From the NCBI GenBank assembly GCA_014727925.1, contig WJMN01000027.1:1-46074 (forward strand): a DNA stretch of 46,074 bases, read 5' to 3'. The notes beneath the pieces were generated by a model that saw nothing but the letters and a program-made list of their open reading frames with translations, had not been told where the DNA came from and did no database searches. The position numbers and the translations under genes were made by a program. This stretch comes from Microcaldota archaeon (GTDB taxonomy: Archaea > Micrarchaeota > Micrarchaeia > Anstonellales > Bilamarchaeaceae). How positions within the stretch are numbered: position 1 is the first letter of the stretch; each line of letters opens with the position of its first letter. Positions 1 to 46,074 of this stretch are shown here, piece by piece.

Positions 1-281
1 GGCTCATGCGCCTTAATCAGGTCATGGTCCAAAGCGCCCCCGGTAGTAACAATAACATCCGCATAAGCCTCCTTCACCATATCAGCAAGCACTCCCCTCA
101 ATCCCGAAGCCACCACATTCGCAGTAAAGGCAAGGAAAATAGTCGCCCCCTCCCCCTTCATCTTCTTCACAAGTTCCACAGCATCCCCAAGGTGCGTCCC
201 CTGGAACCCACTCTTCCCATATGCTTCCACAAGCTCTTTCACTGAGGGTGATTCCCCAAGATGAATATCCTTAATGTCCAT
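1..281 (-). CDS. Deoxyhypusine synthase, N-terminal part (truncated by window edge)
   Basis: Minus-strand translation from ATG at 281 reads MDIKDIHLGESPSVKELVEAYGKSGFQGTHLGDAVELVKKMKGEGATIFLAFTANVVASGLRGVLADMVKEAYADVIVTTGGALDHDLIKAHE; the TTGGALDHD segment is typical of the family. Confidence 0.85.
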   Translation of the reverse strand, partial: MDIKDIHLGESPSVKELVEAYGKSGFQGTHLGDAVELVKKMKGEGATIFLAFTANVVASGLRGVLADMVKEAYADVIVTTGGALDHDLIKAHE

Positions 282-414
282 ACTGATTTTTTTGCTCCCA
301 ACTCTTTTTATATACCTAATTTACGCTCTTTGCCGTATCCAATTACGGCACATAGAAACCTTTTTATATTCTCCCTCCCACAACAGAGTACCTACCCTCC
401 AGAGGTCATAATAT
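282..414. promoter_or_regulatory. Divergent intergenic promoter region with AT-rich TATA-like boxes (tttttatatacc; ctttttatattctcc)
   Basis: Short divergent gap between CDSs with archaeal TATA-like sequences on both sides; by eye only. Confidence 0.4.
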
Positions 415-1098
415 ATGGAGAAACTTAAGCTAAGGATTGCAGGCGAAATCTCCCTTTCCGAGGACCCGGGCTCCACAATGAAGAAGTGGAGGGAAATCTT
501 CGGCATCACCCAGGGAGAATTAGCAAAAGCAATAGGAATCTCAGTCTCCACAATCAGCGACTACGAGTCCAACCGCAGAAAATCTCCAGGCTCCAACATC
601 ATCAAGCGCTTTGTAAACGTCCTCTTCGAAATAGATGCAAAGAAGGGAGGCAGCATCACCCAGAAGCTTCTAGAAGGCGGCTCCAGCACTGAGGAGTATT
701 TTGAGCTCCACGAGTTTGCCCGCTCCCTCCCCCTCTCAGATTTTGTAGAGCTCATTGAAGGGGAAATAATCACCAACCAGGACCTTGTAGAGGACCGCAA
801 GCTCTACGGCTACACCCTAGTTGACTCAATAAAAGTAATCCTGGACATGCCATTTACCTACTTCACAAATATATATGGAAATATGAGCGAGCGTGCAATG
901 ATTTTCACTGGAGTCTCAACCGGCCGCAGCCCCATGGTAGTAATACGTGTTTCCCCCTCTAAGCCCTCTGCCGTAATTCTCCACGGCATAAAGAAGGTGG
1001 ACAAGCTCGCCCTAAAGCTCTCTGAAAAAGAGCAAGTCCCCGTCATAACAACAAATCTTGAGATAAGCAAGATAAAAGAAAGACTGAAAAAAATCTAA
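415..1098 (+). CDS. XRE-type HTH transcriptional regulator with conserved archaeal C-terminal domain
   Basis: MKKWREIFGITQGELAKAIGISVSTISDYESNRRKSPGSNIIKRFV is a classic HTH_3 domain; directly upstream of HMG-CoA synthase. Confidence 0.85.
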   Translation: MEKLKLRIAGEISLSEDPGSTMKKWREIFGITQGELAKAIGISVSTISDYESNRRKSPGSNIIKRFVNVLFEIDAKKGGSITQKLLEGGSSTEEYFELHEFARSLPLSDFVELIEGEIITNQDLVEDRKLYGYTLVDSIKVILDMPFTYFTNIYGNMSERAMIFTGVSTGRSPMVVIRVSPSKPSAVILHGIKKVDKLALKLSEKEQVPVITTNLEISKIKERLKKI

Positions 1099-1104
1099 GG
1101 TGCA

Positions 1105-2154
1105 ATGAAAATGGCAGGAATTGTAGGTTATGGAGCATACATCCCAAAATACCGGATAAAGAGCGAAACAATCGCAGAAGTATGGGGCGAAGACCCCGAC
1201 CGTATCCAGAAAGGCCTGGGCATATTGGAAAAGTCTGTTCCGGCATCTGATGAGGATTCAGCAACAATGTCTGTGGAAGCAGCAAGGATTGCAATGAAGC
1301 GCGCAGGCATACCCCGGGAAAGCATAGGCGCTGTTTATGTGGGAAGCGAATCCCACCCTTATGCTGTAAAGCCCACAGCCACCATGGTTGCCCAGGCTCT
1401 GGGCACAATTCCCAACCTAACTGCAGCAGATCTTGAGTTTGCCTGCAAGGCAGGCACCGCAGGTATACAAATTTGCATGGGACTCGCAGGATCCAACATG
1501 GTCAGATATGGCCTTGCAATCGGAGCAGATACTGCCCAGGGGCGCCCAGGAGATGCCCTAGAATATTCAGCCGCAGCAGCCGCAGCCGCATACATAATCG
1601 GCCCGGAAGAGGAGTCCCTTGCCCTAATAGAGGACACTTTCTCCTACACAACCGATACCCCAGATTTCTGGAGGCGCCCGAAGGCAGATTTCCCTTCCCA
1701 CGGAGGCAGGTTCACAGGAGAGCCAGCCTATTTTAAGCACGTCCAGGGCGCATTCAATGGGCTGATGGAAAAAATGGATGAAAAAATCGACAACTATGAT
1801 TACTTCATCTTCCACCAGCCAAATGCAAAGTTCCCCAGGGCAGTTGCAAAGAAGCTTGGCGTTCCAAAGGAAAAGCTTGCAGAAGGAATGCTCTGCCCAA
1901 TAATAGGAAACACCTACTCTGCGAACGCGCCCCTTGCACTCGCCAACGTCCTTGACCACGCAAAGGCAGGAGAGCGTATCTTCGTAACTTCCTTCGGTTC
2001 AGGCGCAGGCTCCGACGCCTTCTCAATAAAAGTAACAGACAAGATTGAAGAGAAGCGCAGGAATGGCTATCCTCTATCCCACTTTATAGAAAATAAGGAA
2101 TACATTACCTACGCGATTTACGCGAAGCTCAGGAAGAAGTACAAGGGAATGTGA
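1105..2154 (+). CDS. Archaeal hydroxymethylglutaryl-CoA synthase
   Basis: [15 protein letters not shown]...[24 protein letters not shown]...[12 protein letters not shown]...HQPNAKFP...[11 protein letters not shown]; start could be 1111. Confidence 0.93.
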
Positions 2155-3323
2155 TAACGATGAGAAAAGTAGCAATCATTGGAGTAGGAATGACTAAGTT
2201 CGGGGAGAACTGGGACGAGAGTTTCCGCGGTATGGTCACTGAAGCAGGAGTAAAAGCAATCCAGGATGCAAACATAAAAGGGGATGAAATTTCCGCCGGA
2301 TATCTCGGAACAATGGCCTCCGGCTCACTTGTAGGGCAGGAGCACGCAGGCGCTCTTATCGCAGATTACATGGGTCTCAACCCAGTTCCCATCACCCGGG
2401 TTGAGGGGGCATGTGCCTCAGGCTCAATCGCCCTGCGCCAGGGAGTTCTTGCAGTTGCATCCGGCCTCCACGATATTGTGGTGGTAGGAGGAGTAGAGAA
2501 GATGACCGACCTGGATACCGCTGCGGTTTCCCAAATCCTTGGCGGCGCAGGCGACCAGGAGTGGGAGCTTTTTATGGGCGCCACTTTTCCGGGCCTCTAT
2601 GCAATGATGGCCCGCCGCCATATGTACGAATATGGCACCACCGAAGAGATGCTTGCTTCAGTTGCAGTGAAAAACCACAGCAACGGAGTAAACAACAAAC
2701 ATGCCCAGTTCCAGCGGGAGATAACCCTGGAGCAGGCCCTGAATTCAAAGATGGTCGCAGACCCGCTTAGGATAATGGACTGCTCTCCGATTACAGATGG
2801 GGCAGCTGCCCTGGTTCTTGCCCCCCTTGATTCAGCCACCAGCTACAATGAGAAACCTATAGAGGTGGTTGCAAGTGAGCAGACCAGCGGAACTCTTGCC
2901 CTGCACGACCGCGAATCCCTCACAAGTATAAAGGCAGCAAAGATAGCGGGCCAGCGTGCCTACAACTACGCAGGCATTTCCCCTTCAGACATCGATATCG
3001 CAGAAGTCCACGACTGTTTCACAATCGCAGAGATAATTGCAACTGAAGACCTCGGATTTTTTGCTCCCGGGGAAGGCGGAAGGGCAGCTCTTGAAGGGAA
3101 AACAAGAATAGGGGGGGAGGTCGCCGTCAACACAAGCGGAGGCCTCAAGTCCACCGGCCACCCGGTAGGCGCAACTGGTGTAAAGCAGGCCTGCGAGGTC
3201 GCCTGGCAGCTCCGTGGAGATGCAGCAGAGCGCCAGGTAAAGGATATCTCCTATGGATTGACCCACAATGTGGGGGGAAGCGGGGCAACCGCAGTTGTAA
3301 ATATTTTCCAGCGAGGATACTGA
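2151..3323 (+). CDS. Thiolase / acetyl-CoA C-acetyltransferase (archaeal, HMGS-associated)
   Basis: [22 protein letters not shown]...[17 protein letters not shown]...[17 protein letters not shown]...[13 protein letters not shown]. Confidence 0.93.
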
Positions 3324-3333
3324 GGTGTTTTGA

Positions 3334-3735
3334 ATGAAGGAATCAATTTCACTTACCTGGCGGCGCATTCCTGAGCGCTACAAGATGTATGGCTCCAAGT
3401 GCCAGACCTGCAGCTCAACTTATTTCCCCCCCCGCTCTCTATGCCCAAAGTGCAGGCGCAAGGGAAAAATGGAGCCGTTTGAGTTTTCAGGAAACGGAAA
3501 GGTCTATTCTTTTACCGAAATCCATGCCCCCCCCTCAGGCTTTGAGGAGCAGGTTCCCTATGTAATCGCGGTTGTTGAGCTTGATGAGGGAAGCAGGTGT
3601 ACAGGCCAGATTGTGGATGCGGAAGGAAAAGATGTAAAAATCGGCGACCATGTAGAGGGGGTGTTCCGCAAAATCCTATCAGATGACCCCGAAGGACCAA
3701 TACATTATGGTTTCAAATTCAGGCTGAAGAAATGA
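3334..3735 (+). CDS. DUF35-type OB-fold protein with zinc ribbon (HMGS/thiolase partner)
   Basis: CQTCSSTYFPPRSLCPKCRRKGKMEPFEFSGNGKVYSFTEIHAPPSGFEEQVPYVIAVVELDEG. Confidence 0.9.
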   Translation: MKESISLTWRRIPERYKMYGSKCQTCSSTYFPPRSLCPKCRRKGKMEPFEFSGNGKVYSFTEIHAPPSGFEEQVPYVIAVVELDEGSRCTGQIVDAEGKDVKIGDHVEGVFRKILSDDPEGPIHYGFKFRLKK

Positions 3736-4823
3736 TAAGACTATGCGGCAGCTGCAATTCCCGCTTCCAAAAGGATTTCCCCCAAGGCCCCTGCCACATT
3801 TGCGGCGGGGTGTTGCAGTCCCTTCCCACTCTTCTTGCCCATGCAGAAAAGGCAATGAAGCCTGAGTGGGAAACATTTTCCCTCTCAAGCCACATCCCCA
3901 GGCAGGTTCTTTCAAAAGAGGAAGAGGCATGGGATTATTCAGAAGGCGAGTCCCTGAAATCCTGGCTGAATGCCCAAATTTCCCACCACATTGAGTCTTC
4001 AACAGGCAAGAGATATTCCCCCCTTTCTTCAGATGGCCGTATAACTGTTGATTTTTCCACCCTGGAAGCAGATGGAAAAAACGAGCCGCTTTTTCTTTTC
4101 GGCTGCTACAATAAGCTTGTCCGCGGAATATCTCAGAGCAAATGGGTTTGCCTGAAATGCGGGGGTGCGGGCTGCTCCCATTGTGCAGGAAAAGGAAAGA
4201 TGTATGAGGAATCCGTAGAGGAAATAATCGGGGATGCAGCAGGTTCCCTTACTGGGGGAAAGTATACCTTCCATGCTTCTGGGAGGGAGGATATTGATGT
4301 GCTGAATTTTGCCGGCCGCCCCTTTGTTCTTGAAGTAAAAGGCCCACTGAAAATACGCCCGGACCTCGCCCTCCTCCAAGAGAAAATAAATTCCCAGGGA
4401 AAAGTCGAAGTTTCTTCCCTTAAGCTTGTTCCTCCCGGCTCCGTAACCCTTGTTTCTGATTCCCATTTCCCCAAGACATATCGTGCCTGGATTGATTCAG
4501 ACCAGCCCCTTACAGAAGAAGACGCCCAAAAAATTAGCAAATTCAGCTTTAGCCTGAACCAAAGAACCCCGGAAAGAGTTGCCCACAGGCGCGCGGACAA
4601 AATCCGACGCCGCCATGCACAGATTACCGCATCAAAGCTTGAGCAGAGCCAACTGGTAATTGATGTGCGTGCAGATGCAGGCACCTACATAAAGGAGTTA
4701 ATCCATGGGGACAACGGCCGCACCGAGCCCTCCATCTCCTCTTTCCTAAGCAAGCCCTGCACCTGCTCCCGCCTGGATGTAATTGGAATGGACGATGATT
4801 TCCTTTCCCTGGTTCTGGGTTAA
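3732..4823 (+). CDS. pus10: tRNA pseudouridine synthase Pus10
   Basis: N-terminal Cys motifs (CGSCNSRF...CHICGG), KWVCLKCGGAGCSHCAGKGKMYEESVEEIIG, DVLNFAGRPFVLEVKGP, DVRADAGTYIKELIHGDNGRTEPSISSFL. Confidence 0.93.
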   Translation: MIRLCGSCNSRFQKDFPQGPCHICGGVLQSLPTLLAHAEKAMKPEWETFSLSSHIPRQVLSKEEEAWDYSEGESLKSWLNAQISHHIESSTGKRYSPLSSDGRITVDFSTLEADGKNEPLFLFGCYNKLVRGISQSKWVCLKCGGAGCSHCAGKGKMYEESVEEIIGDAAGSLTGGKYTFHASGREDIDVLNFAGRPFVLEVKGPLKIRPDLALLQEKINSQGKVEVSSLKLVPPGSVTLVSDSHFPKTYRAWIDSDQPLTEEDAQKISKFSFSLNQRTPERVAHRRADKIRRRHAQITASKLEQSQLVIDVRADAGTYIKELIHGDNGRTEPSISSFLSKPCTCSRLDVIGMDDDFLSLVLG

Positions 4824-4853
4824 TCTTATAAATTGCCAAGAGAAAAACCAAAT

Positions 4854-5711
4854 ATGCTCGAAAAGCTTCTTTTTTCAACCCTGATAATGCCAGGGGAACT
4901 GCTAAGAATTGCAATAGCACTCCTGGGCACAGCAGCCGCAACCTATTTCGATATCTTCAACAGTCGCAATGTCCCCAACAATCTCCTTTATGCCTTCCTT
5001 GCTGCAGCAGTCCTCACCAATCTTGTGTTTTTCAATGCAGACATATTTCTTTATGCAGCATCCCTCACCGCAATCCTGTTCGGATTCGGCTTTCTCCTCT
5101 ACCGGGCCGGCCAGCTGGGCGGGGCCGATCTTTTTGTGGTATGCTCCATAACTCTGCTCCTCCCAATCCATCCCTCTTTCCTGAACACCCCATTCAATTA
5201 CCCCTTAATCTTTTCCACGCTGCTCTACAGCGGTGTTGCATTTGCCCTTTACTCTGTCCTGTATTTTGGCAGGCTTGTTGCCTCTTCCGGCAAACCCAAG
5301 GCAAATCCGGTATACCTCCTTCTGTTTATCCCCTACCTTTTCTTTGCCTACATATTCATCAATGCCCCCTTCTTTTCCCCAGTCTATTTTTTCATCGCTT
5401 CTGTGCTTCTGCTTTCCACGATTTTCTTCCTGGTATACAAGAAATCCATAAATGAAGCCATAATAGAAAAGGTAAAGGTTTCCTCGCTCTCTGGAGAGGA
5501 GGATGTCCTTGCAAAGGAGAAAATGAAAAAGCTGATGGAAGCCCAGGATATTGGCCCTGTCCTTGGAAAGAATGAGGTCTCCAAGCTCAGAAAAGCAGGA
5601 GTAAAGGAGGTCTGGATTTATTCCCGGCTTCCCCCGTTTCTCCCTTTTCTCCTGGTGGGCCTGCTCGGCGCTATATTCCTCGGGGACTGGATTTTCCTGG
5701 TTTTTTACTAG
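4854..5711 (+). CDS. Prepilin/preflagellin peptidase (A24 family) membrane protein
   Basis: Multi-TM protein with TYFDIFNSRNVPNNL and GGADLFVV, consistent with the two catalytic Asp positions of A24 peptidases (D followed by GG(A/G)D). Confidence 0.75.
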   Translation: MLEKLLFSTLIMPGELLRIAIALLGTAAATYFDIFNSRNVPNNLLYAFLAAAVLTNLVFFNADIFLYAASLTAILFGFGFLLYRAGQLGGADLFVVCSITLLLPIHPSFLNTPFNYPLIFSTLLYSGVAFALYSVLYFGRLVASSGKPKANPVYLLLFIPYLFFAYIFINAPFFSPVYFFIASVLLLSTIFFLVYKKSINEAIIEKVKVSSLSGEEDVLAKEKMKKLMEAQDIGPVLGKNEVSKLRKAGVKEVWIYSRLPPFLPFLLVGLLGAIFLGDWIFLVFY

Positions 5712-5756
5712 GGATGCAGCAACCATTTTTATATTTGCTGTTTCATATAAGTCCCC

Positions 5757-7367
5757 ATGTCTCCGGGAAAAAAATACATCATTGTTTTGGGAACAATAAT
5801 GTCTGGGCTGGGAAAAGGGATAGTAACTGCTTCTATTGGCCGCCTCCTGAAAACCCACGGCTACAAGGTAGTGCCGATAAAGTTTGATGGCTATCTGAAT
5901 GTTGATTGCGGAACCATGAACCCCTTCCGCCATGGCGAGGTTTTTGTCCTGGACGATGGAGGTGAAGTGGACATGGATTTTGGCACATATGAGCGCTTCC
6001 TCAACACTTCCCTCACAAAAGAATCATCAATTACCGGAGGCAAGATATTCAAGTTCGTCCTGGAGAAGGAGAGGAGGGGTGACTACCTGGGAAGGGATGT
6101 CCAGATGGTTCCCCATCTTACAAATGAGCTTAAGAACAGGGTGCGCTCAGTGGGCGAGCAGTCCAGGGCAGATATGGTCCTGGTGGAAGTTGGCGGCACA
6201 GTAGGGGACATTGAAAACGGCTATTTCATAGAGGCAATGAGGCAGCTTTCCGGAGAAGAAGATGTTCTTTTCATCCAGCTTACTTATGTCCCCAGTCTCA
6301 GCCCCGGGGAACAGAAGACAAAGCCCACCCAGCATTCCAATCGCCTTATCCAGTCTCTTGGAATAAAGCCGGAGATAATCCTCTGCAGGGAGCAGGAACC
6401 TCTTACAAAAGAGGCAAAGGATAAAATAGCCCTGTTCTGCGATGTTCCGCAGGAAAATGTTTTTGATGACCCGGCAGTAGATACAGTTTACCAGCTTCCC
6501 CAGGTGCTCAAGAAGCAGAAGCTTTATGATGCAATCGCAAAGCGCTTCAAGCTAAGAAAGACCAAGGTAAATGTGGGGGCATGGAACCGGATGGTCCGCA
6601 GGATAACAAAGCCCCCAAAGAAGCTCCTCAGGGTGGGCATAGTAGGCAAGTATACTGCAGTAAAAGATGCTTATGTAAGTGTGAACGAAGCAATCCTACA
6701 TGCAGCGGCAGCCAATAACGTACACGCGGATGTTTGTTTTGTGGAATCCACAGATGTTGAAAAGAAAGGCACCCAGGCTCTCTATGGGCTAGACGCAATA
6801 ATTGTCCCCGGCGGCTTCGGGAAAAGAGGAATAGAGGGAAAGATTTCAGCAATACGCTATGCCCGCAAAAACAACATCCCCTTCCTCGGGCTCTGTCTGG
6901 GGATGCAGATGATGGTAATTGAGTATGCAAGGTCAGTATGCGGGATGAAGGATGCAAATTCAGAGGAGATAAATAAGTCCACCCCTTACCCGGTAATCGC
7001 CCTTCTTCCTGAGCAGATGAGGATAGAGGAGAAAGGCGGGACGATGCGCCTGGGCTCTTACCCATGTATCCTAGAACAAGATACCCGCTCCCATTCTCTT
7101 TACAAGAAAAAACTAATCCACGAGAGGCACCGACACCGCTATGAGGTGAATCCCGAACTTGCCCCAAAACTTGAGGAATGCAGCCTGGTGATTTCCGGCC
7201 GCTCCCCTAAGAAAGGCATTGTGGAGATGGTTGAATGGAAAGATGGATTCGGTATAGGCACCCAGGCCCACCCTGAGCTAAAGAGCCGCCTTGAAGATCC
7301 AGCACCCCTTTTTGTGGGCCTGCTCAAAGCCGCGTCAGAAAAGAGAAGAAGAAGGAAAAAAGCCTAA
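5757..7367 (+). CDS. pyrG: CTP synthase
   Basis: KYIIVLGTIMSGLGKGIVTASIGRLLKTHGYKV...KFDGYLNVDCGTMNPFRHGEVFVLDDGGEVDMDFGTYERF...GLCLGMQMMVIEYAR. Confidence 0.97.
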   Translation: MSPGKKYIIVLGTIMSGLGKGIVTASIGRLLKTHGYKVVPIKFDGYLNVDCGTMNPFRHGEVFVLDDGGEVDMDFGTYERFLNTSLTKESSITGGKIFKFVLEKERRGDYLGRDVQMVPHLTNELKNRVRSVGEQSRADMVLVEVGGTVGDIENGYFIEAMRQLSGEEDVLFIQLTYVPSLSPGEQKTKPTQHSNRLIQSLGIKPEIILCREQEPLTKEAKDKIALFCDVPQENVFDDPAVDTVYQLPQVLKKQKLYDAIAKRFKLRKTKVNVGAWNRMVRRITKPPKKLLRVGIVGKYTAVKDAYVSVNEAILHAAAANNVHADVCFVESTDVEKKGTQALYGLDAIIVPGGFGKRGIEGKISAIRYARKNNIPFLGLCLGMQMMVIEYARSVCGMKDANSEEINKSTPYPVIALLPEQMRIEEKGGTMRLGSYPCILEQDTRSHSLYKKKLIHERHRHRYEVNPELAPKLEECSLVISGRSPKKGIVEMVEWKDGFGIGTQAHPELKSRLEDPAPLFVGLLKAASEKRRRRKKA

Positions 7368-7711
7368 AGCTCTATTTCCTTGTGTGGAACCGAGGAAAGC
7401 GCATTTTTCAGGCGGTATCTGTTTATTATTCCGCTGGCCCTCTCCATTTTCCCTTTTCTTGATTCCTTTTTGTTCTTCACAAGATATTCCTCAATATACA
7501 GCCCAAAGTCCGAAAGGTTTTCCGAGCCGTCTTCTATTAGTGTGCCAAGAACTTCTGCAACAAGCACCTTCCCCTTCTCATCTGTTCCCCATATGCTGAG
7601 TGCAAGCGCCACCTGGTCCACAAAGTAGTCCTTGTCCTCCATTTTCATCTCCTTCCATATGCGGACCATGTCTTTTTTCCGCACCATGTTTATTTTTTCA
7701 AATGCTCCCAT
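7364..7711 (-). CDS. Hypothetical protein, 115 aa
   Basis: ORF on minus strand in a compact run of small same-strand genes; no family recognised. Confidence 0.65.
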   Translation of the reverse strand: MGAFEKINMVRKKDMVRIWKEMKMEDKDYFVDQVALALSIWGTDEKGKVLVAEVLGTLIEDGSENLSDFGLYIEEYLVKNKKESRKGKMERASGIINRYRLKNALSSVPHKEIEL

Positions 7712-7714
7712 CTC

Positions 7715-8011
7715 TTACGCCTCCCTTTCTCCCCATCCATCCAATGACCGGACGCTTTTCAGGGATTCTGCGAGGATGCTGGCAATTTCTGCAGCTTTCG
7801 GAAGCTTTTTCACCTCTTCCCCGCGGAGACCTTCCTCTGCCTTTCTGAACCCCCCAAGCCTCCTGAGCATTCTCTTCCCCCTCATTTTATTCTCAATTCG
7901 CGCTTCAATTTCAGAAATACGCGCAATTACCTCTGTGGGGTCCCCCATGATTTCCTTTCCCCTCTCCCCTTTCTTTACCCCCTTCTTTGTTTTGCTTGCA
8001 CTCCTTGCCAT
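7715..8011 (-). CDS. Hypothetical basic protein, 98 aa
   Basis: ORF 4 nt from the neighbouring minus-strand gene; no family recognised. Confidence 0.6.
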   Translation of the reverse strand: MARSASKTKKGVKKGERGKEIMGDPTEVIARISEIEARIENKMRGKRMLRRLGGFRKAEEGLRGEEVKKLPKAAEIASILAESLKSVRSLDGWGEREA

Positions 8012-8047
8012 ATTAACACCATCATATACCCATCTCTTTCCTAATTT

Positions 8048-8335
8048 TTATTCCTTTTCCCTGAGCCCGATTCTCAGGTCAACATCCGGCACAATCTCCA
8101 TCCAGGTGTCATTCATGTACTGCCAAAGCTTCCTGACACTTGAATCGTAAACTAGATTCCTTTTGTTCGCAGTTTCCTTGGGCCGGTCAATCTCAATCAA
8201 TGGAAACCTTGCCATCCATTTTATATTATCCCTGAATGGGTTCCGTTCCACAGTGTACATAATCCCCTTTTTCTTTTTTACCTCTTCACACCATTCCATT
8301 ACTTCATCTATTTCTTCTTTTGAAACCATGGCCAC
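8048..8335 (-). CDS. Hypothetical protein, about 93-95 aa
   Basis: ORF directly downstream of the DRG GTPase gene on the same strand; start 8329 or 8335. Confidence 0.65.
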   Translation of the reverse strand: MAMVSKEEIDEVMEWCEEVKKKKGIMYTVERNPFRDNIKWMARFPLIEIDRPKETANKRNLVYDSSVRKLWQYMNDTWMEIVPDVDLRIGLREKE

Positions 8336-8337
8336 AC

Positions 8338-9468
8338 CTACTTCTTGACAATATAAACAATATCCCCATCCCTAAGTTTATGCTCCGCCCCAACCCGCTG
8401 CCCGGGAAATTTTGCGCTTTTTCCCCACACCAGCCCGTACTTGAAATTTTTCCTGTAATCCTTGGGCAGTTTTTTCAGGAATTCTCCAATATTGTTCCCC
8501 TTTTTCAGCATCATCGGCTCTTCTCTGTCCACCCCCCTCGTCCTTGTCTTGGTGAATACCTGTATGAATTCAAGCTTGCTGTAGATTTCCTCCCTGAGCT
8601 CTTCAAGCCCTTCCCCCTCTTCAGCAGATATTGCCAGGGAATTTTTCGGAAATCCCCCAGGAACTCCCCCGGTAAGGTCTGTCTTGTTAACCGCTATAAC
8701 CTCCTCCACATACACCCGGTTCTTTTCAAGCACGTCAATGAGCTGCTCACCAGTAATGTCCTCTCTTATGGTCACTGTGGCATTATGCACCCCATACTCG
8801 TTGAGTATCGCAAGTATCTCCTGCCTGCTTATCCTGGTGAGCTTCCTTGCGCTTATTATGTGAATCCCCCCCTTCACATCCCGCTTTAGGGAAATATCCG
8901 GAGGCCTCTCCCCCATCCTTATTCCCACTTCTCCCAGCTCCCTTTTTATCACTTCATACTGGCCCCTCTTAGTTGCATCAAGCAGTACAAGAATCAGGTC
9001 TGCCTTCCTTGCAACGGAAAGCACCTCCCTTCCCCTGCCCTTTCCCTCCTGCGCCCCCTCAATTATTCCCGGAATATCCATAACCTGCATCTGAGCGCCC
9101 CTGTATTTCATTATTCCCGGAATACACTCCAGGGTAGTAAACTCGTATGCCCCCACTTTGCTTTTTGCGTCAGTTATCTGGGAAAGCAGGGTTGATTTCC
9201 CCGCGCTAGGGAAACCCACAATAACAACGGTTGCGTCCCCCTGCTTCTTTATGTCATATCCTCCCCCCCCTCCTTTTTTGGACGCTTTATCCATTACCTC
9301 TCTCTGCAGCTTTGCCCTTCTTGCCAGCAGTAGCCCTATGTGGTGCTCTGTTCCCTTGTGCCTTTTTGTTTTTGCGAGCTCTTCGGTTATTTCCTTTATT
9401 CTTTCTTCTGCACTCATCTGAGATAGATTGAGTAGATAATCTTTTATAGTTCCTCTTATATTCTCCAA
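8338..9468 (-). CDS. DRG/Obg-family GTPase with C-terminal TGS domain
   Basis: VVIVGFPSAGKSTLLSQITDAKSKVGAYEFTTLECIPGIMKYRGAQMQVMDIPGIIEGA; VNKTDL; C-terminal RVGAEHKLRDGDIVYIVKK. Confidence 0.95.
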   Translation of the reverse strand: MENIRGTIKDYLLNLSQMSAEERIKEITEELAKTKRHKGTEHHIGLLLARRAKLQREVMDKASKKGGGGGYDIKKQGDATVVIVGFPSAGKSTLLSQITDAKSKVGAYEFTTLECIPGIMKYRGAQMQVMDIPGIIEGAQEGKGRGREVLSVARKADLILVLLDATKRGQYEVIKRELGEVGIRMGERPPDISLKRDVKGGIHIISARKLTRISRQEILAILNEYGVHNATVTIREDITGEQLIDVLEKNRVYVEEVIAVNKTDLTGGVPGGFPKNSLAISAEEGEGLEELREEIYSKLEFIQVFTKTRTRGVDREEPMMLKKGNNIGEFLKKLPKDYRKNFKYGLVWGKSAKFPGQRVGAEHKLRDGDIVYIVKK

Positions 9469-9471
9469 TTT

Positions 9472-11808
9472 ATGTGCAATGTAGTCCTTGAAGGTACCCG
9501 TGCGGTTCTTGATATGGCCAAGTGCCCCTTTGAATTCGCTTCAGCAGAGTTCCTCAACTTCCACCTAAAAGACCTCTCCACAATAGAGGCCCCCATAACC
9601 ACCATCCGCTATGAGGAGGAGATAATGGTTGAGCTGGATGAGGAGAAGACAGCATTTCTCACAGAGTATGCTTCAGTCATAAGGCAGGTTGAGGCCCTCC
9701 TGCTCCGCAAGGACATTTACGGGCTGGAGCAGGATGAGCACTATTCCGACCGCCGCCAGATTATCAGGGAATTTTACGAGTACATGTTCATGAACCCCCT
9801 GATTGCAGCCAACAAGCTCAAGAACTACAAGGAGCCAAAGCCGGAGCGCTCAATCTTTCTCAAGGGCCACACAACCTTCAAGGCCTGGCTCAATGGCATA
9901 CTTAAGCGCTATACAAAAACCGCGCTTTATAAGCTGACCAAGGAAGCAGGAGATCTCCGCTCCGCGTTCCTCTCCCTCACCGGTCTCAAATCCCTCTACT
10001 TTGTCCAGTCTCTTGTGCTGGATATGCCCCCGGATGCAAAGCCGGTTGATTCCCCGGATGCATCATACGAGCTTCCCTTCGGGATAAAGGTGCAGCTTTA
10101 CGAGGTGCCCGGTTCAGATGCTTATCTTTATGTCCAGGAAAATGAGATGATAAACAATCTCCCCAAGAGCCTCTCAAAAATTCTCAAGCGCACAATTGAT
10201 GAGCAGATGAAGGAGACTTTCAAGGCGGAGCGCTTTGATATACTCTTCCAGCTTAAGACCAGAGAATACCGCCAGCATTTTCTAGATGAGGCAATAAAAA
10301 AGGACATAAAGATAACTACCCACCAGGCGATGGCCATGGGCAGGGAAGCAGCCTCCTGGGTAGTCGGCCTCGGAGGCCCAATAGAGAATCTCGCCCTTGA
10401 TAGGCAAAATGTAACCGACATTTACATAGACAGCGAAAACTCCCCTCTCTATATAGAGCATGCAAAATTCGGGATATGCCACACCCTCTTCCGCTACAAC
10501 CACGACCTCCTCCTCCGTGCTTTCCGCAACATAGTCCTCTCAGAAAAAGGAAAGAAGTTTGATGACCTTCATCCGGTTGCGGATGTTGTGGTAAAGCGCC
10601 ACTCAATGCGCTGCCATCTCCAGCGCCCTCCAGCAACGTTCAAGGAGCTCCAGGGAGCCCTCAGGATAATGCAGGAAGAGCCCTTCACCTACCCACAGTA
10701 CCTTTATTTCAAGTCTTTCAGCCCCTTCTTCTGCGGATATGATGATGTGCTTGTAACTCTGGGCTCAAGCGAAGCTGTCCTCGGTCTAAAAGGCGTTGGA
10801 AAAACAGCATTCACTTCTGCAAAGATAGCCGCAATCGGCACCAAGAAAAGGATAATTCCAATCCAGGACATCCAGGAGATTCCTGTGCGTGCCTTCCGCA
10901 AGAGGGGCTTCCATGTTGGCGCTGCAAAGGTAAAGTCTTCTATAGGGGATCAATCAGGCTCCTCAACCGGGGAACTGGACCTGGTTGCCATGGCCAATGC
11001 CCTCCTGAGGATGGGTGATGCAGCCCTGATAATCAACGAAATCCGCTCCAGGGTTGCGGTGCAGGGGGTGATAAACCTGCTCAACACCCAGCCCGGAGTT
11101 TTCCTCCTCTACAACCTCCACGCCGAGTCCCTCCGGGATGTGCAGGACCGCCTTGAGCTGGTTTTTGGTATTCCCGGCGCAAGCATGTTTGCAACTGAAA
11201 GGTATTCCTTCCTCAAGAAGGTCCGTTTCGGGCGCAAGGGCCGTGTTTACCGCGTTCTAGGCTACGAATACGAGTCCGACCCCGAGAACCGAAAGTTTGA
11301 GGAGGTGTTCAAATACCGCCGTGGCCCCTCAATTGATGAGTGCGCCCTGGAAGCAAAGTTCATCCGGAACCCCGAAGCAGAGATGCAGGATTTCAGCAAG
11401 ATTGACCTCTCCAAGCTGGAGAATGAGCTTGACCTTGAGTTTATTCCCCCTGTTCTTTCAAGGAGGTGCGGGGAAACCGGCATCGCCCCTGAGCAGTACA
11501 TCCTTCAGGCCTTCCTTAAGGGAAAAATGTATGACATGATTTACCGGCTGAGCGTGGAGCACGATGACCCCCTTCTCATGGGACTCGACTTTGTAGTGAA
11601 AGTAAACACCTCAGTAAACCGGATGCTCGGAGAGATAGAAGATGAGCAGGGGAATGTTGATTTCGGAAAGGCCCAGAAGGAGATGGAGAAGATAGTAAAG
11701 GAGCACCTAGAGGAGGAGTTTGAGCAGCGCAAGCTAAATGCCAAGTCCAGCCCAAAGAAACCCTCAAAGAAAAAGAAGGCCAAGGAGATAGTTGCAGAAG
11801 AGAAATAG
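9472..11808 (+). CDS. Archaeal type IV pilus/secretion-type ATPase (GspE/FlaI/CpaF family)
   Basis: Walker A GLKGVGKTAF; ALLRMGDAALIINEIRS; VFLLYNLHAESLRDVQDRLELVFGIP. Confidence 0.88.
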   Translation: MCNVVLEGTRAVLDMAKCPFEFASAEFLNFHLKDLSTIEAPITTIRYEEEIMVELDEEKTAFLTEYASVIRQVEALLLRKDIYGLEQDEHYSDRRQIIREFYEYMFMNPLIAANKLKNYKEPKPERSIFLKGHTTFKAWLNGILKRYTKTALYKLTKEAGDLRSAFLSLTGLKSLYFVQSLVLDMPPDAKPVDSPDASYELPFGIKVQLYEVPGSDAYLYVQENEMINNLPKSLSKILKRTIDEQMKETFKAERFDILFQLKTREYRQHFLDEAIKKDIKITTHQAMAMGREAASWVVGLGGPIENLALDRQNVTDIYIDSENSPLYIEHAKFGICHTLFRYNHDLLLRAFRNIVLSEKGKKFDDLHPVADVVVKRHSMRCHLQRPPATFKELQGALRIMQEEPFTYPQYLYFKSFSPFFCGYDDVLVTLGSSEAVLGLKGVGKTAFTSAKIAAIGTKKRIIPIQDIQEIPVRAFRKRGFHVGAAKVKSSIGDQSGSSTGELDLVAMANALLRMGDAALIINEIRSRVAVQGVINLLNTQPGVFLLYNLHAESLRDVQDRLELVFGIPGASMFATERYSFLKKVRFGRKGRVYRVLGYEYESDPENRKFEEVFKYRRGPSIDECALEAKFIRNPEAEMQDFSKIDLSKLENELDLEFIPPVLSRRCGETGIAPEQYILQAFLKGKMYDMIYRLSVEHDDPLLMGLDFVVKVNTSVNRMLGEIEDEQGNVDFGKAQKEMEKIVKEHLEEEFEQRKLNAKSSPKKPSKKKKAKEIVAEEK

Positions 11809-12600
11809 CTAGAATTCTCCCCCGACTTCTTTTAGCAGGACCTTGTGCACCCCGCTTCCATACTGGAGCGCCTTCTTTTTTCTCTTTACCGCTTCTTCAG
11901 GAACCCCCAGAAAGTGGGCCGCTTCCCTCAGCAAGCCTTTTTTCAGTTCCCTTTCTTCCATTCTCACAGGCACCGGAACAGAAAAAACCTCGTTTGCAAC
12001 ATTATTGCTGTAAAATGGAAACCTTGCCTCAACACCCGCCTTTCCCGCAATCTTATTTATCATCCCGATATCCCGCTTTCCCAGGGTTTCAAACTCGTCT
12101 CTGAGAATTTCCTCTAGGTTTTTTCCCTCGTTCCAGTAGGTATAATATCTCTCATACCCCACAAAAAGCTCTTCTGCGCCTGAACCGAAGAGCACCACTT
12201 CCAGCCCCAACCCCTTTGCACTTTCACAAGCAGCATAGACTGGTGCCATTATTTCCACTTTAAGGAAATCTGCATTAACCGTTTCCTTCGCTTTCCGGTA
12301 GTATTCTAGAAGCTCTTCTTTTTCCAGGATTTTTTTGTGGAGCCTCATCCCAAGCTCCTCTGCTACCCTTTCTGCAACTTCCAGGTCCTCGCTTCCTTCA
12401 ACCCCAACGCATATGAGCTCTACTTCTGCCTCTTCTTTTGCTATTTTAGCAAGGGTTGCGCTGTCTAGGCCTCCGGAAAAGGCTATCCCCACCTTGTCCT
12501 CAAGACATTCCCTCACCGATTTTTCAAGCTCATTTGCGATTTCCACCATCACCATGTCCATCTCCAGAATTACAACGCCTGGCCGGGCCATTACCCGCAC
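11809..12600 (-). CDS. Stand-alone asparagine-synthase C-terminal (PP-loop) domain protein
   Basis: VGIAFSGGLDSATLAKIA (PP-loop), VVLFGSGAEELFVGYERY, RKKKALQYGSGVHK; no N-terminal glutaminase domain. GTG start at 12600 or ATG at 12591. Confidence 0.85.
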   Translation of the reverse strand: MRVMARPGVVILEMDMVMVEIANELEKSVRECLEDKVGIAFSGGLDSATLAKIAKEEAEVELICVGVEGSEDLEVAERVAEELGMRLHKKILEKEELLEYYRKAKETVNADFLKVEIMAPVYAACESAKGLGLEVVLFGSGAEELFVGYERYYTYWNEGKNLEEILRDEFETLGKRDIGMINKIAGKAGVEARFPFYSNNVANEVFSVPVPVRMEERELKKGLLREAAHFLGVPEEAVKRKKKALQYGSGVHKVLLKEVGGEF

Positions 12601-12613
12601 TACGAACCATTAA

Positions 12614-12720
12614 CGGGCCCGGAGGGAATTTCAGCAGAATAAACAGGCATTACCCTGCATTTGAACCCTCGACCTTCACCTTAGGAGGGTGCCGCGCTAT
12701 CCAGGCTGCGCTACGGGCCC
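12614..12720 (-). tRNA. tRNA-Arg(CCU) containing a 32-nt intron in the T-loop (59/60)
   Basis: Minus strand: GGGCCCG TA GCGC AGCCTGGATA GCGC G GCACC CTCCTAA GGTGA AGGTC GAGGG TTCAAA[intron]T CCCTC CGGGCCC G. Acceptor, D and T stems pair; the anticodon stem has one terminal mismatch; anticodon CCT. Confidence 0.88.
12628..12659 (-). other. tRNA intron, 32 nt, with bulge-helix-bulge flanks
   Basis: Minus strand GAGGG-TTCA-[AA^T]-GCAG ... CTGC-TGAA-[AT^T]-CCCTC: outer helix GAGGG/CCCTC, central 4-bp helix TTCA/TGAA, intron helix GCAG/CTGC and two 3-nt bulges. Confidence 0.85.
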
Positions 12721-12891
12721 TTGTGTTTTACACGAGTTTCACTTAGGAGAAAAAGCGGAATCCTAAAAAAGGGCTCCGCAGACTCCTCCTGAGGGTTTCT
12801 ATTTATCCCCTGCTTGTTTTTAAATACCTTTTTGTTTCCCCCCCACCATCTCCATTTTAAATATTCCCGAAGCAAACAACTTGGTTTTCTT

Positions 12892-13698
12892 ATGCTCCTA
12901 AGGGACATGATGTCAAAGCTGGAGGTGAGGGAAGTAAGCTCCCTATACCCCCATGAGCAGACCATTCCCCGCAATCTCAAGCGCCTCCAGGAGGCCATGT
13001 TCAATCTCGGCCATCTTGTCGACCCACTTATTGTAGACCGAAAAACAGGGGTTGTCCTGGATGGAAACCACCGTTATGCGGTCCTGAAAAATATAGAAAT
13101 ACCAAATGCAGTTGTCCAGCCGGTTGATTACAGGGGAGATGGGAGGATAGGCCTGGGAACCTGGCTCCCCGTATGCGAGAACCACATAACTTACAAGGAT
13201 TTTGAGGCACTTGGGGAAAAAACTGAGCCTGTTGATTTTGAAACAGGCAAAAAAGCAGTAAATTCTCTTGAAGCCATTTTCATGATGGTTTCTAGCAAGG
13301 GAGGAGAAAATGATTGTCGCCTGGTCTCTCCCGGCCCCTATGATGTAATTTCAATGACTAAAAAGCAGAACAGCCTGGTTTCTGCCCTTTCCCATGTCCC
13401 GTTTGAATATTATGCAGATGACCTTATAGATGAGCATCTTGGCCTGGGCCGCACAGTGCTTTTCCGCCGCTCATACACAAAGGATGAGATTGTGCAGGAA
13501 GCAATTGCCCGCAGGCCTTTCCCTCCCAAGTCCACCCGCCACACAATCCCCGAAAGGATAATCCGGCTCAACATGCGCCTTGGGTGGCTACTTGAGGAAA
13601 GGGAAACAGCATACTCCCTCCTGGAGGAAATGCTGAGCCATCGTGTTTATTCCGGGAATGTGCGCCGCTACCCGGAACCCGTGATAGTAATCTACTAA
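12892..13698 (+). CDS. ParB-like nucleotide-dependent (free) serine kinase, SerK-like
   Basis: LYPHEQTIPRNLKRLQEAMFNLGHLVDPLIVDRKTGVVLDGNHRYAVLKNI (ParB/SerK-like core), followed by an aminotransferase and 3-phosphoglycerate dehydrogenase. Confidence 0.7.
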   Translation: MLLRDMMSKLEVREVSSLYPHEQTIPRNLKRLQEAMFNLGHLVDPLIVDRKTGVVLDGNHRYAVLKNIEIPNAVVQPVDYRGDGRIGLGTWLPVCENHITYKDFEALGEKTEPVDFETGKKAVNSLEAIFMMVSSKGGENDCRLVSPGPYDVISMTKKQNSLVSALSHVPFEYYADDLIDEHLGLGRTVLFRRSYTKDEIVQEAIARRPFPPKSTRHTIPERIIRLNMRLGWLLEERETAYSLLEEMLSHRVYSGNVRRYPEPVIVIY

Positions 13699-13718
13699 AC
13701 TTCCAAAAAGGTGTTAAG

Positions 13719-14780
13719 ATGAGTATTTTGCTAAGCCCCGGACCCGTTTACGTACCCGAGGAAATCCTGCTTGCGCAGGCAACTCCGATGATTACCCACC
13801 GCAGCCCGGCCTTTACCGAGCTTTATGGAAATATCTGCGAGAGGCTTACGGCCTACTTAAATTCCGAGGAAGCCTACCTTATTACCGGCTCAGGCACGCT
13901 TGCAAACGAAACCAATGTCCTAAACTGCTGCCTGCCAGGAGAGAAGATGCTCTGCCTTTCCAATGGGGAGTTTGGAGAGCGCCTTGCGGAGATAGGGGAG
14001 ACTTACACAAGTGTGGAAAAGCATTCCCTTTCTGCAGGGAAAGCTTGGAATCTTGAGCGCGCCAAAGAGCTCATAGACAATTCCGGTGCCCGTGTTTTTG
14101 CCATGGTATACAATGAAACCGGCTACGGAGTCGCAAACCACGCAAAGGAGATTTTCCAGTATGCAAAGTCCAAAGGAATGTTCACTATAGCAGATTCTGT
14201 TTCCGCCTGGCCTGCGCTTCCCTTCAACCAAGCCGAATACCAAGTTGATTTCTTTGGATCTGCTTCCCAGAAAGCCCTGGGCTGCCCCCCTGGAATGGGC
14301 ATAATAGGGCTCAGCAAATCCGCAATAGAGCGCATAGAGTCCAGGGACAGGATACCATCCATATACTGCGACCTGCGCAAGCACCGCAAGCGCTACCTCA
14401 AAAATCAGCAGACTCCGAATACTCCCGCAATAAGCCTTTTCCGCTCCATGCGCAAGGCTTTTGACATAATAGACCAGGAGGGGGGGATGCTTGCCTGGCA
14501 AGAGAAGCACAATTCAATATCTGCCCATGTTCGCTCCCGCATTACTTCCCTGGGTCTGAAGCTGATTCCCGAGCCCGGATATGAGTCGCCTGCCCTCACT
14601 GCATTTTACTGCGATAATGCGGATTCAATAAAAAAGAGGATGCTGGAAGAGCGCGATATCACCATAGTAGGATGCAAGGGGGAGCTCAAGGGAAAAGGAC
14701 TGCGCATTGCCCACATGGGGCAGTTTAGAAAAGAGAATCTTGATCTTTGCATAGATACACTTGAGGAGTTTCTAAAATGA
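13719..14780 (+). CDS. Class-V aminotransferase (serine/alanine-glyoxylate or phosphoserine type)
   Basis: LLSPGPVYVPEEILLAQATPMITHRSPAF...LITGSGTLANE...FFGSASQKALGCPPGMG (PLP-Lys region). Confidence 0.92.
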   Translation: MSILLSPGPVYVPEEILLAQATPMITHRSPAFTELYGNICERLTAYLNSEEAYLITGSGTLANETNVLNCCLPGEKMLCLSNGEFGERLAEIGETYTSVEKHSLSAGKAWNLERAKELIDNSGARVFAMVYNETGYGVANHAKEIFQYAKSKGMFTIADSVSAWPALPFNQAEYQVDFFGSASQKALGCPPGMGIIGLSKSAIERIESRDRIPSIYCDLRKHRKRYLKNQQTPNTPAISLFRSMRKAFDIIDQEGGMLAWQEKHNSISAHVRSRITSLGLKLIPEPGYESPALTAFYCDNADSIKKRMLEERDITIVGCKGELKGKGLRIAHMGQFRKENLDLCIDTLEEFLK

Positions 14781-14789
14781 GGTGTCCAG

Positions 14790-15674
14790 ATGAAAGTAGT
14801 TGTTTCTGACAGCATGAATCCCGGTGCGCTTGAGAAGGTAAAGGAAACAGGGGCGGAAATAGTTTACAAGCCCGATTCCCTTGAAGATGCAGTTTCTGAT
14901 GCCGAAGTCCTTGTGGTCCGCAGCGCCACAAAGGTTACAGAAGGTCTTGTTTCCGGTGCCCCTAGCCTGAAAGCAGTGATACGGGGAGGAGTTGGCCTGG
15001 ACAACATAGACCAGGAAGCCTGCAAGAAGCGCGGGATTGAAGTTGCAAATACTCCCGGAGCTTCCACAAATGCTGTTGCCGAGCTTGCACTTTCCCTGAT
15101 TCTTGCCACTTCCCGCAACGTCCAGAAAGCCCATTTTACCATGAAGCAGGGCAGCTGGGAAAAAAAAGCTCTTGCAGGCTATGAAGTAAAAGGAAAAACC
15201 CTTGGCCTGGTAGGTTGCGGCCGCATAGGCTCCCTCCTTGCTGAAAAGGCCGCCGCCCTTGGCATGAATGTCCTCGGATTTAATCCGCCTCCCCGCCACG
15301 AATCCACCACTATCACATATGTTGAGAGCCTTGACGAGCTTTTCTGGGACTCAGATATAATCTCCCTTCATGTGCCCCTGAGCCCTTCCACGGAAAACCT
15401 GCTAAACGCTGAAGCATTTTCCAAAATGAAGGAAGGGGCAGTAGTAATCAATACTTCCAGGGGTCCGGTGATAAATGAGGATGCGCTTTATGATGCCTGC
15501 AGCTCCGGCAGGGTAGGTGCAGCCGCCCTTGATGTTTTCTGGGAGGAGCCCTACAAGGGGAAACTGCTGGAGCTAGAAAACGTGTTTTTCACACCCCACC
15601 TGGGAGCTTCCACAGCCGAGGCCCAGATAAGGATTGGGGAGGAAATTGCAGCAAAAATCCGTTCCCTGATGTAA
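14790..15674 (+). CDS. serA: D-3-phosphoglycerate dehydrogenase
   Basis: VRSATKVTEGLVSGAPSLKAVIRGGVGLDNIDQEACKKRGIEVANTPGAST; GLVGCGRIGSLLAEKA; VINTSRGPVINEDALYDA; FFTPHLGASTAEAQ. Confidence 0.93.
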   Translation: MKVVVSDSMNPGALEKVKETGAEIVYKPDSLEDAVSDAEVLVVRSATKVTEGLVSGAPSLKAVIRGGVGLDNIDQEACKKRGIEVANTPGASTNAVAELALSLILATSRNVQKAHFTMKQGSWEKKALAGYEVKGKTLGLVGCGRIGSLLAEKAAALGMNVLGFNPPPRHESTTITYVESLDELFWDSDIISLHVPLSPSTENLLNAEAFSKMKEGAVVINTSRGPVINEDALYDACSSGRVGAAALDVFWEEPYKGKLLELENVFFTPHLGASTAEAQIRIGEEIAAKIRSLM

Positions 15675-15703
15675 TTAAAACGTTCTGGGCTAAAAGTGGT
15701 TCC

Positions 15704-16192
15704 ATGGAGTATACTCCCTTTTCCTGGCAGGAAGCAGAAAAAGCAGTTTACAGCATCTCGCAAAAAATAGAGGATTCCGGCTTTCGCCCGGACGTCCTTG
15801 TGGGAATAAGCCGCGGGGGGCTTGTCCCCTCCCGCCTTTTTTCCGATGTTCTTAATGTGCCCATTCTTTATACAATAAGAATTTCATTCTATTCCAGCGT
15901 AGGGGTTCAGATGGATGAGCCAAAGGTCACCCAGCCCCTCTCTGTTGATGTTTCAGGAAAGAGCATCCTTTTGATAGACGATATTTCAGACAGCGGAAAG
16001 AGCCTGGAGCTCGCAGAAAAATACCTAAAGCAATTTTCTCCGGCTTCCCTGAAAACAGCAACACTCCATTTCAAGCCGGATTCATGTTTCCGCCCTGATT
16101 ATTTTTATGCAGAAACCCATTCCTGGATTGTTTACCCATGGGAAAAAGGGGAGTTTGAACGGCAGACCGGAAGGAAGGTTGAAGAATTATGA
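15704..16192 (+). CDS. Phosphoribosyltransferase (xanthine/hypoxanthine PRT-like)
   Basis: VLVGISRGGLVPSRLFSDVLNVPILYTIRISFY...ILLIDDISDSGKSLELAEKYL (PRPP motif). Confidence 0.88.
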   Translation: MEYTPFSWQEAEKAVYSISQKIEDSGFRPDVLVGISRGGLVPSRLFSDVLNVPILYTIRISFYSSVGVQMDEPKVTQPLSVDVSGKSILLIDDISDSGKSLELAEKYLKQFSPASLKTATLHFKPDSCFRPDYFYAETHSWIVYPWEKGEFERQTGRKVEEL

Positions 16193-16713
16193 AACCCTAT
16201 CATCTTTTCATGCTTTTCATGGCAGTTTTCAACATCCTTATCCTGGTTACTCCCTTGCTCATGATTTCCTTTCCCCCCACAGGAGATGCCCTAAATTCCT
16301 TCTTTTCTATGACCTGCCACCAGCTTGCTGCCCGCTCCTACTGCTATTACCCTGATGCGGCAACCATCTCCGACTGCCCTGATGTTTATTCCAAAGCACC
16401 CATCCTCGATTCCCAAAATGGCCCTGCGTATAAGTTTCCAGTGTGCGCCCGTGACCTCCCCCTCTACCTTGCTGCATTTGCCGGAGGAATTGCAGTCTAT
16501 TTCACCAGGTGGCGGGATTCCAAAAAGCCCCCCAACCCAATTTATTTTCTGGTCGCACTCATTCCAATTGCATTTGACGGTGGAACCCAGTTCATAGGCT
16601 TAAGGGAAAGCACAAATGAGCTGCGCGCAATAACCGGAATCATTGCAGGGTTTGCTTTCAGCTTTTACTTTATACCTATGCTAAATTCCCTTCTCCTAAA
16701 GGATGAGAAATAG
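16189..16713 (+). CDS. DUF2085-type integral membrane protein
   Basis: TCHQLAARSYCYYPD ... PVCARDLPLYLAAFAGGIAVYF ... IPIAFDGGTQFIGLRESTNELRAITGI. Confidence 0.75.
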   Translation: MKPYHLFMLFMAVFNILILVTPLLMISFPPTGDALNSFFSMTCHQLAARSYCYYPDAATISDCPDVYSKAPILDSQNGPAYKFPVCARDLPLYLAAFAGGIAVYFTRWRDSKKPPNPIYFLVALIPIAFDGGTQFIGLRESTNELRAITGIIAGFAFSFYFIPMLNSLLLKDEK

Positions 16714-16714
16714 C

Positions 16715-18622
16715 TTATTTCAGCCTTATTGCTTCAAGGTTCAGCGGAGCTCTGCTTTCTCTTCTGAGCATGGAGCCGATTCCCTTTGCAAGGTCCTCTG
16801 TTTTTCCCCAGTCTCCGTGAACTGTGAATACGCGCTCAGGGGTAGGCCGGATGTTTTTCATAAAGGCCATGAGCTGGTGCCTGTCGCTGTGGCCGGAGAA
16901 TCCTTCTACGGTTTCCACCCGCATGTTTATGTTCATTATCTGGGTTCTTCCATCGTCTCCAGTTGTCGGTATCTCCTTCATCCCTTTCTGTATCTTGTGT
17001 CCAAGTGAAAGTGGGCTCTGGTACCCCACAAACACAAGGGTGTTTTTTTCGTCTCCAGCCATGAGATCCAGGTATTCCACTGAAGGCCCGCCCGTAAGCA
17101 TTCCTGAGGGTGCAAGAATTACGCACGGCTCTCCGTCTGTTATCTCTTTCTTGTCTGTTCCTTTTGCAACCTTTATCATCGGAGATTCAAAGGGACTGTT
17201 GTTTGAGAGTATCCTCCTCTCCACATTGTCCCGCAAGTATTCAGGGTATGCGGTGTGGATTGCCGATGCCTCCAGCACCATGCCATCTATGTATACCGGA
17301 AGGTCAAATCCGCTGTTTTCCCTTCTGTAGTAATCTTCAAGCGCCAGCATTATCTCCTGGCTTCTCCCTACGGCAAACACAGGGATGAGCGTTTTTCCGC
17401 CTTTTTTGGCAGTTTCCTTGATGATGTTTACCAGTTTGTCTTCCATCTGCCTGCGGTTGGGCGTAACGTCGTTTCTCCCCCCATATGTGCTTTCAATGAA
17501 GAGTGTTTCTACTCTGGGAAAGTTTGTATTTGCCGGCTCAAACAACTTTGTATATCCGAATTTCATGTCTCCGGTATGGACGAAGTTATGCAGGCCCTCA
17601 CCTATGTGCAGGTGAATCATTGCGCTCCCTATTATGTGGCCTGCATTGTACATAGTCATTTTTATTTCCGGGGTTATGTCCACAACTTCCCCGTATTCTA
17701 CAGGTATGACCCTCCTCAACTCTGTCTGTATGTCTTTTTTTGTGTAAGGCGGCTCAACCCCCAGGGTTTTTTTTGCCAGGTTCAGGTAGTCCTTCTGGAG
17801 AAGGCCCATCAGGTCCCTTGTGGGAGAGGTGCAATAAACAGGCCCGTCATATCCGTATGCATAAAGATATGGGATGAATCCCATATGGTCCATGTGCCCA
17901 TGCGTTACCAGCACTGCGTCTAGGTCTTCTAGTGGAAATCCCAGCATGTTCAGATAGGGGTATGCCTTGCTTGGCTCACCGGTAACCGGGTTTATCCCCA
18001 CATCAATGAGAACTTTGCTGTTTGGAGTCTGGATAAGCACACATGACCTCCCCACTTCCCGGGACGCCCCAAGCAGCACCGCCCTTACCCAGTCACTTTG
18101 CGGAGCTGGCTGACATATCTTTTTTCCAACAGAAACCAGGAATTTTTTTCTTTCCTCAGCATCTGCAACAGCCGCTTTCCGCACCCCCTTAAGGGTTGAT
18201 GAAGGTATGGTCGGGCTCCTCAGCACCACCGGAGACCACCCAGTGCTTATCATTATCTCTTTTAGCACTGAGCCTCCCTTCCCTATGACCAGGCCAGGCT
18301 TTAGTGCCTCTATATTGACTTCTGAAAATTCAGGAACGAAAAATATGTTTGATATTCCTGCATCTTCTGAAACTGTTTCCTTTATTTTCTTTTTTGCCTC
18401 ATCCGGGTCGCTGAGCATAGACGGGTCCACCCTCACGCTGACTTTTTTTCTGAGGCTGCCTGCCAGTTGTTTTATAAGCTGGTCATTATCGTAAAATGCC
18501 TTTATGTTTTTCACATATATGACTATGTTGAGCCCTTCCGGCTCTACTTTTGTAACCTCGCATTCAGCAGGCATTATTTCTTCCACAATTTTCTCTATTT
18601 CTTTGTAATGCACTGTTCTCAC
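16715..18622 (-). CDS. KH-domain/beta-CASP ribonuclease, aCPSF1/FttA
   Basis: N-terminal KH (VIGKGGSVLKEIMISTGW), metallo-beta-lactamase VTHGHMDHMGFIPYLY, beta-CASP FIESTYGGRNDVTPNR, VIVGYQ-like FVGYQ, FSGHSDRHQL, FTVHGD. Confidence 0.97.
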   Translation of the reverse strand: MRTVHYKEIEKIVEEIMPAECEVTKVEPEGLNIVIYVKNIKAFYDNDQLIKQLAGSLRKKVSVRVDPSMLSDPDEAKKKIKETVSEDAGISNIFFVPEFSEVNIEALKPGLVIGKGGSVLKEIMISTGWSPVVLRSPTIPSSTLKGVRKAAVADAEERKKFLVSVGKKICQPAPQSDWVRAVLLGASREVGRSCVLIQTPNSKVLIDVGINPVTGEPSKAYPYLNMLGFPLEDLDAVLVTHGHMDHMGFIPYLYAYGYDGPVYCTSPTRDLMGLLQKDYLNLAKKTLGVEPPYTKKDIQTELRRVIPVEYGEVVDITPEIKMTMYNAGHIIGSAMIHLHIGEGLHNFVHTGDMKFGYTKLFEPANTNFPRVETLFIESTYGGRNDVTPNRRQMEDKLVNIIKETAKKGGKTLIPVFAVGRSQEIMLALEDYYRRENSGFDLPVYIDGMVLEASAIHTAYPEYLRDNVERRILSNNSPFESPMIKVAKGTDKKEITDGEPCVILAPSGMLTGGPSVEYLDLMAGDEKNTLVFVGYQSPLSLGHKIQKGMKEIPTTGDDGRTQIMNINMRVETVEGFSGHSDRHQLMAFMKNIRPTPERVFTVHGDWGKTEDLAKGIGSMLRRESRAPLNLEAIRLK

Positions 18623-18670
18623 CTACTACTTCCGCAGTTTATAAATAAGTTTTAAAAAAATGAAAAAAAT

Positions 18671-19297
18671 TCAACAATGTTTTTCAATTTCTTTTTCAGA
18701 GAGCAGTTCTGCCCCTTTATCTGTTATCAGCATTACTGTAACTCCTTCCCCGCTCGCTGAATCCCTCTTCATTGCAGTGTTAACTGATTTTACTGCAACG
18801 CGTATTGCTTCTTCTGTTTCAAGTTCCGGCTTGTAAAGCTCCTCTATAAGCCCCATAGCTATCGGGGAACCGCTTCCAGTTGCCGTGTATTTTTCTTCTG
18901 TTGCCCCCCCGAGCATGTCCACGCTGAATACTCTTGGGGACTTGTCCACACCCCCTATGAGTATCTGCACGAAAAACGGATAAAATTTATACTGGGAGAG
19001 AATGTTTGCAAGAAGGGTTGCTGCCGCCTCAACGCCCATTTGCCTCTGGTTTTTCAGTTCATACAGTTTGATTTCAGCTCTCATCCACCTTACTAGGTTC
19101 TGGGCATCGCCCACTCCTCCTGCGAGTGTCATGGCAATCCGGTCATTTATTTTCTCTATTTTCTGGACATCCTTGCTTGCGATGTAATAGCCCATTGTTG
19201 CTCTTTTATCACTCGCCAGAACCACTCCGTTTTTGCAAACAAGCCCCACGGTGGTCGTCCCGGTCTTCTTAACCTGGTCTGCCTTTGTTTCTTCCAT
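18671..19297 (-). CDS. psmB: Proteasome beta subunit
   Basis: KKTGTTTVGLVCKNGVVLASDKRATMGYYIASKDVQKIEKINDRIAMTLAGGVGDAQ. Confidence 0.96.
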   Translation of the reverse strand: MEETKADQVKKTGTTTVGLVCKNGVVLASDKRATMGYYIASKDVQKIEKINDRIAMTLAGGVGDAQNLVRWMRAEIKLYELKNQRQMGVEAAATLLANILSQYKFYPFFVQILIGGVDKSPRVFSVDMLGGATEEKYTATGSGSPIAMGLIEELYKPELETEEAIRVAVKSVNTAMKRDSASGEGVTVMLITDKGAELLSEKEIEKHC

Positions 19298-19523
19298 TCA
19301 CTCACCAAAAATAGTTCTGTATCTAACTGTTTTCTAAATATTTATAAAGGGTATTGCTATTTTCCAACTACTTTTCTGAAAAATAGGTTTATGTACTCAT
19401 TGTGAATAAAAGTGTTTAAAAATGTTTCTATTGCTTCCAAAGCCCAACATTTGTGGCAATTTCTGGCCAATAGTTGCTTTTCCTTACTATATTTAAGCCT
19501 TCCGGCTATTATAATATAAACTA

Positions 19524-20984
19524 ATGAAGGGCAGGCTCATCCATCGACCTACTGCAAAGCATCGTATTGCACCCCCCAGAGTATGCAGTGCAAAAATAAA
19601 GAGGCACAGCCGCCAACTGCACCTTCCGGGATGCTCCCGAATTCTTAAGCGACCAATGCCCGATGCAATTCTTTCTCCCCATGAATCCCATTCCATAGGA
19701 AACCTCAGAAAAATACTTGATGCTAACAGCTATACTCCAAGGGCAAAGAAGTTTATTGAGAAAGCCTATGCATTTTCCGAGAATCTTTACCAGGGAAAAA
19801 GAAGGGATGACGGAACCCACACAATAACCCACCCGCTTGCAGTGGCTGTGCGCGCGGCCAAAATGCGCCTATCTGAATACGCGGTATGTGCTGCCCTACT
19901 CCACGATTCAATAGAGGATACAAACCGTACAAAAAACCAGCCAGGGCAGGTTCTCCCCGACCACATCCTAAATCTTTTTGGAGAAAACCCCCCTGCCAGA
20001 AGATGCGGGGAAGAAACCCTAAAAACCGTCCTCCTACTCACAAAACCAAAATATCTTGACCGGCCAGGAACCCCCAAAAACCTGCGCTGGATTTCCCCTG
20101 ATAACAAACAGTATTTCAGCATAAATGATGATTATCAGCAGTGCTACAAGAGAGAGAACTATTTCTATGATGAGAGGAGCCGTATTTACTATGACCGCCT
20201 TCTGAATTCAGGGAACATAGTTGCAATAGTATTGAAAGAGCTGGACAACATACACAATGCTGAAACAATGAAAGGGATTTCCCGGGAAAAAATAATGAAG
20301 AATCTCAGGACCATGGGGACCAACACCCTTCAGCACGCAGGCATATTTTTTGTTGAAAAAGATGTGCAATACATAAAGGGCCTTTTTAGGGACCTTGGAG
20401 TAACTGTGGACCTCATGCTGACCCCTGCCCGCCCCCGTTCAGAAGTCATTTCCTTTAAATTGCGGGACAGGATTGACCTGGAAACACTTGTTTCCCATCC
20501 CGACCCCCAGTATACCTATATTTCACTCTATGGTTCAATACCCGAAGTCGCCCTTATGCTGGATTATGTTGAAATTGGGCTTCCCCCCCGCCTTGGCCTG
20601 AACTACAAGGAACTTCTGAATATTTATTTCAATGGGGATTTTCTCCTGGAGGAGGGGAAGAGCGTTGTTCCATCCACTTCCCCTGTAAATGAGCACATAC
20701 TACGGGTCGGAGGCTTCCTTGACCAGAAAACCAGGAACAAGGTGCTCCGCCCTTCTGATGAGGAGTCTGGCTATTTTGAACTGCTCGGGTACGGCGGTGA
20801 AGTAGTTACCCGTGCCACCCTTCATGGAGTGAAGGAAGGCGATGTAAAATTGGGGGAACCAACAAGGGAACCTCTTAAGCAGGTTAAGCAGCAATACCAC
20901 CTCCTCAATCTGTACCTTTGTGGATTTTACCAGGACGTCCTTGTCCCAATCCTGGAAAAAATGGACATAAACAAAAGCAGCTAA
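19524..20984 (+). CDS. RelA/SpoT-like HD-domain hydrolase, 486 aa
   Basis: AYAFSENLYQGKRRDDGTHTITHPLAVAVRAAKMRLSEYAVCAALLHDSIEDT ... GNIVAIVLKELDNIHNAETM align with the RSH HD box H...HD..ED...KLADRLHNMRT; no SYNTH domain recognised. Confidence 0.72.
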   Translation: MKGRLIHRPTAKHRIAPPRVCSAKIKRHSRQLHLPGCSRILKRPMPDAILSPHESHSIGNLRKILDANSYTPRAKKFIEKAYAFSENLYQGKRRDDGTHTITHPLAVAVRAAKMRLSEYAVCAALLHDSIEDTNRTKNQPGQVLPDHILNLFGENPPARRCGEETLKTVLLLTKPKYLDRPGTPKNLRWISPDNKQYFSINDDYQQCYKRENYFYDERSRIYYDRLLNSGNIVAIVLKELDNIHNAETMKGISREKIMKNLRTMGTNTLQHAGIFFVEKDVQYIKGLFRDLGVTVDLMLTPARPRSEVISFKLRDRIDLETLVSHPDPQYTYISLYGSIPEVALMLDYVEIGLPPRLGLNYKELLNIYFNGDFLLEEGKSVVPSTSPVNEHILRVGGFLDQKTRNKVLRPSDEESGYFELLGYGGEVVTRATLHGVKEGDVKLGEPTREPLKQVKQQYHLLNLYLCGFYQDVLVPILEKMDINKSS

Positions 20985-21033
20985 CTGCCTGCCCCGGGCA
21001 ATTATTTAAAACCTCCCTATTATTATCCTATCA

Positions 21034-21651
21034 ATGGAATCCAGTGTTTCCCAGTTTAATTTTTTAGGACTCAAGCTTGATGTATTCAGGGGTGTCTATG
21101 CCCCGCAGGAAGACTCCATTCTCCTAGCCAAGCACACCCATTCAATCTGCGGAAACATACTTGAGCTGGGTACTGGATGTGGCATTTCCGCCCTTTCAAA
21201 TGCTTCGCGCAATCCGAAAAATTATGTTCTTGGCCTTGACATCAATCCAAAAGCAGTGAAGAATGCAGAGTACAATGCCAGCCACAATAAAATCAGGAAC
21301 GCCCGTTTTATCCAGTCAGACCTTTTTTCCGTAGTCCCCACTCTCCGCTTTGATGCAATCCTTTTCAATCCGCCCTATCTTCCAGAAAGCCACCGGCCCC
21401 AGGGAAAGCCCTCTCCGGTAGATGCCGCGCTTTACAGCGGCAGGGATGGCCGCCTTCATACTGATTCTTTCCTCCATCACTTGGATGATTACCTTCTTCC
21501 CGGGGGCAAGGCCTTTCTTGTCCAGAGCACCCACACAGACATCCCCCGTACCCTGGAACTTTCCCATTCCCTTGGCTTTTCATCAGAAATAGTGGAAGAG
21601 CAATCTTTCTTTTTTGAGAAAATCGCCCTGCTCAAACTGTTTAAAGAATGA
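21034..21651 (+). CDS. HemK/PrmC-family N5-glutamine or related class I methyltransferase
   Basis: VYAPQEDSILLAKH...ILELGTGCGISALSNASRNPKNYVLGLDINPKAVKNA...DAILFNPPYLPES. Confidence 0.9.
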   Translation: MESSVSQFNFLGLKLDVFRGVYAPQEDSILLAKHTHSICGNILELGTGCGISALSNASRNPKNYVLGLDINPKAVKNAEYNASHNKIRNARFIQSDLFSVVPTLRFDAILFNPPYLPESHRPQGKPSPVDAALYSGRDGRLHTDSFLHHLDDYLLPGGKAFLVQSTHTDIPRTLELSHSLGFSSEIVEEQSFFFEKIALLKLFKE

Positions 21652-22807
21652 TGTAAACTTTTCCCTTTTTGCTTACAGTCATCGCGGTTTCCCCCGACCA
21701 GTCAAAGGTTTTTGAGTATGCTTTTTCCAGCTTTAATTTCATTCCCGGCCTTATGGGGTTGCCCCTCTGGTTGAAAAGGTAAATCAGCCCCTCGCTCCCG
21801 TCCGGGTCAGCCACCACAATACGGGTAAACACATCCTTTTTCGTCTTTGTCCTCTGATAATCCTTGTGCTCAAGCGATTTCACATAAAGCGCTCCCGTGT
21901 TTATGTTTTTCATTCCGCTCTGTATCTCAGTAATGTCTGTTATGTTCAGTTCCTTATAGCGTTTTTTCGCCACATCAAATGCAAGCTTTATCTGGTCCTC
22001 AGTGTTTTTGGTCAGCTTTTTCATTGCCTTTTTCATCACCTTTTCGTCTCCTTTGCTGGCCATCATAGTATCAAATGCAAACTTGAATACAGTTCCCCCC
22101 GGGGACATATCCGCATTTTCCTTTGCCCATTCTTCCTCCGGGCTGGGTCCATCCTCAACTGCGCTCTCATCCTCCAGTGAGCTTTTTTCAACTTCCTTGA
22201 ATACTTCGTCTGGCTTGAGCTCCTTGGTTGAAACAAGCCCCAGCTCTTCTGCAAGGGATTTCTGCCGTGGTTCAGATACTTCTGTTTCTTTTTCCCCACT
22301 GCCAGCAACAACATCCAGGTAGCCCTCCAGCATCTCCTCAACTACTTTCTTGTTTTCCTTGCTTATTTCCCTTTCTCCCCCCTCTTTCTCCTCCATGGCC
22401 TTCATGTACATTTTCTCAAGGGTAGGCATCATCCTCTTCTTCATCTTTTTTGCCCGCTCCTTGCCAAGCTTTTCCTCAAACATTTTCTCTATCGGCTCAA
22501 GCATTTTTTCCCGCGCGGTGGTCCGGGGCCTTTCCTGCTCCTCCTTCTCCTCTTTTCTCTCCCCGTTTTCCCCCTTGGAAAAAACATCTGCAAAGGACAT
22601 CATTTCCGGTTCTTTTCCCTTTGCCTCATCAAGCAGCTTACGGGCCGTCTCCTGAACGTTCTTGTCCTTGTCATAAGTAAGCTCAACAAGCGCAAACATT
22701 GCGCCTGGTGCATCGTATTTTGCAAGCTCTACTGCAGCCTGCTTCCTGACCTTTGGGTCCGAATCAAAGGTTAATGAGATAAGTTCATGCAGCCCCATCT
22801 TCTTCAT
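21641..22807 (-). CDS. HEAT-repeat protein with charged linker and C-terminal OB-fold-like domain
   Basis: N-terminal SDPKVRKQAAVELAKYDAPGAMFALVELTYDKDKNVQETARKLL (HEAT-like); C-terminal FTRIVVADPDGSEGLIYLFNQRGNPIRPGMKLKLEKAYSKTFDWSGETAMTVSKKGKVYIIL (OB/RPA-like). Confidence 0.6.
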   Translation of the reverse strand: MKKMGLHELISLTFDSDPKVRKQAAVELAKYDAPGAMFALVELTYDKDKNVQETARKLLDEAKGKEPEMMSFADVFSKGENGERKEEKEEQERPRTTAREKMLEPIEKMFEEKLGKERAKKMKKRMMPTLEKMYMKAMEEKEGGEREISKENKKVVEEMLEGYLDVVAGSGEKETEVSEPRQKSLAEELGLVSTKELKPDEVFKEVEKSSLEDESAVEDGPSPEEEWAKENADMSPGGTVFKFAFDTMMASKGDEKVMKKAMKKLTKNTEDQIKLAFDVAKKRYKELNITDITEIQSGMKNINTGALYVKSLEHKDYQRTKTKKDVFTRIVVADPDGSEGLIYLFNQRGNPIRPGMKLKLEKAYSKTFDWSGETAMTVSKKGKVYIIL

Positions 22808-23549
22808 GTTCTCTACCTTCCAGTTCTTCAAGCACAACCCTCAGCACATTCATCACCGAGCGTCCCTCCTTCTCAGTGGGGTTTGCCCGACCGATTATCC
22901 TCCTGAATGCCACCTCGCACCTTTTTGGATTGCGGAACGTATATCTCCCTACCAAACTTTTAAACATTTGGTTAAGCACTTCCTTTTCCTTTCCATGAAG
23001 CCTCTCTTCCCTCGTTTTTCTCTTTTTCCCAAGCCCCAGCGCATAGATTGCAACCGCCACTGCATGGGAGAGGTTCATAACAGGGTATTCGCTGTTTGTT
23101 TCTATATTAACAAGGTAGTCACATTCTCCGATTTCCCCCTCATCCAGCCCGATTCCTTCTCTCCCGAACACCAGGGCCAGGTTGCCCTTGTATCCCCCGC
23201 GCATTTCCCTGAATTTTTTTAGTGGCACCACTGTCCTTATGCTTCCCCGGTGCCGCCTTATTATTCCTGTGAACCCAACTGCAGCATCACAGTCTTCCAC
23301 CGCTTCCCTGAGGCTCCCGAACCTCTTTGAGCTTTCTAGCACCTCTCTTGCATGCTTTGAATACATTATTGCTGTTTTACCCGCAGGGCAGGCTGGTTCC
23401 ACAACCCTCAGTTCATCCAGCCCAAAGTTTTTCATTACCCTTGCGACCATCCCAAGATTGGTTTCGTATTCCGGGCCTACAAGCACAATAATGCTCCTGC
23501 CCCTTCCTCCGGGCTTTGCCTTCTTTTTTGTTTTTTTCTGAAGTGCCAC
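22785..23549 (-). CDS. trmJ: SPOUT RNA methyltransferase, TrmJ-like
   Basis: IIVLVGPEYETNLGMVARVMKNFGLDELRVVEP...LALVFGREGIGLDEGEIGECDYLVNIETNSEYPVMNLSHAVAVAIYAL. Confidence 0.9.
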   Translation of the reverse strand: MALQKKTKKKAKPGGRGRSIIVLVGPEYETNLGMVARVMKNFGLDELRVVEPACPAGKTAIMYSKHAREVLESSKRFGSLREAVEDCDAAVGFTGIIRRHRGSIRTVVPLKKFREMRGGYKGNLALVFGREGIGLDEGEIGECDYLVNIETNSEYPVMNLSHAVAVAIYALGLGKKRKTREERLHGKEKEVLNQMFKSLVGRYTFRNPKRCEVAFRRIIGRANPTEKEGRSVMNVLRVVLEELEGREHEEDGAA

Positions 23550-23632
23550 TTTCCCACTCCTTTAAAAGGATTACTCCTATAAACTCCTCTACACAGTTTA
23601 TTTCTAAAAGCTTAAGCATTTTTGTGGTTTGC

Positions 23633-24163
23633 ATGGACATTGAGGAAGTAGAGCAACGGATAGATGAGCTGGAAAATAAGAAATCCAAGCTCATTTCCGA
23701 GATAAAAAAGAACTACGGCAGAATCCGTTACAAGAAGTATGAAGAAAAGGCACTGGAGCCCTTCCTCAAAGAGACCCAGGATGTTATGGTGGGCCCTGTC
23801 CGCAAGAAACTGCGCAGGCTTGAGTTCAAGATTGCCACGCAGGCATACACCCCCCAGATAGAGCGCCAGCTTGTCAAAGAGGTAAAGAAAGTTGAGGACA
23901 AGCTAAAGGAGCTCCGCGCAGTTGAAAAGGCAAGGCGCAAGAAGAAGCTTGTGAAGCAGGACATTGAAGAAGCGGAAAACCGCATTTCTGAAATAGAGGA
24001 AGAGCTTACCGGGATGCGGGCAGAGCTCAAGGAGCTCTATGGAAAGCGCAAGGCCCTCAGGTCCGGCAAGAAGCACGGCATTGTGTTCGGGGAAAAGCCC
24101 GACGATATGGTCTCCATGGAGGATATTGTTGTCCTTGAGGATACCCGGGAAAAAAGAGATTAG
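23633..24163 (+). CDS. Coiled-coil hypothetical protein
   Basis: Highly charged heptad-like sequence from MDIEEVEQRIDELENKKSKLISEIKKN; ATG at 23633 preferred. Confidence 0.7.
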   Translation: MDIEEVEQRIDELENKKSKLISEIKKNYGRIRYKKYEEKALEPFLKETQDVMVGPVRKKLRRLEFKIATQAYTPQIERQLVKEVKKVEDKLKELRAVEKARRKKKLVKQDIEEAENRISEIEEELTGMRAELKELYGKRKALRSGKKHGIVFGEKPDDMVSMEDIVVLEDTREKRD

Positions 24164-24201
24164 ATATTCCCCCATTTCAAAATGAAATGCTTCCACCAAT
24201 T

Positions 24202-24582
24202 TTATTTTTTGCCCAGGCACCCAATTATTTCTCCATGGTCAAAGGCAAGCTCCGGAAGCTCATCTAGCAGAAACCATCCCGCTTCCCCAGCATCATCGCC
24301 ACCCATCGCCACCCCTCCCCTTTTCCTGCATAGATAAGCAATTGAAATTGTTCTCCTTGGGTCCCTCTCAGGTTCAGAAAAAACGCCAACAATCTCTTCC
24401 ACTTCTACCTCCAGCCCTGTTTCCTCCTCCACTTCCCGCACGCACGCTTCTTCAGCAGTTTCCCCCCTATCCACAAAACCTCCGGGAAGCGCCCACTTTC
24501 CCTTGTCCGGTTCCCTCCCCCTTTTTATGAGCAATATTTTTCCATTTTCAATAATAAGCGCATCAACAGTTGCAGGCCGCAT
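24202..24582 (-). CDS. Nudix hydrolase
   Basis: Nudix box GGFVDRGETAEEACVREVEEETGLEV. Confidence 0.95.
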   Translation of the reverse strand: MRPATVDALIIENGKILLIKRGREPDKGKWALPGGFVDRGETAEEACVREVEEETGLEVEVEEIVGVFSEPERDPRRTISIAYLCRKRGGVAMGGDDAGEAGWFLLDELPELAFDHGEIIGCLGKK

Positions 24583-24614
24583 GCACCTCTTTATACATAA
24601 AAAGCTTTATCCCT

Positions 24615-24816
24615 TTAGCATTGCCTTCCTGAGCAGGCCCCCCTCAGATTCTTCAGTTTTTCATTTGCTTCCTCATAGCGTGTGAGCGCATCCTTGCACC
24701 GCTGCCCCCTCATAATTTACCTTGCATATCTGGGCAGCCCCACAATCCCCCGGTGATGAGAGCCGAAGCAAAAACTGCGGCAGCAGCCTTCAGGTTAGCT
24801 TTTCCGGGATTTGGCC
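24615..24816 (-). pseudogene. Possible decayed small lipoprotein, paralogous to the neighbour at 24839-25309
   Basis: Minus frames read KAAAAVFASALITGGLWGCPDMQGKL* (lipobox-like) then, out of frame, MRGQRCKDALTRYEEANEKLKNLRGACSGRQC*, resembling IAAAALSAAMGLGMAGCGKAPQC...CTRFLEGYRGALRNGRKMRG of the neighbour. Confidence 0.3.
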
Positions 24817-24838
24817 TCCGGACTAATCTATGCCTCAG

Positions 24839-25309
24839 TTATCCCCACCCGTATTCAACAAGCTGTTTTCTTATTTTGTTTATGCTTTCAATAAGTTCCC
24901 CGAGTTCCTTGACTGCCTGCTTCATCTCCACTGCTTTTGCTTCCCCCTTGTCTATACGGGATTTGATATAGTGCTTGCTGCTAATTTCCCTCAGCAGGCA
25001 TTCTGCATTTACCCTCATTTCCTCCAGTTTTTGCTCTTCTTCTAAGGTGTTATCCCCCTCTTTCTTTTTTATCGCGATGTTTTTTTCAAGTTCCCGGAAT
25101 TGCCCCCTCATTTTTCTTCCATTTCTTAGTGCCCCCCTGTACCCCTCTAGGAATCTTGTGCAAATGCTCCTCTCCTGTCCCCGGTAATACACCCTGCACT
25201 GGGGGGCCTTTCCGCATCCTGCCATTCCCAAGCCCATTGCTGCAGATAGTGCAGCTGCGGCTATTTTCCTGCCCGTTTTACTCCCCACAGGCCTACTGAT
25301 TTTCCTCAT
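24839..25309 (-). CDS. Putative small lipoprotein, helical C-terminus
   Basis: MRKISRPVGSKTGRKIAAAALSAAMGLGMAGCGKAPQC: signal peptide with lipobox-like AGC. Confidence 0.6.
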   Translation of the reverse strand: MRKISRPVGSKTGRKIAAAALSAAMGLGMAGCGKAPQCRVYYRGQERSICTRFLEGYRGALRNGRKMRGQFRELEKNIAIKKKEGDNTLEEEQKLEEMRVNAECLLREISSKHYIKSRIDKGEAKAVEMKQAVKELGELIESINKIRKQLVEYGWG

Positions 25310-25405
25310 GCTTCTCTTTATTGGCCGGGAATATTTTATAAACATAACCTTTCACCAACTACCATATCCTTTCTTTTTTAAATAGAAGCAACCAGAAGTG
25401 TTTGC

Positions 25406-26731
25406 ATGGAGTTGGGTAAGAGCCTAAGAAAGCTCGTTTCCAAGATAACGAATGCGCCGGTTGTTGACGAGAAGGCAGTAAAGTCTTTTGTCCGCGACCT
25501 CCAGCGTGTGCTGATCGCATCTGATGTGAGCGTAAAGCTGGTTTTTGACCTGACCAAGAGGATAGAGAAACGCGCCCTGGAGTCCGAGCAGCTTGAGGGC
25601 CTCACCCTCCGGGAGCACCTCCTGAAGATTGTCCATGATGAGCTGATTGCTTTTATGGGTGCTGCATACTCCCCCCGCATGGACAAGCACAAAATCCTCC
25701 TTATGGGGCTCTTCGGCGCGGGAAAAACTTCTACAACAGGAAAGCTTGCTTACTTTTACAAAAAGCGCGGTTTCAAGGTTGGGGTGGTGGGCGCAGACGT
25801 TGAGAGACCCGCAGCCCAGGAGCAGCTCCAGCAGCTCTCAGAGCAAATCGGAGTTAATTTCTATACTGTAAAAGGCGAACCCGAAGCCTATAAGGTGGTG
25901 GAGGATGCACTTTCCCGTTCTGAAGATGATGTTCTTATTGTGGATTCCGCAGGAAGAAATGCATTTGATGACCGCCTTGCCGAGGAGTTATCCAAAATAA
26001 AAAAAGCACTTTCCCCTGATGAATCATACCTGGTTTTGAGCGCTGATGTGGGGCAGGTTGCAGGAAAGCAGGCAGAGCAGTTCAATTCCCTCGTCCCAAT
26101 CAGCGGAGTCATTGTTACCAAGATGGATGGTTCAGGAAAAGGGGGAGGCGCCCTCTCTGCCGTTTCCGCTTCCGTGGCCAAAATTGCATTTGTAGGAATG
26201 GGGGAAAAAATGGAGGACCTGCAGGTTTACGACCCTGCAAAATACGTGGGCCGCCTTCTGGGAATTCCTGATATTGAAGGCCTTATGGAGAAGGTGAAGG
26301 CTGCCTCAGAGCAAGCCCAGATTTCCCCGGAAGACATCAAGGAATTCACAATAGAAACTTTTTACCAGCAACTTAAGGCCGCAAAAAACATGGGGCCCCT
26401 AGGCGGCATTTTTTCCATGATGGGAATGAGCGACCTTCCTGAGGAAATGGTAAACCAGGGTGAAGGAAAGCTCCAGGAATATGAAGCAATAATCAATTCC
26501 ATGACCAAAGACGAGCGCAAGGATGTTTCCCTGATTAGAAAGTCTCGTTCCCGCATGGAAAGGATTGCAGAAGGCTCCGGCCACCCGCTTGAGGATGTCC
26601 GTGCCTTCCTCTCCCAGTTTTCCAAAATGGAGAAGATGTTTACCCGCTTCCGAAAAGACAGGGGTTTCCGCAAGAAGATGGAAAAGATGCTAAAAGGCGG
26701 AGGGGGCGGAATGAACCTGCCCGGAATGTAA
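25406..26731 (+). CDS. srp54: Signal recognition particle GTPase SRP54
   Basis: ILLMGLFGAGKTSTTGKLAYFYKKRG; VIVDSAGRNAFDD-like; GVIVTKMDGSGKGGGALSAV; M-domain at C-terminus. Confidence 0.97.
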   Translation: MELGKSLRKLVSKITNAPVVDEKAVKSFVRDLQRVLIASDVSVKLVFDLTKRIEKRALESEQLEGLTLREHLLKIVHDELIAFMGAAYSPRMDKHKILLMGLFGAGKTSTTGKLAYFYKKRGFKVGVVGADVERPAAQEQLQQLSEQIGVNFYTVKGEPEAYKVVEDALSRSEDDVLIVDSAGRNAFDDRLAEELSKIKKALSPDESYLVLSADVGQVAGKQAEQFNSLVPISGVIVTKMDGSGKGGGALSAVSASVAKIAFVGMGEKMEDLQVYDPAKYVGRLLGIPDIEGLMEKVKAASEQAQISPEDIKEFTIETFYQQLKAAKNMGPLGGIFSMMGMSDLPEEMVNQGEGKLQEYEAIINSMTKDERKDVSLIRKSRSRMERIAEGSGHPLEDVRAFLSQFSKMEKMFTRFRKDRGFRKKMEKMLKGGGGGMNLPGM

Positions 26732-26733
26732 TC

Positions 26734-27216
26734 CTAAATTTTCTTTCCTGCTCCGCTAAGCATTTCCCCAAAATCTTCCTTTACTATCTTGTCAAATTCA
26801 CACTCCAGCCGCTCTCCGAGCTCATGAATCCTTTCTGCATCCTCACCCCGAATCAGCATAAAGTTCCCGAGCTGGTTTATATGCACAAGCCATATTTCTT
26901 CTCTTCCCAGAACGTAAACTTTCTTTTCCATTACAACCTGCCCGAGGCTGCTGAACAGTTTGTTGAAAATCCTCCTTGCCCCCATTGCTTCCCCAACCGG
27001 GGTTAAAGCAATATCAAAGCACCCGTTTTCTTCATTGTATGCAACCAGCACCATCCGGGCCCCCTTCTCACCCTGCACTATTTTCAGCGCCCCCCGGCCC
27101 TCAGTGTCAAAATAAATAGCCGTTTCCTTAAACTCCCCCACCTTGCTACCATCTAGGTTCCTGATCTTCTGCTCTATTCCTGCAAATCCCCCGCACCGTA
27201 CTTTCAGCTCTTTCAT
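26734..27216 (-). CDS. Putative CYTH-domain-like protein
   Basis: KELKVRCGGF...FKETAIYFDTEGRGALKIVQ...KKVYVLGREEIWLVHINQLGNFMLIRGE resembles the CYTH/CyaB-type fold sequence pattern. Confidence 0.5.
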   Translation of the reverse strand: MKELKVRCGGFAGIEQKIRNLDGSKVGEFKETAIYFDTEGRGALKIVQGEKGARMVLVAYNEENGCFDIALTPVGEAMGARRIFNKLFSSLGQVVMEKKVYVLGREEIWLVHINQLGNFMLIRGEDAERIHELGERLECEFDKIVKEDFGEMLSGAGKKI

Positions 27217-27270
27217 ATTAGATAGAGTTTTAGCGCTATATTTTTAATCTTCACTTTACATTTTCAAAAC

Positions 27271-27483
27271 ATGCCCATCAAAATAAATCATTCCAGGTGC
27301 ATACAGTGCATAGGGTGCGCATCAGTATGCCCCACCGGGGCAATTGAACTGGATGGCCTCAGGATGGTCTTCCATCCCGAGAAATGCATTTCCTGCGGCG
27401 CATGCGCAAGGGCCTGCCCTGCAAACGCAATCAAGTTTATCCCCAAAGAAGGGGCAAAGCAGGAGCAGAAAAAAGAGGAATGA
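27271..27483 (+). CDS. 2[4Fe-4S] ferredoxin
   Basis: CIQCIGCASVCPTGAIELDG...CISCGACARACPANAIKF. Confidence 0.95.
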   Translation: MPIKINHSRCIQCIGCASVCPTGAIELDGLRMVFHPEKCISCGACARACPANAIKFIPKEGAKQEQKKEE

Positions 27484-27488
27484 TTCCC

Positions 27489-28703
27489 ATGGAATACGAC
27501 CACGATGTTATCATTGTAGGAGCAGGCCCCTCAGGCGCAACAATTTCCCGCATCCTCGCCCAGGAAGGCCTGGATGTGATGGTTTTTGACAAGCGCAAGG
27601 AACTCGGGGAGCCAGTCCGCTGCGGAGAAGGTCTCGGAGCCCGCGAAGTAGTTGCACAGGGCATAGACATCCCAAAGCAGTGCATTTCCACGGATATCCA
27701 TGGCGCAAAGGTTATCGCCCCGGACGGCTCGGAGATAGTCTGGAAGGACAAGGAAACCACAGGCTGGGTTCTCGAAAGAAAAATGTTTGATAAGTGGCTG
27801 ATGGAGCAGGCAGTGCATAAAGGCGCCCGCGCCCAGTCCTACACCCGCGTTTTTGACCTAGTAAAAAAAGACGGAAAAACCTCAGGGGTAAAAGTAACCC
27901 ATGGAGACCGAGACCCCTACGAAGTCACCGCCCCGCTGATAATTTCCGCAGAAGGAATGGAGGCCTCCCTTGCTAGGAAAGCAGGCTTCCGCGCCCTATC
28001 CACGCTTTATGATGTGGATACCTGCTACCAGTATGAGATGCAGGAATACGACCATGAAAACCTAATTGAGCTTTATTTTGGAAACGAGGTTTCCCCAAGG
28101 GGGTACGTCTGGATTTTCCCAAAAGCAGACAAAAAAGCCAATGTGGGAATAGGAATTGGCGCCCACCTTGAAACAGGGGAGAAGGAAGGCGGAATTAAAG
28201 GCGCCACTCCCAAGGGCTACCTTGACCGGTTTATAGAAAACCACCACCAGCTCAAAAACGCCTCCAAGCTCCAGGATTTCGGAGGCGTAATCTCTGTAGG
28301 CTCCCCCATAGATTCCTTTGCAAAAGACAACTTTATGGTTGTAGGCACAGGAGCCCGCCAGGTTGATCCAATTCACGGAGGCGGAATCGCCCTTGCAATG
28401 GAATCTGGGGTAATGGCAGCAAACACCATTCTGAGGGCCCACAAGGCAAAAGACTACTCTGAAGAGTTCCTAAGTGAATACGAAACTACCTGGCGCGAAG
28501 GCCCGGGCAAGAAGGTTGCAAAGCGCCTCCTTTTGCGCAAGGTAATGGAAGCAGCAAAAGACGATGATTTTAATCATATCTTCAAGTCCATAACCGACAA
28601 AGACCTTAGCGAGGTGATGGCAGGAAAATTTGCAGGCCCGGTCTCAAAAGTAGTTGCAGGAAGGCCCCAGCTCATGGGCCTGCTCAAGGCTCTTGTGAGT
28701 TGA
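27489..28703 (+). CDS. Geranylgeranyl reductase family FAD oxidoreductase
   Basis: HDVIIVGAGPSGATISRILAQEGLDVMVFDKRKELGEPVRCGEGLG; PRGYVWIFPKADKKANVGIG; VGTGARQVDPIHGGGIALAMESG; ATG at 27489 preferred. Confidence 0.95.
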   Translation: MEYDHDVIIVGAGPSGATISRILAQEGLDVMVFDKRKELGEPVRCGEGLGAREVVAQGIDIPKQCISTDIHGAKVIAPDGSEIVWKDKETTGWVLERKMFDKWLMEQAVHKGARAQSYTRVFDLVKKDGKTSGVKVTHGDRDPYEVTAPLIISAEGMEASLARKAGFRALSTLYDVDTCYQYEMQEYDHENLIELYFGNEVSPRGYVWIFPKADKKANVGIGIGAHLETGEKEGGIKGATPKGYLDRFIENHHQLKNASKLQDFGGVISVGSPIDSFAKDNFMVVGTGARQVDPIHGGGIALAMESGVMAANTILRAHKAKDYSEEFLSEYETTWREGPGKKVAKRLLLRKVMEAAKDDDFNHIFKSITDKDLSEVMAGKFAGPVSKVVAGRPQLMGLLKALVS

Positions 28704-29508
28704 GTTCTTCCTGCACAGCCCACGTTTCCTTTCTTTCAAGCTCCCTATTTAGCTTAACCAACTCCCTGGAGCTGTATTCGATGGCATCCGCAATCTTTTT
28801 TGCAGAAGCTGAAACCTCTTCTCCCAATATGCAGGCAAGCTCAATATTCTTGATCCTTTTTTTATGTTTTGCATACTTCATGGCCCCAAAGACAAATGCA
28901 GCAATGCCTGCAAATCCTGCCACAAAAGCCGAATGGATATCAAATATTGCTGAAGAGCTTCCGGCAATTGCCCCTCCGATTGCCCCCCCATAAATAGCGC
29001 CTTTTAGCACACCCTCTGCCCCAGACCCTTCAAGCTTTCTTACAAGTCCAGGGTCTGCGGTCATTGCATTTTCAAGGCTTTCGAAATAGTTCTGCCCTGT
29101 CATGAGCAGTGCCATATTTTTTTGTGATTCCATCAATAGAGAATTTCTGCAGAACACCGTTTCATAGTTCTCACGTGTTGCCATGTTCCTAAGCGAGCCA
29201 ACAACAGGGGTATATCCTAGCACATCAGGAGAGGTAACAATCTTCCTCCCTCTTCTATTTTTTTGGTCAAATAGATTCACTTCAAAGCAATTCTCCCTAC
29301 TCCAGCTCAGCGACAGGTTTTCACCATGGCCCTTTAGCGAGGGATTTGCATTCTCCATGCCCCTGAGCGTCATCAGCCAGACAATCTGCTCTTTGCCCGG
29401 GTCAATCTTCTTATATCTGGCAATAGCCTTAGTTATTTTTCCATTCGTTTCTGAAACTCTGTTGCGCAGTGCTTCGCCTCCGCCTTTTTTTCCAAAAGAA
29501 TTCCTCAT
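28684..29508 (-). CDS. Hypothetical protein with central glycine-zipper hydrophobic segment
   Basis: GAEGVLKGAIYGGAIGGAIAGSSSAIFDIHSAFVAGFAGIAAFVFGAMKYAKHKK; no family recognised. Confidence 0.6.
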   Translation of the reverse strand: MRNSFGKKGGGEALRNRVSETNGKITKAIARYKKIDPGKEQIVWLMTLRGMENANPSLKGHGENLSLSWSRENCFEVNLFDQKNRRGRKIVTSPDVLGYTPVVGSLRNMATRENYETVFCRNSLLMESQKNMALLMTGQNYFESLENAMTADPGLVRKLEGSGAEGVLKGAIYGGAIGGAIAGSSSAIFDIHSAFVAGFAGIAAFVFGAMKYAKHKKRIKNIELACILGEEVSASAKKIADAIEYSSRELVKLNRELERKETWAVQEELNSQEP

Positions 29509-29634
29509 CTTTCTTTTAGTGTTTAAAAAAGTTTAAAAATGTATCAAGGGTTTCGGCTCTCTCCACTTACCCATACATATTTATTCCTTATTAATATATA
29601 AACAACCATTAGTCAAGGCTGAAGGTGTCCAAAA

Positions 29635-30741
29635 ATGGGCAAAATAAGATGCGGCGTAGTCGGAGTGGGAAATTGCTTTGCAGGCCTCTACCAGGGCCTC
29701 CATTATTACAAAGAGCATCCTGAAAAAGAGGTAATCGGCCTGATGCACCAGGATATGGCAGGCTACCGCACCCAGGATATTGAATTCGTCTCAGCTTTTG
29801 ATGTGGCCTCAAACAAGGTAGGCAAAACTCTTGATGAGGCAACATATGCTGCCCCAAACATGGTGGACTGGGCAAAGCTGCCCAAAAGCGATGTCATTGT
29901 TCGGGAGTCTCCGATTCTAGATGGCGTGGGCAAATACGTAAAAGACGTAATCAACCCGGTAGAAGAAAATTCCCCCGAACAATTAAGGGAAGATATAAAT
30001 AGCCACATAAAGGAAACCAAAACCGAAATAATCGTAAGCTACCTTCCCGTGGGAAGCCAGAAGGCTGCAGAGTTCTGGGCCGAAATCTGCCTGGAAACCG
30101 GAGCTGCCTTTGTAAACTGCATGCCGGTATTTATTGCTTCGGACCCGGACTGGGAGAGCCGCTTCCGCAAAAAAGGAATCCCAATAATCGGGGATGATAT
30201 AAAGGGCCAGCTGGGCGCCACTATAGTCCACCGGGTGCTTACCCGCCTTACCCAGGACCGCGGCGCGGAGCTGGACAAAACCTACCAGCTCAACGTTGGT
30301 GGAAACACCGATTTCCAGAATATGCTTGAGCGCTCCCGCCTAGAATCCAAGAAGGTTTCTAAGACAGAGTCAGTCCAGTCCCAGATGAAGAAAAGGATTC
30401 CGGAAGACAATATCCACATAGGCCCCAGCGACCACGTTCCGTTCCTAAAAAACACCAAGCTATGTTTCCTTTATATGGAAGGGCGCCAGTGGGCGGACAT
30501 TCCATACAAGATTGACCTCAAGCTTGATGTGGATGACAAGGCAAACTCTGCAGGCATTGTGGTGGATGCGGTGCGCGCAGCCAGGATTGCCCTGGACCGC
30601 AATTATGGGGGCGCAATAGAGTCGGCATCCGCCTACCTGATGAAGCATCCTCCTGTGCAGATGAGCGATTCTGAAGCAAAGATGGCCCTGAACTATTTCA
30701 TCATGGACAGGGAGCATAAGACAGGAGTCAAAAATCAGTAA
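29635..30741 (+). CDS. Myo-inositol-1-phosphate synthase
   Basis: IRCGVVGVGNCFAGLYQGLHYY...IVSYLPVGSQKAAEFWAE...GDDIKGQLGATIVHRVLTRLTQDRG...NVGGNTDFQNM. Confidence 0.95.
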   Translation: MGKIRCGVVGVGNCFAGLYQGLHYYKEHPEKEVIGLMHQDMAGYRTQDIEFVSAFDVASNKVGKTLDEATYAAPNMVDWAKLPKSDVIVRESPILDGVGKYVKDVINPVEENSPEQLREDINSHIKETKTEIIVSYLPVGSQKAAEFWAEICLETGAAFVNCMPVFIASDPDWESRFRKKGIPIIGDDIKGQLGATIVHRVLTRLTQDRGAELDKTYQLNVGGNTDFQNMLERSRLESKKVSKTESVQSQMKKRIPEDNIHIGPSDHVPFLKNTKLCFLYMEGRQWADIPYKIDLKLDVDDKANSAGIVVDAVRAARIALDRNYGGAIESASAYLMKHPPVQMSDSEAKMALNYFIMDREHKTGVKNQ

Positions 30742-31351
30742 GCTTGGGCTGGAGGATGCGCTTCATTGTGCTCCATCTTTCCCTTATCTCCCCTATCAGT
30801 TTTTTTCTTGTTTCCGGGTTTCTTAGTGCAGCAATCGTATCCTTATCTGAAGTGTATCCACAACCTATTTTTTCTCCAACCCGTTTTTCCAGCTCATGCA
30901 CCATCCTATCCCGCGTAACTTTTGCAATTATTGATGCAGCCCCGACAATGGGGTATTTTAGGTCCGCTTTGTGCTCTGCAACAATTCCCCGTTCTGCGAG
31001 CCCCGCCTTCCTCAGGAAATGCTCCACGTTTCTTTCCGGCAAGTCCAGGTAGATCTTACCTTCCAGCGGCTTAATCAGCGCCCCCATCTCCTTTGCTTCA
31101 ATCAGGTTCAGGGATTCTCTCCCCATCCTTCTATTCAGTTCTGAAGCAGCAATAATCCTGGAACTGCATCTGCACAGTTTGTTTATCTCTGGAAAAAGCT
31201 CTTCCCTCCTGGAGGCAGTGAGCTTTTTGGAATCAGTAACCCCCATCTCAGAGAGTTCCCCCCGTCTTTCCTCCTCAATACTCGCTACAGAAATAATAAG
31301 CGGGCCAAGCACTGGCCCTCTCCCGCTTTCATCCACACCAGAGAGGAGCAT
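30728..31351 (-). CDS. rnhB: Ribonuclease HII
   Basis: LLSGVDESGRGPVLGPLIISVASI...VTDSKKLTASRREELF...YPIVGAASIIAKVTRDR. Confidence 0.96.
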   Translation of the reverse strand: MLLSGVDESGRGPVLGPLIISVASIEEERRGELSEMGVTDSKKLTASRREELFPEINKLCRCSSRIIAASELNRRMGRESLNLIEAKEMGALIKPLEGKIYLDLPERNVEHFLRKAGLAERGIVAEHKADLKYPIVGAASIIAKVTRDRMVHELEKRVGEKIGCGYTSDKDTIAALRNPETRKKLIGEIRERWSTMKRILQPKLTDF

Positions 31352-31356
31352 GTGCC

Positions 31357-31617
31357 CTACTCTGTATGGAAGCTTCTCTTCTCAACAATTACGAAGTCCC
31401 CCACTGCGAGCACAGCATCATAGGGACACATAATCAGCCCATCTTCCTGCCTCATCTCTTCAGCAAGCGGATTGTCCGGATTGGGCTCAACAATAAGCTC
31501 CTCGATTTTGCCGGTTATCTCATTTATGTTTACATCAACGAGTCTTCCGAATTCCTCACCGTCGTTGGTGATGACCTTTTTTCCTGACATTTGTCTAGCG
31601 AGTGTGTACTTGCCCAT
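31357..31617 (-). CDS. PRC-barrel domain protein
   Basis: ARQMSGKKVITNDGEEFGRLVDVNINEITGKIEELIVEP. Confidence 0.88.
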   Translation of the reverse strand: MGKYTLARQMSGKKVITNDGEEFGRLVDVNINEITGKIEELIVEPNPDNPLAEEMRQEDGLIMCPYDAVLAVGDFVIVEKRSFHTE

Positions 31618-31689
31618 TGGAACGCACCGAGAGTTTATTACTTAAAAAGTTTATAAACCCTACTCTTTTAATTCAGTAGGGTGGTCCTA

Positions 31690-32325
31690 ATGGTCGAGAA
31701 ATTATTCAGAAAAGAGCCTTACCTGGGCTCCTGCGAATCTACAGTGGCCTCTTCAGAGGGCCGGGAAGTCACCCTGGACAAAACAGTATTTTTTGCTTTT
31801 TCAGGGGGACAGCAGTCTGACTCAGGCACCATAGGAGGCTTCAACGTACTTGAAGCACGGGCAGAAGGCCCGGAAATCCACTATAAGCTAGAAGAAGGCG
31901 CTAACATTAAGGAAGGCGACAGGGTGGAAGTAAGAATTGACATGGAAAAAAGAAAACGCATCATGTGCCTGCATTCTGCCGCCCATCTTGTTTATGGTGT
32001 TTTTTCCAAACAATATGGACCCAAGAAGCTAATTGGCTCCAATGTAACAGGAGACAAGGCAAGGATAGATTTTGAGCATCCAGAATCAGTTTCCGGACTC
32101 CTCCCCCCAGTAGAAGAGGAAGCCAACAGGCTTATTGATGAAAATCCCCCTGCAAAAACATACCCTGATGAACATAACCCAGATACATGGTGGTGGGAGT
32201 GCATGGACTTCAAATACCCCTGTGGAGGCACCCATGTACAATCCTTAGGGGAAATCGGCAAAATAAAGCTCAAAAGAAAAAATATCGGTTCAGGCAAGGA
32301 ACGGATAGAGATAACTCTAGCGTAA
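31690..32325 (+). CDS. alaX: Alanyl-tRNA editing (AlaX-like) protein
   Basis: TVFFAFSGGQQSDSGTIGG; HSAAHLVYGVF; CGGTHVQSLGEIG. Confidence 0.9.
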   Translation: MVEKLFRKEPYLGSCESTVASSEGREVTLDKTVFFAFSGGQQSDSGTIGGFNVLEARAEGPEIHYKLEEGANIKEGDRVEVRIDMEKRKRIMCLHSAAHLVYGVFSKQYGPKKLIGSNVTGDKARIDFEHPESVSGLLPPVEEEANRLIDENPPAKTYPDEHNPDTWWWECMDFKYPCGGTHVQSLGEIGKIKLKRKNIGSGKERIEITLA

Positions 32326-32366
32326 AACGGGCCATGTTTTCTTCAGCTATGTTGAAGAGATGCAGC

Positions 32367-32412
32367 CGAATCGTGAACTCTGTTCACTAGAAGAAAGCGA
32401 AGCTTTCTCAGA
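32367..32412. repeat. 46-nt two-hairpin intergenic repeat, copy 1
   Basis: cgaatcGTGAACtctGTTCACtagaaGAAAGCgaaGCTTTCtcaga; about 39/46 identical by eye to 45981-46026. Confidence 0.75.
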
Positions 32413-32466
32413 GGTTACAAAGATTGCGGAAATTTTTACCACAGCTTAACACAGCACCCAAAAATT

Positions 32467-33612
32467 TCAGGGCTGCATCCACTCTATCTCGTAATATTCG
32501 TATTTGCTTCCGGGCAATTCAATCCTCTTAATCAAGTAGTAAGTAACTGAGCTTTCCCTATCCGCAATTGCCACAAGCAAATCCAGCCCTCTTCCCAGGC
32601 AGGTTCTGAGTGAGGCAGCTAGCTCTTCTCCCCCAAGATACTCATCCTCCGAAAGCGAGAGCATCAGGAATGAGGGGTTTCCTGTTTTTGGGGATTCTAC
32701 ATCCTGCCCCTTCCTGTGGTAGAGGGCAAAATCCACCTCCCCCTTCTTTACTTTTCCCCTTCCCGGAATTGCAAGTATAAACGTTTTCTTAACTGAATGC
32801 GCTACCCTTATTGCCCTGGCCCATTCTGAAATAAGAAGCGAGCTTTTCCTTGGAAAAACGTGCAGCACGTGCTTTGAATGCGTCCATTCCCTGCCCTTTC
32901 CAGGCCCTGCTCCAGGAGGGTAAATCCTGAAATGCGTACCAAACTTGAAACCTGTTTTTACAACATACCCCGCCTCTCTCCATTCCCGGTAAACATTGTT
33001 AAGATCCTCAAAATATTCAATCCTCCCGCATGCCACTTTCTTGATTTTCCCTGCATCGCAGTTTTCCAGCAGCAGTTTTTTCTTGTCTATCAACAGGAGG
33101 GTCTCAAATACGTCCAGTTTTGAGATGCTTCCTCTGTGCGCGGCCTTGTAAGTGCCCATCTGGCCCAGCCAGTATTCCTGATAAAGTTTCTCCCCCGCTT
33201 CCTTATCATCAATGGTACATATCAGGTCATCAAGGAAAAACATTCCCCCTGCCGTTTGCATTTCCAGCCCAATTTCCCCCCGCATATACCTATGTAAGGA
33301 ATTCTCCCCCTTGCTTCCTTTCTCCCCCTTTTCCGGCTTGATGAACAGCCCCCGGTCCCTCCAGTCCTTGTAAGTCATGTATCTCGCAAGGAGCTTTTTT
33401 CCAGAAAATTTCCCTGCCAGTTCATTGAATCCAATCACCATTCCCTCAGAATCTATGCATTCTGCCCCCCTCACATCAATAAGGTAAAGGGCCTCCTCCG
33501 GCTCCAGCACTATCCCTTCTTTTCTTTTTTCTCCATACTGCCCCTTTACGAGCGCAGTAATTGTTTGTGCATCTCCGGCAACTGCCTGCTTTCCGTCCCA
33601 AGAAAGTTTCAT
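32467..33612 (-). CDS. endA: tRNA-splicing endonuclease, apparent three-unit form (alphaN-alpha-betaC, epsilon2-like)
   Basis: Unit 1: LEPEEALYLIDVRG...LLARYMTYKDWRDRGLFIKP; unit 2 catalytic: VYREWREAGYVVKTGFKFGTHFRIYPPG...THSKHVLHVFP...VKKTFILAIPG; unit 3: LDLLVAIADRESSVTYYLIKRIELPG. Confidence 0.88.
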   Translation of the reverse strand: MKLSWDGKQAVAGDAQTITALVKGQYGEKRKEGIVLEPEEALYLIDVRGAECIDSEGMVIGFNELAGKFSGKKLLARYMTYKDWRDRGLFIKPEKGEKGSKGENSLHRYMRGEIGLEMQTAGGMFFLDDLICTIDDKEAGEKLYQEYWLGQMGTYKAAHRGSISKLDVFETLLLIDKKKLLLENCDAGKIKKVACGRIEYFEDLNNVYREWREAGYVVKTGFKFGTHFRIYPPGAGPGKGREWTHSKHVLHVFPRKSSLLISEWARAIRVAHSVKKTFILAIPGRGKVKKGEVDFALYHRKGQDVESPKTGNPSFLMLSLSEDEYLGGEELAASLRTCLGRGLDLLVAIADRESSVTYYLIKRIELPGSKYEYYEIEWMQP

Positions 33613-33662
33613 AACTGCTCTTTACCTGCAAGAGTTTAAATTATTCCCGCCCAAACAATCTC

Positions 33663-34046
33663 ATGGAATCAGAGCGTGCCCCTGATGTTCAGTTCATGCT
33701 TGAGGAAATACTTGAGCAGCTTCAGCTTGAGCATGTTATAAATTCCAGGATTATATGCATGCGGAGCCGCGGTGCAAAGGTAGCTGCCTATGCCCGCATA
33801 TGGTCTCTCCCCGCAATCTGGAGGAATGCCCTGGAAATCAACCCCTTTTACATAATAGAGGTGGTAAGCGAGGAGTACGACCATCTCCCAGAAGAGGAAA
33901 AAAAGAAAATCCTAATCCACGAGCTCCTTCACATCCCAAAGAAATTCACCGGGGGACTAGTACCCCACAAGAACCGCGGAAGAAGAATAGATGACCGTTT
34001 TGTTGATGAGCTTTATTCCCGCTACCGTTCTGCAAGAAAGGTATGA
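33663..34046 (+). CDS. Putative metallopeptidase (HExxH)
   Basis: KKILIHELLHIPKKFTGGLVPHKNRGRRIDDRFVDELYSRY. Confidence 0.78.
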   Translation: MESERAPDVQFMLEEILEQLQLEHVINSRIICMRSRGAKVAAYARIWSLPAIWRNALEINPFYIIEVVSEEYDHLPEEEKKKILIHELLHIPKKFTGGLVPHKNRGRRIDDRFVDELYSRYRSARKV

Positions 34047-34052
34047 ACCTGC

Positions 34053-34529
34053 CTATCCAAATCCTGCACGGTAAGCTTTTACGAAGTTTATTTCCTCCTG
34101 CCCAACAAATGCATAAAAAAGAGCCTTTCTCATTTTCCCAGAAACCTGCAAATCCTCAAGCAGTGGGGGCTGTTCATCCATAGGGAGCACTTTAAGCAGG
34201 AATTCTGTGCGGTCCTGCCCAACTCTTATTCCCTTTTTGTAAATCCTGAGAAAGCTTCCCGGCCCGAAACGGACAATCCTGCCGGATTCCCGCAGCTTCT
34301 CTAACACAAGGAATTTTTCCCTTGCCAGAGAGTCTTCATGCAGGGCAATCCCAATGAGTTCACTGCTGCTTTTTCCTGTTGATATTTTTCCTTTTTCCTG
34401 GAAGTAGGCAGCTTCAATAAGGGGCATTTCCAGCACCCCGTCGTTTTCTCTTCCTGCACCGAGCAGCCCCAGTTTTTCAACCATCTCCGGGTTGTCCTCT
34501 AGGTACCTACCCTGTTCTATTTTCCCCAT
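34053..34529 (-). CDS. tRNA-splicing-endonuclease-like single-unit paralog, probably structural/non-catalytic
   Basis: GVLEMPLIEAAYFQEKGKI...FLVLEKLRESGRIVRFGPGSFLRIYKKGIRVGQDRTEFLLKVLPMDEQPPLLEDLQVSGKMRKALFYAFVGQEEINFVKAYR follows the EndA pattern, but the catalytic His position reads Arg. Confidence 0.65.
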   Translation of the reverse strand: MGKIEQGRYLEDNPEMVEKLGLLGAGRENDGVLEMPLIEAAYFQEKGKISTGKSSSELIGIALHEDSLAREKFLVLEKLRESGRIVRFGPGSFLRIYKKGIRVGQDRTEFLLKVLPMDEQPPLLEDLQVSGKMRKALFYAFVGQEEINFVKAYRAGFG

Positions 34530-34987
34530 TACTCATGCCTCTTTTTTCCAATATATCCGGAAATGCATCCAGACATTTTTTCCAGGTATTTGTTGGGTAT
34601 GCTCCCCATCGTAATCTCTGTTTTTGTTGTGCCTGCAGTGTCCACCTTTAGTGTCCCAAGCATGAATACCCGGTCAATAAGGTTATGGTCCACGTTTATG
34701 TTGGTTATTCTTTCATATGGCACGTAAGTGGTTTTCTTGTTGAACAGCCCCTTGTGCAGGGTAATTCCCTCAGTATCCACGTCTATGTACTGGATTTTTG
34801 CTTTAATAAATGAGATTACCCCTGAAGCCCCTGCAAGTACCCATACTAGAAAAATTAGTGCGTGGAGCGGCAGCTCCATCCAGTTATTCAGGCTGAAGAG
34901 AATAAAACTGACTACCACTGCGGCGACAAATGCTGTGAAATATTCCCTTCTTCCGGAACGCCGCACGACAAATTCAGTTTCAACCAT
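34529..34987 (-). CDS. Membrane protein with bacterial-type PH (YdbS-like) domain
   Basis: Two TM segments, then IDVDTEGITLHKGLFNKKTTYVPYERITNINVDHNLIDRVFMLGTLKVDTAG. Confidence 0.82.
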   Translation of the reverse strand: MVETEFVVRRSGRREYFTAFVAAVVVSFILFSLNNWMELPLHALIFLVWVLAGASGVISFIKAKIQYIDVDTEGITLHKGLFNKKTTYVPYERITNINVDHNLIDRVFMLGTLKVDTAGTTKTEITMGSIPNKYLEKMSGCISGYIGKKRHE

Positions 34988-35041
34988 ATGCAGAAACAGT
35001 TATAAACAAAGAAATAAAAATCAATTGCAGGTGCACTCAAA

Positions 35042-35422
35042 ATGATAATATATACAGATGGAGCGTGTTCAGGCAATCCCGGCCCAATGGGAGTGGGGGC
35101 GGTTGTTTACAAGGGAGGGAAAATCCTCATGGAAATAAGCGAGAACCACGGGGACGGAACCAACAATATTGCAGAATACCTTGCAGTAAGGCGGGGTCTT
35201 GAGGAGGCGATCACTCTTGGTGCGGACGCAGTGGAGGTCCGCACAGATAGCCGCCTGGTGGTGCGCCAGCTTAGCGGCAAGTTCCGCATCAAAAAGCCCC
35301 ATCTTCGGGAGCTCAAAGCAGAGATAGAGGAGCTTTCCGAGGGCCTGGATGTGCGGTATACCTGGATTGAGAGGGAAAAGAACAATCTTGCAGACAAGCT
35401 TGCAAAAGATGCAATAAGGTGA
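35042..35422 (+). CDS. Ribonuclease HI family protein
   Basis: IIYTDGACSGNPGPMGVGAVVYKGG...NNIAEYLAVRRGLEEA...VRTDSRLVVRQLSG...REKNNLADKLA. Confidence 0.95.
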   Translation: MIIYTDGACSGNPGPMGVGAVVYKGGKILMEISENHGDGTNNIAEYLAVRRGLEEAITLGADAVEVRTDSRLVVRQLSGKFRIKKPHLRELKAEIEELSEGLDVRYTWIEREKNNLADKLAKDAIR

Positions 35423-35423
35423 G

Positions 35424-36548
35424 GTGGTGAGAAGGGATCCTGGCACTTATTTCACTTTTGAGGCTTCCAAGCCCCTCCCCTTCCACCGCTGGTTTTACTA
35501 CAAGGAAGCATTTTCCCCTCCGGTTGTTGATTATTTTCTTGAATATTTTTCTTCCACCGGCCCTGTTTTTGACCCCTTTTCCGGAATAGGCACAACTCCA
35601 CTTTCCTGCAAAGCGTCCGGCTTGAAAAGCACAGCAATAGATATATCCCCCCTAGCTGTTTTTGCTTCACGCACAAAATGCGCAGATTATTCAGAAGAGG
35701 ATATTGGGGCTGCAAAAAATGAGCTCAAGGCCTTTTTCAAGAACCGGCAGGAACCCAGTTTCAGCTGGGATTTTGAGCTTTTCTCACCCCGCAAATTCTT
35801 CTCCAAGCGCAATTACAATGACATCTGCTTTATCCGGGAAAAAATTGAACAGATGGAAAACCAGAAAGTAGGCTCCCTGTTTCTCCTGGCCCTCCTCTCC
35901 ATACTCCCCCAGTCCGGCTTCTTCATAAAAGACGGCGGAGTTCTGCGCCTTGAAAAATCCAAGAGCGCCATCCCCGCAAAACATGCGTTCAAGAAAAAAG
36001 TAAAGCAGATGCTGGGAGATATAGAAATCAGCCCCATCTCCGGCCCTGAGCCGGAAATATTCCTTGCAGATGCCCGCAGCTTTTCTCCCCCTCCCCATGA
36101 ACTATTCATAACCTCCCCCCCATACCTCAACAACATAGACTATTCCAAGGTTTATGGATTAGAGCTTTCCCTGCTTTCTATGGAGAAGAATGCATCCCTC
36201 CAGATGCGCAGGGAGGCTCTGCGCTCATTCATCACAAAAGACTCAAGCAGGTCCGAGCCCCCGGAAGAAGCGGGTGAAATCGCCCACAGGATTCCGGTTG
36301 CAGGCCAGTATTTCTCAGACATGGAGAAAGTGCTCCAAAATCTCTACAAAAGTACAGAAAAAGGTGGTGCCCTGATTGTGGGCAATGCAGTTCTCCAGGG
36401 AGAGCACATAGAAGTGGACAGAATTCTTGGGGAAATAGGGAAAAGAATCGGGTTCGAATATGAAATTCCTCTCTGGATGGAAAGGATTGCGGACGTAAAG
36501 CCGGCAAAATTAAAAGTGCGGGAAAGTGCAGTAGTATTCAGGAAATAG
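35424..36548 (+). CDS. DNA methyltransferase-like (SPPY) class I methyltransferase
   Basis: VFDPFSGIGTTPLSCKASGLKSTAIDISPLAVFASRTK (SAM motif) and ITSPPYLNNIDYSKVYGLELSLL; GTG start. Confidence 0.82.
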   Translation: MVRRDPGTYFTFEASKPLPFHRWFYYKEAFSPPVVDYFLEYFSSTGPVFDPFSGIGTTPLSCKASGLKSTAIDISPLAVFASRTKCADYSEEDIGAAKNELKAFFKNRQEPSFSWDFELFSPRKFFSKRNYNDICFIREKIEQMENQKVGSLFLLALLSILPQSGFFIKDGGVLRLEKSKSAIPAKHAFKKKVKQMLGDIEISPISGPEPEIFLADARSFSPPPHELFITSPPYLNNIDYSKVYGLELSLLSMEKNASLQMRREALRSFITKDSSRSEPPEEAGEIAHRIPVAGQYFSDMEKVLQNLYKSTEKGGALIVGNAVLQGEHIEVDRILGEIGKRIGFEYEIPLWMERIADVKPAKLKVRESAVVFRK

Positions 36549-38381
36549 CTACTTTTTCCTGCCGTTTTTCCTCCTCTCCACTGACTTAAGGTACTTTATT
36601 CTCGCCCTCAGCATTTCAAGGGCTTCAGGAGTGGTGATTTTTCCAATCAGTGCAGTACATGTTGGCCGGTTAATCCCGGTGCTTTCTTTACCCCCCAGCT
36701 CTACAAACACATGCGAGGGGGCCCGGTCAAATATTGCAAGGGGGTTTCCCTCCTTATCCTTTGCTGTTGCATATTCTTCAAAACCAACAAAGTGGTGCTC
36801 TCTTCCCTCTTTGTATTCTATAAGGGCAATGACTCCAGCAACACATTCACCGGGCCGGGTTATTACTGCTTGTTTTTTTGAGATTTCCCTCCTTCCCTTT
36901 CTCCTCTCCACAACTTCAACCCTTGCTACCCTTTCCTTCCTGCCATTTTCCTCCAAACCAGTCCAGCTGTTTCTGGTTATGGATGCTTCTACATTGTTTG
37001 CAAGTTCTTCTATCCTTCGTGACATTGCTTCTACAATTGCATCTGTAATCACATTCCCTACTTTCTTACCCCTAGAAAGCCTTCCTTTTGTGCATTCTTC
37101 CTGCAGCTCCCTGGTCCTTACCTGTATCTCTACCGGAATTTCCCTCTCTTCCCCCTTTTCCCCAACCAGCATCTTTATCTTGAGGTGGGGTGCCCTGTAA
37201 CCTGTTCTTCTTTTTCCGTATTTAAGCTCTTCAAGCTTTATTTTGCCCCTATATGCATTTCCAAGGTCCATTGCAAGGGCGCTTGCCGCCACCAAAGCAT
37301 CCTTGCTCTGCGGCTCCCTGGGGTTTTTCTTTGTTTTATCCACAACAACGGTTATCCCAAGAATGTCAGTAATGTGTTCCAGGCCAAACTTTTCCTCCCC
37401 CGATTTTCTTTTTTCCTTTATTTTCCGGAACATTCTTGAGGAGGATTTTACCCTTGAGCATTCCTCTGGGTCAATTGTCTGTGACTCAAGGCTGAGTTTC
37501 CATGAATATCTTTTTTCAGTTCTCCTAAGCGACCCGTGTATACTCCTCCTGCCCCCAAGAAGTATTTTCTGGGCCCTTTCTGCAAACGGGAGAATTTCCG
37601 CCCTGTACTCCTGACATTTTTTGTATAGCTCCCTGTCATTTTCCATGCCCTTGTAGTTGCCCAATTCCAATATAGTTTCAGTTGCCACTCGTCCTATCTC
37701 ACCGATTGTTTCTGCAGTCATTCCCAGGGTTTCTGCAATAGGATAATGGACCATCTCCAGGGCCTTTCCTGTTTCCAGCTTCTCTTCCTTTCCAAGCTCC
37801 CCCCTGATTCCAAAATATTTTACATGCATCTGCCTGGCAACCAGCACGGGCACAGGGAATTCCCCATCCTGCAGGGGCTCAGCATAGAGCACCCCATATT
37901 CTTTTTCCCCTTCACCTGCCCTAAGTTTGTCCAGTTCTTCAATCATCTGGTATTTTTCCCACAGGGATTTTGTCCTTTCCCTGTATCCCAGAATAGTGTT
38001 TTGTCTCGTGTCTGCCATCTCTTCCCCATGCCTCGCATAAATCAGCGCATTTCTGATTTCTTCATCCCCAAAAAGCCTCTGGATTCTTTTATCAAGTTCT
38101 TCTAGGAATCTGTCTGCACCATTTTTCCCAAGGCATACCATAGCAGATAGGGCGCACGCAGCCAGCCCCTCTCGTATTCCCCTGGGGCCATATCCCCCAG
38201 GCTCAAACAGGCCCCTCATCTCCTCTATCATCCCTTCTGTTTTTTCTTTTCTTTCGCCTGCAATTTTATCCAGTGCATTGCGGTATGCCTTCATTAGCCT
38301 CCCAAATGCCTTCTCCTGCTGCTTTACTAGTGACTTTGGGGGACGGGATGGTCGCGTTGCCCGTTTTCTCCTGGGTGGCAT
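36549..38381 (-). CDS. RelA/SpoT-like nucleotidyltransferase (alarmone synthetase-like), 610 aa
   Basis: SRVKSSSRMFRKIKEKRKSGEEKFGLEHITDILGITVVVD ... RRTGYRAPHLKIKMLVGEKGEEREIPVEIQVRTRELQEECTKG match the RVKS..S..K / D..G / GY...H / EIQ(I/V)RT pattern; preceded by a helical region MVHYPIAETLGMTAETIGEIGRVA. Confidence 0.78.
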   Translation of the reverse strand: MPPRRKRATRPSRPPKSLVKQQEKAFGRLMKAYRNALDKIAGERKEKTEGMIEEMRGLFEPGGYGPRGIREGLAACALSAMVCLGKNGADRFLEELDKRIQRLFGDEEIRNALIYARHGEEMADTRQNTILGYRERTKSLWEKYQMIEELDKLRAGEGEKEYGVLYAEPLQDGEFPVPVLVARQMHVKYFGIRGELGKEEKLETGKALEMVHYPIAETLGMTAETIGEIGRVATETILELGNYKGMENDRELYKKCQEYRAEILPFAERAQKILLGGRRSIHGSLRRTEKRYSWKLSLESQTIDPEECSRVKSSSRMFRKIKEKRKSGEEKFGLEHITDILGITVVVDKTKKNPREPQSKDALVAASALAMDLGNAYRGKIKLEELKYGKRRTGYRAPHLKIKMLVGEKGEEREIPVEIQVRTRELQEECTKGRLSRGKKVGNVITDAIVEAMSRRIEELANNVEASITRNSWTGLEENGRKERVARVEVVERRKGRREISKKQAVITRPGECVAGVIALIEYKEGREHHFVGFEEYATAKDKEGNPLAIFDRAPSHVFVELGGKESTGINRPTCTALIGKITTPEALEMLRARIKYLKSVERRKNGRKK

Positions 38382-38437
38382 AAATTATAATTACGTGTAA
38401 AATAGTTTATATAGCTTTTCCTCCCCATAATTTTCCT

Positions 38438-39328
38438 GTGAAAACCTACATTACCGGAGCCACTGGCCGCCTCGGCCATTCTGTCCTTGAGCAAATAAAC
38501 GCAATCCCGCTTGTCCGTAAAAAATCCGGGCTCGCAAAGGAAGTGCTTACTGATTTCTCAGAGCATTCCCTGAAAAAAATCCTGAAGGGCACAACCCACA
38601 TCGTCCACCTCGCAGGCTCAGTTAAAACCTGGGACAGGAATGCACTTGAGCAGGCAAACGTGGAGCTTACCCGCTGCATCGTGAATGCTTCCCCTGAAAA
38701 CTGCCACATAGTATTTGCCAGCTCAATTTCTGTATATGGAAAAAAGCTCGCGGAAATCCCTGCAGATGAAGAAACCCCCACAAGCCCGGATTCAGATTAC
38801 GCCCGCACCAAGCTGGAAGCCGAGCAATTAGTAAAGCAAAAGAAAAAGCACACAATACTCCGCATTGGCACGCTCTATGGCCCCCAGTTCCAAGACTATT
38901 TCAATGTGCTCCGCATGATTGAGAAGGGAAAGATGAAAATCTTCGGAGATGGCTCCAACCGCATCTCCTTTATCCACTCAGAGGATTGCGCAGCCGTTTT
39001 CCCAAAGGCCCTCAAGAAAACAGGCACGTATGTTCTTGCCGGCCCTCCCGCAACCCAGCGCCAGATTTACACTTATGCAGCACGCGCACTTGGCGTGATC
39101 CCCCCTAATTCCACCCTCCCGGTTTGGGCAGGAATGCTCCTTGCACGCATCCAGGAGCTCAGGGGCAGCCCCAGGCTCACCCGCGAACACATCTCAATTC
39201 TTTCCGCAGACCGGGTTTTCGACTATTCAAAAGCCCAGCAGGAGCTCGGCTTCTCCCCCCGCCCCATAAAACGGGGGATAGAGGAGATGGTTTCCGAATA
39301 TTTGGGAAGGAAAACCCAAAACAAATAG
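38438..39328 (+). CDS. NAD-dependent epimerase/dehydratase (extended SDR)
   Basis: GTG start; KTYITGATGRLGHSVL...GTTHIVHLAGSVKTW...YARTKLEAEQLV. Confidence 0.92.
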   Translation: MKTYITGATGRLGHSVLEQINAIPLVRKKSGLAKEVLTDFSEHSLKKILKGTTHIVHLAGSVKTWDRNALEQANVELTRCIVNASPENCHIVFASSISVYGKKLAEIPADEETPTSPDSDYARTKLEAEQLVKQKKKHTILRIGTLYGPQFQDYFNVLRMIEKGKMKIFGDGSNRISFIHSEDCAAVFPKALKKTGTYVLAGPPATQRQIYTYAARALGVIPPNSTLPVWAGMLLARIQELRGSPRLTREHISILSADRVFDYSKAQQELGFSPRPIKRGIEEMVSEYLGRKTQNK

Positions 39329-39368
39329 TTATAAAGGCAATTTACGCTAATTTAGAGGGAGGTTTACC

Positions 39369-40121
39369 ATGAAAGTAGAAGATTATATTCACGAAAAGCT
39401 TGAAGAGCACAAGGCACTGCTCTTCTCGGTCCTAGACCCCCTAGACTACCCCTCGCTTGAGGATGCAATAAAAACAGCCAAGAACATGGATGAAGGAGGC
39501 GCAGACATCCTCTTAATCGGAGGAAGCACCGGGGTGCAGGGCGAAATGCTCGACCAGCTAACAAATCAGGTAAAGGAAAGCGTGGATGTTCCGGTAGTTT
39601 TCTTCCCCGGAAATATTGGAACTGTTTCCAAGTACGGTGATGCTGTCTACTTTATGTCCCTTCTCAATTCCCGCAACCCCTATTGGATTACTGGGGCCCA
39701 GACCCTTGCCGCCCCCATGGTAAAGCAATATGGAATTGAGCCTCTTCCCGTAGGCTACATGGTTGTTGAGCCCGGAGGCACAGTGGGCTGGGTAGGAGAG
39801 GCAAACAAGATACCCCGCAACAAGCCCAAGCTCGCAGCCGCAACCGCCCTGGCCGCCCAGTACATGGGCTTCAGGCTAGTAGTTACTGATGCAGGAAGCA
39901 ACCCCAAGGAGGGCCACATCCCCCTGGAGATGGTTAGTGCAGTCTCCTCCACAATCGATGTTCCCTACATAGTTGCAGGGGGAATTCGCAATCCTGAAGA
40001 GGCAAAATCCGTAATCAAAGCAGGAGCAGACATTGTCCAGGTGGGCACTTCCTTTGAGAAGAATGGCGGAGCAGATGCAGTAAAGAAATTCGTAAGCGCA
40101 GTGAGGGAGGGCAAAAAATGA
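39369..40121 (+). CDS. Geranylgeranylglyceryl phosphate synthase
   Basis: ALLFSVLDPLDYPSLEDAIKTAKNMDEGGADILLIGGSTGVQG...FFPGNIGTVSKYGDAVYFMSLLNSRNPYWITGAQ...YIVAGGIRNPEEAKSVIKAGADIVQVGT. Confidence 0.96.
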   Translation: MKVEDYIHEKLEEHKALLFSVLDPLDYPSLEDAIKTAKNMDEGGADILLIGGSTGVQGEMLDQLTNQVKESVDVPVVFFPGNIGTVSKYGDAVYFMSLLNSRNPYWITGAQTLAAPMVKQYGIEPLPVGYMVVEPGGTVGWVGEANKIPRNKPKLAAATALAAQYMGFRLVVTDAGSNPKEGHIPLEMVSAVSSTIDVPYIVAGGIRNPEEAKSVIKAGADIVQVGTSFEKNGGADAVKKFVSAVREGKK

Positions 40122-40768
40122 ACCCGGAATTCATTGAATTCCTTGTAAAAGAAGCCGCCCTGAAGTTTGGCGATTTTACTCTCAAAAGCGGAAGGAAGTC
40201 CCCCTATTTTGTAAACACGGGAGTAATCTGCACAGGGGAAGGCCTGGACAAACTGGGCAGGTTTTTCGCGTCTTCTATAATGAAGCATGGACCCGCCCCA
40301 ATAATCTACGGCCCAGCATACAAGGGAATTCCGCTTGCAGTTGCAGCCTCAATCTCCCTTTTTCGGGACCATAGCACCCCAAACAGCTGGCTCTTCAACC
40401 GCAAGGAGGTAAAGGCCCATGGGGACAAGGGCGCCTTTGTAGGAAATCTCCCCCAGGAAGGCGAAGAAGTGATCCTCATAGATGATGTGTTCACAACCGG
40501 AGGCACAAAATATGAATCCGTAGAGCTTCTCCAATCCATGGGGGCAAAGGTAAAGTCCCTCATAATAGGAGTAGACCGGGAGGAGAAAGGAGAATCCAAA
40601 AATGCAGTTGAAGAGTTTATTGAAAAAACCAAAATCCCGGTCCACTCAATTGCAAAAATTTCAGATTGCTTTGAGTATCTTAGAGGAAAGGAAATTGCCG
40701 GAAAGGTCCACGTAACTGATGAGCTCTATGCTGCCTTCCAGGAATACAGGGATGAATATGGAAAATGA
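40118..40768 (+). CDS. pyrE: Orotate phosphoribosyltransferase
   Basis: FGDFTLKSGRKSPYFVNTGVI...YGPAYKGIPLAVAASI...VILIDDVFTTGGTKYESVELL. Confidence 0.95.
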   Translation: MNPEFIEFLVKEAALKFGDFTLKSGRKSPYFVNTGVICTGEGLDKLGRFFASSIMKHGPAPIIYGPAYKGIPLAVAASISLFRDHSTPNSWLFNRKEVKAHGDKGAFVGNLPQEGEEVILIDDVFTTGGTKYESVELLQSMGAKVKSLIIGVDREEKGESKNAVEEFIEKTKIPVHSIAKISDCFEYLRGKEIAGKVHVTDELYAAFQEYRDEYGK

Positions 40769-41519
40769 AAAGCTCAAGAGATTGGCAGAGGAAACAAAAA
40801 GCATCCTCTGTTTCGGAATAGACCCGGTAAAATCCCGCATGAAAGATGAAATCGTCCCATATTTCTCAGAAATTGCTGATTCCCTCCTTGAGGAAAACCT
40901 GATTTCTGCAATCAAGCCCAATTATGCATATTTTGCAGCAGAAGGCTTTGACGGGTTGTTCGCGCTCAAAGAACTAATCGACCGCTACAAGCCCAAAACA
41001 TTCGTAATCCTTGATGCAAAGCGCGGAGATATAGGCAAGTCCAGCGAGGCATACGCTTCAGAAGTATATGATTTTTGGGGCGCGGATGCAGTAACCATCT
41101 CCCCATACATGGGAGAGGATTCTGTAAAGCCTTTCTTCAGAGAAGGGAGGCTCCCATACCTGCTGGGCCGCACAAGCAATCCGGGCGCAAGGGATTTCCA
41201 GGAACCAGACATATACAAGGAAGTTTTCCGCAAGGCAGGAGAGTGGGGAGCCGGCCTTGTAGTAGGCGCAACAAGCGAAGCAATTCCCGAAGCAGTAAGC
41301 CTTGCAGGCAAGGAAACGCCCCTGCTTATCCCGGGAATAGGCGCCCAGGGAGGCTCGTTTGCACCCCTTTCTGCACTTAAGGAAAACCCGTTTATCCATC
41401 GAGTAAATTCCTCCTCTGCAATTGCATATGCCCATGAAAAGGAGAAAATATCCCCGAAGGAAGCAGCAAAAAAGGAAGCAAAGAAAACCCTAGAAAGGAT
41501 AAACTCCCAATTATTCTGA
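40752..41519 (+). CDS. pyrF: Orotidine-5'-phosphate decarboxylase
   Basis: LCFGIDPVKSRM...ISAIKPNYAYFAAEGFDGLFAL...VILDAKRGDIGKSSEAYASEVYDFWGADAVTISPYMG; start at 40752 or 40758 overlapping the end of pyrE. Confidence 0.95.
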   Translation: MNMENEKLKRLAEETKSILCFGIDPVKSRMKDEIVPYFSEIADSLLEENLISAIKPNYAYFAAEGFDGLFALKELIDRYKPKTFVILDAKRGDIGKSSEAYASEVYDFWGADAVTISPYMGEDSVKPFFREGRLPYLLGRTSNPGARDFQEPDIYKEVFRKAGEWGAGLVVGATSEAIPEAVSLAGKETPLLIPGIGAQGGSFAPLSALKENPFIHRVNSSSAIAYAHEKEKISPKEAAKKEAKKTLERINSQLF

Positions 41520-42305
41520 ACTCCTTGTCATAATATATGAAATGGCAGCAACAAACGAAAAGAGAAAAGCCCCCCCGCCAAACACAAGCGCATTTAGCAG
41601 GAAAAGCCCTTCTATTGAGGACTGGACATAAGGAAGCGCAGACCTTAGCACAGCCAGTTCAAATTCCCCCCTAACATAATTCTCTGCCTGCCCCTCAATC
41701 AGCCAGGGAACTAGGAAAAAGCAGAGCACGCTCAGCACCACGAACCCCATTCCCCACATCCCGCTCATAAGAGAATAGTAAAATATGCCTTTGGGTATGG
41801 TGGTTGTTCCAAAATATATGATTGCAAACGCGAAAAACGCAAGTACCATCCCGATTAAAGCGAGCGGAATCCATGCATCTGCTATGCGGGAGATTTCCGG
41901 TCCGTAACGTAGCGTATACTCATCCACCTTCTGCGAAACAACCTTTCTTGCAAGGTAGTGGCGCAGCTCTTCTGTATTCTGCACCAGGCCCTGCTCTATT
42001 ACCCCGCAAACATAATCATCTGTAATCCCCTCTGACTCAAAGTCCATGTCCAGGTTTTCCCGGTACGCACAGTAGTTTACTGAACTCTGATATGTCATAG
42101 CCTCAAGCTCGGGATAGTGGCTTAGCACGAGGGGAATAATTTTTTCCGGAAGCCGGACTTTGATTGTGGCGGCAACTTCATTCTTCAATCCCGGAAGCTG
42201 GAACAGGCTTAGACCTCCCCAAACCATCAGCTGGGCAACAATAAGCATAATGCCCGCTGCACCAACAAGCAAAGGGTTCCTCATTGCCACCATTTTCCAA
42301 GCCAA
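41511..42305 (-). CDS. Hypothetical multi-TM membrane protein
   Basis: Several hydrophobic helices (LVGAAGIMLIVAQLMVWGGLSLF; WIPLALIGMVLAFFAFAIIYFG; GFVVLSVLCFFLVPWLI; FLLNALVFGGGAFLFSFVAAISYIM). Confidence 0.75.
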   Translation of the reverse strand: MAWKMVAMRNPLLVGAAGIMLIVAQLMVWGGLSLFQLPGLKNEVAATIKVRLPEKIIPLVLSHYPELEAMTYQSSVNYCAYRENLDMDFESEGITDDYVCGVIEQGLVQNTEELRHYLARKVVSQKVDEYTLRYGPEISRIADAWIPLALIGMVLAFFAFAIIYFGTTTIPKGIFYYSLMSGMWGMGFVVLSVLCFFLVPWLIEGQAENYVRGEFELAVLRSALPYVQSSIEGLFLLNALVFGGGAFLFSFVAAISYIMTRSSE

Positions 42306-42336
42306 GCTATAAAAATTATGGGAATGAATTCAGCCC

Positions 42337-43089
42337 ATGAACCCACTCCTCCGGAAGCTAAATCTCCCGAAAAAGGATTCCCACAAAGCTGAGAATGGAA
42401 AGCTGCTTGTGGTGGGAGGGGGCAGAGAGTACCACGGTGCCCCCTTTTTTTCAATAAACGCGGCAAAACGCTTCTGCGACCTTGTTTATTTTATGCCCGG
42501 CTCACCCGCCCCAAATATCCTTCATTCCATCCGCAACATACCCGAAGCCATAATCTCTTCAGGTTTTCCCGATGCTGACTGCGCACTGTATGGCCCAGGG
42601 CTGGGAAGCTCGAAGTTTCCCTTTTCAAAGGTGAGCGAACGCTATGAAAAAATTGTAATAGACGGGGATGGGCTCAGGAAAATCCGCAGGAATTCCCTGG
42701 AAGGATGCATTCTCACCCCACACGAAAAGGAATTCGAGGACCTTTCCGGCGCCCCCGCAACGCCCAAAGAAGTGAAGCGGTTTGCAGCGGAAAATTCCTG
42801 CACTATCCTGAAAAAAGGAAAAGTTGACATTATCACCGATGGAAAAAAGATGGTTAAAAACAGGAAGGGGAATGCCGGGATGACTAAAGGGGGGACAGGA
42901 GATGTCCTTTCAGGCTTGACTGCTGCCCTATTCTGCATGAACTCCCCGCTTGTTGCAGCAGCCTCAGCCGCATTCCTTACAGGGTATGCAGGAGACCTTC
43001 TTTTCAAAAAGCAAAAATACGCCTACTGCGCTTCCGACCTCGCAGAAGCGCTTCCACTTGCTTTCAAAAAAGCGCTGGAGAAGCAGTAG
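42337..43089 (+). CDS. nnrD: ADP-dependent NAD(P)H-hydrate dehydratase (YjeF_C/carbohydrate-kinase-like)
   Basis: GKLLVVGGGREYHGAPFFSINAA...GPGLGSS...ILTPHEKEFEDLSG...GNAGMTKGGTGDVLSGLTAALF. Confidence 0.93.
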   Translation: MNPLLRKLNLPKKDSHKAENGKLLVVGGGREYHGAPFFSINAAKRFCDLVYFMPGSPAPNILHSIRNIPEAIISSGFPDADCALYGPGLGSSKFPFSKVSERYEKIVIDGDGLRKIRRNSLEGCILTPHEKEFEDLSGAPATPKEVKRFAAENSCTILKKGKVDIITDGKKMVKNRKGNAGMTKGGTGDVLSGLTAALFCMNSPLVAAASAAFLTGYAGDLLFKKQKYAYCASDLAEALPLAFKKALEKQ

Positions 43090-43097
43090 AACACTAT

Positions 43098-44420
43098 TTA
43101 GCCTACTCTTATCTTTTTTACCCGCACATGCGGCCCCCCGTCACTGACCCGCACATTCTGCCCATCCTTTCCGCAGAATCCAGGGGAGATTCCAAAGTCT
43201 TTTCCCACCCCATCTACTTCATGAAGTGTCTGGAGGATTGTTCCGGTTATAGACACTGCCCGTATTCTCTTTCCTTTTTCTCCTTCTTGCACGGGGAATG
43301 CCTCCTCACATCTGAACATGAACTGGCCGGTAAAGGGGTCCACGCTTCCCCCGCTCATCCCCTTAAGGTAAAGTCCTTCCTTAATGTCCATCAGTTCCCC
43401 CAGCCTTTCCTCTCCGGGCTCAATGCAGGTGTTGCTCATCCTCACAACCGGCCCGTAGCTGTAGGATTCTGCCCTTGCATGTCCGTTTGGCTCTTCACCC
43501 AGCTCTTCTGCGGTTTCAAGGGAGTGGAGCCTGCCTGCAACCACACCCTTTTTTATCAGCTCAACCCTCTTCCCCATTACCCCCTCACTGTCAAACTTGT
43601 ACTTCCCGAACCCATTTTCCAAAGACGGGTCGTCCCAGATGGTTATCATCTCTGAGCCAATCTTCTTTCCTGCCTTGTCTCCTAATATTGAAGCTCCGTC
43701 AATTATGCCGTCCGCTTCGCAGGCGTGCCCCACAGCTTCATGGGCAAATACACCTGCAAGGTCATTATCCATTATTATGGTGTAAACTCCCGGCTTCGCA
43801 GGTTCTGCATCAAGCGATTCTTCACATTTTCTTTTTGCCTCTGCTGCATGCCAGAAGAGTTTTTCCCTGTCCCATTTTTTCAGGGAGCTGTACCTTTCTC
43901 TGCCATCTTCTATCCGCTCCCCCTTCTTGCCCACAGCAGAAAACCTGCCGTAGATTATAGTAGTTTCTGCGATTATTTCCGCCCCCAGCGAATTGTAATA
44001 TTCCTCTGCGTTGGTCTCTTCAAATAGCCCCACGGTGCGGTTTTTTATCCTTCCCCCTTCCATCTCTTTCCCCAGTTCCCCGGAAAGTTCCACCAGTTCT
44101 TCTGCCCCTATTTTGTTGCTTGATTTTTTCTTTTCTGATTTTGGACAGGCGCCCCTCTCTGCCAGTTTCAGGTTTCCCCTGCCCAGTGCAGCCAGTTTTT
44201 TTGCACTCTTGAGCAATTCCTCCATTTTTTCCGGATTCCCTGAGGCAAACCCCCAGCACCCATTTTTGAATACCCTTACGCTTCCCCCGGCACCAGTTCC
44301 TGAGTTTGTCTGGATTTCCCCATCCTTGAACCTGCTGTTTGAAAACTCAAGGCGCTCCACCCTCGCCTCGCAAAAATCCTTTTCTTTTTCAAGAATTGAG
44401 AGGATGGCATCTGGGTCCAT
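43098..44420 (-). CDS. tldD: TldD family metalloprotease
   Basis: VFAHEAVGHACEADGI (HExxxH), RAESYSYGPVVRMSNTCIEPGE, YLKGMSGGSVDPFTGQFMF. Confidence 0.93.
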   Translation of the reverse strand: MDPDAILSILEKEKDFCEARVERLEFSNSRFKDGEIQTNSGTGAGGSVRVFKNGCWGFASGNPEKMEELLKSAKKLAALGRGNLKLAERGACPKSEKKKSSNKIGAEELVELSGELGKEMEGGRIKNRTVGLFEETNAEEYYNSLGAEIIAETTIIYGRFSAVGKKGERIEDGRERYSSLKKWDREKLFWHAAEAKRKCEESLDAEPAKPGVYTIIMDNDLAGVFAHEAVGHACEADGIIDGASILGDKAGKKIGSEMITIWDDPSLENGFGKYKFDSEGVMGKRVELIKKGVVAGRLHSLETAEELGEEPNGHARAESYSYGPVVRMSNTCIEPGEERLGELMDIKEGLYLKGMSGGSVDPFTGQFMFRCEEAFPVQEGEKGKRIRAVSITGTILQTLHEVDGVGKDFGISPGFCGKDGQNVRVSDGGPHVRVKKIRVG

Positions 44421-44743
44421 TATTCTCCAGCTCCCCTGGTTCCTGTCCCGATGATGCCCTTATAGAATGCGTACTGTTCCCTGTTTTTTATAAGCACAAG
44501 AAGCACCCCTTCATGCAGCCGCTTCAGCACAATGTTTCCACGGTCGGTGGTTGCCACCAGCTCGCTTGCGCTTTCTCCTGCCTGCCTCAGCAGGCCATCT
44601 CCAACGTTGAATGCAGATGCGGCCTGGGTTTCAACTCCGCTTTCCATACCGAAATTAGAAGCAATTCTTGAGCCGTCCAGTGCAAGCACTGCCGCCATAA
44701 TGTCCCTTTCCTTGAGCTTGTCTAGAAGATTCTGGTAATTCAT
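44420..44743 (-). CDS. Roadblock/LC7-like protein
   Basis: MAAVLALDGSRIASNFGMESGVETQAASAFNVGDGLLRQAGESASELVATTDRGNIVLKRLHEGVLLVLIKN. Confidence 0.7.
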   Translation of the reverse strand: MNYQNLLDKLKERDIMAAVLALDGSRIASNFGMESGVETQAASAFNVGDGLLRQAGESASELVATTDRGNIVLKRLHEGVLLVLIKNREQYAFYKGIIGTGTRGAGE

Positions 44744-45448
44744 TTACTCCACCTCCACACCCAGGGACCCTACTTTCAGGGGTATAGGTATTGGCAGCCT
44801 CTTTCCCGTGAGATCCATCATTTTTCCCTTGCTTTCTAGCAGGTATTCCTCGTCTGTGCTGTGCCTGAGGGTAGTCATGAACTTTTTTTCGTGCATCCCC
44901 TCTTCAACAAGCAGGAGGATTGTCCCATTGCCTCTTTTCACCCTCTCTTCCACCGACTGCAGAAACTTGAATAGCGAATCCTGCTGGTTGTATAGTGCAA
45001 ATGTGGAAAAAGTGTGGAACACCAGCCGTATGCGCCCCTCCTGGTTCTGCCTGAGTATCTCGCTTATATAAAGGGAAATCTCGTTAAGTGCCCCCGGCCC
45101 ACTGACATCATAAACATTGTTCATGCCGGTGGTTTTTCCCTTGCTGTAGCAGTTTATGTAATACAGCTGCCCCGGGCCCTTGAAGTGGAGACCCCATCCT
45201 GCTGCGGTCTTTTCCACTTCCTTTGGTTCCTTGTCTGTAGTTATGTAGATTATGGTATCCCGCTGGTCCATTCCCCTGTTTACAAAATGGGATGCAAAAC
45301 ACTGCTTTTCTGAACCAGAGGGCGCAGTAAGCATTATTGTTGCGGGATGCTTGTATCCCCCCTCAAGCATAAGATCCAGGGCACGTATACCCGTGCTTAT
45401 CCTGTCTTTTCTGTAAAACGGAAGCTCCTTTTCGCTCATGCCCCCCAT
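44744..45448 (-). CDS. RecA/KaiC/RAD55-like ATPase-family protein with degenerate nucleotide-binding motifs
   Basis: ISTGIRALDLMLEGGYKHPATIMLTAPSGSEKQCFASHFVNRGMDQRDTIIYITTDKEPKEVEKTAAGWG; Walker A and B positions diverge from consensus. Confidence 0.78.
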   Translation of the reverse strand: MGGMSEKELPFYRKDRISTGIRALDLMLEGGYKHPATIMLTAPSGSEKQCFASHFVNRGMDQRDTIIYITTDKEPKEVEKTAAGWGLHFKGPGQLYYINCYSKGKTTGMNNVYDVSGPGALNEISLYISEILRQNQEGRIRLVFHTFSTFALYNQQDSLFKFLQSVEERVKRGNGTILLLVEEGMHEKKFMTTLRHSTDEEYLLESKGKMMDLTGKRLPIPIPLKVGSLGVEVE

Positions 45449-45482
45449 TTCACAGGGGAAATTTAAAAGCTTCCCTCTGGGC

Positions 45483-45842
45483 TCATTTGTACCGCAATAT
45501 CAGGTTCTTCAGGCCGCTCCTCATCATGCGGGGGTGGTGATTGCTGGAGATGTAGACGAGATTCCCGTTTCCTGACATCACAACTTCGCTCAAATCGGTA
45601 TCTTCATCTACATAAACTACATTGTAGGAGCCGGAAACAACCAGCACAAGGCTCTTGTTGCTGCTTACATTGTATTCCTGCTCCACACCCCCCACCATGA
45701 TTGTTTCGTATTCCGGATTGTCCTCAGCCCCCACAGTAAGCGCATGCACAGTGGTTGCATCGCTCTGTGAAGAGCATCCTGCAAAAAGCAGCAGCACAAC
45801 CCCAAGGGCCCACACTTCCCAATCCATAGCTGAATATTGCAC
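45483..45842 (-). CDS. Small lipoprotein, DUF3060-like
   Basis: ALGVVLLLFAGCSSQSDATT lipobox; beta-rich NKSLVLVVSGSYNVVYVDEDTDLSEVVMSGNGNLVYI. Confidence 0.65.
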   Translation of the reverse strand: MQYSAMDWEVWALGVVLLLFAGCSSQSDATTVHALTVGAEDNPEYETIMVGGVEQEYNVSSNKSLVLVVSGSYNVVYVDEDTDLSEVVMSGNGNLVYISSNHHPRMMRSGLKNLILRYK

Positions 45843-45879
45843 TTCTGCCTTTTAATCCTTTCTTCCCCTCTTTTTCTTT

Positions 45880-45954
45880 ATGGAAAAACCCGAATCCCTC
45901 CTCCAGCTCCGGTCCCTGAAAAATATTGGCCCAAACTGTTGCTTCAAAAATTAA
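45880..45954 (+). other. 24-codon ORF, possible truncated TfoX-C/helix-hairpin-type remnant
   Basis: MEKPESLLQLRSLKNIGPNCCFKN*; LRSLKNIGP resembles the start of a TfoX C-terminal domain; ends 26 nt before repeat copy 2. Confidence 0.25.
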
Positions 45955-45980
45955 TCTTCTAGCACCAAAATCAGGAAACC

Positions 45981-46026
45981 GGAATCGTGAACTTAGTTCA
46001 CGAGAAGAACCCGAAGGTTTCTCAGA
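45981..46026. repeat. 46-nt two-hairpin intergenic repeat, copy 2
   Basis: ggaatcGTGAACttaGTTCACgagaaGAACCcgaaGGTTTCtcaga; followed by cccgaaacggg (third small hairpin). Confidence 0.75.
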
Positions 46027-46055
46027 ACCCGAAACGGGAGACCAAAATAAATTAA

Positions 46056-46074
46056 TGGGCCCAAGGGGATTTGA
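46056..46074 (-). tRNA. 3' end of a tRNA (T-loop, T-stem 3' strand, acceptor 3' strand, discriminator A), cut by window edge
   Basis: Minus strand TCAAAT-CCCCT-TGGGCCC-A matches T-loop/T-stem/acceptor layout; no encoded CCA. Confidence 0.7.

Follow-up and report, generated by a model that had tools for sequence, protein, structure and literature searches.

A gene for a RelA-type synthetase (designated P0001) and a gene for a SpoT-type hydrolase (designated P0006) were found on the same contig of a Micrarchaeota archaeon, and the two proteins are considered, with a probability of about two in three, to constitute an archaeal 'split Rel' by which a (p)ppGpp-like alarmone would be made and removed. 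The window, that is, the whole stretch of DNA analysed, comprises 46,074 nucleotides (contig WJMN01000027.1), and its source genome has a size of 1.0 Mb in 59 contigs and a completeness of 88%. Genomes are grouped below by genus and family: g1 is the genus of the window genome, with six genomes, g9, g11 and g12 are other genera, and f8, f18 and f20 are other families. The original prediction had placed a RelA/SpoT nucleotidyltransferase in an archaeal genome, which was supported by profile, structure and synteny tests, and had overlooked both the partner hydrolase and the TGS domain of the synthetase. The features of the window are listed in Table 1.

Table 1 Positions of the synthetase, the partner hydrolase, their domains and the neighbouring genes in the window
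Feature	Positions	Strand	Remarks
RelA-type synthetase gene P0001 (pseudo-HD + SYNTH + TGS-like)	36549..38381	-	610 aa
Pseudo-HD domain of P0001, residues about 18-245	37647..38330	-	VIA-align and hhalign; metal-binding H, HD and D lost
SYNTH domain of P0001, residues about 246-442	37056..37646	-	PF04607, 35-37.7 bits; Pfam core 37083-37457
TGS-like beta-grasp domain of P0001, residues about 483-580	36642..36935	-	hhalign, RelA colinearity, model
Methyltransferase-like neighbour of synthetase, TSPPY-type, no Pfam match	35424..36548	+	adjoins synthetase in g1, g9 and g11
NAD-dependent epimerase neighbour of synthetase, PF01370	38438..39328	+	adjoins synthetase in g1 and g9
Partner SpoT-type HD hydrolase P0006	19524..20984	+	486 aa; HD_4, TIGR00691, model
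Intact HD hydrolase domain of P0006, residues about 68-290	19725..20393	+	invariant residues; hhalign
Conserved C-terminal domain of P0006, residues about 300-480	20421..20963	+	no relative found

The ORF of P0001 is real and stop-free on the minus strand, a strand that had earlier been left unstated, and the plus strand across the same interval is interrupted by stops. The four motifs quoted in the original prediction were all located in the protein, namely SRVKSSSRMFRKIKEK (R310, K312 and K320), ITDILGITVVVD (D339 and T344), TGYRAPHLKIKM (Y395 and H399) and IPVEIQVRTRELQEE (E418, Q420 and R422). Residues 309-433 were matched by PF04607 RelA_SpoT with 35 bits (E 1.8e-8), above the curated cut-off of 27 by which membership of the RSH superfamily is judged, and on this sequence comparison the match is beyond chance; the same cut-off was passed by the orthologs of four other g1 species. 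The retention claimed for the R-x-K motif, the catalytic Asp, the Tyr/His and the Glu/Gln was borne out, the columns of R310, K312, K320, D339, T344, G394, Y395, H399, E418, Q420 and R422 being invariant in the five g1 orthologs. Overall identity between P0001 and its congeneric orthologs is only 25-28%, and mean pairwise identity within g1 amounts to 39.5% in the SYNTH core and about 29% in the pseudo-HD and C-terminal parts. When P0001 was used as a single sequence, no match was obtained in the PDB, where the family profile alone succeeded, and no relative was obtained among the genome contigs. The matches of the synthetase in NCBIfam and PHROGs all stayed below the threshold, and no Rfam family or tRNA was found in the window.

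According to its sequence profile and its model, P0001 is a RelA-type [hS] protein with a dead HD domain, an intact SYNTH domain and then a TGS domain, an assignment that follows from the structure match and from the family-profile alignment to E. coli RelA. An AlphaFold model was built from five sequences (pLDDT 74.7), and its residues 22-461 were superposed by VIA-align on residues 20-345 of B. subtilis Rel (8acu) with a Z of 18.7 over 304 aligned residues (4.6 A); T. thermophilus Rel (6s2u) gave a Z of 18.3, and the best Foldseek match was RelA on the 70S ribosome (E 6.7e-8). The structure prediction proposed earlier as a check on the RelA/SpoT fold was therefore favourable, as both the HD and the SYNTH domain of the model align with bacterial Rel. 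The profile A2, made from 39 homologs from the order, was run against the PDB sequences by hmmsearch and retrieved RelA with an E of 1.1e-37 in one alignment from RelA 137 to 503, which spans the end of HD, SYNTH and TGS. By hhalign, the SYNTH slice was aligned to SYNTH at 99.9% (E 1.8e-32); with wrong-domain controls under 1%, the N-terminus of 45 family members was aligned to bacterial HD at 96.8% (E 2.6e-10) and the family C-terminus to bacterial TGS at 95.2% (E 2.7e-8).

The part upstream of SYNTH had been described as helical and HD-like with no intact HD box, and it does have the HD fold by model and by hhalign, with the metal-binding residues missing. The HD dyad is absent throughout the synthetase family alignment; the D144 equivalent is kept by many family members and is His in P0001. 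From the description of a two-part synthetase with a decayed hydrolase half, the decayed HD domain stood and the count of parts did not, since a third part, the TGS-like domain, lies at the C-terminus, where the model has the order strand-strand-helix-strand-strand. The Pfam TGS model gave no match on P0001 itself, and a score of 21.2, below the cut-off of 22.2, was obtained for the relative L115. Nor was Pfam ACT matched by P0001, a very divergent sequence whose model past TGS is a helix. Both features that define a long RSH of the [hS] class, an inactive HD-fold domain N-terminal to SYNTH and a TGS domain C-terminal to it, were accordingly found.

Residue roles were taken from RelSeq, RelP and T. 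thermophilus Rel (PMC7983052, PMC13299517) and were mapped onto P0001 by motif and alignment. RelSeq K243, K251, D264 and E323, the lysines and catalytic acids that characterize an active-type SYNTH domain, correspond to K312, K320, D339 and E418, respectively, the equivalents of D264 and E323 being the two Mg-binding acids (PMC7983052, PMC13299517). P0001 has all four, and so do 39/39 homologs, despite a mean column identity of 17% among them; it is consequently hardly credible that the SYNTH domain is catalytically dead and kept as a regulatory scaffold, a reading for which the extreme overall divergence and the variability of the substrate-clamp residues can be cited. Y395 and H399, equivalent to RelSeq Y308, which stacks on guanine (PMC7983052, PMC13299517), and to H312, are each retained in 38/39 homologs. 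R310, equivalent to RelSeq R241, is retained in P0001. The Thr reported earlier in place of the usual Arg is T344, at the position of RelSeq R269, and is Thr in all five g1 orthologs; T393, at the position of RelSeq N306, is Thr or Ser across the same five. R241 and R269 sandwich the adenine of ATP and N306 contacts guanine (PMC7983052, PMC13299517), and all three positions vary in the wider synthetase family. P0001 thereby lacks the complete pair of adenine-clamp arginines, which is not needed for superfamily membership. Because of the replacement of R269 by Thr and of N306 by Thr or Ser, the substrate use of P0001 may differ.

A Pfam HD_4 search of the genome gave a match in the same window (19764-19937), within the gene of P0006, which lies 15.6 kb from that of P0001. 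P0006 was matched by HD_4 with 35.9 bits (cut-off 27.2) and by TIGR00691 spoT_relA at 7.5e-14. Its residues R94, H103, H127, D128, E131, D132 and D241 are invariant in 15/15 homologs, and N245 is present in 14; they correspond to RelSeq R44, H53, H77, D78, E81, E82, D144 and N148, respectively, with Asp at the E82 position. P0006 therefore carries the whole SpoT-type set of H53, H77-D78 and D144, together with R44 and both acids that follow HD. The HD domain was aligned by hhalign to bacterial HD at 99.8% (E 3.2e-30), and the model of P0006 (pLDDT 86) was superposed on SpoT with a Z of 20.3 over 193 residues (3.0 A) and on human MESH1 with a Z of 17.7. The C-terminal 190 residues are conserved across Micrarchaeota families, and relatives of them were sought and not found. 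A decayed SYNTH or TGS domain was considered for this part and was unsupported (hhalign 0.3-0.5%).

The residues of both proteins bear on the nature of the product. P0001 could be an active pyrophosphotransferase whose altered donor and acceptor sites lead to a product other than (p)ppGpp, such as another nucleotide or an alarmone of adenosine: besides the substitutions at R269 and N306 in the five g1 orthologs, R241 and R269, both substrate contacts in RelSeq or RelP, are variable in the wider family. This is judged rather improbable, as the guanine-stacking Y395 is kept in 38 of the 39 homologs and as P0006 retains N245, the equivalent of RelSeq N148, which contacts guanine N-2 (PMC7983052, PMC13299517).

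The position of the synthetase gene is conserved. In four of the five other g1 genomes its orthologs occupy the same site, between the methyltransferase-like and the epimerase genes, with the contig ending inside the gene in the case of G003. The methyltransferase-like neighbour carries the TSPPYLNNIDYSK motif, and its place beside the synthetase is fixed in three genera; in three f8 genomes a distant SDR gene lies beside the synthetase. In g1, g9 and g11 the hydrolase gene, for its part, is next to a gene for a HemK-like methyltransferase. The contig also carries genes for an FttA-type KH/beta-CASP protein, a proteasome subunit and a PcrB-family (GGGPS-type) protein. Bacterial contamination as the source of the synthetase was rejected on the grounds of these archaeal genes on the same contig and of the close orthologs in Micrarchaeota.

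Within g1, identity is 63-83% for the epimerase, 66-80% for the methyltransferase and 33-45% for the partner hydrolase, but about 27% for the synthetase, which diverges much faster than the surrounding genes. Such unusually fast divergence would be in keeping with a toxSAS/CapRel-like effector, either a toxin or a defence protein, that halts growth by pyrophosphorylating tRNA or nucleotides and has the HD protein for an antidote, and so would the fact that PADLOC PDC-S33 is weakly matched by three g1 orthologs (best E 9.7e-8) and the occurrence of CapRel among the structural neighbours of P0001 (Z 9.6). This reading is nevertheless distinctly improbable, given that the place of the synthetase is fixed by housekeeping genes across genera, with the distant SDR neighbour in f8, that P0001 is long, with the pseudo-HD and TGS domains filling the rest of the chain, and that the Rel/RelA profile score lies far above that of CapRel (E 1e-37 versus 8e-7). 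The HD gene lies about 15 kb off and is non-adjacent, and P0001 shows neither the adjacent antitoxin gene or fused domain nor the mobile context by which toxSAS/CapRel systems are recognized.

PF04607 was present in 43/84 genomes of the order and in 66/301 of the phylum. The full-length synthetase and the hydrolase occur together in 5/5 g1 genomes with the synthetase and in 5/5 g9 genomes. In G005, the sixth genome of g1, the synthetase is cleanly absent from its site, the flanking genes being about 50 bases apart, and no copy of the hydrolase was detectable; the hydrolase is likely missing from this genome, a grade set because rearrangement has affected its slot and the contig ends there. A gene for a large surface-type protein (L161:2734-4410, plus strand) is found in G005 beside the proteasome gene, where the congeners have the hydrolase. 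Among the genomes outside g12, 14 had both genes, 5 the synthetase only, 2 the hydrolase only and 5 neither (Fisher p 0.07, with non-independent genomes), a co-occurrence short of statistical significance. The long hydrolase was mostly not found in the g12 genomes. From the 5/5 in g1 and in g9 as against this p value and the gaps in g12, the coupling of synthetase and hydrolase has good support in g1 and g9, and in the other groups it is no more than suggestive.

In the SYNTH-domain tree, P0001 belongs to a broad Micrarchaeota cluster (f1, f19) with weak deep support (63/91), the Rels of the f18 Micrarchaeota fall among those of bacteria (100/99), and the f20 proteins with a single SYNTH domain group with a Saccharibacteria sequence (99/90). 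A recent transfer of the synthetase from bacteria was considered and set aside: the P0001 family, unlike the f18 Rels, is placed outside the sampled bacterial Rels, and this placement, with its deep branches at 63/91, argues against such a transfer as far as a sequence tree can indicate. The f18 proteins (L112:1196-3139, L113 and L114) have the classical Rel order HD-SYNTH-TGS-ACT, with 132-142 bits for HD and SYNTH, and are by their sequences apparently of bacterial origin.

Other RSH genes of Micrarchaeota were observed as well. Tandem synthetase-type genes occur in g12 (L048:4871-6256 and 6287-7873; also L054, L059, L063 and L049), where one of the two types stops after SYNTH, without TGS, and shows Pro in place of R241 and, in most cases, Ile in place of Q325; these are possibly an active/inactive pair. 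A single-SYNTH protein of about 355 aa represents a distinct type in scattered Micrarchaeota (L023, L025, L123 and L127), and L123 and L127, the two placed on the tree, group with a Saccharibacteria sequence. In G028 (L027:1-2043, minus strand) SYNTH lies near the N-terminus of a 966-aa frame, unlike in other family members.

Some Micrarchaeota may alternatively have a vertically inherited two-gene circuit of the P0001-P0006 type, in which the hydrolase has a new C-terminal domain and the signal nucleotide is not (p)ppGpp. The signal is taken to differ because both the ATP clamp residue R269 and the guanine contact N306 are replaced, and the proposal as a whole is regarded as unlikely.

The split Rel reading is preferred on the grounds of homology, domain order, residue retention and loss, synteny and co-retention in the genus. 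P0001 would transfer pyrophosphate from ATP to the 3'-OH of, most likely, a guanosine nucleotide (GDP or GTP), giving a (p)ppGpp-like product, and catalysis would involve the two Mg-binding acids (D339 and E418) and the phosphate-binding lysines (K312 and K320). Its HD half is predicted to be unable to hydrolyse, because the metal site is lost, and its SYNTH domain to retain the catalytic machinery. P0006, with a complete SpoT/MESH1-type metal site, would remove the 3'-diphosphate from the same signal and thereby reset it. The pseudo-HD and TGS domains of P0001 may be regulatory. The TGS domain of bacterial RelA touches the 3' end of uncharged tRNA; the domains that follow TGS in bacteria were sought in P0001 and not found. 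Counting against the split Rel are the substitutions at R269 and N306 in all five g1 orthologs, the merely suggestive co-occurrence outside g12, the scarcity of the long hydrolase within g12 and the failure to detect (p)ppGpp in two archaea, neither of them a Micrarchaeon (PMC8646023).

P0001 resembles E. coli RelA, a monofunctional long RSH [hS], in the order of an inactive HD, an active-type SYNTH and a TGS domain, and the two are colinear by profile, with 610 aa in P0001 and 744 aa in RelA. It differs from RelA in that the part modelled after SYNTH is made up of a single TGS-like domain plus a helix, Pfam ACT being unmatched, and also in the R269 and N306 positions, in its archaeal host and in an identity of about 12-14% in structural alignments. 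P0006 shares the HD residues (E82 as Asp) and the fold with E. coli SpoT and the MESH1-type hydrolases; unlike in SpoT, no SYNTH or TGS was found behind its HD domain, where a lineage-specific C-terminal domain is located instead. Judged by homology, P0001 and P0006 jointly contain the catalytic functions of a bifunctional Rel, which is one protein, whereas here two separate genes are concerned.

A few archaea with RSHs were recorded by Atkinson in 2011 (PMC3153485), and archaea were said there to be without long RSHs; those divRel and SAS records are archaeal RSHs like P0001, yet SYNTH-only or HD-only. RelA/SpoT genes of predicted bacterial origin were reported in Diapherotrites, Woesearchaeota, Pacearchaeota and Nanoarchaeota in the accessible part of a DPANN survey of 2021 (PMC8407392), in which Micrarchaeota are unlisted and neither architecture nor pairing is given. 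The earlier statement that alarmone synthesis is poorly described in archaea must be qualified to that extent: according to the same part of the survey, RelA/SpoT genes had already been reported in DPANN, Micrarchaeota excepted. The terms ppGpp, RelA and SpoT are absent from the main text of a 2025 Micrarchaeota study (PMC12892359), and no (p)ppGpp was detected in Haloferax volcanii or Sulfolobus acidocaldarius, neither of which is a Micrarchaeon (PMC8646023). In a partial search of the literature, no earlier description of the P0001 architecture and its pairing with P0006 was found.

In most accounts, alarmone signalling belongs to bacteria (and organelles). The occurrence of P0001 in the same slot in several genera, together with an intact hydrolase that has a conserved place of its own nearby, suggests a resident signalling system and not a stray bacterial gene in these archaea, which are tiny and probably host-dependent. 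The two proteins, as judged by homology, represent a natural separation of the two activities of Rel, and with P0001 and P0006 as two defined proteins the use of a (p)ppGpp-like alarmone in archaea becomes directly testable.
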